A stretch of 64,000 bases of DNA from Ahrensia sp. R2A130. GTDB taxonomy: Bacteria > Pseudomonadota > Alphaproteobacteria > Rhizobiales > Rhizobiaceae. How positions within the stretch are numbered: the first letter of the stretch is position 1; each line of letters starts with the position of its first letter. The stretch lies in NCBI RefSeq assembly GCF_000179775.1, contig NZ_AEEB01000026.1, positions 62,001-126,000 of the forward strand, written 5' to 3'. This document shows positions 1 to 64,000 of the stretch, piece by piece. The position numbers and the translations under genes were made by a program. Below the pieces are notes generated by a model. It saw only the letters and a list, made by a program, of their open reading frames with translations, was not told where the DNA came from and did not search any database.

Positions 1-2
1 CC

Positions 3-551
3 ATGGAAGATGTGAAGGCAGCCATCGAGGCAGACCCGGGCAAGTTGATCTTCGGCTCGTCTGGTCCCGGCGCCATCACCCATCTCACTATGGTGTCGGC
101 GATGGAAGGCCTCGGCGTTTCCGACAAGGTGAAGCATCTGCCGCATAAAGGTTCGGGTCCTGCTATGAAATCCATGGCGGGCGGCATCATTCAGTTCTTC
201 GGTGACACCGAAGTCATGATGTCGAAATACGAGTTGAAGCCACTGGCCGTGTTCTCCGACGCGCGCCTTCCCTCCTTGCCGGATGTTCCCACCGCAACAG
301 AAGTGGGCATCAAACCGCCGCTCAACGAGCTGTACCTTTGGGGCGGTCTGTTTGCACCAAAAGGTCTGCCGGAAGATGTGACGGCAAAGCTCGCCAGCGC
401 TTGCGAAACGGCAGTTGCATCTGACGCGTTTCAGGACTTCGCCAAGAAGACCGGCACGGTCATCAATCAGCGTGGCCCGAAAGAGTTCGACGAGTTCTTC
501 CGCGCACAGTGGGATGCCAACAAAGCGCTCATCAAGGCGGCTGGCCTCTAG
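3..551 (+). CDS. Tripartite tricarboxylate transporter substrate-binding protein (TctC/Bug family), C-terminal part
   Basis: This is the 3' end of a periplasmic solute-binding protein of the TctC (Bug) family; the frame is open to the window edge, so the real start lies upstream and the visible 182 residues are roughly the last 55-60% of a protein that is usually about 320 residues. It would bind a carboxylate and deliver it to the TctA/TctB permease. Family features seen are the loop HLPHKGSGPAM, the stretch around GDTEVMMS, and the typical C-terminal pattern with LFAPKGLP. TctB and TctA follow directly in the same direction, which fixes the assignment. The ligand cannot be read from the sequence. 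Confidence 0.88.
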   Translation: MEDVKAAIEADPGKLIFGSSGPGAITHLTMVSAMEGLGVSDKVKHLPHKGSGPAMKSMAGGIIQFFGDTEVMMSKYELKPLAVFSDARLPSLPDVPTATEVGIKPPLNELYLWGGLFAPKGLPEDVTAKLASACETAVASDAFQDFAKKTGTVINQRGPKEFDEFFRAQWDANKALIKAAGL

Positions 552-575
552 CCGGACCGTTTGAGGGAGACTGAC

Positions 576-1082
576 GTGAGCGACACGTCCAAAAATACTC
601 GGGGGGCGGCTGGTACAGGCCGCCCTCTCGAACCATTAGTTCTTGGTGCGGTGCTTTTCATCGCGCCATTGGTCCTTCTCATCGTTTCGCGTGATGCTGC
701 CTTCGCCGATCTTGGCGGAGCGTTCTCGCCGATGTTCTTCCCCACCATTATCCTGTGGGGCTGGGCCATCACGGCTGGCATTGCGCTTGCTGTAGATTTA
801 ATGCGCCGCACCACCGACGGGCGCGCGCCGATTACTGGCAGTCGCTGGGCACAAATCATCGCGGTCAGCATTGCAATGGCGGTTTTCGTTTTTGCTTTCA
901 CGCGGCTGGGTTTTGTCCTGTCCGGCATCGGGTTCTCATTGGCCGTGCTTTTGATACTCGGTCTGCGAAAGCCGGTGCTGATCGTGTTGTTTTCATTTCT
1001 GGTGCCGGTAGCCCTCTTCGTGATGTTCCATCATATGCTGGGCCTGCCGCTACCGACCTCGCCTTTCTCCTACCGATTCTGA
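576..1082 (+). CDS. TctB-family small permease subunit of tripartite tricarboxylate transporter
   Basis: Small integral membrane subunit that partners with TctA. The protein is about 168 residues with four hydrophobic segments (residues about 20-38, 50-70, 90-108 and 113-145), as is usual for TctB. I chose the GTG at 576 because a good ribosome binding site (GAGGGAG at 563-569) lies six bases upstream; a TTG at 561 is possible in the same frame but has no such site. It lies 24 bases after the binding protein and 7 bases before TctA, so the three genes form one operon. Sequence conservation in TctB is low, so the call rests partly on position. Confidence 0.85.
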   Translation: MSDTSKNTRGAAGTGRPLEPLVLGAVLFIAPLVLLIVSRDAAFADLGGAFSPMFFPTIILWGWAITAGIALAVDLMRRTTDGRAPITGSRWAQIIAVSIAMAVFVFAFTRLGFVLSGIGFSLAVLLILGLRKPVLIVLFSFLVPVALFVMFHHMLGLPLPTSPFSYRF

Positions 1083-1089
1083 ACCCGCC

Positions 1090-2589
1090 ATGCTTGCAGT
1101 CCTTCCGGCAGCCGCCGCCTTGCTCTTCACACTGCAAGGCATTTTGACGCTTGTTGCCGGTACGACGCTTGGCATCATTTTGGGCGCCTTGCCGGGAATA
1201 GGTTCGACCGTAGCCGTCGCCTTGGTTTTGCCGTTTACGCTGACGATGGAACAGGCACCGGCCATTATTTTACTGCTCGCGGTTTACGCAGGCTCGGTTT
1301 ACGGCGGGTCGATTTCCGCGATCCTCATCAACACTCCCGGCACACCGGCAGGCGCTGCTACGGTGCTGGACGGCACCCCTATGGCGCGCGCTGGCAAGGC
1401 AGGCGAGGCGCTTGGATGGGCAACCGTATCGTCGGTTTTCGGCGGTCTGGTTTCCGCAGTTGTCTTGCTAATGGCCGCGCCGCAATTGGCAGCTTTTGCG
1501 CTGCGCTTCGGACCAATCGAAACTTTCGCTCTCATCTGCCTTGGTCTTGTGTGCATCGTAACAGTGTCGAAAGGCTCCGTGGTGAAGGGGCTGACTGCGG
1601 GTGCGCTTGGCATCTTTCTGTCATCTGTCGGTGGCGACCCGATCACCGGCGAAGTGCGTTTCACTTTCGACAATTATCAACTCATCGCAGGTTTCAATCT
1701 GCTTGCGGTCGTTATCGGCATTTTCGCGTTTTCCGAAATCCTGATGCGGATTGCAGATGGCGCTGACGGCGGCGGCGCGCAGGTGGAATTCAACGGACTC
1801 GTGATACCGAGGCTTTCCCAATGGAAAGGCCGTATCTCTACGCTGCTGCGTGGCACCGCCATCGGCAATGTCGTCGGCATCTTGCCCGGTACCGGTTCCG
1901 CCACGGCAGCCTTCATCGCTTATGCGGAAGGCAAGCGATCTTCCCCGCGAGGCGATAAGTTCGGTACCGGCGAACCGGACGGCATTATCGCTGCAGAGAG
2001 CGCGAACAACGCCGTGACGGGTGGTGCACTTGTTCCGACATTGGCGCTGGGCATTCCCGGTGACGTCATCACCGCCGTTATGCTCGCAACCTTCACGCTG
2101 CACGGCATCACGCCCGGTGTGCGCTTGATGGAGGATAACCCGTCGCTCATCGCTGCGATTTTCCTCGGTTTTTTCGTTATCAATATCCTGCTTTTGCCCT
2201 TGGGCATGGTGGTGTCGAAACTGGCGGCACCGCTGCTGCGCATTCGTGAACCGCTGATGCTGGCGTCCATCGGCGTGCTCTGCGTCATCGGTGTCTATTA
2301 TGTGCGCGGCAATCCGTTCGATTTGTTGGTGATGGTGGTTGCCGGTGTCGCCGGCCTGTTCCTGCGCCGCGCGGGTTATCCTATGGCGCCGCTCATCATC
2401 GGCATGGTGTTGGGCCCGGCTTTCGAACTCAGCTTGCGGCAAGGGCTCATCATAACCGATGGCTCCTTCATGGCTTTCCTGACGGACCACCCAATCGCGC
2501 TTTTCCTGTTGGTGCTTACCGCATTGGGGCTGATTATTCCGCTCGTGCGTTCCATTCGTGACCTGCAAAGGGCAAAGACCTCCGCATGA
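1090..2589 (+). CDS. TctA-family large permease subunit of tripartite tricarboxylate transporter
   Basis: Large membrane subunit (499 residues) of the secondary transporter, which imports a carboxylate captured by the TctC-type binding protein, normally driven by an ion gradient. About ten to twelve hydrophobic segments are visible. The family signatures are GALPGIGSTVA near residue 36, YAGSVYGGSISAILINTPG near residue 67 and the second GILPGTGSATAAF motif near residue 260, which mark the two-repeat fold. Length is normal for the family. The stop overlaps the start of the next gene by four bases (ATGA), so the regulator is co-transcribed and probably translationally coupled. Confidence 0.95.
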   Translation: MLAVLPAAAALLFTLQGILTLVAGTTLGIILGALPGIGSTVAVALVLPFTLTMEQAPAIILLLAVYAGSVYGGSISAILINTPGTPAGAATVLDGTPMARAGKAGEALGWATVSSVFGGLVSAVVLLMAAPQLAAFALRFGPIETFALICLGLVCIVTVSKGSVVKGLTAGALGIFLSSVGGDPITGEVRFTFDNYQLIAGFNLLAVVIGIFAFSEILMRIADGADGGGAQVEFNGLVIPRLSQWKGRISTLLRGTAIGNVVGILPGTGSATAAFIAYAEGKRSSPRGDKFGTGEPDGIIAAESANNAVTGGALVPTLALGIPGDVITAVMLATFTLHGITPGVRLMEDNPSLIAAIFLGFFVINILLLPLGMVVSKLAAPLLRIREPLMLASIGVLCVIGVYYVRGNPFDLLVMVVAGVAGLFLRRAGYPMAPLIIGMVLGPAFELSLRQGLIITDGSFMAFLTDHPIALFLLVLTALGLIIPLVRSIRDLQRAKTSA

Positions 2590-3329
2590 CCACAGATGCA
2601 CCTTCCAAAAAGCCCACCGCAACAGACGGCAAGAAAGATCGACCCAGCCTTGCCAAAGGCGTTCGCGACTATCTGCTGAAGCTTCTTGAAAGCGATGAGT
2701 ATGGACCGGGCAGCCCGCTGCCATCTGAACGTGAACTGATCCGTCTTTGCGGCGTATCGCGCCCCGCCGTGCGCGAAGCGATGCAGGCGTTGGAAGCGCG
2801 AGGGCTCGTGGAAATCCGGCATGGTGGCCGCGCAAAGGTCAGCGAACCAACGCCGGATACTGTGGTTGGCCAATTGGCTGAAACGATCCGACATCTGTTG
2901 GTCACATCACCTGCCAGCCTCGACCACCTGAAAGACGCACGGCTTGAATTTGAATGCGGGTCTGCCGCTCGTGCTGCAAAAGATGCAGATGCAGATGATA
3001 TCGTAAGACTGTCAGCGATCATCGACCAGCAGGCTTCTGTCCATGACGATACCGCGGCATTTCTGGCCCACGACCGTGCGTTTCATCGGGCACTTGCCAA
3101 CATTGCCGACAACCCGATTTATGGTGCTGTAAGCGAAGCGCTCTTCGCGTGGATGCAGGATTTTCACGCCGACGTTGTCATTCAGCCCGGCCGCGAAGCG
3201 CTTACCATCGAAGAGCACCGCGATATCCTGCGCGCCGTTGAGCAAGGCTCTTCTGCCAAGGCGAGCCGCGCCATGCGCGACCACCTCACCCGCGCCAACC
3301 CGCTCTACCACCGCACCAACAAGCGCTGA
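2586..3329 (+). CDS. GntR-family transcriptional regulator, FadR/FCD type
   Basis: DNA-binding regulator of 247 residues. An N-terminal winged helix-turn-helix (about residues 22-90, with GSPLPSERELIRLCGVSRPAVREAMQ split by the usual pattern) is followed by an all-helical FCD ligand domain (about 110-235) that contains the expected Asp and His metal/ligand residues, including AHDRAFHRALA. It is the last gene of the Tct operon and overlaps TctA by four bases. The best candidate binding sites are two FadR-like operators just downstream (3376-3405), so the protein may control the TAXI transporter that follows and possibly its own operon. The effector is unknown; a carboxylate is a reasonable guess. 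Confidence 0.92.
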   Translation: MTTDAPSKKPTATDGKKDRPSLAKGVRDYLLKLLESDEYGPGSPLPSERELIRLCGVSRPAVREAMQALEARGLVEIRHGGRAKVSEPTPDTVVGQLAETIRHLLVTSPASLDHLKDARLEFECGSAARAAKDADADDIVRLSAIIDQQASVHDDTAAFLAHDRAFHRALANIADNPIYGAVSEALFAWMQDFHADVVIQPGREALTIEEHRDILRAVEQGSSAKASRAMRDHLTRANPLYHRTNKR

Positions 3330-3354
3330 ACATCGACTAGCCAACGGCTGTCGC

Positions 3355-3383
3355 TTGACAAGCACGTTCGATTCAACTGGTAT
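3355..3383 (+). promoter_or_regulatory. Candidate sigma-70 promoter of the TAXI transporter operon
   Basis: A perfect TTGACA (3355-3360) is followed after 17 bases by TGGTAT (3378-3383), a weak -10 that lies inside the first operator half. Spacing is ideal and the start codon of the binding protein is 160 bases downstream. The -10 assignment is inferred. Confidence 0.5.
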
Positions 3384-3419
3384 GACCAGTACTGGTAAGA
3401 CCAGTTGAATCGAACGTGC
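3362..3419 (+). promoter_or_regulatory. Tandem FadR/GntR-type operators inside a long perfect inverted repeat
   Basis: Positions 3376-3390 read ACTGGTATGACCAGT and 3391-3405 read ACTGGTAAGACCAGT. Each is a perfect six-base inverted repeat around three bases, close to the FadR-type consensus core TGGTNNNACCA. They sit head to tail with no gap, and the whole block is framed by 20-bp perfect inverted arms (3362-3381 and 3400-3419). The block overlaps the presumed -10 of the TAXI promoter, so binding should repress. The GntR protein encoded just upstream is the obvious candidate regulator; this pairing is inference. Confidence 0.8.
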
Positions 3420-3542
3420 ACCGGCCTGGCCGGACCGGAAACAAATGAGGAATGAGATGAGGCTGAACAGCGTGATCTCTTTCAACTCTGGTGGCACAGC
3501 CGGTTGATTTTATGGCCCATCGCGGCCTTTGGGAGGTATCAC

Positions 3543-4523
3543 ATGAAGCATTTCGCAAAGGGCGCGCTCGCGGCCCTCGCCCTGACCACAGCAATCGCTG
3601 CTGCTCCGGCATCAGCGCAGGACAAGGCCTACACCGTTTCCGCCGGTTCCATTTCCGGTAGCTGGTTCGCCATCGTGACCACGATGTTCGAGACTTATCG
3701 CAACAATATCGATGGATTGACCTACACCACCGTTCCCGGTGGTTCCGTTGCCAACCCGATTTCCGTCGGTGGCGGCCAGTCGCAGTTCGGCATGTCCTAC
3801 TCGACCAACCTGTTTGCAGCTGCCCGTGGCGATGCGCCCTACAAGGCGAAGATCGACAACGTTCGTGCCATCGCGAACACCGGCCTGTCCGCCTACATGC
3901 ACATCTATGTCGACAAGAAGCTTGGCGTCACATCCATCCGGGAAATCGCCGACAAGAACATCGCGCTGAAGGTCGACACCGGCCCGCGTGGTGGTGGCGG
4001 TGAACTCGCTGCCGGTCGCGTGTTGGCAGCCCATGGCTCGTCCTACGACCAGATCAAGGAACGTGGCGGCTCGATCACCTATTCGCCTTACCGCGAAGCG
4101 ATGGACCGCGTGAACGACAAGCAGATCGACGCCTTCCTGAACGATGATATTCCCGGTGCACCGCTGTTTGCAGAATTTGCCGCCAAGGAAGACATCCTTC
4201 TGCTGGCTCAGGAGCCTGCCGCCATCAAAGAGATGGAAGAGAAATACGGCTACGTGCCCGGCGTTATTCCTGCTGGAACTTATGAAGGCCAGACCGGCGA
4301 TATTGCCACGACCTATCAGACGCCACTTTTCATCACCCGTGCCGATACGGATGAAGAGGTCGTCTATCAGATGACCAAACTGTTGTTTGAAAAGAAGGAC
4401 GAGCTGGTCACCGGCCACAACGCCTTCAAGGCGCTGGACATCAACAAGGCGGCAACCGGTCTTACCATTCCGTTGCATCCCGGTGCCGAACGCTACTACC
4501 GCGAGGTCGGCGTTCTCAAATAG
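3543..4523 (+). CDS. TAXI family TRAP transporter solute-binding protein
   Basis: Periplasmic binding protein of 326 residues that captures a solute for the fused TRAP permease encoded next. The ATG at 3543 is preceded by GGAGG at 3532-3536 and begins a clear Sec signal peptide (basic start, hydrophobic ALAALALTTAIAAA, cleavage near ASA-QD). The start of the mature protein (VSAGSISGSWFA) and the segment with GGSVANPISVGGGQSQFGMSYS are the conserved ligand region of the TAXI family. Length is normal. It is preceded by tandem FadR-like operators and followed by a strong hairpin terminator before the permease gene. The ligand is not known; characterised TAXI proteins include glutamate or carboxylate binders. 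Confidence 0.92.
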   Translation: MKHFAKGALAALALTTAIAAAPASAQDKAYTVSAGSISGSWFAIVTTMFETYRNNIDGLTYTTVPGGSVANPISVGGGQSQFGMSYSTNLFAAARGDAPYKAKIDNVRAIANTGLSAYMHIYVDKKLGVTSIREIADKNIALKVDTGPRGGGGELAAGRVLAAHGSSYDQIKERGGSITYSPYREAMDRVNDKQIDAFLNDDIPGAPLFAEFAAKEDILLLAQEPAAIKEMEEKYGYVPGVIPAGTYEGQTGDIATTYQTPLFITRADTDEEVVYQMTKLLFEKKDELVTGHNAFKALDINKAATGLTIPLHPGAERYYREVGVLK

Positions 4524-4540
4524 GTCTCTCCCGGACGAAA

Positions 4541-4574
4541 GGGGTGGGTGTACACACATCCACCCCGATTTTTT
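4541..4574 (+). terminator. Rho-independent terminator or attenuator between TAXI binding protein and permease
   Basis: GGGGTGGGTGT (4541-4551) pairs with ACATCCACCCC (4556-4566), one G-T wobble, loop of four, followed by a run of six T. It lies 18 bases after the binding-protein stop and 40 bases before the permease. Partial read-through would give more binding protein than permease, a common arrangement in such transporters. Confidence 0.85.
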
Positions 4575-4614
4575 GGCGAACGACGAACTCAGATGACGAG
4601 AACGGGTGGGCCTG

Positions 4615-6510
4615 ATGGCAGTTGAAGTCAGCGGACAGCGCGCACTAACGGGCGTTCACAATCACATTTTGCGGGCCGTCGCGCTCGTGGTCATCTTCTA
4701 CCACCTCTACACCGTGCAGTTCGGCCAGCCGCAGGTGCTGATGTTCCGCTCACTGCATGTGGCCATGTATACGGCGCTCGCCTTCCTTGCGTATGGCACT
4801 TGGAAGAGCGCAACCCAGACCCGCATTCCATGGTACGACTACGGCCTCGCCATTCTGGCCTTCGCGCCCGCCGTGTTGATGATCATCGACTACGAGCGCA
4901 TCTCCACCCGCTACCCCTATGTCGAACCCCTTACGACCGTTGATTGGGTCGTTGGCCTGATCGCCATGCTTTTGGCAGCAGAAGCCTGCCGCCGTGCACT
5001 TGGGCTAACACTAACGCTCATGCTTGCCTTCTTCGTAGGACACGCGATGCTTGGCCCGTATTTTCCCGGCGTGTTGAACCAACCTGCCATCGGCCTTGAG
5101 CGCTTGATTGACCACACCTTCATGACGACTGCCGGTCTCTACGGTTCGCTCACCGGCCTGTCGGCTACCTATGTGCTGATGTTCGTGCTGTTCGGCGCAA
5201 TTTTGGATTGCGCGCAAGGCGGCAAGTTCTTCATGAATGTGTCGGCCCTGCTGGCCGGTCGCCTGAAGGGTGGTTCCGGCAAGGTTGCCGTCTTTGCCAG
5301 CGGCATGTTCGGCTCGATCTCGGGCTCAGCCGTGGCCAATGTTTATGCTACCGGCTCGTTCACCATTCCGCTGATGATCCGCACCGGCTTTAAGCCTCGC
5401 TTTGCAGCGGCCATCGAAGCGATTGCATCTTCCAGCGGTCAGCTCGTCCCGCCTATTATGGGATCTGCTGCATTCCTCATCGCGGACTTCACCGGCGTGC
5501 CTTACATTGACGTGGTGAAGGCCGCTGTTATTCCCGCGTTTCTCTATCTCTTTGCCGTTTACATGATGGTGCATTTTGAGGCGGCGAAATACGCGATACC
5601 GGCCATGGGTGATGGCATCATCGCCGAAGCAAAGCGCGACTTTGTAAAATATGTCCATCTGGGCATTCCGCTGGTGGTGATTGTTTATCTGCTGATTGAA
5701 GGCCGCTCGCCTTACAACGCCGCTTATTGGGGCATCGTTTCCACCATCGTTCTGGCGCAAATTTTCCCCGCTACCCGCATGACGTTAAAGGGCGTGCTGG
5801 ACGCGTTTGAAACCGGTGGGCGTATTATTATTCCCATCGCCATGTCGTTGTTTGTGGCAGCGATGATCATCTCCACCATCGAACTCACCGGTCTTGGCCT
5901 CCGCTTCACGGCTTTGCTGCTGTCGGTGACCAACGGCGAACTCTACATCACACTGGCGCTCGTCATGTTGTCCTGCATCGTATTGGGCATGGGCCTGCCC
6001 ACGGCTGCTGCGTATATTATCGTGGCAATTTTCGCTGCACCCGCGCTGATCAAACTCGGTATTTCGCCGCTCTCAGCGCATCTGTTCGTCTTCTACTACG
6101 CCATCGTGTCTGCCATTACGCCACCTATAGCGGTGGCCGCTTATGCGGCGGGGTCGATTGCGGGAGACAAGAACCTGCAGGCGGTCGGCTTCACCGCGAT
6201 GCGGTTGGGCGTTGCTGTCTATCTGGTGCCGTTCATCTTTATCGCTACGCCAGCATTGTTGTTGGAAGGCACATGGCCGCAAGTTGTTCAGGCATCAATC
6301 ACGGCGACGATAGGCATCATTGCGCTCGCAGCTGCGGCGCAGGGCTACATTGCAGCGCCAGCAAACGCGCTTATTCGCGTCTTGCTGGCAGCATGCGCTG
6401 TATTGTTGCTAATGGGTGGCAACTTTACGGACCTGATAGGGCTGGCGCTGTTCATAGCAATTTTTGCCTATCAGCGCTTGCGGCCAAAGGCTGAACCAGC
6501 AACCGCCTAG
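4615..6510 (+). CDS. TRAP transporter permease, fused 4TM/12TM protein (TAXI type)
   Basis: Fused membrane component of a TRAP transporter, about 631 residues, combining the small (DctQ-like) and large (DctM-like) permeases as is typical for TAXI systems. The first third holds about five hydrophobic segments, the rest the DctM-like domain with the conserved GSISGSAVANVYATGSFTIP stretch near residue 245, the matching PPIMGSAAFLIAD motif, and GMGLPTAAAYIIVA near residue 460. I prefer the ATG at 4615 because GGTGGG lies just upstream; a GTG at 4606 in the same frame is the alternative. It works with the binding protein encoded upstream to import an unknown solute using an ion gradient. Confidence 0.92.
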   Translation: MAVEVSGQRALTGVHNHILRAVALVVIFYHLYTVQFGQPQVLMFRSLHVAMYTALAFLAYGTWKSATQTRIPWYDYGLAILAFAPAVLMIIDYERISTRYPYVEPLTTVDWVVGLIAMLLAAEACRRALGLTLTLMLAFFVGHAMLGPYFPGVLNQPAIGLERLIDHTFMTTAGLYGSLTGLSATYVLMFVLFGAILDCAQGGKFFMNVSALLAGRLKGGSGKVAVFASGMFGSISGSAVANVYATGSFTIPLMIRTGFKPRFAAAIEAIASSSGQLVPPIMGSAAFLIADFTGVPYIDVVKAAVIPAFLYLFAVYMMVHFEAAKYAIPAMGDGIIAEAKRDFVKYVHLGIPLVVIVYLLIEGRSPYNAAYWGIVSTIVLAQIFPATRMTLKGVLDAFETGGRIIIPIAMSLFVAAMIISTIELTGLGLRFTALLLSVTNGELYITLALVMLSCIVLGMGLPTAAAYIIVAIFAAPALIKLGISPLSAHLFVFYYAIVSAITPPIAVAAYAAGSIAGDKNLQAVGFTAMRLGVAVYLVPFIFIATPALLLEGTWPQVVQASITATIGIIALAAAAQGYIAAPANALIRVLLAACAVLLLMGGNFTDLIGLALFIAIFAYQRLRPKAEPATA

Positions 6511-7286
6511 GCAGTGCGCTTCAGGAAGCCATCGGGTGCAACAGAGATCAGCAAGCGGTCATCCCAGCTTTTGTCGATCTCGAAATCGGAACGGTCCTTG
6601 ATCCACTCGTGAACGGCGGTCTTCGGGTTGTCGCCCACGTCCCATGGGCGATCATCAAAGAAGCCCTTGGGCAAATCTTCCACGAACGTGTCAAACACCA
6701 CGCAGTAAGAACCGACTGAGGTAAGCTCGGCATAGGCTTGCAACTCGCCCAACACGTGGTCGTGGCTGTGCATGGAGTCGAGGAACACCATCACGCGGTT
6801 AAAGTCCTTCGCGTAGGTGCGGACGTTTTCCACCATGTCTTCGGCAATGGCCGAGCCCTGCATCATTTCGATATAGCTGGCATATGGATGTGCCTCGATG
6901 GCCTCGCGGTTATGGTCGCGAATATCGATATCGATGCCTAAAACTTTGCGCTTGGATTCACCGGGAACCAACGGCTCACCTGTTTCCATGGCGTCAGCCA
7001 GATCAAGCGCCCCGAGCATCAGAGCCGTCTGGATGAGCGAGCCGCCATGGGCGATACCGGTTTCGATCACCAGGTCTGGTTTGATCTCCCAGATCAGTTC
7101 CTGTGCGGCAACCATGTCCTGCGGAAACTGAATAATCGGGCGGCCCAACGACGTGAAATTATACATGTATTTCGAGCGCATCGCTTCAGTTGCAAAGCTG
7201 TTAGCGATGGCTTTGAAATCATCATTCTTGCCCTGCTCGACAATACGGTCGCGGCATTCCTGCTCAAATTCTGTAATGGGGTTCAT
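6507..7286 (-). CDS. CmcI-like (cephalosporin hydroxylase family) SAM-dependent methyltransferase
   Basis: Protein of 259 residues of the family named after CmcI and rhamnosyl O-methyltransferases. The nucleotide-binding motif is in DLVIETGIAHGGS near residue 70, and the acidic-metal region is seen in VMVFLDSMHSHDHVLGEL near residue 160, both typical of the family. Members methylate sugars or small hydroxylated molecules and many sit in polysaccharide clusters. It converges with the TRAP permease (four-base overlap of stops) and is divergent from the epimerase at 7333, leaving under 50 bases for two promoters. The substrate is unknown; sugar methylation is suggested by the epimerase and GalE nearby, but this is inference. 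Confidence 0.8.
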   Translation of the reverse strand: MNPITEFEQECRDRIVEQGKNDDFKAIANSFATEAMRSKYMYNFTSLGRPIIQFPQDMVAAQELIWEIKPDLVIETGIAHGGSLIQTALMLGALDLADAMETGEPLVPGESKRKVLGIDIDIRDHNREAIEAHPYASYIEMMQGSAIAEDMVENVRTYAKDFNRVMVFLDSMHSHDHVLGELQAYAELTSVGSYCVVFDTFVEDLPKGFFDDRPWDVGDNPKTAVHEWIKDRSDFEIDKSWDDRLLISVAPDGFLKRTA

Positions 7287-7332
7287 GTGACTTTACCTTT
7301 ACAAGTTCCAGCGCGTGCGGCAGGCCCGACGG

Positions 7333-8238
7333 ATGGCTGATAAAATGGCTCCACCCTCGACCCGCATTATGTTGACGGGCGCAAGCGGCGCGCTCGGCGC
7401 TTACGTAAAGCAGCATTTGCTGGAACACAATTCCGATCTTGGCAACGATGTAAGTCTCACTTGCATAACTCGACAACCATTGAGCGGGCATGATGTTGCT
7501 GCCGATCTGTTGGACACAGACGCAATGGCTGCGCTGGTGGAACAAATGAAGCCCGATGCCGTCATTCATCTGGCATGGGAAACCACCCACGGCAGTTATT
7601 GGACCGACCCTATCAACAGCTCATGGGCTGACGCTTCCATCGCATTGGCAAAAGCCGTCACTCGACATGGCGGCTGGTTCGGTTTTGCAGGAACTTGCGC
7701 GGAATACGAATGGGGCGAGGAACGGTTGAATGTGATGACGACACCAGCTCGGCCTGCCACGCTTTACGGACGTGAAAAACTGCGCGTCACGCAAGCGCTG
7801 GAGGAGATGAAGAATACATTCGCCGGACGCATCTTCTTCCCTTTCAGCGAGAAGGAAAACGAGAACCGTATAACCTCGGTTCTGCTGCGGAAACTCACCG
7901 CTAACGAACCGCTACACCTTCGCGCTGGTGATGCGTGGCGCGACATCGCTCATGCTGACGATATCGCCGCGTCCATGGTTGCAGCCTGTTTTGCGGGGCT
8001 AACAGGCACCCATAATCTGGCAACTGGCAAACCCACCCATATGGGCGAATTCTTGCGAAGCATTGCGGTGCGCTTCGGTAAGAAAGACCTCGTTACCTGG
8101 GACGATTGGGAAACCGGTTCAGCTGGCGCAACGGAGCCGCGCCATCTGGTGGCGAAGGTCCAACCGGTCGATGGTGTCTTGCCCGTCGCCTGCGACTTGA
8201 ACGCCGGGATCGACCGTTTCCTCGAAGGCCAACTTTAA
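7333..8238 (+). CDS. NAD(P)-dependent epimerase/dehydratase family protein
   Basis: Extended short-chain dehydrogenase of about 301 residues. The Rossmann motif is LTGASGALGAY near the N terminus; the catalytic Tyr-Lys pair is in TLYGREKLR and the upstream Thr/Ser region in FAGTCAEYEWG. Such enzymes act on nucleotide sugars. I chose the ATG at 7333, which has CAGG eight bases upstream; ATG codons at 7345 or 7369 would only shorten the tail before the Rossmann fold. It is divergent from the CmcI-like methyltransferase and its stop overlaps the HyuA-like gene on the other strand by four bases. Confidence 0.82.
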   Translation: MADKMAPPSTRIMLTGASGALGAYVKQHLLEHNSDLGNDVSLTCITRQPLSGHDVAADLLDTDAMAALVEQMKPDAVIHLAWETTHGSYWTDPINSSWADASIALAKAVTRHGGWFGFAGTCAEYEWGEERLNVMTTPARPATLYGREKLRVTQALEEMKNTFAGRIFFPFSEKENENRITSVLLRKLTANEPLHLRAGDAWRDIAHADDIAASMVAACFAGLTGTHNLATGKPTHMGEFLRSIAVRFGKKDLVTWDDWETGSAGATEPRHLVAKVQPVDGVLPVACDLNAGIDRFLEGQL

Positions 8239-10256
8239 CCTGCGATTGGTGGCCTGCCCGTAGCGCGGGCGGTAAGGACAGCTTCCACCAAAACGTCTCG
8301 ACCTTCAATCTGCGCGCGGCGTTCTTCGACATCCAACGTGACGCGAATTTCCTGCGCCCCGGCATCACTGGCCAATTGCTCGACCAGTTCTTTTGCCCGC
8401 GAGCGCGCGGCTTCCACGGCTGTGTCTTCGGATGGAAACGGTTGGTCCAAGCCGGTGACTGCAAAATGTCCTTCCGCCGGTTGTGACACGGTGGTCTTTG
8501 CCGTCAGCGAAACCTGCCCCACCACCGCACCAACAGCGTTGGCGACGCCTGCATAGGGCGGGACGATGATATTGGTGCCCAACAATCGCGCTGCTGCAGG
8601 ATGCCAAGCGTGAGCCGATGCGCCCAAGCCGATCAGCGGCCTGCCGAGCGTGACATCGACTTTCGCCATTGTGGCTGGAGAGTTCTCGTCATCATGCCCA
8701 ACGCGTCTGTCCAACGCGGATGCGATAAGCGGATCATGAACGGCTTGCGGGTCTTGTCCATCAATTGCAAAAGCCGTTTGCAAAACCACTTCTGCCGAAC
8801 GCCGCTCCACACGGGCAACGATCATGCGCGCCAGTTCCACAGGGTCGCCATAGACGGGTTTGCCGGTGCCATCTTTTACGCGACCGAACAGGGTGAGCAT
8901 CTTTACGGCGGCCTCTTTGTCCCAGACGTCCTGTTGGTCGAGCGCGTGCAGCGCGTCGCTTGGTGTCAAACCGCAACGCAACACCAATCCGCGTTCCACC
9001 AGCCGGTCTAGCGCTGCGGAATCAGATGTCGCCTGCAATGCACGATCAAGCGGAAGAGGAGCATCGGCCAGCCGGTCGAACAGCGCCTGTTCACGGGAGG
9101 AAAGCCCGGCGGCGATACCAGTGCCGGAGCGCATGGCGAAGCCGCCATCGTTGCGGTTCACCAATGTGGATTTCAGCTGTTCGTCGAGAACGTGATGGAC
9201 CGCATCGCCATGCTCCACCGCCAGCAAGCTGATCGGCACCACGCGACGCGGGCCAAGCTCGATCATCGGCGCAAGGCCCGTGCCGCCAAGGCAGACCTGG
9301 CTGTCACCGCCCAGCCCGAACGTGTGCATGGCCACCGCTTCCACCATGGTGCGGTAGGCACCCACTTGAGCGCCAGCAGGGTCGAGCCTTGGTCGCCCAT
9401 TTTCCAGCACAGCAACGTCAGAAGTCGTGCCGCCGATATCGTTGACGAAAGCGTTTTCCTCGCCCGTCAGCCACAGCGCACCAACTAGACTAGCGGCGGG
9501 GCCGGAGAGGATGGTTTCGATGGGGCGGCGCGACGCAAAGTCTGCGCCGACCAGTGCGCCATCGCCGCGCACCACCATAACCGGCGCGTCGATACCCTGC
9601 GCGTCCAATGTTCGTGTTGTGGCGTCGATGAGACGGGTGATCATGGGGATCAGGCGGGCGTTCAGCACGGTGGTGAGCGCGCGTTTCGGGCCGTTGAGTT
9701 GGGCAGATAACTCGTGGCTGCACGTCACGGGGCGGTCGGTACGGGACAGCAGCAGTTCACGCACGGCCAATTCATGGGCTGGATTGCGAACTGCAAAGTA
9801 CCCGGCCACCGCAAAACCTGCGACCCCTTCTGCAAGTTCATCCAGCTGGGTTTCTAACGCGGCCAAATCGAGTGGTGCTTGCTCGGCCCCATGGGTGGTG
9901 TGTCCCCCTGGCAATATAACCAGCGGGTCGGAGCCCAATGCATCTGCCAGCCCGGCACGCTCCAAATCCTTGGGCGCAAAGCCGATGGCAATCAGCGCGA
10001 CACGACCGCCTTGTCCCTCGACCAGTGCATTGGTGGCCAGCGTGGTGGAAAGCGACACGAGTTTTATATCGCCAGCGTTACAGCCCGCGGCTTGCAACGC
10101 GGCTGAAGCTGCACCACCAATACCAATCGCCAGATCATGCCGCGTCGTCAGTGCTTTGGCAGATGCTACAATCGCAGTGTTGCGGGGTGCTGTGTTGTCC
10201 AACACGACGGCATCGGTGAACGTGCCTCCAGTGTCGATGCCTAGCAGAAGAGCCAT
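8235..10256 (-). CDS. Hydantoinase/oxoprolinase family protein (HyuA type)
   Basis: Protein of 673 residues with the layout of hydantoinase/oxoprolinase subunit A: an actin-like ATPase N-terminal domain starting with LLGIDTGGTFTDAVVLD, and the main hydantoinase_A domain with the second phosphate motif NDIGGTTSDVAVLENG near residue 270. Enzymes of this family use ATP to open hydantoin or 5-oxoproline rings, or carboxylate ketones such as acetone and acetophenone. No HyuB or small subunit lies beside it, so it may act with a partner encoded elsewhere. The downstream gene converges. The substrate cannot be read from sequence. Confidence 0.85.
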   Translation of the reverse strand: MALLLGIDTGGTFTDAVVLDNTAPRNTAIVASAKALTTRHDLAIGIGGAASAALQAAGCNAGDIKLVSLSTTLATNALVEGQGGRVALIAIGFAPKDLERAGLADALGSDPLVILPGGHTTHGAEQAPLDLAALETQLDELAEGVAGFAVAGYFAVRNPAHELAVRELLLSRTDRPVTCSHELSAQLNGPKRALTTVLNARLIPMITRLIDATTRTLDAQGIDAPVMVVRGDGALVGADFASRRPIETILSGPAASLVGALWLTGEENAFVNDIGGTTSDVAVLENGRPRLDPAGAQVGAYRTMVEAVAMHTFGLGGDSQVCLGGTGLAPMIELGPRRVVPISLLAVEHGDAVHHVLDEQLKSTLVNRNDGGFAMRSGTGIAAGLSSREQALFDRLADAPLPLDRALQATSDSAALDRLVERGLVLRCGLTPSDALHALDQQDVWDKEAAVKMLTLFGRVKDGTGKPVYGDPVELARMIVARVERRSAEVVLQTAFAIDGQDPQAVHDPLIASALDRRVGHDDENSPATMAKVDVTLGRPLIGLGASAHAWHPAAARLLGTNIIVPPYAGVANAVGAVVGQVSLTAKTTVSQPAEGHFAVTGLDQPFPSEDTAVEAARSRAKELVEQLASDAGAQEIRVTLDVEERRAQIEGRDVLVEAVLTARATGRPPIAG

Positions 10257-10297
10257 AGTTGTAGAACCAGTGTGGAGCTAGGCTCCCGTTGGCCGCA

Positions 10298-11443
10298 TCA
10301 AACCAGTGTGGCGCGGTCCGTCAAGCCAAAGCATGTGGGCTTCATCGCCACGCGCTTCGCCAGTTCTTTGATTTTTGGCGCGGCCTTCTCGTCCGCAGGC
10401 TTGGCTGTCTGTGCACTCCCGAACGGCGTATCGCGGCGCGGTGCGCGATTATCACCGGGAGGCGTTGCCGCCAGTTTGCGCTCCCATGCCATCGCATCGC
10501 GGGCGATGGTATCGAGATCGTCGAAGCGGGGTTTCCAATCGAGGCGTTTCATCAAACGTGATGGGTCGGCCACCATGTAAGGCACGTCACCATAACGGCG
10601 TGGTTTTTCACGCACTTCGAAGTCCGAACCCGAAGCACGTTTCACGGCAGCGACCACATCGCGCACAGACGACGCTTTCATATAGCCCGCATTGCCGGTG
10701 AAGCGACGGCCACCTTCACGCAGGAATTTCAGCGCCACGTAATGCGCGTTGGCAAGGTCCGACACGTGGATGAAATCGCGCACGGCGGAGCCATCATGGG
10801 TGTCGTAATCGGTGCCGAGAATATCAAACCCGTCGCGCTTTCCGGTGGCGGCTTCGCAGGCCAGTTTCATCACATGGGTCGCGCCCTTGGTGGCAAGGCC
10901 CGCGCGACCCGCAGGGTCAGCACCGGCAACGTTGAAATAGCGCAGCATGACGTAACGCAAATCGTGCGCGTCGAACGTGTCGCGGATCATCGTCTCGCTC
11001 ATCAGTTTGGACGAGCCGTAAGGCGATGCTGGATCGAGCGCAGAATCCTCTGTCACCGGAACGTTTTCAGAAGGCGGCGCGTAAAGTGCCGCGGTGGAGG
11101 AAAAGATCAGCTTGTCGATGCCGCAGCGCACTGCAGTGTCCACCAGCGAGCAGGTTTTCGACGTGTTGTTGGTGTAATATTTGAGCGGGTTTTCGAAGCT
11201 CTCCGGCACCACGACGGAGCCCGCGAAATGCACGATGGAGTCCACTTTGTGCGTGGCGATCAGATCGGCCATCAGCACAGCGTCTGCAATATCGCCCTCC
11301 ACAAAGGCTGCTGCATCCGGCACGGCAGCGCGAAAACCGGTCACCAGATTGTCCAGCACAACCACGTCTTCGCCGTGGTCGAGACATTCGAGAACCATGT
11401 GCGAACCGATATATCCGGCACCGCCGGTGATAAGGACAGTCAT
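10298..11443 (-). CDS. galE: UDP-glucose 4-epimerase GalE with a C-terminal extension
   Basis: Interconverts UDP-glucose and UDP-galactose in the cytoplasm for galactose use and surface polysaccharide synthesis. The Rossmann motif is TGGAGYIGS (residues 6-14), the active site is Ser/Thr in FSSTAAL near 115 and Tyr142-x3-Lys146 in PYGSSK, and the conserved RYFNVAGADP follows. The usual length is about 330; this one is 381 because some 45-50 residues rich in Lys, Ala and Pro follow the catalytic core (from about residue 333). It is transcribed separately from the HyuA-like gene, 41 bases upstream of it on the same strand. Identity is firm; a related 4-epimerase specificity cannot be excluded. 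Confidence 0.9.
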   Translation of the reverse strand: MTVLITGGAGYIGSHMVLECLDHGEDVVVLDNLVTGFRAAVPDAAAFVEGDIADAVLMADLIATHKVDSIVHFAGSVVVPESFENPLKYYTNNTSKTCSLVDTAVRCGIDKLIFSSTAALYAPPSENVPVTEDSALDPASPYGSSKLMSETMIRDTFDAHDLRYVMLRYFNVAGADPAGRAGLATKGATHVMKLACEAATGKRDGFDILGTDYDTHDGSAVRDFIHVSDLANAHYVALKFLREGGRRFTGNAGYMKASSVRDVVAAVKRASGSDFEVREKPRRYGDVPYMVADPSRLMKRLDWKPRFDDLDTIARDAMAWERKLAATPPGDNRAPRRDTPFGSAQTAKPADEKAAPKIKELAKRVAMKPTCFGLTDRATLV

Positions 11444-11535
11444 GGTGATGCTCCACGAACATTGATGCGTTTGGCGTAAATTTAGCGCGCTTCGATGACC
11501 GGCGAATTAAGGCCGCACTCCAAAGTCCCACATGC

Positions 11536-13266
11536 TTAATCAGAAGTTTGCTGCTCCAGCAGCGCTTCGACAGAAGCCAGAGTATCGGCCTCACGCGGAG
11601 GCTTGTCCCAACGCAGTTTGGAGATGCGGGGAAAGCGCATGGCGATGCCGCTTTTGTGGCGGGTGGAACGCTGAAGCCCTTCGAAAGCGACCTCCAATAC
11701 CAGACCGAAATCCGGCTGCGCCTTGACCGAGCGCACAGGGCCAAAGCGGTCGATGGTGTTGTCGCGCACAAACTTGTCCATCTTCTTCAACTCTTCATCG
11801 GTGAAGCCGAAATAGGCCTTGCCGACGGGAACCAGCTCGCCCTCTTCGGTCCACACACCAAACGTGTAATCGCTGTAATAGCTGGAGCGTTTTCCGTGGC
11901 CGCGTTGGGCATACATCATCACGGCATCGATGATCATCGGGTCGCGTTTCCACTTGAACCACGGCCCCTTGGGGCGACCAGGCACATAGGTCGAATCCCA
12001 CCGCTTCACCATCACCCCTTCGATGATGGGGTGAGGCAGGTTCTCGCGGGTTTCGGCCAGATCATCCCAAGTCTGGAACGGCACCATTGGCGACAAATCG
12101 AAACGCTGCGGGTTCAGCTTGGGAATGAATTTCTCCAACCGTCCGCGCCGTTCTTCAAATGTCAGCCCGCGCAGATTTTCGCCTGCATCGTCCAGCAGGT
12201 CGTAGGCGCGGATGAAGACGGGGTGAGATGTCAGCATCTTCTTCGACACGGTTTTACGGTTCAACCGCTGCTGAAGATCTGCGAAGCTACCGGCTTGGAT
12301 GCTGCCGTCATCAAGTGGGCTGCCGACAAGCAATTCACCATCGATGGAGCCGTGGAAATCCAGCGCGTCGATCAGGTCTGGGAAGGCGCGACCGATATCA
12401 TCGCCGGTGCGGGAGTAGAGGCGGCGCGTGTCGCCCTCGCCGGTGGCCTGCACGCGGATGCCATCCCATTTCCATTCCGCCGCGTAAGCCGAAGCGTCGA
12501 GTTCGGACATTTTCGCATCGGCAATCGGCGTGGCCAGCATGACGGGGCGGAACGGCGCTTCTGCGCGGTGGGTGGGTTTTTCAGCAGCCCCCGTCAACCA
12601 GGCGAACAAGTCTTCATAGGGCGCTTCCAGCCCGTGCCAGATTTCCTCGATCTCGATGATATCAACGTCCACGCCATTGCGCTTGGCCAACGCCGCACAG
12701 GCCTGTTTGGCAAGGCGCGCCGACACGCCAATTCGCATGCCGCCGGTCATCAATTTCAGCAGCGCGTAGCGGCCGGACGCGTCCAACAGATCGAGCCATT
12801 CCTCCACCTGCCGCAGCGCCTCTGTCTTGGGTAGGCGCAGCAGGCGGGTGACGACCTCATCAAGGGTAAGCGGCGAATTGCGCCCGTGTTTGGGTGGCGT
12901 GGCAACGCGCTGATCTCGGGTCATCAACGCCACGTCGGAAATGGACGGCGCGTCTTCTGCACTGGGTGCATCCACCAAGCCCGCCGTGCGGCGGTCCGCA
13001 TCCCAAACCAGCGCAATGGTTTCCGCCAGATCGCCCACATAATCGTAGCTCATGCGGAACAGTTGCTCATCCATCCGCTCCGCCACCATGCCACGCAGCA
13101 TGGCGGGTTTGACGGCTGGAATGTCGAGATCGCGCGTAATCGCAGCCAATCCCCACCCGCGATCAGGATCCGGCTGACTGGCAAAATAATCCACCATCAG
13201 CTGAATTTTCTGATTGCGCGACGGCGTGAGCGTGAGCCGGTCAAGAAGAGTGGCGAAGGGTTTCAT
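11536..13266 (-). CDS. ATP-dependent DNA ligase, bacterial LigC-like (cisplatin damage response ligase family)
   Basis: Seals DNA nicks using ATP during repair. The adenylated lysine is Lys266 in EWKWDGIRVQ; the nucleotidyltransferase core (about residues 225-430) is preceded by a helical N-terminal DNA-binding domain and followed by an OB-fold domain to residue 576. Motif V is seen in EGVMVKRWDSTY. The N-terminal domain plus length match the stand-alone bacterial ligase that normally travels with a DEXH helicase, a ligase-associated exonuclease and a phosphoesterase. Here the exonuclease is 1 kb upstream on the same strand (14244-15266) but a Fic module on the opposite strand separates the two, and no helicase is in view. 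Confidence 0.9.
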   Translation of the reverse strand: MKPFATLLDRLTLTPSRNQKIQLMVDYFASQPDPDRGWGLAAITRDLDIPAVKPAMLRGMVAERMDEQLFRMSYDYVGDLAETIALVWDADRRTAGLVDAPSAEDAPSISDVALMTRDQRVATPPKHGRNSPLTLDEVVTRLLRLPKTEALRQVEEWLDLLDASGRYALLKLMTGGMRIGVSARLAKQACAALAKRNGVDVDIIEIEEIWHGLEAPYEDLFAWLTGAAEKPTHRAEAPFRPVMLATPIADAKMSELDASAYAAEWKWDGIRVQATGEGDTRRLYSRTGDDIGRAFPDLIDALDFHGSIDGELLVGSPLDDGSIQAGSFADLQQRLNRKTVSKKMLTSHPVFIRAYDLLDDAGENLRGLTFEERRGRLEKFIPKLNPQRFDLSPMVPFQTWDDLAETRENLPHPIIEGVMVKRWDSTYVPGRPKGPWFKWKRDPMIIDAVMMYAQRGHGKRSSYYSDYTFGVWTEEGELVPVGKAYFGFTDEELKKMDKFVRDNTIDRFGPVRSVKAQPDFGLVLEVAFEGLQRSTRHKSGIAMRFPRISKLRWDKPPREADTLASVEALLEQQTSD

Positions 13267-13301
13267 GTCAACTCAGATTACCGTTCAGCTAACGAATTGA
13301 T

Positions 13302-13331
13302 TTGACCATTTGAACGAATTTTGCCCATTAT
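13302..13331 (+). promoter_or_regulatory. Candidate promoter of the Fic module
   Basis: TTGACC (13302-13307) and CATTAT (13326-13331) are 18 bases apart in an AT-rich gap between the ligase and the Fic module, about 100 bases before the first gene. Reasonable sigma-70 match; not proven. Confidence 0.45.
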
Positions 13332-13434
13332 AGATTTCTCGACAAATCGACGTGAACATCGAATTTGGCCTCTCGTTGGTCATGCGTCTTCGGAATGTTC
13401 AGATACTAATATCTTTACACGATGGGGTAAATTC

Positions 13435-13632
13435 ATGGCAGATCGGAAGCAATTTTTAACAAGGGTGACACCCGATAAGGAACTGCTGGAAATGCTAAAG
13501 GTTGCTAAGCCTGCAACGGACAGTGAGTTAGCTGAACAACGAATAAGTTTTGCTTTCGGCAATGCACCAGATTCCGATTTGATTACGAAAGAATCAGTTC
13601 GTCAGGCATCACGCACTACACGTCTTCGTTAG
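13435..13632 (+). CDS. Small protein upstream of Fic, candidate antitoxin
   Basis: A 65-residue, charged, probably helical soluble protein starting MADRKQFLTRVTP, with no family I recognise. The ATG at 13435 has a purine-rich GGGG nine bases upstream. It ends nine bases before the TTG start of the Fic gene, so both are read from one transcript. That position and size fit a small antitoxin of a Fic toxin module, but I do not see a clear copy of the inhibitory (S/T)xxxE(G/N) motif in it, so the role is a guess. The codon use and AT content match the Fic gene rather than the flanking repair genes, which points to joint acquisition. Confidence 0.5.
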   Translation: MADRKQFLTRVTPDKELLEMLKVAKPATDSELAEQRISFAFGNAPDSDLITKESVRQASRTTRLR

Positions 13633-13641
13633 GGTCACACT

Positions 13642-14238
13642 TTGTCTGTTAGAGAAGCTGACGACCCAGTTCTATTTGCAAGAATTCAGGAGCACAATCT
13701 GCTCCGGCAATATGCATTGTTGACAAACTGCATTGAAATCGGTTTGTCGAAAGGCATAGAAGCGTTTGATAAATATACGCTTTGGTGGCTCAACTCGGCT
13801 GCGATATCAAACATTGCACAATTCGGTGGCCGCTATCGCGAACAGCCGATTTATGTCGGTAATCACATACCTCCGCATTATAATCATGTTCCAGATTTGA
13901 TGGATCAGTTTTTGTCAGTAGTTCATGAAAACTGGAATCTGATAGATGGTCCTACCGAGCTTGCTGCCTACGCACTCTGGCGGATGAATTGGATACATCC
14001 ATTCGTGGAGGGTAATGGGCGAACAGCGAGAGCTGCGTGCTATTATTTAATCTGTATGCGACAGGGCAAACTTCTTGGCGGGGAAAAAACTGTGCCTGAG
14101 CGAATTCGCGAAAATCGCATCCCATATTACCAAGCACTAAAAGAAGCGGATCAGAACTGGGCCGCTGGACACTTTGATGTCAGCGCTTTGGCAGAGTATT
14201 TGCAGGACTTATTAAAAGCTCAAATCAGAGACTCCTAA
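13642..14238 (+). CDS. Fic/DOC family protein (probable AMP transferase)
   Basis: Fic-fold enzyme of 198 residues. The full catalytic motif HPFVEGNGRTAR is at about residues 119-130, so the histidine, the acidic residue and both arginine/glycine anion-hole positions are intact. Such proteins usually transfer AMP from ATP to a protein hydroxyl group. The start appears to be a TTG nine bases after the stop of the upstream small protein, consistent with translational coupling; no in-frame ATG occurs before the fold. No obvious inhibitory alpha-helix motif is visible in the chain. The gene is clearly richer in AT than its neighbours and lies between two repair genes that normally sit together, so it was probably inserted. 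Confidence 0.85.
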   Translation: MSVREADDPVLFARIQEHNLLRQYALLTNCIEIGLSKGIEAFDKYTLWWLNSAAISNIAQFGGRYREQPIYVGNHIPPHYNHVPDLMDQFLSVVHENWNLIDGPTELAAYALWRMNWIHPFVEGNGRTARAACYYLICMRQGKLLGGEKTVPERIRENRIPYYQALKEADQNWAAGHFDVSALAEYLQDLLKAQIRDS

Positions 14239-14243
14239 CCTCC

Positions 14244-15266
14244 TCACTCGTTTTCATCCTCATACCCGATCAGATGCAGCGGCCTTGCTACTCGTCCGTT
14301 CAGCTCGCACCACCTGACCAGCGCATCGTCGCGCCCGTGTGTCACCCACACTTCCTTCGGGTCGATTTCTTCTATCGTGTCGAGAAGCTCGTCCCAGTCG
14401 CAATGGTCCGACAAGACTATGGGCAGTTCGACGCCGCGTTGGCGGGCGCGTTGGCGCACTTGCATCCAGCCTGAGGCGAAGCAGGTGATGGGGTCCGGAA
14501 AGCGCCGCGCCCATTTATCGGTCATGGCCGATGGCGGGCCGAGCACGATGGCGCCTGCGAAATTACCCTTCTCGCCCTTGGCCAATGTGGCAGGGGCAAG
14601 CGGGCCGAGATCGTAGCCCTGCGTCTCGTAATATTCGCACAACTTGGCCAGCGACCCGTGGATGTAGATCGTGTCCTTGTGGCCCTCTTCGCGCAGGTGG
14701 CGGATGACGCGCTGTGCCTTTCCCAACGCATAGACGCCGACCATGTGGGCGCTGTCTGGAAACTGCCTGCGGCTTTCCAGCAGTTTCGCCACTTCGCCTG
14801 CTGTATCGGGATGGCGAAACACCGGCAGCGCGAAGGTGGCTTCGGTGATGAAAGCGTCCAGCCGCTTGGGCGTGGGAATTACCTCGAACGGCGCGCAGGA
14901 CGGGTCGCGGCGGCGCTTGTAGTCGCCCGATGCCACGATGCGCGTGTCATCATGTTCCACCAATATCTGCGCCGACCCCAGCACATGCCCCGCAGGCCAA
15001 AAGCCGATGTTCACGCCGTTGATCTCGAACATTTCCCGCAACGGCGCAGCAATCGGCGTTTTGCAATGGTCGGCCCCGTAGCGGATCGCCATGATGTCCA
15101 GCGTCTGGTCCGTAGCCCAAACCGTATCATGGCCGGAGCGGGCGTGGTCAGCGTGGCCGTGGGTGATCAGCGCGCGCGCGACCGGTGCCACCGGATCGAT
15201 GTAGAAATCACCGGGCGGGCAGTAGAGACCTTTCGGGGTCGGATGCAGCAGCTTGTCTGGCTTCAC
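14244..15266 (-). CDS. Ligase-associated DNA exonuclease (metallo-beta-lactamase/beta-CASP fold)
   Basis: About 340 residues, predicted to trim DNA ends for the ATP-dependent ligase encoded downstream. The metal-binding signature THGHADHARSGH (HxHxDH) is near residue 35, with later ligands in the WPAGHVLGSAQ and SGDYKRRRDPSC segments and in HCDWDEL near the end, as in SNM1-like nucleases. The conserved family start LLHPTPKGLYC lies just after a GTG at 15266, which I take as the start; the frame stays open for 85 codons upstream but that part has no family resemblance and overlaps the divergent FMN reductase gene. The stop is six bases from the convergent Fic gene. Confidence 0.88.
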   Translation of the reverse strand: MKPDKLLHPTPKGLYCPPGDFYIDPVAPVARALITHGHADHARSGHDTVWATDQTLDIMAIRYGADHCKTPIAAPLREMFEINGVNIGFWPAGHVLGSAQILVEHDDTRIVASGDYKRRRDPSCAPFEVIPTPKRLDAFITEATFALPVFRHPDTAGEVAKLLESRRQFPDSAHMVGVYALGKAQRVIRHLREEGHKDTIYIHGSLAKLCEYYETQGYDLGPLAPATLAKGEKGNFAGAIVLGPPSAMTDKWARRFPDPITCFASGWMQVRQRARQRGVELPIVLSDHCDWDELLDTIEEIDPKEVWVTHGRDDALVRWCELNGRVARPLHLIGYEDENE

Positions 15267-15409
15267 GGTTTTGGTCCGGCGATGGTTGGCTACGATTACG
15301 ATCAGGGTGACAACGGGATGGGCGGCCAAGCGTTGCACGGCTACAAGTCTTGACGTCGCGCGGCGCAATCCGCAACACGAAGGTAAGTTCTCCCAGCCCA
15401 AGGTTTCTG

Positions 15410-15973
15410 ATGTCCGATATTTCCATTGCCATACTTCCAGGCTCCACCCGCGAAGCTTCGGTGAACAGACAGCTTGCCAAGGCTTTTGCGCTGGCGCTGC
15501 AAGCCAAGGGTGTGTCTGCAAGCGTTGTCGAACCGGCAGATTATCCGCTGGCCATGTATAGTGGCGATGATGAAGCCAATGGCAATTTTCCCGAAAAACT
15601 GGATGCGCTGGCCGCAGAACTGGCCCGTCATCAGGCTGTCATTCTGGTCAGCCCTGAATATAACGCCTGCACCACGCCGCTTTTGAAAAATATCATCGAC
15701 TGGCTGTCGCGGGAGAAAGAACACAACGTCTACGAGAGACGCATCTTCGCATTGGCGGCGGCCTCGCCCGGCGGATTGGGCGGCATTCGTTGTCTATCCC
15801 ATCTGCGCGATATGATGGTCAGCATTGGCGCTGATACGCTAACCGCGCAGCTGGCCGTTAGCGGAGCAGGACAGGCGTTTAATGATGAAGGCCATTTGAC
15901 CGCAGAGCGCCCTGCCGCGATGATGGACGCCATGTGCGACAAGCTCATCGCCTCTGCCAAGCGATACGCATAG
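15410..15973 (+). CDS. NADPH-dependent FMN reductase family protein
   Basis: Flavodoxin-like reductase of 187 residues that moves electrons from NAD(P)H to FMN or to quinone and azo compounds. The phosphate-binding start is [17 protein letters not shown] and the second family motif is [20 protein letters not shown], close to the usual PEYN-S-P-LKN pattern. The ATG at 15410 starts the conserved strand; the frame is open further upstream without family similarity. PyrF starts two bases after the stop, so the two genes are in one operon. The physiological substrate is unknown. Confidence 0.88.
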
Positions 15974-15975
15974 AG

Positions 15976-16674
15976 ATGGCCGATCCCCGCCTCATCGTTG
16001 CGCTAGACGTTCCGTCAGTGGCAGATGCGCGAGCCGCCATCGAAACGCTTGGCGACGCTGTCTCCTTCTATAAAATCGGCCACCAGCTTTGTTATGCAGC
16101 GGGCCGTGAGAACGGGCTGCTGTTGGCGCAAGAACTGGCAGATGCTGGTAAGGACGTGTTTCTCGATCTCAAACTGTTGGACATCGACAACACCGTCGCC
16201 AAAGGCGTCGAAAGCGTATCCGCCATGGGCGTAAAAATGTTGACGCTCCACGCCTACCCGAAAGCGATGCGCGCAGCGGTCGAAGCGCTCGGTGACACGG
16301 ACCTCACCCTGCTTGGCGTTACGGTTCTGACGTCTATGGACGATGCTGATCTGGCGGAGGCCGGTTATGCCGGCACCGCCCGTGATCTGGTTTTGAAACG
16401 TGCCGGCCAGGCACGTGACGCTGGCATGGGCGGTATTGTAGCCAGCGCACAGGAAGCGGCTGCGACCCGCGAAGTTGTTGGTCCCACCATGGCCGTCGTC
16501 ACCCCGGGCATTCGCCCCGCTGGCGCAGATGCCGGTGACCAGAAGCGCGTTGTCACCCCCGCTGATGCCTTGAAGGCTGGTGCATCGCACCTTGTTGTCG
16601 GACGCCCCATTATGGCGGCAGACGACCCGCGCGGAGCGGCGCTGAAAATTGCAGAAGAAATGTCTACCGTTTGA
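15976..16674 (+). CDS. pyrF: Orotidine 5'-phosphate decarboxylase
   Basis: Last step of UMP synthesis: decarboxylates OMP. The protein has 232 residues, the usual bacterial length. The catalytic charged set D-x-K-x-x-D is in [12 protein letters not shown] (Asp64, Lys66, Asp69), with TPGIRP as the phosphate-binding motif near residue 177 and the GRPI motif near the end. I chose the ATG at 15976 just after the stop of the FMN reductase gene rather than earlier in-frame codons that overlap it. It is followed after 11 bases by the DUF1330 gene. Confidence 0.97.
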
Positions 16675-16685
16675 GGAGAACACCC

Positions 16686-16976
16686 ATGCCAAAAGCCTAT
16701 TGGATTGCCCGCGTCGATGTAAAAAACGCCGATGGCTACCCTGACTATGTCAGCACAGCAAAACCCGCCTTTGAGAAATACGGTGCGAAATTTCTGGTGC
16801 GCGGTGGCAAGGCCCACGACCTCGAAGGTCCGGGCCGTGCGCGCAACGTGGTCATTGAATTTGCATCCATGAAAGACGCGCTCGCTTGCTACAATTCCGA
16901 CGATTATCAGGCTGCCGTGAAGATCCGTCAGTCGGTGGCCGACAGCGAATTGATCCTCGTCGAAGGCGTTGAATAG
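16686..16976 (+). CDS. DUF1330 domain-containing protein
   Basis: Small cytosolic protein of 96 residues with a dimeric ferredoxin-like alpha/beta fold predicted from family membership. It begins PKAYWIARVDV, has the family's GGK and RNVVIEF strands and the SDDYQ segment near residue 75. A strong ribosome site GAGGAG (16673-16678) precedes the ATG and overlaps the pyrF stop, so it is translated from the pyrF transcript. The biochemical role of the family is not established. The pyrF-DUF1330-DUF2852 order is one I associate with rhizobial genomes. Confidence 0.92.
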   Translation: MPKAYWIARVDVKNADGYPDYVSTAKPAFEKYGAKFLVRGGKAHDLEGPGRARNVVIEFASMKDALACYNSDDYQAAVKIRQSVADSELILVEGVE

Positions 16977-17130
16977 TCAGCAAATCCGCCGTTTTGCGAC
17001 GGTTTGCGACATATTTTGAGGTAATTTTTCTTGAACGGCGGGAAGGAATTCCTACGTTAAGGTCAACGGAGAGCCCGCCTTTTATCAACCTTGGGGCCGA
17101 CCGACCATCTGTATGAAAGGTTCGTCTCAT

Positions 17131-17592
17131 ATGACAAACGCACTTCTTCGCCCCGCTTGGACGCCAGCCACAATCGCGGCCATGATTATCGGCTTCATGA
17201 TCTTCTGGCCCCTTGGCCTCGCCATGTTGGCCTACATTATCTGGGGCGACCGCCTCGACAAGTTCAAAACGGACATCAACGACGCCACCGACAAAGCCGC
17301 TTCCTTCGTGAAGTCACCGCAGTTCAATTCCGGTCGCACCGGCAACGTCGCCTTCGACGACTGGCGTGAAGCCGAACTCGACCGCCTTCACAAGGAGCGT
17401 ATGAAACTCGACGGAATGCGCGCAGAATTCGACGACTACGCCCGCGAATTGCGCCGCGCCAAAGACGCTGAAGAGTTTGAAACCTTCATGGCCTCCCGCG
17501 CCACCGAAGTGGACAACCAGCCAGCTGCCAAGCCGGTGAAGTCCACCAAAAAGGTGAAATCCTCCGGCGGAAAAACCGTCCCTGGCGTGTGA
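17131..17592 (+). CDS. DUF2852 domain-containing membrane protein
   Basis: About 153 residues: one or two N-terminal hydrophobic segments (TIAAMIIGFMIFWPLGLAML, residues about 12-34, then AYIIWGDRLD), followed by a soluble, highly charged helical region (about 75-125) and a basic tail. The pattern is that of DUF2852 proteins, which are of unknown function and occur mainly in alphaproteobacteria. The ATG at 17131 has AAAGG ten bases upstream; another in-frame ATG at 17113 is less well placed. A gap of about 150 bases with no clear feature precedes it and a strong terminator follows. Confidence 0.85.
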   Translation: MTNALLRPAWTPATIAAMIIGFMIFWPLGLAMLAYIIWGDRLDKFKTDINDATDKAASFVKSPQFNSGRTGNVAFDDWREAELDRLHKERMKLDGMRAEFDDYARELRRAKDAEEFETFMASRATEVDNQPAAKPVKSTKKVKSSGGKTVPGV

Positions 17593-17660
17593 GCGCCAGC
17601 AGACAGACTTGTGAACTGAAATGAGGGATTATAGGTCTCCAGCCTGAACCATCCCAAAGA

Positions 17661-17690
17661 AAAGGCCCGCATCACAGCGGGCCTTTTTTA
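17661..17690 (+). terminator. Rho-independent terminator after DUF2852 gene
   Basis: AAAGGCCCGC (17661-17670) and GCGGGCCTTT (17677-17686) form a perfect ten-pair stem with a six-base loop, followed by a T run. It lies 70 bases after the DUF2852 stop, and ends the pyrF-side transcription unit. The A run on the other side means it may also stop the small gene transcribed from the opposite strand. Confidence 0.93.
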
Positions 17691-17723
17691 TGACTGTTGC
17701 CTTACGGCGAATGGTCTCTCTGA

Positions 17724-17993
17724 CTAGTTTTGTGCGGGTTCGACTTCGACTGTTGGCACTGTGATCGTCTTCTCCGTCATAACGACTTCTGGCACGGTCA
17801 CGACCTTTTCGGTGGTGCCCACATCGACAGAACCTGTTTCGACTTCGACGGCAGGCATTTGGCCGCCTTCTACGGTGACTTCGACATCCGGCAGTTTTGC
17901 GCTTTGTGTCATGTCGACGTCGACAAAATAGATACCACCCACGACGAGAATGGCGGCTGCGGCGGCGATAGCAATTGTTGTTCCGGTTTTCAT
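17724..17993 (-). CDS. Small membrane-anchored protein of unknown function
   Basis: An 89-residue protein with one N-terminal hydrophobic helix (AIAAAAAILVVGGIYFV, about residues 7-24) that could be an anchor or uncleaved signal, then an acidic region rich in Val, Thr and Glu with short imprecise repeats of the type VTVPEV/ITVPTVEVEP, likely extended and facing the periplasm. The ATG has AAAGGAAA upstream. I do not recognise a family. It converges with the DUF2852 gene across the shared terminator. Confidence 0.65.
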   Translation of the reverse strand: MKTGTTIAIAAAAAILVVGGIYFVDVDMTQSAKLPDVEVTVEGGQMPAVEVETGSVDVGTTEKVVTVPEVVMTEKTITVPTVEVEPAQN

Positions 17994-18198
17994 ATTATCA
18001 TTTCCTTTGGAAGCATTTGAACTGCGCCATCAACGGCTTACCGCTGTGGACGTTCCCAGAAAAATTGAAATCAAATATTGCGTTACGCCTCCGCGTTTCG
18101 TGCTTGACCCGCCAGAGCCATTATCGATGGGGATGACAAGGATGGGCGACGAGGCGTATTGCCTATATTGATGAATCACCACGCATCGGGAGAGTCAC

Positions 18199-18975
18199 AT
18201 GCTGTCATTGCTGAAAAAGCGCACCGCCCCGAAAGCCGGTCGTGTGGAGCGCTGGACGCTGCTGGATATCGATGGCCGCAATGTCGATGTGAAGATTGTC
18301 GAAAATCCGCGCACGTCCCGCCTTACGCTGCGTCTCGTTCCCGCCGCCAACACGCAGGAAAGCCTGAAGGTCACTGTTCCCCCCGGCACGCCGGACCATG
18401 AGGTCGACCGGTTTCTGACCAAGAACAAGGGCTGGGCCGCCGCTCGCCTTGCGCGCTTGCCGGATGTCATTCGCATTGAAAACGGTGCGACCATTCCCTT
18501 GCGCGGTGAACCGCACCGCATCGTCCATTCCGGTATCGGACGAGGTGTCGTATCTGTCGGCATGGAAGAGGACGGACCCGACACAATCAAAGTCATTCGT
18601 GTGTTCGGCGATCCGAGATTTCTGCCGCGCAAAGTGACGGAGTTCCTGAAGCGGCAAGCCAAGCAGGATTTGACCAAGGCGGTGAATATTCACGCAGCTT
18701 CGCTGGGCGTGAAGGCCAAGAGCATCACCATGCGCGACACCACTTCGCGTTGGGGATCTTGCTCGTCATCCGGTGCGCTGAATTTCTCATGGCGCATTGT
18801 GTTGGCGCCGCCCGCGGTGTTGGACTATCTCGCCGCCCACGAGGTCGCTCATCTACGCGAAATGAACCATTCAGACCGTTTCTGGGCGTTGGTAGAAGAC
18901 ATCTGCCCCGACATGGAAGCTCACAAAGCGTGGTTGCGCGCCCACGGTTCAGGTCTACACGCGGTGACGCCATGA
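18199..18975 (+). CDS. YgjP-like (DUF45/M48-type) zinc metallopeptidase
   Basis: Predicted zinc peptidase of 258 residues. The zinc motif HEVAHLREMNH is near residue 214 (HExxH plus the third ligand in the HSDRFW segment), preceded by the family signature SRWGSCSSSG and LNFSWRIVLAP. These YgjP/SprT-like proteins are cytosolic and poorly characterised. GGGAGAG lies just before the ATG at 18199. The stop overlaps the trpF start by four bases (ATGA), so the peptidase and tryptophan genes share a transcript. Confidence 0.9.
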   Translation: MLSLLKKRTAPKAGRVERWTLLDIDGRNVDVKIVENPRTSRLTLRLVPAANTQESLKVTVPPGTPDHEVDRFLTKNKGWAAARLARLPDVIRIENGATIPLRGEPHRIVHSGIGRGVVSVGMEEDGPDTIKVIRVFGDPRFLPRKVTEFLKRQAKQDLTKAVNIHAASLGVKAKSITMRDTTSRWGSCSSSGALNFSWRIVLAPPAVLDYLAAHEVAHLREMNHSDRFWALVEDICPDMEAHKAWLRAHGSGLHAVTP

Positions 18976-19619
18976 TTGATGTAAAGATTTGCGGCCTGTC
19001 GACAGTGGAAGCCGTGGAAGTCGCTCGGGATAATGGTGCAAGCCATCTCGGCTACATCTTCTTTGAAAAATCGCCCCGCAACGTAACCGCCGAACAGGCC
19101 CGCGATCTTGTCACCCACAAAGGTGAGGCGAGAAGCGTCGCTGTTACGGTGAATGCCGATGATGCCACGCTGGACCACATCGTCAGCACCATGCGCCCCG
19201 ATATGCTGCAACTCCACGGCGGCGAAAGCATCGATCGGGTGCGCGAGGTGAAGGCCCGTTTCGGCCTGCCCGTCATCAAGGCGCTAGCGGTGCGCGATGC
19301 GGATGATCTGGCCCGCGCCACGACCTATGATGGCGAAGCCGACCTGTTATTGCTCGACGCCAAGCCCTCCAAGGGTGCGGACCTGCCCGGTGGCAACGGC
19401 GTGACCTTCGACTGGTCTTTGCTGGATGCCCTTTCCACCACCACGCCCGTCCTGCTGTCCGGCGGTATCGGTACCCACAATATCGACGATGCGCTGGCCG
19501 CCGTGCGCGGCAACGAGTCTCTTATCGGCATCGATCTTTCGTCTGGCGTGGAAAGCGCACCCGGTGTTAAGGACACGAGCGCGATTGCCGCCCTGCTGCA
19601 GCAAACACGCACGACGTAA
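18972..19619 (+). CDS. trpF: Phosphoribosylanthranilate isomerase
   Basis: Third step of tryptophan synthesis from anthranilate: Amadori rearrangement of PRA to CdRP. The protein has 215 residues and a TIM-barrel fold. The catalytic cysteine is Cys7 in VKICGLS and the catalytic aspartate is in LLLDAKPSKG; the phosphate site is in LSGGIG. The start ATG overlaps the stop of the YgjP-like gene. An upstream open stretch in the same frame lies inside that gene and is not used. TrpB follows after 31 bases. Confidence 0.96.
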   Translation: MIDVKICGLSTVEAVEVARDNGASHLGYIFFEKSPRNVTAEQARDLVTHKGEARSVAVTVNADDATLDHIVSTMRPDMLQLHGGESIDRVREVKARFGLPVIKALAVRDADDLARATTYDGEADLLLLDAKPSKGADLPGGNGVTFDWSLLDALSTTTPVLLSGGIGTHNIDDALAAVRGNESLIGIDLSSGVESAPGVKDTSAIAALLQQTRTT

Positions 19620-19650
19620 CATCCTGCCCGCCTGAACCGGAGCCGCCGCC

Positions 19651-20868
19651 ATGAATGTGCAGAACCCTAATTCGTTCAAAAACGGCCCCGATGAAGAGGG
19701 TCAATTCGGCATCTATGGCGGGCGCTTTGTTGCCGAAACGCTGATGCCCAATATCCTGGAGCTGGACGAGGCTTATAAAGAAGCCAAGAATGACAAGGCC
19801 TTCGCCGACGAGCTGGCCTATTTGAACAAGCATTACACCGGTCGTCCCAGCCCGCTCTATTTCGCCGAACGGCTGACCGAGCATCTGGGTGGCGCGAAGG
19901 TCTATTTCAAACGTGACGAGCTGAACCACACCGGTTCGCACAAGATCAACAACTGCCTCGGCCAGATATTGCTCGCCAAACGTATGGGCAAGACACGCCT
20001 GATCGCGGAAACCGGTGCGGGCCAGCATGGCGTGGCATCCGCCACAGTAGCCGCACGTTTCGGCTATCCCTGCCTCGTTTATATGGGCGCGAAAGACGTG
20101 CACCGCCAGTCGCCCAACGTGTTCCGCATGAAGCTGCTGGGCGCAGAAATCGAAAGCGTCACCGCCGGTGCCGGCACATTGAAAGACGCGATGAACGAAG
20201 CCCTTCGCGACTGGGTCACCAACGTCGAAGACACCTATTACCTCATCGGCACCGCTGCCGGTCCGCACCCTTATCCGGAACTCGTCCGCGATTTTCAGTC
20301 GGTCATCGGTAAGGAAACCAAAGAGCAGATGATGGAGGCCGAAGGTCGCCTGCCGGATATGTTGGTGGCGTCGGTCGGCGGTGGTTCCAACGCCATCGGC
20401 CTGTTCCATCCCTTCCTCGATGATGATGCGGTTCAGATCGTCGGCGTTGAAGCCGGTGGTAAAGGGTTGGATGGCGACGAACATTGCGCCTCCCTGACCG
20501 CTGGTTCGCCCGGCGTGCTGCACGGCAACCGCACCTACTTGCTGCAAACATCCGAAGGCCAGATCGAAGAGGGCGCATCCATTTCTGCCGGTCTCGACTA
20601 TCCCGGCATCGGGCCTGAACATTCCTGGTTGAAGGATTCCGGTCGCGTGAATTACGTGCCGATCATGGACGTGGAAGCGCTGGAAGCCTTCCAGCTGCTC
20701 TGCCGTCTCGAAGGCATCATCCCCGCGCTGGAACCCAGCCACGCGCTGGCCGAAGTCATCAAACGCGCGCCGGGTATGGACAAGGACCAGATCATCGTGA
20801 TGAACCTGTGTGGTCGCGGCGACAAGGATGTGTTCACCGTGGGCGAGGCGCTCGGCGTCGAGATGTAA
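19651..20868 (+). CDS. trpB: Tryptophan synthase beta subunit
   Basis: Condenses indole with serine using PLP to give tryptophan. The protein has 405 residues, the usual length. The PLP lysine is Lys98 in HTGSHKINN, the phosphate-binding loop is VGGGSNAIG near residue 245, and the N-terminal [12 protein letters not shown] and C-terminal LCGRGDKD signatures are intact. It lies between trpF and a 55-residue DUF2158 gene that separates it from trpA, 21 bases after the trpB stop. Confidence 0.98.
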
Positions 20869-20889
20869 CGAACAAAAGGGCAGGCAAGA

Positions 20890-21057
20890 ATGGCACGTAA
20901 ATTGGAAGCTGGAGACGTGGTGCAGCTGAAATCCGGCGGACCACTGATGACCGTGGATGAAGTGCGTGGTGAAACCGCAAAACTGGTGTGGTTCGACGAC
21001 CATGAAATGAGAAACGGAACTGCACCCCTGAGCGGGCTTCAGAAAGCAAACGACTGA
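20890..21057 (+). CDS. YodC/DUF2158 family small protein, between trpB and trpA
   Basis: A 55-residue protein, [17 protein letters not shown] at its start, with the family pattern of a beta-strand GDVVxLKSGGPxMTV followed by a strand with LVWFDD. This matches the DUF2158 (YodC-like) small proteins of unknown function, predicted to form a compact beta barrel. The usual versions carry a Cys near WFD; here WFDDHE has none. An AGG stands six bases upstream of the ATG. The gene fills the gap exactly, 21 bases after trpB and one base before the trpA ATG, so it is a real member of the operon. It is easy to miss because of its size. Confidence 0.85.
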
Positions 21058-21058
21058 T

Positions 21059-21883
21059 ATGACACAACGCATGACCTACCGCTTTGCGAAGCTGGCTGAA
21101 GAAAACCGTCCGGCTTTCGTGACCTATTTCATGGGGGGCGATCCGGACATGGAAACGTCGATCGAGATCATGAAGGGTCTGCCTGCAGCAGGTGCTGATG
21201 TGATTGAACTCGGCATGCCGTTTTCCGATCCTATGGCCGATGGCCCATCCATTCAGGCTGCTGCCAAACGGTCGTTGGCGGGGAAGCACAATCTGCCGAA
21301 ATGTTTCGAGATGGTGCGCGCCTTCCGCGAGACGGACAATGAGACCCCTATCGTGGTGATGGGGTACTACAACCCGATCTACATTTACGGTGCAGAGCGT
21401 TTTCTCGACGAGGCGAAAGCTGCCGGTATCGACGGCATGATCATCGTCGATCTGCCACCGGAGATGGATGAGGAGTTGTGCATTCCCGCGCTGGAACGTG
21501 ATCTAAACTTCATCCGCCTGGCGACACCAACGACGGATGCCAAGCGCTTGCCAAAGGTGCTCTCCAACACGTCTGGCTTTGTCTATTACGTGTCGATCAA
21601 CGGAATCACCGGTTCGGCTGCGCCTAATCCGGATGCGGTCGCCGCTTCCGTGGCCCACATCAAGGCGAGCACAGATCTCCCCATCTGCGTCGGCTTCGGC
21701 GTCACGAACGCCGAACAGGCCGCCGGTATCGGTCGCGCCGCCGATGGTGTCGTGGTGGGCTCTGCCATCGTGAAAGCCATTGCCGACAGTCTCGATGGCG
21801 GCAAAGCGACAAGCCACACGGTGAGCAACGCGCTCGATGTGGTGTCACAAATTGCAAAAGGTGTGCGCGGCGCACGCGCTTGA
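21059..21883 (+). CDS. trpA: Tryptophan synthase alpha subunit
   Basis: Cleaves indole-3-glycerol phosphate to indole and glyceraldehyde 3-phosphate, and passes indole to TrpB. The protein has 274 residues. Catalytic Glu50 is in [17 protein letters not shown] with the catalytic aspartate (Asp61) in the same motif; [10 protein letters not shown] and the phosphate-binding GFGVTN and GSAIVK segments are intact. It begins one base after the DUF2158 stop. An ATG twelve bases further downstream would also serve as start. Confidence 0.97.
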
Positions 21884-21932
21884 TTGCATATCAGGATTGC
21901 GGGGTATGGCCCATTCCCCGTAACGTCCACCT

Positions 21933-23120
21933 ATGACTGATATTCCTTCCTATCCTGCCCCATCGCGCAAACTTCGCATCGGCTTCGTCGGCGGCGGGCG
22001 CGGTGCGCTTGTTGGCCAGTGGCACGCCATGGGCGTTCGTATGTCGAACCGCTGGGATATCGTGGCCGGTGCATTGTCGTCCAAGCCCAATGTCGCGGCG
22101 GCCTCCGCTGCCGATTGGGGCATCGCCCCGGACCGCAGTTACGCAAGTTACGCAGATATGGCGAAGGCGGAAGCCGCGCGCGACAATGGTATCGACGCGG
22201 TGGCGATCTGCACGCCGAACCACACCCACGCGCGCATCGCAAAGGCCTTCATGGACGCTGGCATCGCCGTGGTGTGCGACAAGCCCATGACCGCCCATTG
22301 GGCTGAGGCAGAACAGCTTGCCGAGCAGGCCAGCACAGGCGGTCATTTTTTCGCGGTCACCTACCCCTACATCTTTCACGCCATGGCGCGGCAGGCGCGG
22401 GCGATGGTGGCGGCGGGCATGATCGGTACGGTGCGGCAGGCCCATGTGGAATATGTGCAGGAGCACGCCGCCGGACCAAAAAGAAACGGCACGGGCCGCT
22501 GGCGCGACGACCCGCAAAAGTCCGGTCGCACTGGCGTGACCGGCGATATCGGCACCCATGCGTTCCATCTGCTCACCCACATCACCGACCGTCCGGCGCG
22601 GAAGGTCTCGGCCCGCTTCCATCAATGCGGCACTGCGACGGGGCTGGAGGACACCGCCTTCATGCAGCTGCAGCTGGAAGGCGGTATTCCTGCCACGCTA
22701 TGGTGCACCCAAGCGGCCCCCGGCAACGCTTGTGGTTTACGGATTCGCATTTATGGCGAAGCGGGCGGCATCGAATGGGACCAGCAGGAGCCGGAATTTC
22801 TGCGTTACACGCCAATAGGTGAAGCCACCCGCATCATATCACGTGGCCACGGCGCGGGGATTTTGCCGGAAGCTGAAAAGCTGGTGCGCCTGCCACGCGG
22901 CCATGCCGAGGCACTGCCCGATGCGTGGTGCAATCTCTACACCGAAATCGCCGTGGCGCTGGACGCGAAACTGAACGGCATTACGCTGGAAGCAGGCACC
23001 GTGCTTGTGCCCGATGTGACCGACGGAGCGCGAGGCGTGTTCTTCTCCGAAGCCGCTGCCGACAGCGCGGAAGCCGATGGCGCTTGGCACGACTGCTGGT
23101 GGGAGCCGAAAAATGGATAA
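21933..23120 (+). CDS. Gfo/Idh/MocA family oxidoreductase
   Basis: NAD(P)-dependent sugar or polyol dehydrogenase of 395 residues. The Rossmann motif is IGFVGGGRGALVGQWH near residue 15, the EKP-like nucleotide motif appears as VVCDKPMT near residue 112, and the catalytic His region is in GVTGDIGTHAFHLL near residue 200. It starts a four-gene operon with IolC, IolB and a class II aldolase; the next gene overlaps it by eight bases. By position it should oxidise a polyol or sugar feeding that pathway, perhaps doing the job of inositol dehydrogenase IolG, but it is longer than typical IolG and the substrate is uncertain. Confidence 0.85.
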   Translation: MTDIPSYPAPSRKLRIGFVGGGRGALVGQWHAMGVRMSNRWDIVAGALSSKPNVAAASAADWGIAPDRSYASYADMAKAEAARDNGIDAVAICTPNHTHARIAKAFMDAGIAVVCDKPMTAHWAEAEQLAEQASTGGHFFAVTYPYIFHAMARQARAMVAAGMIGTVRQAHVEYVQEHAAGPKRNGTGRWRDDPQKSGRTGVTGDIGTHAFHLLTHITDRPARKVSARFHQCGTATGLEDTAFMQLQLEGGIPATLWCTQAAPGNACGLRIRIYGEAGGIEWDQQEPEFLRYTPIGEATRIISRGHGAGILPEAEKLVRLPRGHAEALPDAWCNLYTEIAVALDAKLNGITLEAGTVLVPDVTDGARGVFFSEAAADSAEADGAWHDCWWEPKNG

Positions 23121-24090
23121 TCCGCACATCATAGTTCTGGGCCGCGCGGGCCTCGACCTTTATCCGGACCCGCCGGGCACGAAGATCGAAGACGCGCTCA
23201 CCTTCACCTCCGCGCTTGGCGGCTCCTCCGGCAATATCGCTGCTGGCCTCGGTCGCCTCGGTTCCCGCGTGTCGCTGCTGGGTCGCGTGTCGGATGATGC
23301 GGTGGGCAAATATACGCTCAACCAATGCGCCCCCTACGGCATCGGTACGGACAATGTCGTTGTGGAACGCAGCGAAGTCCGCACAACGCTTGCCCTGTCG
23401 GAGACCCGCACCGGCGACACGCAAACCGTTATCTACCGCAACGATGCCGCCGATCTGAACCTGCAAGTTGAAGACGTCGAATGGGTCGAGTGGGAGACGG
23501 TGAACGCGCTCATCTTCACCGGCACATCGCTGGCGAAGGAGCCATCGCGCACCGCAACACTGACCGCAATCGACATGGCCAAGGCCCACGGCATCACGGT
23601 GATGTTCGATGTGGACCACCGCGCCTATAGCTGGGCGTCCGTCGAGGAGGCCGCGCAGGTTTGCGGAGCCGCTGCCGAAAAGTGCCACATCATCATCGGC
23701 AATGATGACGAGTTCGGTGTGCTGGCTGGCGATTACGACAAGGGCCGCGCCCACGCTGAGGCGCTGGCCACCGATGGACGCATCTGCGTTTACAAACGGG
23801 GCGCAGATGGTTCGATCACATTTGATGGCAGTGGGGGCGACGGACGCGACGGCGACAGTTTCGACACCGGCATCTACCCCGTCACCGCCATTAAACCCAC
23901 CGGTGCGGGCGATGCTTTCATGGCAAGTTTCGCCCATAATTTCATGCGTGATGTCGATCTTCGCACTTGCGTCGCGCGTGGCTCTGCAGCCGCCGCCATC
24001 GTTGTCACCCGCGTCGGCTGCGCGCCCGCTATGCCCACCGAAATTGAACTCGCTGACTTTATGTCTGCCCCTTCTTCGCAAACCGCCTGA
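23113..24090 (+). CDS. iolC: 5-dehydro-2-deoxygluconokinase (PfkB family)
   Basis: Phosphorylates 2-deoxy-5-keto-gluconate in inositol catabolism. The protein has 325 residues. The N-terminal IIVLGRAGLDLYPDPPG and LGGSSGNIAAGLGRLG motifs are typical of IolC; the PfkB active site PTGAGDAFMASF with its catalytic aspartate is near residue 272. The ATG at 23113 overlaps the end of the oxidoreductase gene by eight bases. IolB and an IolJ-like aldolase follow, which supports this substrate over other sugar kinases of the family. Confidence 0.9.
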   Translation: MDNPHIIVLGRAGLDLYPDPPGTKIEDALTFTSALGGSSGNIAAGLGRLGSRVSLLGRVSDDAVGKYTLNQCAPYGIGTDNVVVERSEVRTTLALSETRTGDTQTVIYRNDAADLNLQVEDVEWVEWETVNALIFTGTSLAKEPSRTATLTAIDMAKAHGITVMFDVDHRAYSWASVEEAAQVCGAAAEKCHIIIGNDDEFGVLAGDYDKGRAHAEALATDGRICVYKRGADGSITFDGSGGDGRDGDSFDTGIYPVTAIKPTGAGDAFMASFAHNFMRDVDLRTCVARGSAAAAIVVTRVGCAPAMPTEIELADFMSAPSSQTA

Positions 24091-24099
24091 GGCTATCCG

Positions 24100-24939
24100 A
24101 TGCACTTTCCGCCCCATGACAATGCCAACGCTCCCATCGTGGATGTCGAGGACAGCCGCGTTCCGCTGAACTATTTCAACATCGTCAAACTGAAGCCCGG
24201 CCAGGCCTTCGAATATCAAACACCCGGCTACGAAACCTGCATCGTACCCGCCACCGGCACTGTGCATGTCGACGTCGAAGGCGAGCGGTTCGAGAACCTC
24301 GGCAACCGCACCGGCGATGTGTGGGGTGGTGAGCCGGAAGGGCTGTATGTGCCCGTCGGCGCAAAAGCCGTTATGGAAGCCGTCACCGAAACAGAAGTGT
24401 TCGTGGCGGGCGCAAAATACGACAAGGTGCTCACGCCCTTCGACGTGCGCGAGGCCGATCTCGATCTGGTGCAATACGGCTCCGACGACACCAAGACCCA
24501 CCGCAAGATCAAGCACATTCTCGGCACGAAATATAACGACCGCGTGGGCCGCTTACTGGTGTCGGAACTGTTCACCGTGGGCCAAGGCGGCTGGTCGGGC
24601 TTCCCGCCCCACAAGCACGACACCGATCGCCTGCCGGACGAGAGCCGCCACGACGAAACTTATAATTTCCGCTTCAAGCCCGACAACGGTTTTGGCCTGC
24701 AACTCGAACAGCGCGAAGACGGCAAGACCGGCGATGCGTGGCATCTGACAGACGGGTCCACCATCGTGCTGGACAAAGGGTTCCACCCCTGTGTCGTCGC
24801 GCCTGGCTACGAGATGTATTATTTCACCATTCTCGGCGGCCTGTCCCAGCGCCCGCTTGTGCAGTATTTCCAGCCCGACCATGCGTGGCAGATCGAAACC
24901 ATCCCCGGCATCAAAGACATGATCGCCAAGTTCAAGTGA
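24100..24939 (+). CDS. iolB: 5-deoxy-glucuronate isomerase
   Basis: Isomerises 5-deoxy-glucuronate to 2-deoxy-5-keto-gluconate, the substrate of IolC. The protein has 279 residues, two cupin domains of the KduI/IolB fold. Metal-binding residues are visible in GFPPHKHDTD near residue 170 and in the downstream segment with DETYNFRF; the conserved YYFTILGG is near residue 243. It lies nine bases after iolC. Its presence between a kinase and an aldolase of the same pathway makes the assignment firm. Confidence 0.92.
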   Translation: MHFPPHDNANAPIVDVEDSRVPLNYFNIVKLKPGQAFEYQTPGYETCIVPATGTVHVDVEGERFENLGNRTGDVWGGEPEGLYVPVGAKAVMEAVTETEVFVAGAKYDKVLTPFDVREADLDLVQYGSDDTKTHRKIKHILGTKYNDRVGRLLVSELFTVGQGGWSGFPPHKHDTDRLPDESRHDETYNFRFKPDNGFGLQLEQREDGKTGDAWHLTDGSTIVLDKGFHPCVVAPGYEMYYFTILGGLSQRPLVQYFQPDHAWQIETIPGIKDMIAKFK

Positions 24940-24988
24940 GGCGTTAGCCTCCCGACCTTGCCTTCCTGCATAAAGAACGAGTCCGTAC

Positions 24989-25837
24989 ATGCCTGCCGTT
25001 TCCATCACACGGATGCTCGCCGATACCAACGCTGCCCCTCTCGGTGAACGCCGCGCTGTTGCGGGCGTGGTCGTACTCGGTTGGGAAGACGCCCGCGCCT
25101 ATGTGGACGCTGCCGAAGAGGTCGGTTGCCCACTTATCCTGCAAGCCGGGCCGGGTGCGCGGGCCCATATGCCGGTGAACCTCATCGGCCCGATGATGCG
25201 CCATTTGGCTGACGCCGCCAGCGTGCCGGTGGCCGTCCACTTCGACCACGGCAAAGCGCTCGACGAGTGCATCGCCGGTCTTGAGCACGGCTTTACGTCA
25301 ATTATGTATGATGGCTCATTGCTGCCCGTGGATGAGAACATCGCGACGAGTTGCAAAATCGCGGAAGCCGCACGTTCTGCCAATGCTTCCTTTGAGGGCG
25401 AAGTTGGCGTTGTGGGTTATACCGATGGTGCAGCTTCTCATGGCACATCTGTCGAAGAAGTTGCCCGCTACGACGCTGCCGTGGAGCCGGACGCGTTGGC
25501 AATCTCCATCGGAAATGTGCATCTGCAACAGGAGAAGGCGGCAACCATCGACCGCGAGTTGCTGACGGAAATAGAAGCCCGCACCACCGCGCCACTTGTG
25601 CTGCACGGCGGCAGTGGCATTGCCAATATCGACCGCCGCTGGCTCGCCGCAAACAGCCGCGTCGCCAAATTCAACATCGGCACAGAACTGCGCATGGCTT
25701 TCGGTAAATCCCTGCGCGACGGCCTGGCCGCGGAGCCGGACCAGTTCGACCGCAACCGCATTTTACAGGCAACGATGGACCCTGTGAAAGCGACCGCTAT
25801 CGACGTGTTGCGCGGTCTGTGGGAGCCGTCAGCCTAA
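24989..25837 (+). CDS. iolJ: Class II ketose-bisphosphate aldolase, probable 6-phospho-5-dehydro-2-deoxygluconate aldolase
   Basis: Zinc-dependent aldolase of 282 residues. Metal and catalytic residues appear in VPVAVHFDHGKAL near residue 80 (Asp and His of the class II motif), FEGEVGVVGY near residue 133, and VLHGGSGI near residue 205. Given IolC and IolB directly upstream it most likely cleaves phosphorylated deoxy-keto-gluconate to dihydroxyacetone phosphate and malonate semialdehyde (IolJ). Fructose- or tagatose-bisphosphate aldolase activity is the alternative on sequence alone. It is the last gene of the operon; about 200 bases without a clear gene follow. Confidence 0.85.
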   Translation: MPAVSITRMLADTNAAPLGERRAVAGVVVLGWEDARAYVDAAEEVGCPLILQAGPGARAHMPVNLIGPMMRHLADAASVPVAVHFDHGKALDECIAGLEHGFTSIMYDGSLLPVDENIATSCKIAEAARSANASFEGEVGVVGYTDGAASHGTSVEEVARYDAAVEPDALAISIGNVHLQQEKAATIDRELLTEIEARTTAPLVLHGGSGIANIDRRWLAANSRVAKFNIGTELRMAFGKSLRDGLAAEPDQFDRNRILQATMDPVKATAIDVLRGLWEPSA

Positions 25838-26040
25838 GTTTTCTGCGCACCTCAAAGCACAAAGACCCGCGTAACATGCTGTGATGAATCTCATTGGTCC
25901 TGCTGCGCAGCCTGCTTAACCTTGTGCCACGCCGTAACCGAACGGTAACCATGCCGCTTCATTGAAGAGAACAAGTGGGGTAGGGCTTGTCGGACAGATT
26001 GTTGGCCGGTGCGGCATTTGCCGATAGGAGCGGGAATATC

Positions 26041-27960
26041 ATGACAGCTTTGAAACAGGCCTCGGCGGCCTTCAAACGAGCCTGCTGGTGGCTTGCACTG
26101 TTCTCCTTCGTGGTGAACCTGCTGATGCTCACAATGCCTCTCTACATGCTGCAGATTTATGATCGCGTGCTGACTTCGCAGTCCATGAGCACGCTGACGT
26201 TCCTGTCGATCTTTGCAGCAATCTGTCTGGTAGTTTTGGGCCTGATGGAAGCCCTGCGCGGCATACTCGCTTCCCGTGCTGCAAGCCGTCTCGAAGTCAT
26301 GTTGGGTTCGGAAGTGCTTGGCGCCATGATGAGCCGTAACCGCGCGCCGGAGGCTGCTGGAAACGGTATTAACGATCTCAATCAGGTGCGTGGCTTCGTC
26401 GGCTCCCGCGCTGTCTTTGCTTTGATGGACGCACCCTTTGCGCCGCTGTTTATCGGCATCCTTTGGTTCATTCACCCGGTGTTGTTCTGGATGACACTGG
26501 CCGGTGTCATAGTTCTGGCCGCACTCGCTATTTTCAACCAGTGGCTCATCAACGGTCCTTCGCTGGAAGCTGGCCAGCAACAGGCCGGTGCCGGTGCCAT
26601 GTCGCAAGCGCTGTCGCAAAACGCTGAAACGCTGCGCGCCATGGGCATGATGCAAAACGGCATTGCCCGCTGGGGTTCGTTCAACGCGGAAAAACTCATC
26701 GCGCAGGACAAGCTTGAGCAACGCAATAACTGGATCACAGGCTTGTCGCGCACACTCCGCTTGGGCTTGCAGATTGCCATTTTGGGCGTCGGTGCCTTGC
26801 TGGTGTTGCAGCAGGAAATGACTGCCGGTGCGATCTTCGCATCTTCGATTATTGCAGGCCGTGGTCTTCAACCTATCGATCAGGCCATTGGCTCGTGGAA
26901 GCAAATGGTGTCCGCCCGCCAAGCTTGGAAGCGCGTGCAGGCCATGTTGCAGCGCGAGGGCGACCCTATGCCCCGCACAGAAATGCCAACACCGCAGGGC
27001 GCGATCGATGTGCAGGGCGTGTTAGTTATGGACCGTTCCGGCGCATCCGCTCCTCCCATTCTCAATCGTGTTTCGTTTGCGCTTAAACCGGGTCAATCTC
27101 TCGGCCTCGTGGGGGCTTCCGGTTCAGGCAAGTCGACACTCGCGCGTTTGCTCGTTGGCGCGCAGGTTCCGCAATCCGGTTCCGTGCGCATTGACGGGCA
27201 CGACCTCACCAACTGGGATCCTGAGCAGATCGGCCCCCATATCGGCTATCTCGGGCAGCAGGTTGATTTGTTGCCCGGCACGATCGCGCAGAACATTGCC
27301 CGTTTCGATCCGCAACCCGATGACGCGATGATCCGCGAAGCGGCGAAAAAAGCGCAGGTTGAGTCGCTCATTCAAAATCTGCCCGACGCTTACGAAACCC
27401 GCGTCGGCATTGGCGGTACCGGTCTGTCCGGTGGCCAGCGCCAGCGCATCGGTTTGGCCCGTGCATTCTACGGCAATCCGCAGATCATGGTGTTGGACGA
27501 ACCCAACGCCAATCTCGACGAAGACGGCGAAATCGCGCTTCACAAAGCGCTGCTCGCTGCAAAGGATGATGGCCACACTGTTGTTCTGGTCACCCAGCGC
27601 AAACAGGTGTTGGCGGCAGTTGATATGGTGCTGCGTCTGAACAGTGGCAACGTCGAATTCTTCGATACCCGCGAAGAATATGCGAAAAAACTGCAGGAGC
27701 TAGTGGATGCCCGCAAGGCGGAAATCGCGTCCCGCAATCAGGGTTCGCAAGGCGGTGTCGAGGGAGCAGTGCCCACTCTGCCAACCGCACCATCAGGCGG
27801 CCCGCGGCCCGGTTCCGGCTCAGCCGCTGCACCACCTGCTGTGGTCAGCGCCAGCGCTCTGGCTGGTAAAGCACCAAATGCGCCTAGGGGTCGTCCGGAC
27901 TTCTTAAAACCGCGCAAGACAATTGATGCGACCTCAAACGAAAGCCCACCAAAAGCCTGA
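26041..27960 (+). CDS. Type I secretion ABC transporter, permease/ATPase (PrtD family)
   Basis: Inner membrane exporter of 639 residues, with six hydrophobic segments in the first 300 residues and an ATPase domain. Walker A is GASGSGKST (about 358-366), the signature is LSGGQRQRIGLARA (about 461), Walker B is MVLDEPNANLD (about 482). The usual switch histidine after Walker B is replaced by glutamine (VLVTQRK). A disordered Pro/Ala/Gly-rich tail of about 70 residues follows the ATPase domain, so the protein is longer than the usual 560-580. No membrane fusion protein or repeat-toxin substrate lies beside it. The ATG at 26041 has AGGAG ten bases upstream; an earlier TTG in frame lacks support. 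Confidence 0.88.
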   Translation: MTALKQASAAFKRACWWLALFSFVVNLLMLTMPLYMLQIYDRVLTSQSMSTLTFLSIFAAICLVVLGLMEALRGILASRAASRLEVMLGSEVLGAMMSRNRAPEAAGNGINDLNQVRGFVGSRAVFALMDAPFAPLFIGILWFIHPVLFWMTLAGVIVLAALAIFNQWLINGPSLEAGQQQAGAGAMSQALSQNAETLRAMGMMQNGIARWGSFNAEKLIAQDKLEQRNNWITGLSRTLRLGLQIAILGVGALLVLQQEMTAGAIFASSIIAGRGLQPIDQAIGSWKQMVSARQAWKRVQAMLQREGDPMPRTEMPTPQGAIDVQGVLVMDRSGASAPPILNRVSFALKPGQSLGLVGASGSGKSTLARLLVGAQVPQSGSVRIDGHDLTNWDPEQIGPHIGYLGQQVDLLPGTIAQNIARFDPQPDDAMIREAAKKAQVESLIQNLPDAYETRVGIGGTGLSGGQRQRIGLARAFYGNPQIMVLDEPNANLDEDGEIALHKALLAAKDDGHTVVLVTQRKQVLAAVDMVLRLNSGNVEFFDTREEYAKKLQELVDARKAEIASRNQGSQGGVEGAVPTLPTAPSGGPRPGSGSAAAPPAVVSASALAGKAPNAPRGRPDFLKPRKTIDATSNESPPKA

Positions 27961-28103
27961 CGGGCAACTGAGTTGACCGGAGTTTTATCGCTAAACCCGT
28001 CAGCACAGTTGGTTCATCTGTGACATATCACTCCGCTTAGCCTCGTGAACGATGCCGCACAGTTTAGTCGTGATTTGGCGGGCGGGGATAATTGCCACTG
28101 AAA

Positions 28104-28146
28104 ACGAAAAAGACCCCGCCGAACCGGGAGGAGGTTCGACGGGGCC
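28104..28146 (-). terminator. Rho-independent terminator of the phasin gene
   Basis: Read on the minus strand, CCCCGTCGAACC and GGTTCGGCGGGG form a twelve-position stem with one mismatch and a seven-base loop, followed by TCTTTTTCG. It lies 65 bases after the phasin stop. Confidence 0.85.
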
Positions 28147-28211
28147 GCTATGCTCCGGGGCCTATCTGGGAGGAAAATGGCCCGCGGAGAGTCTGGTCTT
28201 AAAAGTCGCCG

Positions 28212-28697
28212 TTAGGCGGCTTTCTTGCCATATGGCCACACGTTCATCGCGCTTTCGCGTGCAACGGTGAAGCCATCGGAAGCAACGTCGCGGACGGTTT
28301 CAGCAGCGTCACGCACGTAGTTGACGTTTGCGGAAGTGTTGTCGCGAACATAGTCGGACTGGATGCGGACGGCTTCAGAAACCGATTTGGCGTTTGCCAG
28401 TTTTTCGACGGTTGTCAGTGCGCGGTTGACGTTGTTGTGGGTCAGTTCTGCAACGGAACCCAGCATGGAGACGTAACCGGAAGCCATACGCTTCAAGGAG
28501 CCTTCGAGTGTGGTGTTCAGTTTTTCGGAACCTTCATACAGGTCATCAGCACGCTCTTTAGCGGTTGCAGCGGAGCGACGAACGAACTCACGAGTGCCTT
28601 CGGCAACTTTCGTCGTGGCGCGGGTAGCGGCCGTGGTCACGTCTTCAGCTTTGATGGTGTCGTCGGTTTTGATGGTTTTTGCGGTCTTGTTGGTCAT
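28212..28697 (-). CDS. Phasin family protein
   Basis: Granule-surface protein of 161 residues expected to coat polyhydroxyalkanoate inclusions. It is almost wholly helical: an N-terminal Thr/Lys-rich stretch, then amphipathic helices with TREFVRRSAATAKERADDLYEG near residue 45 and a C-terminal phasin core ending NVWPYGKKAA. I chose the ATG at 28697, which has AAGGA about nine bases upstream; an ATG six bases earlier is too close to that site. The gene has its own terminator and a possible PhaR site upstream. A second phasin-like gene is 2 kb away. Confidence 0.85.
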   Translation of the reverse strand: MTNKTAKTIKTDDTIKAEDVTTAATRATTKVAEGTREFVRRSAATAKERADDLYEGSEKLNTTLEGSLKRMASGYVSMLGSVAELTHNNVNRALTTVEKLANAKSVSEAVRIQSDYVRDNTSANVNYVRDAAETVRDVASDGFTVARESAMNVWPYGKKAA

Positions 28698-29073
28698 TGT
28701 CATGTTTCCTTGGTTCAAGCGGTTCTGCGGTAGGCTCACCCTCAATTGGCATGAGCGTCGCGGTGACAAACCCTATCTAGGCCGATTTTTGTGCGTTGCA
28801 ACAAAATAATACATCTTACGTAAGCGTAAGTCGTGCAATTTTGATTAAGTCATTGAATTTTAGTGATAAGAAATTTTCAGATTTTTCATTTTATCGTGTT
28901 GCAGTGCGATTTAGGTGGCCTCAAAGCACCCTACTGATATGGGCGATTGTTCCTTTTCGCTTCCCTGCACGCCCGCCATGCGCCACACCAAGCGGTATAA
29001 CTAAGAACCAAACGGATTGCGGAGCGTTTCCCGTTTCACCGTGGAAAGTATGTAGAAAGCACCCAGCCCGAAG
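28698..29073. promoter_or_regulatory. AT-rich divergent promoter region with a PhaR-like site
   Basis: This 375-base gap separates the phasin gene from the DUF445 gene. It holds TGCGTTGCA (28792-28800), which fits the TGC-N3-GCA core bound by PhaR upstream of phasin genes, TATTAT on the minus strand (28806-28811) as a possible -10 for the phasin gene next to it, and a CTTACG/CGTAAG inverted repeat (28815-28830). No convincing -35 was found. The rest is AT-rich with nothing identifiable. Confidence 0.45.
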
Positions 29074-30363
29074 ATGAGCCGCGATCATAACATCGATTTG
29101 ACCGCGCAGGATAAAGAGCGGCTCGCACGGCTGGCGCGCATCAAACGTGTGGCCGTTGCAGCACTTATCGGTTGTTTCGCAATTTTTCTCACCGCCCGCT
29201 GGGGCATGAGCGCCTTTCCCGCGCAGGCCGCATGGCTGGGTTTCGTGGCAGCAGCCGCAGAAGCTGCGACAATCGGTGGGCTGGCCGACTGGTATGCCGT
29301 CGTCGTGCTGTTTCGCCATCCGCTAGGCGTGAAAATTCCGCACACCGCTATTATCCCCTCCAATCAGGAGCGGATTGCCGAAAACATGGGCACCTTCATT
29401 GAAGACAACTTCATGAAGCCGGAACTGGTGCGCGAAAAACTCGAAGAGATCGACTTCGCCCGCCACGCTGCCGATTATATCGCAGATCACAAACGCGCGG
29501 AGAACCTTTCCCGGTTGGCGCTGAAAATGGTGCCGGAAGTGCTGGGCGCTATCGAAAATTCAGGCTTCAAGACATTTGCGACCAACGAGGTGAGCAAACA
29601 AATATCCAAAGTGCAGATCGCGCCGCTGGCAGCAAACCTCGTCGACAGTTTCACCCACGACCGGCGTATGACACAGTTGACCGACGAAATTCTGTCAGCC
29701 CTCGACCGTCTGCTCCACGACGAAACAACGCTGGACACGCTGCGAAAGCACGTCGCCGACGAGCTACCGACGCTGCTTTATGTCGTCCAAGCAGAGTCCA
29801 CGATCATCAGCCGAATCGTCAAATCCGGCTCCACGCTGCTCGCCGAGGTACGCGCCGACCCCGAACACCCCATGCGCGAGGAAGTGCGCGAACTGTTCGG
29901 CGACTACGTTACCCGCCTGAAGAGCGACAAGAAATTTGCCCGTCGTGTAGAGCGGTTGAAGAACGATCTTCTCAACAGCCCCGAACTCGCCAATCTCGCT
30001 GATGGCATCTGGCACAATCTCCAGCGCTATGTGGCCGCCGACGCTTCCCGCGATAAGTCTGTTCTGGCCCGCGAATTGGCATCGATGCTGGTCAGTCTCG
30101 CTGCCCGCGTTTCCGCCGATGACAAGCTGCGCCACGATATCAACGAGGGCATGGTCACCGCGCTTTTGCTGCTGGTGGAGGCCCGCAAGCACGAAGTTTC
30201 CGCTTTCGTCACCGATCAGGTACGCTCCTGGGACTTCAAGCGGCTGGTCACGCTGATCGAGGCCAATGTTGGCGCTGATCTGCAATATATCCGCTTCAAC
30301 GGCATGGCGATTGGTGCGGTGGCAGGCGTTATCCTGCACAGTTTCGACATCACGCTGTTTTAA
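29074..30363 (+). CDS. DUF445 domain-containing membrane protein
   Basis: A 429-residue protein of the DUF445 (YjiN-like) family. It has a hydrophobic segment near residue 30, a second hydrophobic stretch with the family signature GGLADWYAVVVLFRHPLGVKIPHTAIIP (residues about 68-95, shown in part) and NQERIAENMGTFI, a long helical soluble region, and a last hydrophobic segment with GAVAGVILHSFDITLF at the C terminus. Function of the family is unknown; members are inner membrane proteins. It reads toward the second phasin-like gene, 66 bases downstream. Confidence 0.9.
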   Translation: MSRDHNIDLTAQDKERLARLARIKRVAVAALIGCFAIFLTARWGMSAFPAQAAWLGFVAAAAEAATIGGLADWYAVVVLFRHPLGVKIPHTAIIPSNQERIAENMGTFIEDNFMKPELVREKLEEIDFARHAADYIADHKRAENLSRLALKMVPEVLGAIENSGFKTFATNEVSKQISKVQIAPLAANLVDSFTHDRRMTQLTDEILSALDRLLHDETTLDTLRKHVADELPTLLYVVQAESTIISRIVKSGSTLLAEVRADPEHPMREEVRELFGDYVTRLKSDKKFARRVERLKNDLLNSPELANLADGIWHNLQRYVAADASRDKSVLARELASMLVSLAARVSADDKLRHDINEGMVTALLLLVEARKHEVSAFVTDQVRSWDFKRLVTLIEANVGADLQYIRFNGMAIGAVAGVILHSFDITLF

Positions 30364-30429
30364 AATTATGCAACGGGATCACGGCCTTCGCCGTTACCCC
30401 CACAGAAATTTTCAACGGGAGACAATCAC

Positions 30430-30906
30430 ATGGCAGACGATAAGAGCAATCCAGCTGGCCCCTTCTTCGACGCGTTCCGCAATTTCGGCACCAATCTGCG
30501 CCTGCCCACGGTGACGGTCGACGACATGATGGCCCATCACCGCGCCAACATTGCCGCGATGGAAAAGGCTGCCCGCAACACCACTGAAGGCACGAAAGCC
30601 GTGATGGCCGAACAGCGCAAGGCGCTGGAAGCGACGCTGGCTGACATCACCAAGATGGTGGAAACCGCCCGCGAAGGTGGCATGAACCGCGAAACGGCGC
30701 GTGAGCTGCTGGCTGAACAGGTGGCCTTCACCCAGCGCAGCTTCGAGCGCACGCTGGAAACCGCAGGTGCCGTAGGCTCCGCCATGCGAGACACCACGTC
30801 CGACAACATGGCAGTGCTGCGCGAGCGCGTTCAACAGGGCATCGAGGAAATGAAAACCACGATGGACCGCAATGACGGCGACGAGCCGCCGGTCAAAGAG
30901 AGCTGA
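30430..30906 (+). CDS. Phasin-like family protein
   Basis: A 158-residue, highly charged, almost fully helical protein. Its start (PAGPFFDAFRNFG then LPTVTVDDMMAHHRANIAAME) matches the phasin-type family often annotated near PHA genes, where the segment VDDMMAHHRANIAA is characteristic. GGGAG lies nine bases before the ATG. The last 75 residues, from NRETARELLAEQ, are duplicated almost identically at 53970-54194 together with the downstream non-coding DNA. It follows a DUF445 gene and lies 1.7 kb from a classical phasin, suggesting a role at storage granules; direct evidence is lacking. Confidence 0.8.
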   Translation: MADDKSNPAGPFFDAFRNFGTNLRLPTVTVDDMMAHHRANIAAMEKAARNTTEGTKAVMAEQRKALEATLADITKMVETAREGGMNRETARELLAEQVAFTQRSFERTLETAGAVGSAMRDTTSDNMAVLRERVQQGIEEMKTTMDRNDGDEPPVKES

Positions 30907-31486
30907 TCCCAGCCAATCATACAGCTGTCATCCCCGCGAAAGCGGGGACCCACTCCTCCGCAAGACGTGGCGGCGGCTACTTTGCTGCCACGCCGGTCAG
31001 CAACCAACTGAATCGCCAACAATGTCATCCGCTGGAAAGTGGGTCCCCGCCGGAGCCTGTCCTCGGGCTTGACCCGGGGGCGGGGATGACGGCGGTGGGT
31101 GGATTGCGGGCGTGTGAAAACCTCGATCCGCCTTCCGGCGTCCAAACGATAAGCAAGGTGTCGCCATTCGCCCTTTGCGAATGGTGACACCGTAAAAATG
31201 AGCAGGCGGCGAAGAGCCGCCCGGCAATAGCTTGCCGCGCCCGCGCAGCGAAGGCCAAGAGGCCAACAGCGTGAGCGCAAAGATGAGCCAGCGAAGCGAA
31301 GGTCTTCGTCTCTTGCCGGTAGTCTCGGCGTTGGTGACAAACACCTTCGCCCCGCCCGGTTCTGCTGCGGATGCTTCCCAGCACCAATCCCGTCACCTCC
31401 CCGAACACATATTCATTGCTGAACATGCCGGCCTTGCCTTCGGCCCGCCATTGCTGACATTCGACGTCCGGTCCCGGGCTATTGTG
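30672..31486 (+). repeat. Duplicated segment, copy A: phasin-like 3' end plus hairpin-rich DNA
   Basis: From the last half of the phasin-like gene to about 31486 this segment matches 53957-54642 base for base over most of its length. The non-coding part holds several hairpins: GTGTCGCCATTCGC with GCGAATGGTGACAC (about 31158-31190), GGCGGC with GCCGCC near 31206, and further short stems near 31250-31310. Copy A carries about 135 extra bases (30942-31079) that look like inserted palindromic repeats. No protein-coding reading of the non-coding part is convincing. Confidence 0.85.
30942..31050. repeat. REPIN-like inverted repeat inside copy A
   Basis: GCGGGGACCCACT (30942-30954) and AGTGGGTCCCCGC (31038-31050) are perfect 13-base inverted arms around 83 bases. 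A CCTCGGGCTTGACCCGGGG motif of the same sort as that at 32084 follows at about 31061. The block is absent from copy B at 54212, where a simple palindrome stands instead. Confidence 0.7.
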
Positions 31487-31561
31487 GTGTCCGTCGTCAG
31501 GGTTTTTGGGAGGGATTGCAGCTTAGTTTGAGCGAGAGCTTGGCTCATCTGTTGGTTGATT

Positions 31562-32704
31562 TTATGCGGCTTGGTTGCGGTATTGCAAACGCCGCTGTTT
31601 AAACGTGTCTCGTTTGATCCTTTCGCGTTCGAGTAAGATGGTCTGGCCACGTCTGAAGTAGACGTCGGCAGGCGTCAGGTTCCGCAGGCTCTTGTGGTAG
31701 CGGTGGTGATTGTAATGCTCGACGAAGCGCTCGATGCTGGCTTTGAAATCACCGGGCAGAAAGGTGTTCTCCAGCAGGATCCGGTTCTTCAGGGTCTAGT
31801 GCCACCATGCTGGAAGCATGTCTCCGACATGGTCGATCTTGCCCTGCGTTTGTGGATGATACGGAGCGCCACGAACGTGATCCATGTTCTGCGATCCCAG
31901 CCAATCTGCGAGTTCACTAGAGACGTAACTGGAACAGTTGTCGGACAGCAGGCGTGGCTTGTGACGAACAGCACCTTGATCGCAACCGGAAGTCTGTAGA
32001 GCCAGCTCCAGCGTGTCGGTCACATCGCTGGTCTTCATGGTGGTGCACAGCTTCCAAGCCACCACGTAGCGTGAGAAGCATGCCCTCGGGCTTGACCCGG
32101 GGGTCGTCGAGGAGGGTCGATAGATAGTACCAGCCCCAACCGACGATCCCCGGATCAAGTCCGAGGACAAGCCTTGATGGTGGTGAAGTCCGTCTGCCAC
32201 ATCTGGTTAATAGCCGTGGTTTTGTCTCCCAAAACATAGGGGAACTCATCGGCTGCCTTGATAACGACGAAGGCCGGACTGGTGATGAGATCGTGCGCCT
32301 TCAACAATCGATAGACGCTGGCTTCGGATATCGAGCGCGCAGGAACGCCACTGGTCCAAGTGACCAGCGCGAGGGTAGCGCTGGGTGTCTGTGAACCGAA
32401 CGGCCAATTCGCGTGGCGACAGTTCTGGTTCGTCCAGTGCCATATCGACGATCCGCTTCCTAACATCATCGGGAATGCGGTTCCAGGCGCGCAAAGGCTT
32501 GGGAGAACGGTCCTCCAGAGCCTCAGCCCCACCGGTCAGGTACTTGTCGTACCAGCGATAGAACGTGGTGCGGGGAATACCCAACCTGTCGATGGTCTGC
32601 TTTGTCGGCAGATGTGACTTTTCCACCAATCTGATGATCTCAAGCTTCTCGGATGCGCGATATCTCATTCGATCATCGGCCTTGTGCTCGAACCGGCGGC
32701 GCAC
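31562..32704 (-). pseudogene. Degenerate IS3-type transposase, frameshifted and interrupted by REP-like sequence
   Basis: Read on the minus strand the region encodes, in pieces, one transposase: the helix-turn-helix start (RYRASEKLEIIRLVEKSHLP, IPRTTFYRWYDKYL), then after a frameshift SEASVYRLLKAHDLITSP, then GWGWYYLSTLLDD, then the rve core with RPRLLSDN-like PRLLSDNCSSYVSSELA and GAPYHPQTQGKI, and finally the C-terminal YNHHRYHKSLRNLTPADVYF. At least three frame changes, one nonsense codon (TAG just before TLKNRILLEN) and two REP-like patches break it, so it cannot make a working protein. The stop is at 31562-31564. Element ends were not identified. Confidence 0.88.
32084..32168. repeat. 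Pair of inverted REP-like motifs inside the transposase remnant
   Basis: CCTCGGGCTTGACCCGGGGG starts at 32084 and GATCCCCGGATCAAGTCCGA at 32145 is its near-inverse. They flank about 40 bases that still encode transposase residues GWGWYYLSTLLDD. Motifs of this kind are scattered in many alphaproteobacterial intergenic regions. Confidence 0.7.
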
Positions 32705-32729
32705 TGGCGGCCTCTATCCCCATCCGCGA

Positions 32730-32999
32730 TCATGCTTTTTTTGAGAAGGCGAAGTTAAAGACGTCGCGGTCCGAGGCGTAGAGCGTTGTAGTGTCCTTGG
32801 TGACGTCGACATTCGGGTTGTAGACGCCCCTCGACCAGTTGAGCACGCCCGGAACCTTCCAGCGCGAATCGCCAACGCAGTCTCCTGCGATGCGCTGCAG
32901 GGTCGAGACCAGCTCGTGGTCGTAGATGCGACCGTAGTCCGGACCGGTGACAGCGCGGGGTGGCCGCTCGTCATTTACATCATTGTCGTTGCTGTTCTC
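32730..32999 (-). pseudogene. DUF932-type plasmid/phage protein, C-terminal fragment
   Basis: A 90-codon open frame without a start reads GPDYGRIYDHELV, RWKVPGVLNWS and VYNPNVDVTKDTTTLYASDRD, which is the conserved pattern of DUF932 proteins that are common on plasmids and integrative elements. The frame is cut off upstream by a TAG at about 33000 and ends at a TGA at 32730-32732, after a short lysine-rich end. Only a remnant remains, next to the broken transposase. The stretch 33000-33190 upstream holds no recognisable gene. Confidence 0.65.
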
Positions 33000-33191
33000 C
33001 TAGACGGACGGTCCGAGAACCTCTCTCTCGACCTCCAAACCCGTCACGGCGACAGCCGCAGGCCTCTTCCTCTAAAGGGGGCGTTGCGGGGTCTCCCCGC
33101 TGAAGGGGTAGGGCGAGACTACAGGCTCGACCGCAGGGAAAGGCTTCCCCCTCCAAAAAAATCAATTTTGTTTTGATTATTAATTTGGAAC

Positions 33192-34956
33192 TTAGGCCGG
33201 CACGCCGAACAGCTCACGTCGCCTGGACCGATAGTTTTCGGCACGGAAATGACCGGCAACCCACCCATCGTCTTCCTGCAGAAAACGGATATTGGGATCG
33301 CTTTTCCCGTCTTCGGCTTTCCGATTGGCGACCTAGTGGAAGTAGAAATGGTTCAACAGGCGGAAAAACTCGGTGACATAGACGTCGGCGACCCGGGTAT
33401 CTCCACGAATGAGGAGCATGTTTTCATCATTGCTGGTAAGTGAGTCGGGAGAGAAATTTGCCAACCCGGTAAATATCAATGGATCGTCGGTCATGACATC
33501 GACGCCCATATATTTCGTGTGGATGAAGAACACGTGGCCGGATGACCGGAAATGATGCTCCCGCCACATCCAATGTTCGAGCTCGAAGCCCGGGACCTCG
33601 CGCCAATTGCCCATACTTCCGACGATGCCGAGGCCCTGACCAAAGACAACACGCGTGTCCCTGTCCCGCTCGACCATGTCCTGAGCGCCTTCGCCCCGGC
33701 TACTTTGCTCCATCAGCACGTAGCGCAGATAGTCGCGATCATTGTCAAAATATTTTGCAAGCCGCGTAGTAACGCCGAAAGCTGAGGTCAGCATCACCGT
33801 CTGTTGCGCTTCTTCGATACGACGACCGTACCAATCGAGCATGGCGGAGCCTGGCCGCGGCGAGAACAGCGGCGTTATGCTGTTCTGCGGTAACTGCTCA
33901 TTCGGATCTGGATTATGCTGCGCGGCGAACGCTTTCATGTCTTCGCGCTGTGCATCGACAGCAAGCAATTCGAAGTAGTCCGCATAGGTTCTTGCGACCG
34001 CTTCATCGCGGACGATATGTCCGGTGTTGCTTTGACCGCAAAATCCGGATTCGGTGATGTTGGTCGACCCCGTCCAGACCTGTGTCGGGTGGCCGTTCTC
34101 TTTCAGGACAATGAACTTGTTGTGCGTCAGCGCGATAAAGTTGATCTGCTCTTTGAAGTGTAGATTGGCTCGACCGGTGAAGGGCTCGATGGCAGCGCGG
34201 TTCATCTTTCCATATTTGGTTTCGACCCGGCGGTTCTCGCTGCGTTTGAAGAAGTCTGCCTCGAAGGCGACCTCAACCCGCACGCCGCACGTCGCGCGCC
34301 GCAGCGTCGGCAAGTGCCTGCAATATGGGCAGGTAGGTCAATTCATAAAACCCGCAATGCAGGCTGAAACGACTGTCACGCGCCTGCGCGATGAAGGACA
34401 GAGCGCCTTCCAGCAGCCCGCGCGAGATCCATTTGGTAGGCTCTGCTTCGGGATCGTTAAGCTCATCGGCCAGCTCTTGCTGTGTTAGCAAACTCCCTTG
34501 CTCAAATTTCTCGGCATAGGCCTGACTGATAATGGCCCCACGATTGAATAAGATCGAGTGGGTGCCGTCGTCTTTGGATTCGGTTCGGACAGTGATCTCG
34601 ATATCCGTTCCCGCGCGCAGGTTGGATGAATCGCCGTTCGCTGGCCGAAACATTGGGCGGATCACATAGTGGTATTCGGTGTCCAGCTCGGCCCAATAAT
34701 GACCCCATTTGAAATCCTGCACCGGGTGTTCGGCGGTTTTGAAACGTTCCGCTCGTTCCGGATCGGGTTCAACTTATTGGAAGCATTTGAACCCGTTGAG
34801 CCAACGAATGGCGTCACCAACTGCGGGTTTTATTCCGACCCCAAAGCCGAGGAATCCATCCAGTGCATTTTTGCGCGCATTCATGGCGAGCATGACCGCG
34901 CGCGTCCCTGATATTGCTTGGACAGAAAACCCGTCTGTTTTTTCAATCAACCGCAT
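33192..34956 (-). pseudogene. Phospholipase D-like protein, broken by two frameshifts and a stop
   Basis: On the minus strand the gene starts at 34956 (MRLIEKTDGFSVQAISGT), changes frame near 34780, continues as EHPVQDFKWGHYWAEL, changes frame again near 34290, and carries both HKD motifs: HNKFIVLKENG with GSTNITESG, and HTKYMGVDVMTDD with GLANFSPDS. An in-frame TAG at 33333 is followed by a further 45 conserved-looking codons to the TAA at 33192. The intact protein would have been about 585 residues with two PLD catalytic repeats, a fold used by nucleases and phospholipases, some of them in defence systems. As it stands it is not functional. Confidence 0.85.
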
Positions 34957-35388
34957 TTCAGAACCATCCTCAGTATTTCTTAGAAAATTACTGATTATTA
35001 TGATATCAATCTAAATTTCTACAATATATATGAGGTGCGGACAGCCGTCGGATTCATTCATCAGAATGAGAGGTGCGAAAATATTGGTCTCCTAGAAGTA
35101 TCGGCTGTCAGAGCTCTATCCCAACGTTCGGTCGGCTGGCATTGTCACGGTGTCTCTGGCTAATTTGGTCGCCCCACAGGCGACAAAATTCATGATCACT
35201 AAAGTGAATAGGCGCTGAGCTTTGAAATTATATCTTTATATCGCCATGGCCATAAAAGAGAGACAAAGCTGAACTGGGTTCTCAACCAGTTGCTGAACTC
35301 TTGGCATAACTGTCAAGGATAGTTGCGCCCACACGTTTTTTCCGCAAACAGTCATATTTGACGGCTAATAACTGGAAGAGCGTCAGAT
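34957..35388. other. AT-rich intergenic region upstream of hipBA
   Basis: No gene is visible in these 430 bases. Two hairpins can be seen: GTCGCC-CCACA-GGCGAC (35168-35184) and AACTGG...CCAGTT around 35272-35291, the latter a possible operator for the HipB-type regulator. No convincing promoter was fixed. Confidence 0.35.
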
Positions 35389-35775
35389 ATGGCAGTTAAT
35401 ATAAGTTCACTGAACGCACGGCGGGCGCTTGAGGCTCTGGGCGCGAACGTCAAGACTGCGCGCTTGAAGCGACGCATCTCCGTAAAGGGGTTCGCCGAGC
35501 GGGTCGGTGTGTCCGAAAGCACCATCACACGCCTGGAGAAAGGCGACGACGGTGTCAGCATTGGCACGCTGGCGATGGCTTGCCTCGTCCTTGGCGAGAT
35601 CGAGCGCATTTCCGATTTTCTTGATGCCGGGTCCGACGATACCGGGCTGCTTCTTGATCGGGAAGCGCTCCCCAAACGGATCGATAAAAAGCGAAAACCC
35701 GGATCACCGCCATCCGACAAAGGCCACTCCGCCCCCTTGTCCGATGCGGATGATGAAGAAGGGGTCGGTTTCTGA
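35389..35775 (+). CDS. HipB-like XRE-family antitoxin/regulator
   Basis: DNA-binding partner of the downstream HipA-like toxin, 128 residues. The helix-turn-helix covers about residues 18-75, with KRRISVKGFAERVGVSESTITRLEKG as the core (shown in part) followed by the second helix pair around GTLAMACLVLGEI. The rest is a charged, probably disordered tail rich in Asp, Ser and Pro. GGAAGAG precedes the ATG by eight bases. Its stop and the hipA start overlap by one base. Such proteins neutralise HipA and repress the operon by binding palindromes upstream. Confidence 0.88.
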   Translation: MAVNISSLNARRALEALGANVKTARLKRRISVKGFAERVGVSESTITRLEKGDDGVSIGTLAMACLVLGEIERISDFLDAGSDDTGLLLDREALPKRIDKKRKPGSPPSDKGHSAPLSDADDEEGVGF

Positions 35776-36998
35776 TGCCGGAAGCGATCGTCGCCCTTGG
35801 AGAAGGCAAGCGTGTCGTCGGCCGTCTGCGCTTTGAGAGTGACGGGCGGCGTCAGCATTCGCAGTTTGAGTACGCCGACGAATGGCTGGCCGCATCCGAC
35901 CATTTCGCGCTGTCGCCCGGATTACCCCTGCGCGAAGGCCGCCATTTCAGCACCGGCAAGGAGGACAAGCGTTCGGCATTGTCCGGATGCTTTGCCGACG
36001 CCGCACCGGATTCCTGGGGGCGGGCTTTGATGACCAAGGCGCTCGGCGGCGGTCTCAGCGAGTTCGACTATCTCGTGCTGTCCGACGATCGCACACGGCA
36101 GGGCGCGTTACGGTTTCTCGGCGAAGACATGGAGCCGCTGTCCGACCTGACGCCGACGATCCCGCGTCTGGTCGAGCTTGAACGGTTGCGCGGGCTTACC
36201 CAGCGGTTCGAACGCGATCCTGGTGGCGCGGAGGAAGAGGCGCGCGATCTGGCCGGTATTGCCGGCTCGCTCGGCGGCGCGCGCCCGAAGGCCAATGTCG
36301 AGGGGGATGGCCACCTCTGGATTGCCAAGTTCACCTCCGCGCAGGACACCAAGCCTGTCGAACGCGCAGAGGTCGCCACGTTGAAACTTGCGGCCATGTG
36401 CGGATTGCGGGTTGCCGAGGCGAAGTTGGAGTTACGGGACAGTGACAGCCCGATCGCGCTCATACGGCGGTTCGACCGCCGCGGTGAGACGCGCATCCCT
36501 TATATTTCAGCGAGAACCGCGCTGGACTGGCAGGGTGACGAAGGCGGCTACTATACGGATATCGCAGATGTGATCCGGCAGATTTCCAGCAAGCCCGTGG
36601 ATGACCTGCACGAGCTCTGGCGGCGGATCGTCTTCACGATCCTCGTGTCAAACAAGGACGATCATCTGAAGAACCACGGATTCATCTATGCAGGTGGTGA
36701 TCGTTGGCGGCTGTCACCAGCCTTCAACATCAATCCCTCACCATCACGGCACAGGGTTCTGGAGACCGGTATCGTCCAGGGCGGTTCGTTCCACGCCTCG
36801 CTTGATATCGCGCTAGAAGCCTGTGAGTTTTTCGACATTACGCCTGTCGATGCTAAGCAGAAGGCGTTCCAGATGGCGGAGATGATCGCGAATAACTGGA
36901 AACAAGCATTGCGCGAAGAAGGATGTTCCACAGTAACCGTGCAAATTTACGCCGATGCGTTCAATCATAATGAGAGCAAGCGTGCATTAGCTATCTGA
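35775..36998 (+). CDS. HipA-like serine/threonine kinase toxin
   Basis: Kinase of the HipA family, 407 residues. The N-terminal domain covers about residues 1-100, including GLPLREG and the DAAPDSWGR motif; the kinase core has WIAKFTSAQD near residue 183 (ATP lysine), and the catalytic loop SNKDDHLKNHGF near residue 296 followed by WRLSPAFNINPSP, the metal-binding Asp position being occupied by Asn. Characterised HipA proteins phosphorylate glutamyl-tRNA synthetase or related targets and cause growth arrest. The frame is intact, in contrast to the neighbours. The Asn in the place of the DFG-like Asp should be checked against close homologues before activity is assumed. Confidence 0.88.
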   Translation: MPEAIVALGEGKRVVGRLRFESDGRRQHSQFEYADEWLAASDHFALSPGLPLREGRHFSTGKEDKRSALSGCFADAAPDSWGRALMTKALGGGLSEFDYLVLSDDRTRQGALRFLGEDMEPLSDLTPTIPRLVELERLRGLTQRFERDPGGAEEEARDLAGIAGSLGGARPKANVEGDGHLWIAKFTSAQDTKPVERAEVATLKLAAMCGLRVAEAKLELRDSDSPIALIRRFDRRGETRIPYISARTALDWQGDEGGYYTDIADVIRQISSKPVDDLHELWRRIVFTILVSNKDDHLKNHGFIYAGGDRWRLSPAFNINPSPSRHRVLETGIVQGGSFHASLDIALEACEFFDITPVDAKQKAFQMAEMIANNWKQALREEGCSTVTVQIYADAFNHNESKRALAI

Positions 36999-37128
36999 TC
37001 CGGCCCGAGAGCATTAATGCTTACAGCCATGTTTAGCTCTGCTCTATCATTGTTATAGCCTTGCATTGGCGAAGATGCCGTAGAGACCGTATATAGATGA
37101 AATCATTTTGGAAGTAGGAACGCATTGT

Positions 37129-37873
37129 GTGGCAGTATTGAAAAGACGAACAAGCGGAATCCCGAACTGTATTCTCCGGGGTCGGGCGATCTCCGCAAAT
37201 GCGGATTTCTATCTCGCTCATGTTACAGCGGTTGGGGTGGCCCGCGAGATTATTCGAGCAGATTAAATCGAATCCCGTGTCTGCAAGGCACTGGGGGAGA
37301 ATCTCATATATTTTTTCGCGATGCGTCCAGCATACAAGTTACTGGGCGAAGACCAGAAGAATGACATTCTCGATTATTTCCCATTTTTTCCTGGTCAGTA
37401 CGGAAAATCTCGGCGCTCCTTATCATGTATACCCTTTTGACACGGGCGGCGCCCTCGATGAGGGGGCCAGCCCCGCAGTGTATCTTGAAGATTATGCGCT
37501 CGAAGAAACACTCCGAGCTGTCAACAATCATATTGCATGGGCTTTCGGGAATTCTGCCGATTATTACGATGGCAAGTTGAGGTCAGACTTTGGAAAGGAC
37601 ATTCCAGACTGGGATTCCGGTCCAAAAACATTCGGTAAGATAGCAAGACTGGCTTCTGTCGGCAGCAATCGTCCGGATCGACGCGCTTCCGCCATCGAAG
37701 TGGCATATGCTCGGCACGTACCGTTGAACGATGTGAAATTTGCGGTTCTGCCGTATCAGTTTCTTGAGGATCCCAGCGGACGCAATACCGACATGATCGA
37801 TAAGCTCACAGCCTGGAGTTGCCTGGGAAACCTATCAATGGCGACCAAACCGCGCGCCTGCCGACTTCCATAG
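37129..37873 (+). pseudogene. Broken gene of unknown family in the accessory island
   Basis: A GTG at 37129 with AGGAA eight bases upstream opens a frame (MAVLKRRTSGIPNCILRGRA) that is cut by TAA at 37264, continues in the same frame with VCKALGENLIYFFAMRPAYK and DILDYFPFFPGQYGK, and then near 37410 shifts by one to GAPYHVYPFDTGG, AVYLEDYALEETL and DVKFAVLPYQFLEDP, ending at 37873. The pieces read like one protein of about 245 residues. The part around YFFAMRPAYK and YPFDTGG resembles uncharacterised proteins I vaguely associate with defence islands, but I cannot name a family. It is not expected to be made intact. Confidence 0.55.
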
Positions 37874-38016
37874 TGAAATAAACAGGCTGGTTCGTGAGCA
37901 TCTCGCCGCAAGTGGCCAGTTATGAGCGACGTAGAGCTTAGCCTCAGTCTGATTGGCTGACCTGCGATCCGACTTCCCTCCAGCCATAGGGAGAATTCGT
38001 CGGTTGATTGATGGCC

Positions 38017-38797
38017 TTATGCGGCCTGTTTTTGCAGCGCCGTTTTCATGGCGAACTCGATGGGCGTGATGTCGCCCAGCGAGGAATGTGGTCTCTCCCG
38101 GTTGTAGTCTTCCTTCCATTCACTGATCTGTTGGCGGGCCTGCCGCACGGACGAGAAGAGCGTCTCGTTGAGACATTCATCCCTGAAGCTGCCGTTGAAG
38201 CTCTCGACGAAGCCGTTCTGCATCGGCTTGCCGGGCGCGATGTAGTGCCATTCGACGCCCGTTTCCTGGCACCACTTCAGGACCGCCATGCTGGTCATCT
38301 CAGTCCCGTTGTCAGAGACGATCGTGCGTGGTCGTCCACGCCGTTGGATGATCGCATCCAGCTCACGTGTCATCCGCAGGCCGGACAGCGACGTATCAGC
38401 GACGTATCAGCGACGAGCGCTAGGCATTCCCTGCTGAAGTCATCAACTACAGCCAGCACCCTGAACCTGCGTCCATCGGTGAAGGCGTGCGACACGAAAT
38501 CGAGGCTCCACCGTTCATTGGCACAGCTTGGCACGACCATCGATCGACGCGTCCCCAACGCCCGCTTGCGGCCGCTACGCTTGCGCACCTGAAGCTTCTC
38601 CTCGCGATACATCCGTCGCAGCGTTCCGCCGCAACCGCCTTCATGGCCTCACGCAGATAGGCGTCATTCGGCTTCACATTTGTATAGCGCACCGTCGACC
38701 TATCAATGTCCAAAGTGGAACACGCCCGCCGCTCGCTCACGCCGTGCGTCTCGCACAGGTGCGCCACGGCTTGCCTTCTGGCGGCGGGCGTCACCAC
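38017..38797 (-). pseudogene. IS3-family transposase OrfB, broken
   Basis: The integrase subunit can be followed in three pieces: VTPAARRQAVAHLCETHGVS, then after a deletion of about 75 bases YREEKLQVRKRSGRKRALG to VLAVVDDFSREC, then [12 protein letters not shown] and [16 protein letters not shown] with the DDE glutamate. The second break is an exact 11-base tandem duplication (GACGTATCAGC at 38390-38400 and 38401-38411). Homology to IS3-group OrfB is clear. Confidence 0.85.
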
Positions 38798-39055
38798 TTT
38801 TTTGCGTTGATGTCTCGCAGCATGGCATTGTCGAGCATCTGCTCCGCCAGCAGCTTCTTTAGCCTGGCGTTCTCGTCTTCAAAGGCCTTCAACTTGCGGG
38901 TGTCAGACACATCCATGCCGCCGAACTTCGCCTTGTATTTGTAGAACGACGCCGTGCTGACACCATGCTTCCGGCAAACCTCAGCAATCGGCAGAGGAGA
39001 CCTGCTCCTTCACAATTCCGATGATCTGTTCGTCGCTGAACCGTGATCGCTTCAT
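38791..39055 (-). pseudogene. IS3-family transposase OrfA, frameshifted
   Basis: Starts MKRSRFSDEQIIGIVKEQ at 39055, loses frame after about 20 codons (TGA in the first frame), and continues in the next frame as AEVCRKHGVSTASFYKYKAK and LKAFEDENARLKKLLAEQM to a stop at 38791. This is the helix-turn-helix plus leucine-zipper protein of IS407-like elements. A one-base change near 39000 breaks it. Confidence 0.85.
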
Positions 39056-39218
39056 AATCCGCCTCCTTAAAGATGACAAATTCTACCCAAAACTGGATTA
39101 AGAAATGGGGCGCAGGTCAACGCGTACCCTCTAAGTCCGGCGTCAGCACCAATGGAATAGCACGCGCTGATTTTCTAACGGAGTGGTCTGGCTCATCATC
39201 ACCCACGATGAGTGACCG

Positions 39219-39380
39219 ATGAGACAGAAGACAGAACTCCACCAGGATGCCGCCGATCGGACGGCGAAGGACATCCGTCGCAAGACACGCAAGCGCTCCG
39301 CCAGCAAGGAGAATATCCGTATCTTGCTTGCTGGACTACGCGGCGAGGACCGCATTTGGCCGGAACCAGAAACTTCATGA
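39219..39380 (+). pseudogene. Transposase OrfA fragment
   Basis: A 53-residue frame containing KDIRRKTRKRSASKENIRIL and LAGLRGED matches the N-terminal helix-turn-helix region of another IS3-type OrfA (usual pattern KxIRRxTRxxxSAEEKIRIVLxGLRGED) and then runs into unrelated codons and a stop. Only the 5' part of the element is left. The 100 bases on either side hold nothing recognisable. Confidence 0.65.
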
Positions 39381-39476
39381 TCCTCGAAATTCAACGAAAA
39401 GCGGACATTTAAACCTAGCTTACTTTATCATCTTTACAGGCAGAATGAAGACTTGATCTGCCGGTAAAGTCGAGCT

Positions 39477-40174
39477 CTACATATCAAGTTTCGCCAAGCT
39501 CTTCGTTGAGACAGTATCATGACTTTGCGTGTTTTCCCATTCCGCGATCAGGGCATCACCTTTGCCTTTGAACTCATCAGCCAGGAAAGTGCATTTTGAA
39601 ACACGGTCCAACCTGAAGTGGTGCGCTGATTGTCGTAGTTTGCACCATGCAACGGCGAGCGCCATGTCGACATAACATATAAGCACCAGAGGCCAGATAA
39701 CCCGTACCGTTCATCGTTCTTTCACATCAGCGTAAGTTAGTTTCATCTTCTGCTCTTGCCGGATAACTAGCCTTAGCTTCGACAGGTCGACCGCAGGTAT
39801 ATTTTTCGCGCCCAATGACGATGCAATCAATTTGCAGGTTCTGGCAGCAATTGTTTGCAGTTTGCTCGACGCACGACGTGCGGCCTGCCACAATTTTGGA
39901 TCGCCGGTTCGCGCGATCATGTTCAAACCGACTGCAATAGCCTCCGCTTCATCCCCATCGAAATTGACGGGGGAAGATCGCATCCCTGCCTCATGACGCA
40001 GCCTATTCTAGGTTCGCATAGAATCGGGATTTGCATGGCCTGCAAGGTAGCAATGTCACGATATATCGTTCGAATATACACCTCCTATGTCGCTGCAAGA
40101 TCGTGCGCCAAGACCGATTTTCTGGCAGTGCGCAGAAGCTGAATGACTTCGAAAAATCTTGTTGCCTTGGACAC
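39477..40174 (-). pseudogene. YafY/WYL-type transcriptional regulator, broken
   Basis: Minus-strand frame starting with GTG at 40174 reads SKATRFFEVIQLLRTARKSV and LAHDLAAT, meets a TAG, continues VYIRTIYRDIATLQAMQIPI (winged helix), shifts one base in front of NFDGDEAEAIAVGLNMIA, then RQEQKMKLTYADVKER, a TGA at 39711, and in the same frame WPLVLICYVDMALAVAWCKL and HHFRLDRV of the WYL-type C-terminal domain. Two stops and one frameshift disable it. Such regulators often sense ligands or oligonucleotides. Confidence 0.78.
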
Positions 40175-40308
40175 GATCAAACCTCGTAGAATTGCATCGA
40201 ACTGAATTACTACTGACGCATAGTTGGCAGCAGCGACCCAGTATCGATAGCGCAATCTCTTTGAGAATCGTGCTGTGAAAAATCAAGAATCCGAGACCTG
40301 AACAACAG

Positions 40309-40983
40309 GTGTCGCGCTAGTTGTCCTGCCTGCAATCGTTTTCAGCTCTGCGGGCATATTTACCAAATGGGCGCCCACACCATCGGGGATATCGTTTTTG
40401 GCGCGGTGTTTCCGCTGCGAACTTTACGCTGATTTATCTGGTAATGCGCAGGCATTCGGTCCTCGAAATGTGCGTGCTCGGTAAACCTGCATTTTTCGTC
40501 ACGGTCATGATGGGCCTTGGGACAGCCACATTCATTCCGGCCTTCAAGCTGAGCAGTGTTGCAAATGTTGCCTTGATCTATGGGGCTGCACCATTCGTGG
40601 CGGCAGCGTTGGTCTCTATCTTCACCAAGGAATTGCCGACCCACACTGTGATGATAACCAGTTTCGCTGCGTTTCAGGGCGTACGGGTGGTGGTGTCTGG
40701 TTCCCTTGGCAGCAGCCGTTTGCAAGGCGACGACTTGGCCATGTTCATGACCGTGATGATGGCATGCACAGTGGCGGGATACCGAACATATCCGGCCACG
40801 ACAGCGGCGCTGCCAGCAGCACTGTCATTCATCATCCTGCTTTCGTTCACTTTTGTTTTTGGCGATCCTTTTTCCGCGTCCTCCACACAGTTGCCAGTGC
40901 TGATCTGTTTTGGGCTCGTATTCGCAATTGCATCTGTCACACTGTCGGAAGGTGCGCGGCGTCTGCCGTCTGCCGATCATTAA
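40309..40983 (+). pseudogene. EamA/DMT-family transporter, truncated and frameshifted
   Basis: Hydrophobic frame with VLPAIVFSSAGIFTKWAP, a frameshift near 40390, then GVSAANFTLIYLVM, FFVTVMMGLGTATFIPAF, VALIYGAAPFVAAALVSIF and ICFGLVFAIASVTLSEGARR, the pattern of one and a half EamA domains. The protein stops after about seven membrane segments, short of the ten of the family, and the start is damaged. Confidence 0.72.
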
Positions 40984-41213
40984 AACCTAAGTCGATTTCT
41001 GATGAGGCCCCAACCTTCCAACATAATCTTCCCGATGGTACGTTCGGTTTCGACCATCTGGTGCGCCTTGCGGATATAGACAGCGTTGACCGGCGATATG
41101 GTCTCGGTGCCCGTTGCACGAATGCAGCCCGCGTCGATTTCGCCTGCTACCCACGTCAGCAGCCTGTGCTGTTCTATAATATCTGGCGTCTTATGCATGG
41201 CGCAGGCAAACAT
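40980..41213 (-). pseudogene. Zinc-type alcohol dehydrogenase/quinone oxidoreductase, C-terminal remnant
   Basis: The frame reads HKTPDIIEQHRLLTWVAGEI, then ISPVNAVYIRKAHQMVETER and GKIMLEGWG, which is the last quarter of a medium-chain dehydrogenase. Conserved-looking codons (SFHWEFMFA) extend a little upstream in another frame. The catalytic and nucleotide-binding parts are gone. About 110 bases without features separate it from the receiver gene. Confidence 0.68.
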
Positions 41214-41350
41214 GAACTCCCAATGAAAGGCTCGCCGCGACCAGCACGATCTGCGGCGTGTTCAGTTATTCATAAACATATGCTCGCGTTGCCAAAATAT
41301 CTGGCGGGCTAACGAGCCGATGTTCGCCGTTAGCAATCAGTGGTCGCGTT

Positions 41351-41737
41351 TCAAGTGGCGCTTGCAGCAGGCTGATCGGCGATCATAACCATCTTCTCTC
41401 GGAAGTTTTTTAAATTGAGGTCAGCTTTGTCGATGCAGCAATGCACTGCATAATTCGGTGCGTCCTGAAAGACGGGGTGATCGACATCGGAGGATATGAC
41501 GACGATTTTTCCGTCGAAGCCTGCTTCGCGGATTTTGGGCACAGTTTTGCGGAAGTCTGTGAACGGGTGCAGACGGTTATCCAGCAGCACGATGTTGGGC
41601 ATATCTTCGGCGATCACATCGACGGCCGCTTGCAGCTCCTGCGAGTAGCGCATTTCGAGATCATCAGAATTCATCGTGTAACACCGAAACAGCTCGTGCT
41701 GGTGGGCGTTATCATCGATCAAGAGTATTTTCGTCAT
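41351..41737 (-). CDS. Single-domain response regulator
   Basis: Receiver domain of 128 residues without an output domain. The acidic pair is in KILLIDDNAHQ, the phosphorylated aspartate in NIVLLDNRL near residue 53, and the conserved lysine in CIDKADL near residue 104. It is the third gene of a set with the giant kinase and another receiver, separated from the latter by 92 bases. It probably receives phosphate from that kinase and acts by protein contact. The distal end is shared with the decayed island. Confidence 0.85.
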   Translation of the reverse strand: MTKILLIDDNAHQHELFRCYTMNSDDLEMRYSQELQAAVDVIAEDMPNIVLLDNRLHPFTDFRKTVPKIREAGFDGKIVVISSDVDHPVFQDAPNYAVHCCIDKADLNLKNFREKMVMIADQPAASAT

Positions 41738-41829
41738 TTTGGTCGTTCTTTCAGGTTCTACGTTCCGCCCGTATTACGCTGAATTTTTACGCTGGATTTT
41801 CCTCTTCTGGTTGCCTGTTTCGTGCGATT

Positions 41830-42270
41830 TTACGCCGCCCAGACCAACTGTGTGGCGGCATCGTTTTCAGTGATGTGCAATTGGTCGATGACTCCGCAAA
41901 TGGCTGCAAGGCATTGTTTGTCGAGTGGTTTGTTGACGAAGAAATGCGCGCCAGCCTTGAACGCGTTTTGCCTGTCGGCAGGATCATCGGAACCGGAGCA
42001 CATGCCGGCGATCAGGCGCGCATCGCCGAATTCTTTGTCGATCAGTTTCAACGCCTCGTTGCCATTGATGCCCGGCATGTTGAGGTCGACCAGAATGACC
42101 ATGGGCTGGTCTGCATCGCGTTTCTTCATCGCGGCTTTTAAAGACGCGTATGTTACGTGATGCTTCAGCCGCACGCTGACCTGCTGCCGTTCCAGCAGCA
42201 GCTTGGAGATGAAAGCCTCGTCGTCTGAATCATCGAGATAATGAATTTCCGGGATCACCATATCAGCCAT
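41830..42270 (-). CDS. Single-domain response regulator coupled to the kinase gene
   Basis: Receiver domain of 146 residues. The acidic patch is in HYLDDSDDEAF, the phospho-aspartate in VILVDLNMPGINGNE near residue 71, and the lysine in FVNKPLD near residue 120. The ATG at 42270 overlaps the end of the kinase gene by eight bases, so translation is coupled and the two proteins are likely cognate. Proteins like this partner PAS-rich kinases of the phytochrome-like class. No DNA-binding domain is present. Confidence 0.9.
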   Translation of the reverse strand: MADMVIPEIHYLDDSDDEAFISKLLLERQQVSVRLKHHVTYASLKAAMKKRDADQPMVILVDLNMPGINGNEALKLIDKEFGDARLIAGMCSGSDDPADRQNAFKAGAHFFVNKPLDKQCLAAICGVIDQLHITENDAATQLVWAA

Positions 42271-45200
42271 CTTCTGACACCTTGTGCGGCAGGTAGATGT
42301 GGAAGGCCGCGCCGCCCAGCGCGCTGTCGGTGCATTCGATCGTGCCGCCATATTGCATGACGATACGCTGCGCGATGGACAGGCCGAGGCCGGTGCCTTC
42401 CACCTCGTCGCGGCGCTGTAAGCGGCTGAACAAGTTGAAGATGTCTTTTCGCGAATCGGCTGGAATGCCCGGTCCATTGTCTTCCAGCACGAAGAGCCAG
42501 CCGGTTTCCGTTTGTGATGTGGAGAGCTTTACGACGGGCTTTAGTTTGTCGGAGAATTTCAGTGCGTTGCCGATGAGGTTCTGAAACAGCTGCATGAAAT
42601 GCACCGATGCACCCTTGATAACGGGAAGGTCGGCAACCTCGATGACGGCGTTGTGTTCCTTGATGGCCAGCGCGAGGCCATCCAGCACATCCTTCATGAT
42701 TTTCGACAGGTCGGCATCTTCCAGCTCCACCCGCGCGTCGATGCGGGAATAGGCCAGCAGGCTGTCGATGATGCCTTTCAACCGCGAGGTGTTGCTGCCG
42801 ATGCGTTTGAGAATTTCGGTCTGCTTTGTCTCATCCACATTGAAATCAGGATCGATGAGCAACGTGGCCATGGATTCGATCAGCCGCACCGGCTCCTTCA
42901 GGTCGTGGGAGCAGACATAGGAGAAGCGGTTCAGCTCTTCGTTGGAGCGGCCCAGTTCCTCCAGCGTGGATTGCAGATCGACCTCTTTCTTCTTTTCTTC
43001 CGTGATGTCGCGGAACACGCCGAACAGGGATTCCGCTTCACCATCATCACCCTTGTGTAACGTGGCGATGGTGCGAACGATGCGCTCCTTACCATCTGCG
43101 CGGATGATGCGAGCTACCATTTCAAACGGCGCATTGCGCTCCACCGTTGCTTCCAGATGGTCGCGTACCATCGACACGTCGTCGGCATGATAGAAGTTCA
43201 GCGCGCTTTCCAGATCAGGCGAATAGGTCTCATGGGTGGTGCCATGAATGACGTGCACCTGCTCGGACCAGAACACCTCATCGTGTTTGAAATCGACCTT
43301 CCAGTAGCCGACGCCGGACAGGGCCGCGGCGAGTTCCAGCTGCTCTTTTCGTTCACGTATCGAGTTCAGCATATCGCGGTCGGCGGTCACGTCCGCCATT
43401 GTGCCCACCAGCTTGATCGGCGTGCCCTCGTCGTCGCGCACCACCTGCCCGTAAGACTTCACCCAGATATATTGGCCGTCGCCACGCTTTACCCGATAGG
43501 TTTCGTTGAAGGGGTGGTCGCTGGTGAGGTGTTGCTTGCGGCTGCGGTTCACCTTCTTGCGGTCTTCGGGGTGAATATAAGCATCCATGGCGCGGCTATA
43601 GTGTCTGCCGCCCTCACTGCGCACACCCAAAATTTCGCTCTGTCGTTCCGACAGATAAACATCGCCGGAAATCAGGTCCTCTTCCCACAGCCCGATGCGG
43701 GAGGCTTTGAGGGCCTGGCTCAGGCGCAGTTCGCTTTGCATCAACGCGGCTTCTGCCTCGTATTGCTCCGTTACGTCTTGCACGATGGCGTAGATGGCGG
43801 TGTCGTTTTGGGTGGGGTGTTTGGCCGGAATGCCGCTAGTGCGCGCCCAGATGTCCTGCCCGTTTTTCAGCCTGTAGCGCGATGTCTCCGATAATTTGGG
43901 ATCGCCTGTTTCCAGAATTTCCAGATCGCGCCGCTTGATCGCTGCCCCGGAATCCTTGCTGAAATTGTCTGCAAACACGCCCTTTTTCAAATCTTCAACC
44001 GTGCTACCCAACAGCTTGGCGGCCTGACCGTTGGAGCGGATAACGCGGCCTTTCCGGTCGCGCACCATGATGCCAACCGGCACGGTATCGAAGATCAGTT
44101 GCAACTCGTCGCGGGCGCTCATCAGTTCCGACGTGTTGTCCACCACCAGCACGATGGCACCCAGCAACTCGTTTGAGCTGGAAAAATGCGGCACGATCTT
44201 CATTGTCGCGCTCTGCGTCTTGTTGCGGATATGCCATTCCATCGGCTCGCCTGTATCGAGCGCCGCCTGCAGGCTGTCGACAAGATCGGGATAGCCAGGG
44301 CGCATTCTGCAGCGGCTGGCATGGGCCAGCGTCAGGTCGTGGGAGATGCCGAAAAATTCCTCCGACACGACACTGGCATTCGTGATCGAAAGGTTGCGGT
44401 CCACCACCAGCAGCGGAATGGTGACATTGTCCAAAATGCTAGACAGGCTCTGGTTGAGGATCGACAGCTGTTGCGCGTTAACCTGTAATTCCTCGTTGAC
44501 GGTGGATAATTCTTCGTTGGTGGATTGCAGTTCCTCGTTCGACGTTTCCAACTCTTCGTTGGTGGACTGCAACTCCTCGTTGCTGGATTGCATCTCTTCG
44601 TTCAGCGCCTGCAACTCTTCATTCGAGGTTTCCAACTCCTCCACGGTTTGTTGCAGCGTGGTCTTGGCGATCACCAATTCGCTGCTGAGGTCCGCTACCT
44701 GTTTACGAAGAGCCGCGGCCGACGGGCTGGCATCGAGCGGTTCGATCTCGACGCTTTCCTCTTTCCATTCCTTGAACACGGCCAGCGCCATCGGCCCTTC
44801 GCAATGTTCGGTCTCGATTGGGTAGATCGTCACCTTTTCGCGCAGGGTTCCCTCGCTGCCCTCTACCGTTTGGGTGAACCCTTCCGACACGATTTGATTG
44901 CGCAACACACCGGGCACAGAGGCTTGCAGATCACGGCAAAAAGGTTCGCGAATAAGCGACGTTACCTTGGTGTCGACCATGCCGGAGGACACGCCGACAT
45001 AGCGCTGAAAATCGCCGTAGGATTTCACGATGTTTAGTTTCGTATCGATCAGCACCGCAGCCGTACCAAGCCGCGCGATCAAGGCCTCCAACCGGCCCTC
45101 CGCCTGGGCAAGTTGGACAGCAGGCACCATCTCGACATTTTGCTGCGCTTTATTAATGGGCGCAGGGCGCTGATACAGCATTTCGCGCGGTGCGCGGCGC

Positions 45201-46660
45201 TCCTTCGACGGGCGTTGGAAAAACAGATGCTTGTCGCCATCGGCGGGGCTGAATAACGCTTCGGAGGCAGACACGGCTTCCGATTTCCCCAAGAACAGCA
45301 GCCCGCGCGGCAGCAGCGCGTAGTGGAACCTGTTGAACACTTCCGACTGTAAACTGGCCTGAAAATAGATCAGCAGGTTGCGGCAGCTGATCATGTCCAC
45401 CTTCAGGAAAGGCGGGTCCTGCGCGATGTTGTGGACGGAGAACACCATCTTTTCACGCAGCATTTTCTTGACCGTGTAGCCGGACGGCACCTCGTCGAAA
45501 TAGCGGCGGATTAAGTGCGGTGGCACCTGGTCCAGCGCGCTGTGCGGGTAAAAACCCCTGCGGGCAATTTCAATCGCATGGGTGTCGATGTCGGTAGCGA
45601 AAATCTGCAATTTCGCGTTATCGGCGGCACCGTTTTCTCGCATGGCTTCGGAAAACAACATGCCGATGGAATAGGCTTCTTCGCCCGTCGCGGTGCCCGG
45701 CACCCAAACGCGGATATGGTCCTTGCCCTTACCGGCCACGATGGCCGCGATATGGGTTTTCAGCGCGTCGAACTCGACCGGGTCGCGAAAGAAGGACGTG
45801 ACCGAGATCAGCAAATCCTTGAACAGCAACTGCACCTCGTCGGGCGAGTGGCGGGCGATGTCCACATAGTCTTCCAGCCGTGCATTTTTGGTGGCCGCCA
45901 TGCGCCGCTCGACCCGGCGCTGAAATGTGGCCGTCTTGTAGTGGCGAAAGTTCACTTTGGTCTGGTCGTGCAGCAGCTGAACGAGTTCCGACGTCGCATC
46001 CAAATTCAGCGGCGAAGCCCGCAGCGCCCCCAGATTGCGCGGCAGTTTGGTGATCTTGGGAATTTGCGCGCCGATCTCCTCCGGCGACATCACGAGGTCG
46101 ATATTGCCGCCCTCCATGGCAGCCACCGGCATGCTGGAATATTTCGCGGTCAGCTCGTCCTGCGCGATGGTGATGCCGCCATGGGCACGAATGCTGGAAA
46201 TGCCCTTGGCCCCGTCGGACCCCGTGCCTGACAGGATCACCCCGATCGCAAATTCCTTCTTTGCCATCGCAAGCGAAGTGAGAAACGTATCGATGGAAGG
46301 CTTCGGCGCACCCGGCTCGGTGCTGGGGTCCACCAGTCTGATTTTGTTGTTTTTGACGATGGCATTCTTGTTGGGCGGCGTGATGTAAATCGTGTTCGGC
46401 TTCGGAGCCAGATTGTCCGTCACATCCTGCACATCGATGGTCGCCTCGCGACCGATGATTTCCGCCAGCATGCTTTTGTGATGCGGCGCCATGTGCTGCG
46501 CCACGATATAGGTGACGGGCAAATCATCCGGCAGGTTGCGCGCCAACCCCCGCAGCGCCTCCAACCCACCAGCAGACGCACCAAGGCCAACCCAAAACCG
46601 GGCCTTCTTGGCATCACCCCCCGCACGCTTATTCGCTTTAACCAACGACCCAACCCTCAC
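42263..46660 (-). CDS. CheB-CheR-PAS hybrid sensor histidine kinase
   Basis: A 1465-residue signalling protein. Domains in order: CheB methylesterase (about 20-205; catalytic Ser in GLGASAGG, His in QHMAPHH, Asp in SGTGSDGAKG), CheR methyltransferase (about 215-480; GTATGEEAYSIGM), a coiled coil of near-perfect heptads (about 655-745, NEELQSTNEELETSNEEL), four PAS domains (about 750-1235), HisKA with phospho-His in CSHDLKEPVRL near 1255, and HATPase (NLIGNALKFSD, DNGPGIP, GTGLGLSIAQ). No receiver domain or membrane segment, so it is cytosolic. GTG at 46660 is the furthest start; a TTG a few codons in is possible. It is followed by two receivers. Confidence 0.93.
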   Translation of the reverse strand: MRVGSLVKANKRAGGDAKKARFWVGLGASAGGLEALRGLARNLPDDLPVTYIVAQHMAPHHKSMLAEIIGREATIDVQDVTDNLAPKPNTIYITPPNKNAIVKNNKIRLVDPSTEPGAPKPSIDTFLTSLAMAKKEFAIGVILSGTGSDGAKGISSIRAHGGITIAQDELTAKYSSMPVAAMEGGNIDLVMSPEEIGAQIPKITKLPRNLGALRASPLNLDATSELVQLLHDQTKVNFRHYKTATFQRRVERRMAATKNARLEDYVDIARHSPDEVQLLFKDLLISVTSFFRDPVEFDALKTHIAAIVAGKGKDHIRVWVPGTATGEEAYSIGMLFSEAMRENGAADNAKLQIFATDIDTHAIEIARRGFYPHSALDQVPPHLIRRYFDEVPSGYTVKKMLREKMVFSVHNIAQDPPFLKVDMISCRNLLIYFQASLQSEVFNRFHYALLPRGLLFLGKSEAVSASEALFSPADGDKHLFFQRPSKERRAPREMLYQRPAPINKAQQNVEMVPAVQLAQAEGRLEALIARLGTAAVLIDTKLNIVKSYGDFQRYVGVSSGMVDTKVTSLIREPFCRDLQASVPGVLRNQIVSEGFTQTVEGSEGTLREKVTIYPIETEHCEGPMALAVFKEWKEESVEIEPLDASPSAAALRKQVADLSSELVIAKTTLQQTVEELETSNEELQALNEEMQSSNEELQSTNEELETSNEELQSTNEELSTVNEELQVNAQQLSILNQSLSSILDNVTIPLLVVDRNLSITNASVVSEEFFGISHDLTLAHASRCRMRPGYPDLVDSLQAALDTGEPMEWHIRNKTQSATMKIVPHFSSSNELLGAIVLVVDNTSELMSARDELQLIFDTVPVGIMVRDRKGRVIRSNGQAAKLLGSTVEDLKKGVFADNFSKDSGAAIKRRDLEILETGDPKLSETSRYRLKNGQDIWARTSGIPAKHPTQNDTAIYAIVQDVTEQYEAEAALMQSELRLSQALKASRIGLWEEDLISGDVYLSERQSEILGVRSEGGRHYSRAMDAYIHPEDRKKVNRSRKQHLTSDHPFNETYRVKRGDGQYIWVKSYGQVVRDDEGTPIKLVGTMADVTADRDMLNSIRERKEQLELAAALSGVGYWKVDFKHDEVFWSEQVHVIHGTTHETYSPDLESALNFYHADDVSMVRDHLEATVERNAPFEMVARIIRADGKERIVRTIATLHKGDDGEAESLFGVFRDITEEKKKEVDLQSTLEELGRSNEELNRFSYVCSHDLKEPVRLIESMATLLIDPDFNVDETKQTEILKRIGSNTSRLKGIIDSLLAYSRIDARVELEDADLSKIMKDVLDGLALAIKEHNAVIEVADLPVIKGASVHFMQLFQNLIGNALKFSDKLKPVVKLSTSQTETGWLFVLEDNGPGIPADSRKDIFNLFSRLQRRDEVEGTGLGLSIAQRIVMQYGGTIECTDSALGGAAFHIYLPHKVSEDG

Positions 46661-47364
46661 GCAACAAAAGCGTGTAGGTTAAGAATTGCAATCTATGATT
46701 GTGAGGTCAAGCGATTAAACTCCTATCCGCAACCGAGTCTTAATGTTGGTTTCCGCCAGCACCTGCAACGTCCTGCAAAACCAGTCTTACTTGTCTAAAC
46801 AAAACTCCGCAGACTTCTGTGCCAGATGGAAATTGCTTGACCATAACCGGTCGAAGACAAGCGAGCTGTCGTTATAGAAAGCACTGCCGGCAGATCGGAA
46901 TCTGCCGAACGCTTAGACAAAGAAATATACCATACCATTCTTATACAACTTTTGTGATTTGCAAGAATGCGCTCAGTCAGTCAGCCGACTCACTGCACTT
47001 CTGCCAAAATCTCAGAGGGTGGAAACAGTGTGCCGGACCGTCGATGGCCGACGACCATCATCACCTGCACATTGGCCGTGTTTGGACGTTCAAGTTCGCA
47101 TACGTCGCGGTAGACAGCATTTGTTCGGAACAGCTGCACAAAGATTACCACCGCCGATTTGGAAAACGAGTCCGGATGATCATACGCTTTGCTGTGACCG
47201 GTGGCATCGTAGGCTCAGGTCACGTAACTCTGTTTGATGTCGGTTGCTAAACGTCTGCAGCAAGGCCAATGGTGTTGCTACCGGTCGCGACTGAAGATTG
47301 CGGCTCGTGTGAGACAAACCAAAGTGGGCGAGCCTTGCCGGGCGAAAGCCGGTGATGGGGAAAA
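46661..47364. other. Intergenic region without a convincing gene
   Basis: About 700 bases between the divergent kinase and RimK operons. Open frames are present (for example one starting at 47043 with several His) but none has family resemblance, a ribosome site or good codon use. It is AT-richer than the flanks near 46680-46960 and probably carries the two promoters. Confidence 0.4.
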
Positions 47365-47847
47365 ATGACCGTGAGAGACGATACAAACACACATTCGGCT
47401 TATTCTGACTGGAGCATCATCGGCTGGCAGGAACACATAGCGCTACCCGACTTCGACATCGACACTATCAAGGCCAAGATCGACACCGGTGCGCGAACTT
47501 CGGCGTTGCATGCCGTCGATCTCAAGCAGGAAGACGTTGATGGCGTCCCGCATATTTCGTTCCACATACCTCGATCAGGCGTTCCGCGAACTCATCGTGA
47601 CCGGGCTCCGCTCGTGGACAAGCGGGATATCAAGAACACAAGTGGCGTGGTGGAAAGCCGTTACGTCATCGAAACACTGCTGCTGATTGGCAAACGGAAA
47701 TGGCGCATTGAGGTGTCATTGGCCGACCGCGAAGAAATGGTTTTCGACATTATTTTGGGCCGAACCGCCATCCGTCGACACAAGCTGATGGTCGCGCCGG
47801 GGAAGTCTTTCCTTATAGGCCAACCTGTTGCCAGGCGCCCGAAATAA
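47365..47847 (+). CDS. ATP-dependent zinc protease-like protein (RimB/DUF785, retropepsin-like)
   Basis: A 160-residue protein of the family called putative ATP-dependent zinc protease, which has a retropepsin-like aspartic protease fold. The active-site signature is KIDTGARTSALHA near residue 35, and the closing motifs are SRYVIETLLLIGKRKWRIEVSL (part) and ILGRTAIRRH. The family nearly always accompanies RimK-type ligases, as here, and is thought to trim or process their peptide product. An ATG at 47365 follows GATGGGG. RimK starts 50 bases after the stop with its own ribosome site. Confidence 0.88.
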   Translation: MTVRDDTNTHSAYSDWSIIGWQEHIALPDFDIDTIKAKIDTGARTSALHAVDLKQEDVDGVPHISFHIPRSGVPRTHRDRAPLVDKRDIKNTSGVVESRYVIETLLLIGKRKWRIEVSLADREEMVFDIILGRTAIRRHKLMVAPGKSFLIGQPVARRPK

Positions 47848-47897
47848 ACCTCTAACAACAGCCGTCGGCAGTAGCGCGCCTCTTTAGGAGATTGCAC

Positions 47898-48803
47898 ATG
47901 AAAATCGCCATGATGGCCCGCAACCCCAACCTATATTCGCACAAGCGTTTGAAGGAAGCGGCAGAACAACGGGGCCACACGCTCGACATCATCAACACGC
48001 TGCGCTGCACCATGACCATCGCTTCGCGTAAGCCACATATCTACTACAATGGCGAAAAGCTGGTTGGCTATGATGCGGTTATTCCCCGAATCGGTGCGTC
48101 GATCACCTTCTACGGCCTAGCCGTGCTGCGGCAGTTTGAAATGGCTGGTGTTTATCCGCTGAACGAAAGCGTCGCCATCGGTCGCTCACGCGACAAACTT
48201 CGCTCTACGCAGATCCTTGCACGTGAAGGCATCGGCCTCCCGGTCACAACTTTCGCGCATGATCCTAAGCAGACGGAAGAAGTGCTGAAGCTTGCAGGTG
48301 GTGCGCCGTTGGTCATCAAGCTGCTGGAAGGCACGCAAGGGTTAGGTGTCGTTCTGGCCGATACAGATCGTTCCGCGAAATCTGTCATCGAAGCCTTCCG
48401 GGCCTCCAACACCAACATCTTGGTGCAAGAGTTCATCAAAGAAGCTGGCGGCACCGATATTCGTGCGCTGGTCGTTGGTGGCAAAGTCGTCGCCGCGATG
48501 ATGCGCACCGGTGCCGATGGCGAGTTTCGCTCCAACTTGCATCGGGGCGGTACAGCGAAGACACTGAAACTATCACCGGAAGAACGCTCGACGGCTATCC
48601 GCTCTGCCAAAGCGATGGGCCTCAATGTCTGCGGCGTCGACATGCTGCGTGCCAACCACGGGCCTGTGGTGATGGAAGTGAATTCCTCGCCCGGTTTGGA
48701 AGGCGTAGAAAAAGCGACTGGCATCGATATTGCAGGCAAGATCATCGAACTGTTGGAAAAGAAGGCCCCCAAAGGCGGTACCAAAACCAAGGGTACGGGC
48801 TGA
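47898..48803 (+). CDS. rimK: RimK family alpha-L-glutamate ligase (ATP-grasp)
   Basis: ATP-grasp enzyme of 301 residues that adds glutamate residues to a protein C terminus (ribosomal protein S6 in the classical case) or makes poly-glutamate. It starts [17 protein letters not shown], has the ATP-binding [15 protein letters not shown] near residue 138, [19 protein letters not shown] near residue 178 and the metal-binding [12 protein letters not shown] near residue 258. TTTAGGAG precedes the ATG. The tail ends with a short Lys-rich stretch. Its neighbours, a RimB-like protease and an AstE-type deacylase, form a small operon. The acceptor is not known here. Confidence 0.95.
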
Positions 48804-48808
48804 ACGGA

Positions 48809-49858
48809 ATGTCGAGCAAAACGCGCGATGGCTTTACTGTCGGCGAGCACACGATTGATGCAGGAACCCGTAAAACGGTGGACCTGCCCGTCAGCGTGTT
48901 GTCTGACCACACGCCCGTAACGCTTTCTGTACATGTCGTGCACGGCAAAAGGCCGGGACCAGTGCTGTTTGTCAGTGCTGCCGTTCATGGCGACGAGGTG
49001 ATCGGTGCTGAAATTGTACGCCGTCTTTTGCGGACTCCGGCGCTTCGCAGCATTCGAGGTACGTTGCTGGCGATCCCCATCGTCAACGCCTTTGGGCTAA
49101 TGAATCACTCGCGCTATCTACCGGACCGACGTGACCTGAACCGTTCGTTTCCCGGGTCGCCAAAAGGATCTCTGGCCTCACGGTTGGCCCATCTGTTTTT
49201 GACCGAAATTGTGGAGCGGTCCGACTTGGGTATCGATCTGCATTCCGCCGCCGTTCACCGCACCAACCTGCCTCAAGTTCGCGTAACGCCGGACCGACCA
49301 GAAGTTATGGAACTGGCGCATGTTTTCGGCGCACCACTGACGCTGACTTCAAAAATTCGCCCCGGTTCGTTGCGCGATGCAGCTGATAAGAAGGGCGTGA
49401 ACATCCTTCTTTACGAAGCGGGCGAGGGCCTGCGGTTCGATGAGTTTGCCGTACGCGCGGGTGTGTCCGGTATCCTGCGGATCATGCGTCATCTGGACAT
49501 GATACCCGGCATCGCCACACCGAAACGGAAACTGCCGACCATTGTATCACGGTCAAGCTCTTGGTTGCGCGCTCCGGCAGGTGGGTTGCTGCGAAGCCAC
49601 AAGAATATCGGGGAAGCCGTGACCGAGGGCGATATACTCGGCACCATCTCCGATCCGTTCGGGGAGGAGGAAACCCCGGTCGTGGCCGAGTTCTCAGGCC
49701 TGATGATTGGTCGTACCCATCTCCCGATCGTCAACGAGGGTGACGGCCTGTTTCACGTCGCACGCATCGGCTCCGACATACCTGCAGAAAAGCGTATCGA
49801 CGGGCTGACCAGCGAACTCGAAGATGATGTGTTGCTTGATGAAGACGAGATTATTTAG
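48809..49858 (+). CDS. Succinylglutamate desuccinylase/aspartoacylase family protein
   Basis: Zinc carboxypeptidase-like deacylase of 349 residues. Zinc ligands are in AAVHGDEVIGAE near residue 56 (His and Glu) and in IDLHSAA near residue 146; the substrate-carboxylate motif appears as RRDLNRSFPGS near residue 110. The C-terminal 90 residues form a barrel-like extension with an alanine/glycine pattern typical of AstE-like proteins. It ends the RimK operon, six bases after rimK. Members in RimK operons are thought to act on amidated glutamate chains or their capping group; the exact substrate is inference. It converges with the pqi operon. Confidence 0.9.
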   Translation: MSSKTRDGFTVGEHTIDAGTRKTVDLPVSVLSDHTPVTLSVHVVHGKRPGPVLFVSAAVHGDEVIGAEIVRRLLRTPALRSIRGTLLAIPIVNAFGLMNHSRYLPDRRDLNRSFPGSPKGSLASRLAHLFLTEIVERSDLGIDLHSAAVHRTNLPQVRVTPDRPEVMELAHVFGAPLTLTSKIRPGSLRDAADKKGVNILLYEAGEGLRFDEFAVRAGVSGILRIMRHLDMIPGIATPKRKLPTIVSRSSSWLRAPAGGLLRSHKNIGEAVTEGDILGTISDPFGEEETPVVAEFSGLMIGRTHLPIVNEGDGLFHVARIGSDIPAEKRIDGLTSELEDDVLLDEDEII

Positions 49859-49979
49859 ACATAAAGCGCACGCTTTCGTCATCCCTTTCGTAGCGTATGG
49901 CGAGTTCCGGTTCTATGGCTCTATCGACACTGCTTAACGTATGATGTTTTCACCAGACCTGTTCGCTTATGATGATACT

Positions 49980-50546
49980 TTACAACGACTTAGCGATGCG
50001 CTCTGCCAGTTGCTTCCATACCTGTGCGTGGGCGGCGACAATGTCTTGGGCTTTTAATGAGGCTGCATTTGTTTTGACCGAGAAAGGTTGAACGGTATCG
50101 CTGGTTCGGGATGAACCGCGGCGCACTGCATATTGACCTGACAACGTCATGACGCGGTTTGCATTGACGATCATTTCTTCAACCTCAACCCGCAAATCGG
50201 CTTCGGGTTCACCATCTAGTGGCCATGGATCAAGAGCCACCTTTGCGCCGGTAATCTCTGTCAGATTGCGCACCAACGTCAAACTTAGCGCGCGTTCTGG
50301 ATCATCGGCCCAGTCCGCCTGCGGCACCGGCACCAAGGCTCCGGCTGCATTGCGCATGAAGAGGTTAGTTTCCTTCGCGTAGGATGGCAGCGTTACCTTA
50401 TCGACTGCGATCGTGCGCGAACGCGGCGTTACCTTCATGGTCGACAGAACGGTGTCGACCGAAAATCGGGGGGACGGTTCGTTTACGCAACCAACGAGGC
50501 CTGCCATCAGGACGACAGGTAGAATGAAAGTGTATGCGATACGCAA
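49980..50546 (-). CDS. pqiC: PqiC-like outer membrane lipoprotein (ABC-type transport auxiliary)
   Basis: Lipoprotein of 188 residues with a signal peptide ending in the lipobox LVGC (cysteine at about 20). The mature part starts VNEPSPRFSVDTV and shows the PqiC/YmbA pattern of a small alpha/beta domain, including YAKETNLFMRN and the strand ADLRVEVEEM. The start is probably the TTG at 50546, one base after the pqiB stop, with GAGG eight bases upstream; no ATG or GTG fits. PqiC docks the MCE needle of PqiB at the outer membrane. It is the last gene of the pqi operon. Confidence 0.85.
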   Translation of the reverse strand: MRIAYTFILPVVLMAGLVGCVNEPSPRFSVDTVLSTMKVTPRSRTIAVDKVTLPSYAKETNLFMRNAAGALVPVPQADWADDPERALSLTLVRNLTEITGAKVALDPWPLDGEPEADLRVEVEEMIVNANRVMTLSGQYAVRRGSSRTSDTVQPFSVKTNAASLKAQDIVAAHAQVWKQLAERIAKSL

Positions 50547-50547
50547 G

Positions 50548-52317
50548 TTAGCGACCTCTGAGAACGGAGCTGGGGTCCCGCTCAATGGTGCGGGCTAGGG
50601 AACGGAAAGATTCCGCAGTGGATGCGAGTTCGCGCAAAACACCGCGCAGATCCTTGTAAACGCGCGATTGTGGCGAGTAGCCGTTGACCACGGCCTGAAG
50701 GCCATCTGCGGCGCTATTGAGGCGTTTGGCAAGACCAGGCAACGTCTTGGCCGCACCGTCGATGGATTTGAGCGCCCCGTTTGCCGTTCGCAGCGTTTCG
50801 TTGAGGTTCTGGATAGCACCACCCTTGCGGATGTCTTCGGCAAGGCCCCTGATTTCCGCCAAAGTCAGCTCCAGCGACTTGGGAACTTGGGCGACACCAT
50901 CCGAACGCAACACGTCCTCTGCAGCCGACGTGACACTGGCAACACCTGCCAGCGCTTGGGTCGCATTGGTCAACAAGGCCTCGAACGGTAGGTTGGAAAC
51001 GCGTTTTATGAGGCCGTTGACGCCTGAATTCTCATCGGCAATCGCCGCCGGGGCGGCAGGAAGGGTCACGCGACCGAACTGGTTGAGCGATATCTCGCCA
51101 GCAGTTGCATCGGGTAGCGTGACGAGCTCGACAATTGCGGTTTGACCGAACAGTCCCTCACTGGCGACGCGTGCGCGCAACCCCCTACTTACGCGTTGGG
51201 CTAGAATATCCTGCATCTCTTCGACGCTCATATCTTTTCGCATTCCCAATCGCGTTGGCGAGATGTCCATATCGATGCGCAGCTTGACGGCGTTGGTTTC
51301 GCTATCATCCCCTGCGACGCCCACAACATCGACAACTTCGCCAACCTTTGCGCCGCGTTGGCGGACTATGCTGCCGATACCAAGACCTTCGACATCACCG
51401 TCCAAGACAATGGACACAGGTAAGTCAGGCGCCACATCGGATTCAAATGCATCGCTCCGCGCTGCCGCCTCTGTGGTGAAAACATCATATACGTGACCTT
51501 CCGCAACCGGTTTGCCGCCGGTGACGGGCGTGCCGAAGCTAACGCCGCCTTCGAGCAGCGCGGCTAGACTATCTACCTTTAGCGCCAGACCAGAGGCACC
51601 AACATTGACGGAAATTCCCGAAGCGTTCCAGAAACGGGCGTTCACCGTAAGGCGCTTGTCGTAGGGGGCCTTTACAAAAGCATCCATGGTGACGGTAGTT
51701 CCACTTTCCGAAAGCAACGGTTGGCCAATGCGTCCGACTTCGATGCCAGATGCCAGAACGGGAGCACCGGCTGAGAGTTGACCACCTGCCCGCGTGCGCA
51801 AGACGATACGGGTACCTTCTTCGCCCGGTCCGACCAATGGTGGGTTAGGCAATGCTTCAAAATATTCTGCCGGTGCGCCGGACTCTCCATCCCAGTTACC
51901 GGCGATGTAAACACCGGATAACAACGTACCGATGCCACTAACCCCGCGTGCGCTGACACGCGGCTCGACAAGCCAGAATTGGGCATCGGCATCGACAAAT
52001 TGGGCAATCGATTTATCGAGACGCAACTTTGCTTCGATAGCGCCCATTCCATCAGAAAACCCGACCTTTTCGACCACGCCGACCCGAAGATCACGCACAC
52101 GCAATTCGGTAGAGCCCGCGGAAATGCCCGAGGCTGACTGGAACACGATAGTGATGAGTGGCCCACGCGATGAGTAGTTGCCCCATACCACCACACCCGC
52201 AACGACGAGCGCGAGGAGAGGCATCAACCACACGACCGATAGGCGGCGCTTACGTTTTTCGGGTGTTGGCTCGGCGAGGTTCAGCCGCTCGCCAGACACT
52301 TCAAACTCATCGGCCAT
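50548..52317 (-). CDS. pqiB: PqiB, MCE-domain intermembrane lipid transport protein
   Basis: Forms the periplasmic tunnel of the Pqi lipid-transfer machine, about 589 residues. One N-terminal membrane segment (VVWLMPLLALVVAGVVVWG, residues about 28-46) is followed by three MCE (mlaD) domains starting near residues 50, 165 and 295, recognised by GSTELRVRDLRVGVVEKV, GAPVLASGIEVGRIG and the third copy with GSIVRQRGAKVGEVVDV, and then a long helical needle. The ATG at 52317 overlaps the PqiA gene by 11 bases. In E. coli the complex moves lipids between membranes and responds to oxidative stress. Confidence 0.93.
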   Translation of the reverse strand: MADEFEVSGERLNLAEPTPEKRKRRLSVVWLMPLLALVVAGVVVWGNYSSRGPLITIVFQSASGISAGSTELRVRDLRVGVVEKVGFSDGMGAIEAKLRLDKSIAQFVDADAQFWLVEPRVSARGVSGIGTLLSGVYIAGNWDGESGAPAEYFEALPNPPLVGPGEEGTRIVLRTRAGGQLSAGAPVLASGIEVGRIGQPLLSESGTTVTMDAFVKAPYDKRLTVNARFWNASGISVNVGASGLALKVDSLAALLEGGVSFGTPVTGGKPVAEGHVYDVFTTEAAARSDAFESDVAPDLPVSIVLDGDVEGLGIGSIVRQRGAKVGEVVDVVGVAGDDSETNAVKLRIDMDISPTRLGMRKDMSVEEMQDILAQRVSRGLRARVASEGLFGQTAIVELVTLPDATAGEISLNQFGRVTLPAAPAAIADENSGVNGLIKRVSNLPFEALLTNATQALAGVASVTSAAEDVLRSDGVAQVPKSLELTLAEIRGLAEDIRKGGAIQNLNETLRTANGALKSIDGAAKTLPGLAKRLNSAADGLQAVVNGYSPQSRVYKDLRGVLRELASTAESFRSLARTIERDPSSVLRGR

Positions 52318-52984
52318 GCGCAGGTTCACCTTCGGCGTTTAGAGACTTTGGAGCAGTATCCCAAATCAGACGAGGGTCGAATGCCTGAGCGGACAACATG
52401 GTGAAAACCACTGAAAGCGCAAAGGATATTGCAGCGATGCCCGGTTGAATGGAAGCGAGGACATCGAACTGCACGAGCGCAACAAGAATGGCAACGACGA
52501 AGACATCGATCATCGACCAGCGGCCGACAAACTCAACGATTGCGTGAAGAGTGTGCAGGCGGTGAGGATCATGTCCTCGACCGCGCCCAAGCAATATCGC
52601 CAGATACGCAATGACGATAAATTTTGCGACAGGAATGACGATACTGGCAAAGAATACAATGCCCGCAATACCGTAGGCATGATGATGGATCAGATCCACA
52701 ACACCACCCACGATTGTGCTCTCGGTCGTCCTAAATGCCTGAGTGGTCTGGATCATCGGATAAACATTGGCCGGCACGAAGGCGATCAGTCCTGCGATCA
52801 ACCACGCCCAGACGTGCTGAAGGCTCGTTTCGTCCCGGCTGGCGAGCGGTGACAGACAGCGCGGGCACTCGCTCTCATCAGGCGACGCGACAAGGCCGCA
52901 ACTGCGACAGCCAACCAGCCCCGCATCACGCGCGGTGGTCAGCGAATGTTGGTGTTCAGACCGGTCCAAAGCGTGTTCCTGCAC
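52307..52984 (-). CDS. pqiA: PqiA domain protein, second half
   Basis: Inner membrane partner of PqiB, 225 residues. A cytoplasmic zinc ribbon comes first (CRSCGLVASPDESECPRC), followed by four membrane segments with the PqiA family signature YPMIQTTQ and TIVGGVVDLIHHHAYGIAGI (part), then VGRWSMIDVFVVAILVALVQ (part). The start is a GTG within the end of the previous gene, 46 bases overlap, and there is no sign of fusion. E. coli PqiA contains two such units in one chain, so here the protein is split in two. Confidence 0.9.
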   Translation of the reverse strand: MQEHALDRSEHQHSLTTARDAGLVGCRSCGLVASPDESECPRCLSPLASRDETSLQHVWAWLIAGLIAFVPANVYPMIQTTQAFRTTESTIVGGVVDLIHHHAYGIAGIVFFASIVIPVAKFIVIAYLAILLGRGRGHDPHRLHTLHAIVEFVGRWSMIDVFVVAILVALVQFDVLASIQPGIAAISFALSVVFTMLSAQAFDPRLIWDTAPKSLNAEGEPAHGR

Positions 52985-53556
52985 ATGAAGGTGTCTTGAA
53001 AAGCATTGACCGCAACGAGAAGAGAAAATGCCCAGAAGGCCGTGCCCATTTCGATGCTGGCCATGCCTGCGAGTTTAACGAGAGCGACGGCCACACCCAC
53101 CATAAAGATTTCCGCCATGGCCCACGGTTTCAAATAGAAAGCCCATCGCAGAGCTATCCGGGCCCCTGGCAAATTTGCCGTGCCCATTACAAGGGGTGCT
53201 AGAGTGTAGATCAGCAGCAGCGCTCGCGCCAAAGGCAGCACAACGATAAAACCCAACACCGCAAAAGCGAGCGGCGTCATTATGCCGGAGGCAAAACCAA
53301 GGATCACGTCCACCACCGATGCATTGGAATTAAACGACCCGGCTTTCAAATCGAGAAACGGTGCAAACAGCACGATGAACATGAGTATGGCAGAGGTGAT
53401 GGCCAAGCCCGTTACCCGCGCTATCGCTTCCGGCTGGCCGAGCGTCAGTTGGTAACCACATTGTACGCATCGCATGCGTTCACCTGAATGCTCCGCGCGC
53501 ACACGGTGCAGCACATCGCAGTGCGGGCATGCGATGCAGCTTTGATCCAATATCAT
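52939..53556 (-). CDS. pqiA: PqiA domain protein, first half
   Basis: First gene of the pqi operon, 205 residues. It begins with a zinc ribbon (CPHCDVLHRV and CVQCGYQL, residues about 10-35) and four membrane segments, including FAPFLDLKAGSF and PLARALLLIYTLAPLVMG (part). The last residues, ending LWTGLNTNIR, overlap the start of the second PqiA gene by 46 bases in another frame. With the second half it corresponds to the single two-unit PqiA of enterobacteria. No promoter was fixed upstream, where a decayed region begins. Confidence 0.88.
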   Translation of the reverse strand: MILDQSCIACPHCDVLHRVRAEHSGERMRCVQCGYQLTLGQPEAIARVTGLAITSAILMFIVLFAPFLDLKAGSFNSNASVVDVILGFASGIMTPLAFAVLGFIVVLPLARALLLIYTLAPLVMGTANLPGARIALRWAFYLKPWAMAEIFMVGVAVALVKLAGMASIEMGTAFWAFSLLVAVNAFQDTFMCRNTLWTGLNTNIR

Positions 53557-53740
53557 AAGTTCATTATTTCAAGTGCCAACGGTCGAAGTCACGTTTCATG
53601 GTATCATTTAGCCTATCGCACAGGACTGCTTTCAGAGCATCAAATTTCTCCCGCGCTTGCGCAGCCATCCTTTAAACTACCTGAAGTCAAACCGGCCTCA
53701 GCAATCAGGCAAAGCCTAGCTTGGATCTCGAATGTCGTAA

Positions 53741-53938
53741 GAGCGACGTACGCTAGAAGGGTTTTTGCAGCAGCTGGCCGCACAGCAGCCGAACACCGAA
53801 GTGGTGGGCCGCCGCGAGAACATCCGTCCGCTTTGCCGCTACAACATAGCAAAGATGGAAAGGTTGATCCGCGATGTCGTCCCAATGTTAGCCTATGCTG
53901 GCTTCCCGCTGAATCTGCACGATTTGCTGATGTGCTGA
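53741..53938 (+). pseudogene. Unrecognised protein-like remnant
   Basis: A 65-codon frame without a start reads ERRTLEGFLQQLAAQQPNTE, then RPLCRYNIAKMERLIRDVVP and LAYAGFPLNLHDLLM, and ends at TGA. The composition looks like real protein, and the stop in front (TAA) suggests a truncated gene. I do not recognise the family. The duplicated phasin-like segment begins 19 bases after it. Confidence 0.4.
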
Positions 53939-53969
53939 TGGTGAATGGCTTGCCCTTCGCGAAGGCGGC

Positions 53970-54194
53970 ATGAACCGCGAGACCGCGCGTGAGCTGCTGG
54001 CTGAACAGGTGGCCTTCACCCAACGCAGCTTCGAGCGCACATTGGAAACCGCAGGGGCCGTAGGCTCCACCATGCGCGACACCACGTCTGACAACATGGC
54101 CGTGCTGCGCGAACGCGTTCAGCAGGGCATTGAGGAAATGAAAACCACGATGGACCGCAATGACGGCGACGAACCACCGGTTAAAGAGGGCTGA
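53970..54194 (+). pseudogene. Phasin-like gene, 3' half duplicated
   Basis: The 74 codons from MNRETARELLAEQ to EPPVKEG differ from the end of the intact gene at 30430-30906 at only two residues (Ser to Thr, and Ser to Gly at the end). The 5' half is missing: just upstream of the ATG the sequence joins foreign DNA. The Met codon is the internal one of the parent gene and there is no ribosome site, so translation is doubtful. High conservation despite this points to recent duplication or gene conversion. Confidence 0.82.
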
Positions 54195-54211
54195 TCCCAG
54201 CCAATCATACA

Positions 54212-54243
54212 GCTGTCATCCCCGCTTTCGCAGGGATGACAGC
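54212..54243. repeat. Palindromic element in copy B
   Basis: GCTGTCATCCC (54212-54222) and GGGATGACAGC (54233-54243) form a perfect 11-pair stem around ten bases, 18 bases after the phasin-like stop. There is no T run, so it is a REP-like palindrome rather than a standard terminator. Confidence 0.7.
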
Positions 54244-54642
54244 GGTGGGTGAATTGCGGGCGTGCAAAAACATCGACCCGCCTTCCGGCGTCCGAACGAT
54301 AAGCAAGGTGTCGCCATTCGCCCTTCGCGAATGAAAGCGACCCCGTAAAAATGAGCAGGCGGCGAAGAGCCGCCCGGCAATAGCTTGCTGCGCCCGCGCA
54401 GCGAAGGCCACTTGTGGCCGATAGCGTGAGCGCAAAGATGAGCCAGCGGAGCGAAGGTCTTCGTCTCTTGCCGGTAGTCTCGGCGTTGGTGACAAACACC
54501 TTCGCCCCGCCCGGTTCTGCTGCGGATGCTTCCCAGCACCAATCCCGTCACCTCCCCGAACACATGTTCATTGCTGAACATGCCGGCCTTGCCTTCGGCC
54601 CGCCATTACTGACGTTCGACGTCCGGTCCCGGGCTGTTGTGG

Positions 54643-55105
54643 CAGCCCTGCCGGTGCGACATAGAGCTCCGCCCGAAACCGTACGTTACACGGCCAGCGA
54701 CGGAAGAACCGCTCCCCCACAACGATCAGGACGGTCCGGACCGTCGGCTCCCGTGGGGAAGAAGGGGTAGGATAAGGGAGATGGGGAGTGCGGGGATAGA
54801 ATATCTGCGATCAAGTGACAGGCGTATGTCCGCTTCGAGTCCATTCTTCCCAAAGCCTCCTTGTCGCTAACAAAAAATTTCAGAATGACGTAATTCGTCG
54901 TGGAAGGTCTAAAGCAGATGCTGGTTTATTGCTAAAGGCTGCCAAGTTGAAAAATCGACGAAATGAAGAATTGCAACCCTCTTTTGTGGCGCACATATCG
55001 ATTGCTTCATTTGCGTTAGAAAACAGGCTTCAAGGAGTGTTGTTACATGAATTTTAGAGGTAGGAATGTTGTTGCAGTATTACACATATTAGAATTTTTT
55101 AGAAC
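54643..55105. other. Intergenic region, AT-rich at its right end
   Basis: No gene is visible. The left part contains the 14-base palindrome ACGGTCCGGACCGT (54731-54744) inside CCCCAC/GTGGGG flanks. The part from about 54850 is AT-rich and resembles the AbiTii gene in composition, and probably holds its promoter. Confidence 0.4.
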
Positions 55106-56113
55106 ATGAGTTCCAAGAGCGAGTCAGAACACATCGTAGAGCTAGCTGGAGAAATCCTCAACGACATCGAGTTGAACCGCTTAGAATCCGACAAATTGTT
55201 GCTAAAATGCAGTCGTTTGGCACGACTGGCGGGCTCGGATGAGATTAAAAGATGGATCGGATTTGAAATGCAAGGTTTTAACAGCACCGATCCCGTTTCG
55301 ATACTATATATGTCGAAAACAGGACGATGGACAGATAGGAAGGAAAACAAGGGCTACTGGGGGCCCCTTGCCCAACATGAGGAAACAATCCTGGCTCAAA
55401 GAGCGCGATTGGATGCCAGTAAATTGAGCAGCCTTTCAGGTGAATATGCAAATGCAACGAGAATTAACCTAGGCCGCGAACAGTCTTCAATCTCCGGCAC
55501 TATATCAAAACTCGCAGGCGTCAGGTCACGTGTGGTTGGATTGCTTCATTCCTTTGTGTCCGGCATCTATTACGAACGTCAGTTCGCAAACTTAGCCGAA
55601 AATACTTTTGAAACGTACAAACGGGATGTTGATGCGCTCATTGCCAAGCACGCAGGGGACGTCCTGAGTAAAATACCTTCCGTAGTTGAACGATTGAAAG
55701 AAGGTGATCCTGAAGCAGTTAGTCAAGCTCTTTCAACATGTCGTCGAATTCTTGAGACATTTGCAGATGCAGTCTATCCACCAACAGATGAGACAATTGA
55801 GTTGGGGGGGAACACAATTAGACTCGACGCTTCAAAACATCAAAACAGGATCAACGCTTATGTTGCAATCCATACGGAAAGCTCCACTCGTCGGACCAGA
55901 ATCCGACAAAACCTTCGCAATTTATTTGATCGCGTATCCACTGGTGTCCACGATGATGTTACAAGCGAAGAGGCCTTTTCTTTGTTTCTCAACGCTTATC
56001 TTTTCTTAGGGGAGGTTTTGCACTTGAGCAGTTCAAAAGAGCCAGAAACCGCATCAGCCATTCCAACAATTGTTGCGGAAGAGGAACCGAACGCATTGAA
56101 GACTGAAGTTTGA
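55106..56113 (+). CDS. AbiTii domain-containing protein, putative phage-defence factor
   Basis: A 335-residue soluble protein. The first 60 residues (IVELAGEILNDIELNRLESD then LLLKCSRLARLAGSDEIKRW and IGFEMQGF) match the AbiTii domain, named after an abortive-infection system. The remainder is helical and charged, with a conserved-looking ADAVYPPTDETIELGG stretch near residue 225 and no catalytic motif that I recognise. The gene is markedly AT-rich for this genome, has no clear ribosome site, and lies alone between a duplicated segment and a truncated paiB, which suggests horizontal transfer. A role in phage defence is inference from the domain name and context. Confidence 0.75.
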   Translation: MSSKSESEHIVELAGEILNDIELNRLESDKLLLKCSRLARLAGSDEIKRWIGFEMQGFNSTDPVSILYMSKTGRWTDRKENKGYWGPLAQHEETILAQRARLDASKLSSLSGEYANATRINLGREQSSISGTISKLAGVRSRVVGLLHSFVSGIYYERQFANLAENTFETYKRDVDALIAKHAGDVLSKIPSVVERLKEGDPEAVSQALSTCRRILETFADAVYPPTDETIELGGNTIRLDASKHQNRINAYVAIHTESSTRRTRIRQNLRNLFDRVSTGVHDDVTSEEAFSLFLNAYLFLGEVLHLSSSKEPETASAIPTIVAEEEPNALKTEV

Positions 56114-56222
56114 GTTCACAAACTTGTCGCAAGTTGAATACTGGTCGAATTAGAAAACGGTACTTTGTCCGCTTAGCGGCCGTTTGATGCAAAAATCCTC
56201 TTCGCGCGATAATCGCGTATCT

Positions 56223-56714
56223 TTACCCCCGCCGAACTCGCCAAGCCTCAGCCAATTCCGCACCCATAGCGCTGGCCGTCTCTAGTCCAGCGACAGTTCC
56301 CGCCTGATCGTCTTCGCTTTTGTTTTGGTTCAGCTTCCAGCTTCCTTCTAGGCGCTCCACCGTGATCTCTAGGCCGACGATGCCGCGCATGCGGGCTTCT
56401 ATGTAGCGGTCAGGCGCGTCGTTGACGGCCCATGGTTTTTCGCGCGGCGCTTCCTTTTCGTCGGTCATTTCGTTGAGGTGGCGCAGCAGCCATGCGGGGT
56501 CTTCGGTGTGGCGAAGGTGGCCGTGGGCGTGGATGGCGATGTAGGTCCAGGTGGGCACGATTTTGCCGTGCTCGGCCTTCGATGGATAGAACGAAGGCGA
56601 AATGTATTCCTGCGGGCCTTGGAAGATCACGACAGCCTCCGGCGCGTCTTCACCACCGAGAGCGGGGGTGCTTTGCCAATGGGGGTTGGCGCGGGCGATG
56701 TGGTTTTCCAGCAC
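56223..56714 (-). pseudogene. Truncated PaiB-like FMN-binding protein, C-terminal part
   Basis: Encodes the last 160 residues of a PaiB-type protein and is about 85-90% identical to the intact copy at 58934-59590 (QGPQEYISPSFYPSKAEHGK, HTEDPAWLLRHLNEMTDEKE, then DDQAGTVAGLE). The N-terminal 50 residues, which carry part of the flavin pocket, are missing; the frame just opens at an internal codon. It lacks a five-residue stretch present in the other copy. It lies in direct orientation to that copy and frames the DJ-1/GlxA cassette. Confidence 0.85.
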
Positions 56715-56854
56715 TGCCGTAACTTACATAGACATCAACGAATGACCCGCGCCCCTAACTATCGACGATCCGGGCTGGCGCTTATTGTCGGGAATAGTGG
56801 GAGAGAAAAGTCGCCGCAGAATTCAACAGTTCGACTAGTGAGTGCCTGATGATC

Positions 56855-57463
56855 TCAGACCAGGCCTGCTGATTTAGCGAATGGGTCCCTATTGGCGTCT
56901 TTGTGCCATTCGTATTCACATCCCAACGCAATTCTATCGGCCATCGCCATTCCAAACAGATCAGCCATGACGGCTAGAGCCATGTCCATGCCTGCAGACA
57001 CCCCTGACGATGTAAAAAACTTGCCGTCTTCGACCCAACGCGCCTCTTTCACCCAATCCACCTGCGGTGCGAGGGGAACGGTCTTTAAGAAATCGAGCTT
57101 GTTTGTTGTCGCTCTGCGTCCATCCAGAACCCCTGTCATTCCCAGCAACACGGTGCCCGTGCAGACGGCCATAACGCGCTCAGCGTTTGCAGAAGCTTCC
57201 CTGAGCCACTGCATAAATTCTTCGTCCTTGGCCTCATCCAATGCAGAATCGCCACCGGGAATGAACAACAGATCGTAGTCGTTCTTCTCCGCTATGGTCT
57301 TGTCGACCATGATCCGCTGGCCATGAACGCTAGGCACCGGGTCGCGGGTCTTGGCAACGGTTATGATCTCGGTTTGCCCGCCGAGGCCACCCAGCATTTC
57401 CATTGGTCCAAAATAGTCGAGTGTTTCAAAGCCGGGGAAGACGACTGCTGCAAGTGTTTTCAT
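56855..57463 (-). CDS. DJ-1/PfpI family protein
   Basis: Protein of 202 residues of the DJ-1/ThiJ/PfpI superfamily. The nucleophile cysteine is Cys101 in MAVCTGTVLLG, the conserved acidic residue is in VFPGFETLDYFGP, and the class motif LLFIPGGDSA is near residue 65. The family includes isocyanide hydratases, glyoxalases and chaperone-like proteins; the CTG motif and length are nearest the isonitrile hydratase-like group. It lies 18 bases after the DUF1272 gene in the same operon, opposite to a GlxA-type regulator that carries a related domain. Confidence 0.88.
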   Translation of the reverse strand: MKTLAAVVFPGFETLDYFGPMEMLGGLGGQTEIITVAKTRDPVPSVHGQRIMVDKTIAEKNDYDLLFIPGGDSALDEAKDEEFMQWLREASANAERVMAVCTGTVLLGMTGVLDGRRATTNKLDFLKTVPLAPQVDWVKEARWVEDGKFFTSSGVSAGMDMALAVMADLFGMAMADRIALGCEYEWHKDANRDPFAKSAGLV

Positions 57464-57481
57464 GTCGATGTTGTCCTGTCT

Positions 57482-57736
57482 TCACGTTCTGAGATGAGCG
57501 CATTCGGGATGGTCTTTGACAAAACGCTCTGTTGATCCCGGGAATTTGGCCAAGTGTTTTGCTGGTCGAACAGGCCGACGCAAAAGCTCTCCACCGCAAT
57601 TGGGACAAGCGCCATGAAAGACGGTGTCGGCGCAGCTTTTGCAAAACGTGCATTCAAATGAGCAGCTGCGCGCGTCTTGGCTGTCTGGCGGCAGATCGGC
57701 GTCGCAGCATTCGCAATTGGGTTTCAATTTCAACAT
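57482..57736 (-). CDS. DUF1272 domain-containing zinc-ribbon protein
   Basis: Small protein of 84 residues with eight cysteines in pairs, as in MLKLKPNCECCDADLPPDSQ, CSFECTFCKSCAD and GACPNCGGEL, the pattern of DUF1272, predicted to bind zinc. I chose the ATG at 57736, which has AAGGA about eight bases upstream; an in-frame ATG at 57751 has no such site. It is the first gene of a two-gene operon with the DJ-1 family protein and is transcribed from the region shared with the GlxA-type regulator. Function is unknown. Confidence 0.88.
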   Translation of the reverse strand: MLKLKPNCECCDADLPPDSQDARSCSFECTFCKSCADTVFHGACPNCGGELLRRPVRPAKHLAKFPGSTERFVKDHPECAHLRT

Positions 57737-57785
57737 GAGCTGATCCTTCATTTGGTTGCTGTCAGTAGATTAACGAAAATCTATC

Positions 57786-57820
57786 TGGCATAAATGACAA
57801 TATGACCTCGTTTTATGCCA
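57786..57820. promoter_or_regulatory. Inverted-repeat operator candidate between DUF1272 and GlxA-type regulator
   Basis: TGGCATAAA (57786-57794) and TTTATGCCA (57812-57820) are perfect nine-base inverted arms 17 bases apart in the divergent promoter region. Placed 39 bases before the chosen GlxA start, they fit a site for an AraC-type dimer controlling both sides. Confidence 0.55.
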
Positions 57821-57858
57821 ATGTTCCTGCTGACCCTTCCAAGAGGGAAACCGACCCG

Positions 57859-58830
57859 ATGAATGTGTTATTCATTGTCTACCCCGACATCGTGCTGCTT
57901 GATCTTGTCGGCCCTCTGCAGGTGTTCACCCACGCACGCAAAAACGCGCAATCGGGGCCTGCCTATCGGACGCATGTCGCCTCCTTTGACGGTGGCCGCA
58001 CTGAAACAAACACGATTTTGCAAATCGAAACCGATCCGCTGGCAGATTGGGTTGCGAAAAATCGAGATGTCCCGATCCATACTTTGGTAGTTGTTGGTGG
58101 CGACGGTGCCGTCGTTGCAGCCCTCAATCTGTCGTTTCTCGATCAGGTCAGGCAATTGGCCGAGCGATCCCAGCGAGTGTGTTCCGTATGCTCCGGCGCA
58201 TTTGTGCTGGCGGCTGCTGGCCTGCTTGATGGTCGTCGAGCGGTGACGCATTGGGAAGATTGCGAGCATCTTGCTGCTCAACATCCGGCAGTTCGCGTAG
58301 AGGTCGACCCGATTTATATCAAAGACGGAAATGTCTGGACGTCTGCTGGCATCACGGCTGGCATCGATATGGCTTTGGCGATTATAGAGGAAGATCTCGG
58401 CATGCCCGCAGCAATTGAAATGGCCCGATCATTGGTGACGCCGATGGTCCGATCCGGTGGGCAATCGCAGTTCAGTCCGGAGTTGGATCGGCAGGCGCGT
58501 GACACCAAAGGGCGGTTCAAATCGTTGCATGACTGGGTAAGTGGCAACCTTGCACACACGATCTCGGTAGATGAGATGGCAGAACGCTGCGGTATGAGCG
58601 GGCGAAATTTTTCCCGTCAGTATACGGCCACTATGGGAGTGTCGCCTGCGAAGGCCGTTGAAGCCATCCGTGTAAATGCGGCGCGTGATTTGTTGGGCGC
58701 GACCCAAAACAGCATCAAAGTGATTGCAGCAAAATGTGGTTTTCAAGACGATGAACGCATGAGACGCGCATTCCTACGTCAGATAAAAACCACGCCGTCT
58801 CAATATCGCGCTCAATTCCAACTCGAGTAA
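57859..58830 (+). CDS. GlxA family transcriptional regulator (DJ-1/PfpI domain plus AraC helix-turn-helix)
   Basis: Regulator of 323 residues: an N-terminal DJ-1-like domain (about 1-175; LFIVYPDIVLLDLVGPLQVF at the start, RVCSVCSGAFVLAAAGLLDG near residue 105) and a C-terminal AraC-type double helix-turn-helix (about 225-320; SVDEMAERCGMSGRNFSRQY then IAAKCGFQDDERMRRAF). I chose the ATG at 57859, which has GAGGGA ten bases upstream and leaves the upstream inverted repeat outside the gene; an in-frame ATG at 57802 is possible. It probably controls the divergent DUF1272/DJ-1 operon. The inducer is unknown. Confidence 0.9.
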   Translation: MNVLFIVYPDIVLLDLVGPLQVFTHARKNAQSGPAYRTHVASFDGGRTETNTILQIETDPLADWVAKNRDVPIHTLVVVGGDGAVVAALNLSFLDQVRQLAERSQRVCSVCSGAFVLAAAGLLDGRRAVTHWEDCEHLAAQHPAVRVEVDPIYIKDGNVWTSAGITAGIDMALAIIEEDLGMPAAIEMARSLVTPMVRSGGQSQFSPELDRQARDTKGRFKSLHDWVSGNLAHTISVDEMAERCGMSGRNFSRQYTATMGVSPAKAVEAIRVNAARDLLGATQNSIKVIAAKCGFQDDERMRRAFLRQIKTTPSQYRAQFQLE

Positions 58831-58933
58831 CATGGGCTAACGGATACAGCAGCAGCTTGATCTGACGATGCCAAAGTCTTGGGCTTCGGCAACTTTGAGG
58901 AGGAGCAGATCAGGCAACTCGCCATTGCATCCC

Positions 58934-59590
58934 TCACCCCCGACGCACCCTCCAAGCTTCAGCCAGTTCCGCACCCATAGCGCTCGCCTCTTCCAACCCT
59001 GCGACCGTTCCCGCCTGATCGTCTTCGCTCTTGTTCTGATTCAGCTTCCAACTTCCTTCAAGACGCTCCACCGCAATCGATAGGCCGACGATGCCGCGCA
59101 TGCGGGCTTCTATGTAGCGGTCGGGGGCGTCGTTTACGGCCCACGGTTTTTCGCGCGGCGCTTCCTTTTCGTCGGTCATTTCGTTGAGGTGGCGCAGTAG
59201 CCATTCAGGGTCTTCGGTGTGGCGCAGGGTGCCGTGGGCGTGGATGGCGATATAGGTCCAGGTGGGCACGACTTTGCCGTGCTCGGCCTTCGATGGGTAG
59301 AACGATGGCGAGATATATTCCTGCGGCCCTTGAAAGATCACGACCGCTTCCGGCGCGTCTTCAGCATCCAGAGCGGCATCTATAGAAGTGGCGCTTTGCC
59401 AATGGGGGTTGGCGCGGGCGATGTGGGTTTCCAGCACGATGCCGGTTGCCGTTTCCTTAGCCACGCATGGAACGTGGGTGACCTGAAGGCCCCCTGCGCC
59501 GTGGCTTACTATTGCGCCGAAGCGGATGTCCCGCACGGCAGCTAGTAAAATCTCGGTACGGTCTTCCTGAAAATGCGCGGGTCTATACAT
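58934..59590 (-). CDS. paiB: PaiB-like FMN-binding negative transcriptional regulator family protein
   Basis: A 218-residue protein with the split-barrel FMN-binding fold of the PaiB family. It begins MYRPAHFQEDRTEILLAAVR, has the flavin-region THVPCVAKE and HIARANPHW, and the family signature VIFQGPQEYISPSFYPSK. PaiB was described in Bacillus as a transcriptional repressor of protease and sporulation genes, but most homologues are uncharacterised and may be flavoenzymes. It is 100 bases from the convergent GlxA gene. A truncated copy lies at 56223-56714. Confidence 0.9.
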   Translation of the reverse strand: MYRPAHFQEDRTEILLAAVRDIRFGAIVSHGAGGLQVTHVPCVAKETATGIVLETHIARANPHWQSATSIDAALDAEDAPEAVVIFQGPQEYISPSFYPSKAEHGKVVPTWTYIAIHAHGTLRHTEDPEWLLRHLNEMTDEKEAPREKPWAVNDAPDRYIEARMRGIVGLSIAVERLEGSWKLNQNKSEDDQAGTVAGLEEASAMGAELAEAWRVRRG

Positions 59591-59607
59591 TTTGAAGCGT
59601 GGGCATG

Positions 59608-59657
59608 AAAAAGGCCTGCTGGATTGGTGGGTTTTCCCGACAATCCTAACAGGCCTT
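59608..59657 (-). terminator. Rho-independent terminator after the alpha/beta hydrolase gene
   Basis: AAGGCCTG (59611-59618) with CAGGCCTT (59650-59657) and GGATTG (59621-59626) with CAATCC (59641-59646) form a long interrupted stem. Read on the minus strand the stem is followed by TTTTTC. It lies between the hydrolase stop (59704) and the paiB start, ending the hydrolase transcript. Confidence 0.85.
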
Positions 59658-59703
59658 GTTCAATGTCTGCATGTAGCCAGCAGCGCGTGCTGCCGGAATT
59701 CGT

Positions 59704-60513
59704 TCAGTCCAGTTCGCCGACCTTGGGGAAGGCAAAGCCTTTGACGCCGGTGCGGTCGAAGGGTTTCCACCCGCCTTCCGGCTGGGCCAGACGGTCTGCA
59801 ACGGCATAGACGGCTGCAGGGTGGTGGCCGAGGCCGCAATGGCTGGAGCGCACGCGGATATTTTCGTGAATATCGGACGGTTCTTCCATGCAGTTCTGCC
59901 AGTGGCAGATTCCGTCGGAGCGAGAGAAGATCGCCGTGCTTGGCACCGGCGCAGGAGCAGCAATCGTGCCGCCCATATGGTTATCGCGGTCATCGACCTT
60001 ATGGCCGGAAGCGTATTGGTAAAGCTTCCATGCGTTCGTTGCGCGGGGATCGCCTTTGAAGGGGGAACCGAGTGTGATGACCTGACGGACGAGGTCCGGC
60101 ATCATCTTGGCCATCTGGCGGGCATAAATGCCGCCCAGTGACCAACCAACGATGGAAACCTTGCGATTGTGTTCTTCGGCCAAGCGTTCGAGCTGGGATT
60201 TCAAGCCATCTTCGACACCGGGAAGTGGACCGAAATTGCGGCCCTGTTCCCAACCGGAAACGGAGTAGCCTTTGGCGGACAGAAAGCCGCGAAGCGACAG
60301 AGTGGAACGGTCCGACGTCACCAGACCCGGCAGCACGAGCACGGGCTGGCCATCGCCGCGCGGGGTGGCCGCCAGCAGGCCGGGAACAGCGGCGGCAAAG
60401 CCTGCCAGTTCCGGGATCGCCCGCAGTTCCATCAGCAGCAATTTGCGGCTTGGCGCTTTCGGATGGTCGGAAGGTTCGAGAACTTGGTCGATAGTTTGTG
60501 CAGCTGCACTCAT
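59704..60513 (-). CDS. Alpha/beta hydrolase family protein
   Basis: Hydrolase of 269 residues with the nucleophile elbow GWSLGG (Ser125), an oxyanion-region LPGLVTSDRS near residue 62, and a likely catalytic histidine in SSHCGLGHHPAAVY near residue 230. The pattern is of esterase or lipase type, and the strand order is typical. It is preceded by GGAGCG at a good distance and, further upstream, by a perfect 18-base palindrome overlapping its presumed promoter. It lies in the same direction as the wax ester synthase gene upstream of it but is separated by 275 bases, so it is probably its own transcript. A role in lipid turnover is inferred from neighbours. Confidence 0.85.
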   Translation of the reverse strand: MSAAAQTIDQVLEPSDHPKAPSRKLLLMELRAIPELAGFAAAVPGLLAATPRGDGQPVLVLPGLVTSDRSTLSLRGFLSAKGYSVSGWEQGRNFGPLPGVEDGLKSQLERLAEEHNRKVSIVGWSLGGIYARQMAKMMPDLVRQVITLGSPFKGDPRATNAWKLYQYASGHKVDDRDNHMGGTIAAPAPVPSTAIFSRSDGICHWQNCMEEPSDIHENIRVRSSHCGLGHHPAAVYAVADRLAQPEGGWKPFDRTGVKGFAFPKVGELD

Positions 60514-60602
60514 AATTCGCTCCTTGGGTCGGCTGCCTGATGAGGTCTGCCGGTTCGCCCTGTTGCCGTCAGTTCAAGCGTCGAGTGCCACCTCTCCCTA
60601 AC

Positions 60603-60620
60603 TGTCCAAAATTTTGGACA
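60603..60620. promoter_or_regulatory. Perfect 18-bp palindrome, probable repressor site of the hydrolase gene
   Basis: TGTCCAAAATTTTGGACA reads the same on both strands. On the minus strand TTGACG (60632-60627) stands seven bases before it as a possible -35, so the palindrome covers the spacer and -10. This is the layout of a TetR- or MarR-type repressor operator. The regulator is not in the window as far as I can tell. Confidence 0.65.
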
Positions 60621-60738
60621 AGGAAGCGTCAACGAATATATCGAGTATGGGGCTTAAATCCTCTTTGGCAATGGGGTGTTGACGTTTACGTCCAAGTCCG
60701 TTGCATTTTGAGCAACACCCAAATTAACGGCGCAATTA

Positions 60739-60759
60739 GGCACTTCGCCGCGAAGTGCG
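60739..60759. repeat. Hairpin after the wax ester synthase gene
   Basis: GCACTTCG (60740-60747) and CGAAGTGC (60751-60758) form a perfect eight-pair stem with a three-base loop, 30 bases after the acyltransferase stop. There is no T run, so a terminator role is uncertain. Confidence 0.4.
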
Positions 60760-60788
60760 TTGAAATTTCAATCGGTTGATAGAGCAGA

Positions 60789-62246
60789 CTAGGCTGCCTG
60801 TTTAGCGACAGCGTCCTTCAACTCGTCCAGCGAGACCTGCAACAAATCTGCAAGATCAGCGATGTCCGGCATGGCGCGGCGGCCGCCGACAAGGCCGAAA
60901 TCCATCGAATCGCAATAGCTTTGCACCGTGATGTTCAGGCCAACGCCGTGGGTGACGATGGACACAGGATACAGATGCGTCACCTTCGCGCCCGTACAAT
61001 ACATCGGGAAGGGAGGACCCATCGTGTTGGAAATGCACAGGTTCACCGCTTGCGGCACAACATCGGCAAGCTGGGTCTGGCCGTAAAGTTCGACCAATGC
61101 GGACACCAGATGCGGCGCGCCCAACACGGTGTAGTCGGCGGGAATCATCGGTTTGACCGCGTTCACGACTTCTTTCTGGATGCCGGATTGGTCGGCGATG
61201 GCGCGCAGCCGGTCCATCGGATCAGCAATCTGGGTGGCGATGGGAATGTTCATGCCCGCCACCTGATTGTTCATGTCGTCATTGCCGGCTTCGCGGGTGG
61301 AGACGGGAACGAAGGCCACCAGAGGCTTGGTGGGCAGCTTTTTCTTGTCCTTCAGATAGTGGTGCAGCGCGCCGGAACAAATGGCCATCACCACGTCGTT
61401 CAACTTGGTGCCGGTGGCTTTGGCGATGGCTTTCACATCCGTCAGGCGAACGGTGCGGGCAGCATAGGTACGGCCCTTACCCATGGTGACGGAGAACGGC
61501 ACTTTCGGTGCGCCGATGGCGTTGGGGTCCAACTTTGAGGCGAGGTCGGTGATGTCTTTACCGAGATTGCCGGACGCGAGGCGTTCAGCGCCATCCAACA
61601 TCTGGTCCATCATTTTCGGCACGGCTTCCCATGCCTTCAACTGTTGGGTGACGACATTGGCCACCACATCGTGGACACCAAGAATGCCGCGCTCGGTCAG
61701 CGTTGGTTTGCGAGCAGGTTTCACTTCGACGGCGGGCGCAACATCGCGGGGAACCGGTGTGAAGTCGTAGAGCGCCTGCGCGATTAACATGCCTGCGCCA
61801 CCGTCAATAGCTGCGTGGTGAACCTTGGAATACAGACCGGCGCGACGTGTGCCGTCTTCGGCGTCTGCCATGCCTTCAATGACGACGAACTGCCAAAGCG
61901 GCTTTTTACGGTCCAACGGCTTGGCGTGAATTTCAGCAACGAACTCTTCCACCTGCTCCATCGAGCCGGGCTTGTTCAACTTCACGCTGGTGATGTGGTA
62001 ATCGAAATCAAGATCATCGACTTCCACCCAACCCGGGTGGTCCAGTTCGAATACGGTGCGGGCAAGCTTGCGGTTAAAGATCGGGACCAGATGCACGCGG
62101 CCTTCAAAGAAGGTGCGGAAATGGTCGTAGAAGGAACCCTTAAAGCCTTCCGGCAGTTCGTATAATGTGAGGCCGGCTACATGCATGGGCGTGCGATCCG
62201 TCTCCAGATAGAGGAAGGAGGCGTCGATACCGCTGAGCTGTTGCAT
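60789..62246 (-). CDS. Wax ester synthase/diacylglycerol O-acyltransferase (WS/DGAT)
   Basis: Makes wax esters or triacylglycerol from acyl-CoA and a fatty alcohol or diacylglycerol. The protein has 485 residues. The active-site motif is HHAAIDGGAG (His143-His144-x3-Asp148-Gly), with the family start LSGIDASFLYLET, the PLW segment (RKKPLWQFVV) and the conserved CISNTMGPP region near residue 400. It is a membrane-associated enzyme located at the surface of lipid bodies. The divergent acyl-CoA synthetase next door would supply the acyl-CoA. Its presence suggests neutral lipid storage in addition to PHA. Confidence 0.93.
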   Translation of the reverse strand: MQQLSGIDASFLYLETDRTPMHVAGLTLYELPEGFKGSFYDHFRTFFEGRVHLVPIFNRKLARTVFELDHPGWVEVDDLDFDYHITSVKLNKPGSMEQVEEFVAEIHAKPLDRKKPLWQFVVIEGMADAEDGTRRAGLYSKVHHAAIDGGAGMLIAQALYDFTPVPRDVAPAVEVKPARKPTLTERGILGVHDVVANVVTQQLKAWEAVPKMMDQMLDGAERLASGNLGKDITDLASKLDPNAIGAPKVPFSVTMGKGRTYAARTVRLTDVKAIAKATGTKLNDVVMAICSGALHHYLKDKKKLPTKPLVAFVPVSTREAGNDDMNNQVAGMNIPIATQIADPMDRLRAIADQSGIQKEVVNAVKPMIPADYTVLGAPHLVSALVELYGQTQLADVVPQAVNLCISNTMGPPFPMYCTGAKVTHLYPVSIVTHGVGLNITVQSYCDSMDFGLVGGRRAMPDIADLADLLQVSLDELKDAVAKQAA

Positions 62247-62489
62247 GAGGAAATGTGTCCCGTGGATTTTGAGGCAGCATAATCAAATGCTTGCCTTTAG
62301 CAAAACATGGCCTGCAATACGGTTTGTAACGGGTGCAAAACGCGCATTCGCTTGCATTCCGGCACCCCGCAATGCAGTTTCACACGATTGACGCATACGT
62401 AAGAGGTGCAACGCAAGCACCTGCACTTTGAAAACCGAAAACCAAGACGCCGGGAGCAACCGGACGTCGCATACGGGAGGGCACAAAAT

Positions 62490-64000
62490 ATGGCCAAAGC
62501 CACCACACCAAAGAAGCCGACAGCAGCAAAAAAACCGGCCGCAAAGCCTGCAGCAAAGAAAACCGCAGTTAAGAAGACTGCGGCTGCGAAGCCGGTTTCG
62601 AAGCCTGCGGCAAAGAAGGTTGCAGCTGCTAAACCCGCTGCCAAGAAGGTTGCTCCAAAAGCAGCAGCGAAACCGGCGGCGAAAAGCTGGTTCAAGAATT
62701 ATCCCGCAGGCGTGCCCCACGAGGTGGACCTGTCGCAATACGCTTCGCTGGTCGAGCTGATGGAAGAGAGCTTTTCCAAATACCGCGACGACAACGCCTA
62801 CGTCTTCATGGACAAGTTCCTCACCTATAAGGAGCTGGACGAGCAGTCCGCAGCCTTTGGTGCCTACCTTCAAAGCCTTGGCCTCGTAAAAGGCGACCGC
62901 GTCGCCATCATGCTGCCCAACGTGCTGCAGTACCCAATTGCCTGCTGCGGTATCCTGCGCGCCGGTCTTATCCTGGTGAATGTCAACCCGCTCTACACCG
63001 AGCGCGAGCTTGAACATCAGCTGAAGGATTCAGGCTCCAAGGCCATCGTGATTTTGGAAAACTTCGCATCGGTTCTGGAAAAGGTCGTCGCGAAAACGCC
63101 GGTCAAACACACCATCGTTGCTTCCGTGGGCGACCGTCTCGGCATGCTGAAAGGCGGCATCGTCAACTTCGTGCTGCGCAATGTGAAGAAGCAAATCCCT
63201 GCTTACTCGCTGCCCGGCCACGTGAAATTCAACGATGCTATGAGCGGCGGCGCGGGTAAGAAGCTGACCAAGCACACGCTCGCCAGCGATGACGTTGCGG
63301 TGCTGCAATATACCGGCGGCACCACTGGCCTGTCGAAGGGCGCAACCTTGCTGCACTCCACACTGATCGCAGCCTTGCTGGCATCAGAAGAGTGGATCCG
63401 CCCCGGACTGGAGCGCAAAGGCGGCATCTCCGGTCAGATGACATCCATCTGCGCCTTGCCGCTCTATCACGTGTTCGCCTTCGTCTCCTGCTCACTGCTG
63501 GCGCTGCGGACAGGCGGCATGTGCGTGCTGATCCCCAACCCGCGGGATCTCGACGCCACGATCAAGGAAATGGCAAAGTATCCGTTCCACACGCTGCCTG
63601 CGGTCAACACGCTGTTCAACGGCCTCGCCAATCATCCTGAATTTGCCAAGCTCGACTTCTCGCAGCTTCGCATTTCCAACGGTGGCGGCATGGCTGTTAC
63701 CAAAGCGGTGGCAGAGCGCTGGCTCGACATTACCGGTTGCCCGATTTGCGAAGGCTACGGCTTGACGGAAACGTCCTCCGGCATCACCTGTAACCCGACA
63801 GACACCGACGCCTATACCGGCACCGTGGGTCTGCCCATGCCGGGCGTCGAAGTTCGTATTCTAGGTGACGACGGCAAGGAAGTTGCCACCGGCGAGCGCG
63901 GTGAAATCTGCATTCGCGCGCCGCAGGTCATGCGCGATTACTGGCAGCAGGAAGAGGCAACGAAAGAGTCCTTCACCAAGGACGGTTTCTTCCGTTCCGG
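62490..64000 (+). CDS. Long-chain acyl-CoA synthetase (FadD-like) with a Lys/Ala-rich N-terminal tail, partial
   Basis: Activates fatty acids to acyl-CoA; the gene runs off the window (503 codons seen). GGGAGG stands nine bases before the ATG at 62490. Residues 1-65 are a low-complexity tail with 20 Lys and 25 Ala in short units such as PAAKK and KPAAK, like histone H1 or PHA-granule proteins. From residue 66 (SWFKNYPAGVPHEVD) the usual FadD sequence begins. The AMP-binding motif YTGGTTGLSKGA is near residue 273, and GYGLTETSS follows near residue 425. No stop or frameshift is seen. It is divergent from the wax ester synthase gene; the 243 bases between them hold both promoters. Confidence 0.9.
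   Translation, partial: MAKATTPKKPTAAKKPAAKPAAKKTAVKKTAAAKPVSKPAAKKVAAAKPAAKKVAPKAAAKPAAKSWFKNYPAGVPHEVDLSQYASLVELMEESFSKYRDDNAYVFMDKFLTYKELDEQSAAFGAYLQSLGLVKGDRVAIMLPNVLQYPIACCGILRAGLILVNVNPLYTERELEHQLKDSGSKAIVILENFASVLEKVVAKTPVKHTIVASVGDRLGMLKGGIVNFVLRNVKKQIPAYSLPGHVKFNDAMSGGAGKKLTKHTLASDDVAVLQYTGGTTGLSKGATLLHSTLIAALLASEEWIRPGLERKGGISGQMTSICALPLYHVFAFVSCSLLALRTGGMCVLIPNPRDLDATIKEMAKYPFHTLPAVNTLFNGLANHPEFAKLDFSQLRISNGGGMAVTKAVAERWLDITGCPICEGYGLTETSSGITCNPTDTDAYTGTVGLPMPGVEVRILGDDGKEVATGERGEICIRAPQVMRDYWQQEEATKESFTKDGFFRS

Follow-up and report, generated by a model that had tools for sequence, protein, structure and literature searches.

The right-hand end of the 64,000-nucleotide stretch of Ahrensia sp. 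R2A130 DNA analyzed here (the window) carries fadD (62490-64367, plus strand), which extends past the window end. Its first 65 codons (62490-62684) encode an N-terminal polycationic tail with a net charge of +20 that is modeled as disordered, and the remainder (62685-64000 within the window, with the gene end at 64367 beyond it) encodes a FadD-type acyl-CoA synthetase body. The AMP-binding domain scores 306 bits (cut-off, 29.9) over residues 92 to 485 and the AMP-binding_C domain 70.3 bits (cut-off, 24.5); a Pfam scan at an E value of 0.001 returned just these two domains and no phasin domain. The nearest NCBIfam model is the long-chain acyl-CoA ligase PRK07059, with 859.7 bits against a cut-off of 869, and the protein resembles synthetases of this type in having both the AMP-binding and the C-terminal domain; the next NCBIfam model gave 730.3 bits against a cut-off of 884. 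The protein is 66 to 76% identical to the FadD proteins of ten congeners. Judged by its domains, the enzyme behind the tail is an ordinary, complete FadD-type acyl-CoA synthetase.

Divergent from fadD, on the minus strand, lies a gene for a wax ester synthase/diacylglycerol acyltransferase (WS/DGAT; 60789-62246), which scores 408.9 bits for TIGR02946 (cut-off, 309.95) and thereby bears out the wax ester synthase neighbor proposed in an earlier sequence-only reading of this DNA. It is accompanied on the same strand by a gene for an esterase-like alpha/beta hydrolase (59704-60513), which is syntenic in G003 and G010, two genomes of the same genus. Past the window end, fadD is followed by genes for a MaoC-domain protein (hydratase), a PHA synthase (PhaC), a PHA depolymerase (PhaZ), and a metallo-beta-lactamase-fold protein. 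The top NCBIfam model for PhaC is class II, at 672.8 bits and below the cut-off of 855.4, while the depolymerase scores 290.2 bits for TIGR02240 (PHA_depoly), above the cut-off of 250.6. An acyl-CoA synthetase, an R-specific hydratase, PhaC, and PhaZ make up a route from fatty acids to mcl-PHA. fadD adjoins the phaC gene (class II-like) and the depolymerase gene, which is a hint at an mcl-PHA granule protein rather than a strict definition of one. In the genome, which is 94.88% complete, this PhaC is the sole PhaC_N match and the WS/DGAT is likewise the sole one found. Based on gene content, the divergent WS/DGAT and esterase genes round off a storage locus with fadD, maoC, phaC, and phaZ.

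The genome holds three Phasin_2 matches, of which two are inside the window, and both of these proteins match Phasin_2 when scanned. The first (28212-28769, minus strand) has a 57% identical homologue near the fadD locus of G003; the second (30430-30906, plus strand) has counterparts in G003 and G010 (42% and 36% identity) next to the esterase/WS-DGAT/fadD/phaC block. The two window phasin genes are located ∼30 kb from the esterase/WS-DGAT/fadD block, and they are close to it in G003 and G010. Fragments that look transposase-like by eye (31796-32704) lie beside one of them. Elsewhere in the window, the ORFs at 56223-56714 and 58934-59590 (minus strand) encode closely similar proteins of 163 and 218 aa and look like a local duplication in which one copy is shorter at the N terminus.

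Translation of 62490-62684 gave 20 Lys, 25 Ala, 9 Pro, and no acidic residue (Asp or Glu), confirming the earlier claim that 65 residues with 45 Lys or Ala precede an otherwise normal FadD. The units KPAAK, PAAKK, and AAKP occur five, three, and four times, respectively, and the hydrophobic share is 8 percent. When all 163 window ORFs that reach 100 aa are compared (six frames, overlapping ORFs included), the fadD tail has the highest Lys plus Ala content per 65 residues, i.e., 45; the runner-up, with 25, is the antisense of the same tail stretch and contains no Lys, and the third reaches 23. A ribosome-binding site, GGGAGGG (62475-62481, plus strand), is located 8 nt 5' of the ATG at 62490. 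Counted from the enzyme domain, possible starts in the open frame are a GTG (codon −93) and the ATG at 62490 (codon −65), with no start codon between this ATG and the enzyme domain; the first one past this ATG is a GTG at residue 75, within a YPAGVP stretch. Translation from the upstream GTG would add 28 ordinary residues ahead of the tail. A start downstream of the tail was rejected because no start codon is available between the tail and the enzyme domain, and a start near residue 66 finds no support. The ribosome-binding site and the lack of a start codon between this ATG and the enzyme body argue that tail-less translation is unlikely, and the tail is very probably translated in vivo. In an AlphaFold2 model of FadD, residues 1 to 78 have pLDDT values below 50 and residues 1 to 65 are without secondary structure. 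Because the model derives from an alignment of seven sequences and has a mean pLDDT of 62.8, it was used solely for the disorder of the first residues; it suggests that the tail is probably disordered.

Lys/Ala/Pro tails are known on granule organizers (PhaF and AlgP) and on DNA enzymes. The sequence-only reading held that the fadD tail resembles PhaF-type tails, and this likeness stands: its composition is like that described for PhaF of Pseudomonas putida and AlgP of P. aeruginosa, with Lys, Ala, and Pro in AAKP or KPAA units and a disordered or predictedly disordered chain (PMC5658603, PMC9239181). By the same descriptions, on which the comparison with PhaF and AlgP is based, their tails follow a phasin or helical domain at its C-terminal side, whereas that of FadD is N-terminal on an enzyme; AlgP has 25 perfect KPAA units, as opposed to five KPAAK in FadD; and FadD has AAKP-like repeats as in a PhaF-type phasin (four AAKP and five KPAAK in 65 residues) but at the N terminus. 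Pseudomonas mcl-PHA granules bear PhaC, PhaZ, the acyl-CoA synthetase ACS1, and PhaF, whose eight AAKP-like repeats are responsible for nonspecific DNA binding (PMC5658603). In AlgP, removal of the KPAA domain disturbs the positioning of polyphosphate granules (PMC9239181). A third parallel is MLDS of Rhodococcus jostii, a lipid droplet protein for which DNA binding has been demonstrated and whose lysine-containing end links the neutral-lipid body to DNA (PMC5504291); there the lysine region is C-terminal on a lipid droplet protein, while for the FadD tail such binding is a prediction. In the open-licence PMC literature, we found no description, among the matches listed, of a FadD or AtpD with a Lys/Ala tail. 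The enzyme is ordinary and the class of tail is known; no paper among those listed matches combines the two on FadD.

These parallels suggest a possible tether like that of PhaF, in which the tail would bind DNA and FadD would fasten PHA granules or neutral-lipid bodies, along with itself, to the nucleoid, so that one protein would unite the granule-bound ACS1 with the histone-like tail of PhaF. The gene order fadD-maoC-phaC-phaZ, in which PhaC is class II-like and PhaZ is a PHA depolymerase, the joint presence of PhaC, PhaZ, ACS1, and DNA-binding PhaF on the Pseudomonas granule, the effect of removing the AlgP KPAA domain, and the five KPAAK units of the FadD tail all speak for it. As likened by description and gene context, FadD is similar to granule-bound ACS1 in that its gene is next to those for PhaC (class II-like) and a PHA depolymerase, proteins that are ACS1's partners on the Pseudomonas granule (PMC5658603), and different in having the 65-residue Lys/Ala/Pro tail at its N terminus.

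However, the locus occurs without the tail and the tail without the locus. G003 and G010 have the esterase, WS/DGAT, fadD, phaC, and phaZ genes in identical order and orientation, with phasin genes nearby (G010 also has the maoC gene, which the search did not recover from G003), and their FadD proteins start with MNRFW and MERIW, respectively, without a tail. The tail is therefore dispensable for the PHA and wax genes. Conversely, a search of the 14 other tailed loci at an E value of 1e-3 with PhaC, PhaZ, WS/DGAT, the esterase, MaoC, and three phasins (two from the window and one from G005) gave no homologue in the stretches read, which spanned 16 to 18 kb per locus except in G018 (10 kb) and G056 (4.9 kb); the same search does recover the block in G003 and G010. 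G005 has a PhaC_N match on a different contig from its tailed fadD. A general tie of the tail to WS/DGAT was rejected, since WS/DGAT was found in 3 of 37 genomes (R2A130, i.e., G000, and G003 and G010), two of which have an untailed FadD; a general tie to PHA loci was rejected on the untailed FadD at the G003 and G010 block and the 14 tailed loci without PHA homologues in the stretches read. By these comparisons, the tail does not depend on the PHA-locus setting. We also noted that in G007 (L127, 4005-9704), a Phasin_2 gene adjoins and is divergent from an untailed fadD, with a 1,074-residue protein alongside that looks P450-like by eye. Given the untailed syntenic FadD proteins and the tailed loci lacking PHA, WS/DGAT, and phasin homologues in the stretches read, and the comparable tails on AtpD, ClpA, and TatB described below, we consider the PhaF-like tether rather unlikely. 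A bolder version, in which FadD is its own organizer, the tail connects inclusions of mcl-PHA (or wax/TAG) with the nucleoid or with polyphosphate, the first storage enzyme positions the store, and the tail was gained more than once in the order, strikes us as slightly more doubtful still.

Tails of this class are present on other proteins of R2A130. Two DNA patterns run over the genome led to Lys/Ala-rich termini of four proteins, AtpD (N-terminal, MAKAATPKTPAKAAAKKPAAKK...), ClpA, topoisomerase I (TopA), and TatB (C-terminal), as well as Lys/Ala/Pro-rich stretches in two more ORFs; AtpD and TatB were identified by Pfam, ClpA from its Clp-type AAA domains, and topoisomerase I by eye. The first pattern gave nine matches with none in the control, and the second 25 with 14 in the control, so that many single matches to the latter are due to chance. 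A similarity search of the genome with the tail recovered the fadD tail alone, and the other tails were found through the DNA patterns. The AtpD Lys/Ala/Pro tail (C55, 122174-122641, in R2A130; loci L284-L313) was followed in other genomes: the AtpD N terminus is Lys/Ala-rich in 23 of 27 readable genomes (30 examined), including R2A130 and 11 of 11 congeners examined, and is not so in G034, G092, G252, and G399. The FadD and AtpD tails are alike in composition, N-terminal place, and the start MAKAxTPK; these eight shared residues are of low complexity, and a FadD tail copied from the atpD start is a possible lead. FadD, AtpD, ClpA, TopA, and TatB are otherwise unrelated proteins, and while 11 of 11 congeners have the AtpD tail, only 1 of 10 with a readable orthologue has the FadD tail. 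Such tails appear to be a lineage habit, also on proteins unrelated to storage granules, and the tail alone is no proof of a nucleoid tether; nor do similar tails on AtpD and ClpA prove a shared function.

The same proteins bear on another reading, namely, that the tail is an anionic-membrane anchor keeping FadD at the inner membrane, where uptake would be coupled to fatty acid activation. FadD is a peripheral membrane enzyme and the tailed TatB belongs to a membrane protein family, both of which fit such an anchor. However, hydrophobic residues are few in the tail, the AtpD N terminus lies at the membrane-distal end of F1, and ClpA and TopA are soluble proteins. We therefore regard a membrane anchor as very unlikely.

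Of 41 FadD rows compared, 15 are tailed, that of R2A130 included, with tails of 21 to 196 aa and net charges of +6 to +35; this is not a frequency because the rows were partly chosen for matches reaching into the tail. The N termini of G030 (31 aa, +1) and G015 (14 aa, +3), with few Lys each, were left out of the count. Six tailed proteins are among the best 30 matches from 61 relatives, the query itself having a tail. The tail is absent in 9 of 10 congeners with a readable FadD orthologue, which the sequence-only reading named as evidence against its proposal, but present in the sister lineage: the exception, G005, has a 73-residue tail with 21 Lys on a FadD that is 71% identical to and sister of that of R2A130 (support, 99/90). 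In a distant FadD clade of the same family, the tail is present in eight of eight sampled genomes of genus g49 (102 to 196 aa), in G021 (117 aa), and in G029 (61 aa). Short tails occur in G018 (27 aa) and G056 (21 aa), and G092 has an 80-aa tail on a FadD of only 34% identity on a very long branch. A set of 80 named FadD loci contains no tailed gene (within it, L042 and L043 look like duplicates of G010 and G007, and in L114 only a single residue precedes the match). To see whether the tail spreads outside the order, 12 FadD genes in 11 loci were picked from the matches listed, for long frames or early matches; none is tailed, and one pick (G272) belongs to the same order. A plasmid collection queried with a relative's long tail gave no match, and the ten matches listed for FadD all begin at residue 67. 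On a FadD tree with 63 rows, the tail label needs six changes, gains and losses counted alike, of which starred branches force at least three; among related bacteria, the tail seems to have more than one origin. Purine-rich ribosome sites, e.g., GGGAGG or GAGGAGG, precede most of the tail starts in relatives, which are ATG, GTG, or TTG. In 11 of the 15 tailed fadD genes (L133, L134, L230-L237, and L241), the apparent start is GTG or TTG, and automatic annotation may therefore cut or shift the tail.

In five g49 pairings, which use L231 and L233 twice each, dN/dS was 0.77, 0.31, 0.44, 0.28, and 0.27 for the tail versus 0.07, 0.08, 0.05, 0.03, and 0.11 for the body. In the closest pair, 18 of 120 codons have a changed residue and none of these is at the 21 Lys, for which the chance is 0.023 if changes are random, while Ala is kept at 33 of 48. 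The other four pairings kept Lys at 18/23, 13/27 (L231/L236), 22/39, and 19/23 and Ala at 30/48, 26/57 (L231/L236), 42/76, and 32/51; because Lys is kept about as often as Ala in the less similar pair L231/L236, the preference for Lys is not uniform. Between R2A130 and G005, Lys is kept at 16 of 24 and Ala at 15 of 29, with synonymous changes (dS) saturated. The alignment of low-complexity tails is uncertain throughout. The GC3 of the tail is under the body-codon expectation in all 15 tails, by 0.01 (L132) to 0.23 (L231), a deficit that might stem from weak selection or from slippage of repeats. None of the tails examined has more than a few acidic or hydrophobic residues, and, as aligned here, tail composition is kept while the sequence largely drifts free.

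Part of this pattern would also be expected of a nearly neutral low-complexity expansion, in which Lys/Ala-rich codon repeats lengthen and shorten by slippage at a tolerant N terminus without a selected function. The range in length, the many indels, the weak purifying selection per residue, the low GC3, and the nine untailed congeners point in this direction, and tail dN/dS values of up to 0.77 together with large length differences may fit it too. Against it, acidic and hydrophobic residues are few in all tails, dN/dS stays under 1 wherever dS is defined (five pairings), and the tail is kept throughout the sampled g49 genomes and in both R2A130 and G005, although the bodies of the latter two are just 70 to 71% identical. 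On balance, we hold neutral expansion to be unlikely.

We rather favor, with modest confidence, that the tail serves charge-based retention of FadD at polyanions without sequence specificity. A disordered chain with a charge of +20 would bind polyanions by charge, be it nucleic acid, polyphosphate, or anionic lipid or inclusion surfaces, and FadD held in this way would reach a higher local enzyme concentration with its chemistry unchanged. Because fadD is part of a PHA locus in R2A130, the practical effect there may concern the supply of acyl-CoA near storage granules. The earlier proposal that the tail ties FadD to DNA or lipid bodies is supported in part, by the very probable translation of the tail, its PhaF- and AlgP-like make-up, and the PHA genes beyond the window, and weakened by the untailed FadD proteins of G003 and G010, the 14 tailed loci without PHA homologues in the stretches read, and the tails on unrelated proteins. 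From the genomes compared, the tail is encoded and led by a ribosome site, the tree needs several gains or losses, and the tail persists where present; translation in vivo, polyanion binding, and any benefit are what we infer from these data.

The repeated gain of a tail by an enzyme of lipid use, once beside PHA genes, amounts to a natural experiment, and the tailed FadD of R2A130 and the untailed ones of G003 and G010, in the same locus context, offer a direct comparison of the effect of the tail. Should the tail prove to have no effect, sequences of this kind ought not to be taken for histone-like at first glance. Should it place inclusions within the cell, tails on enzymes would represent a new means of organizing bacterial storage.
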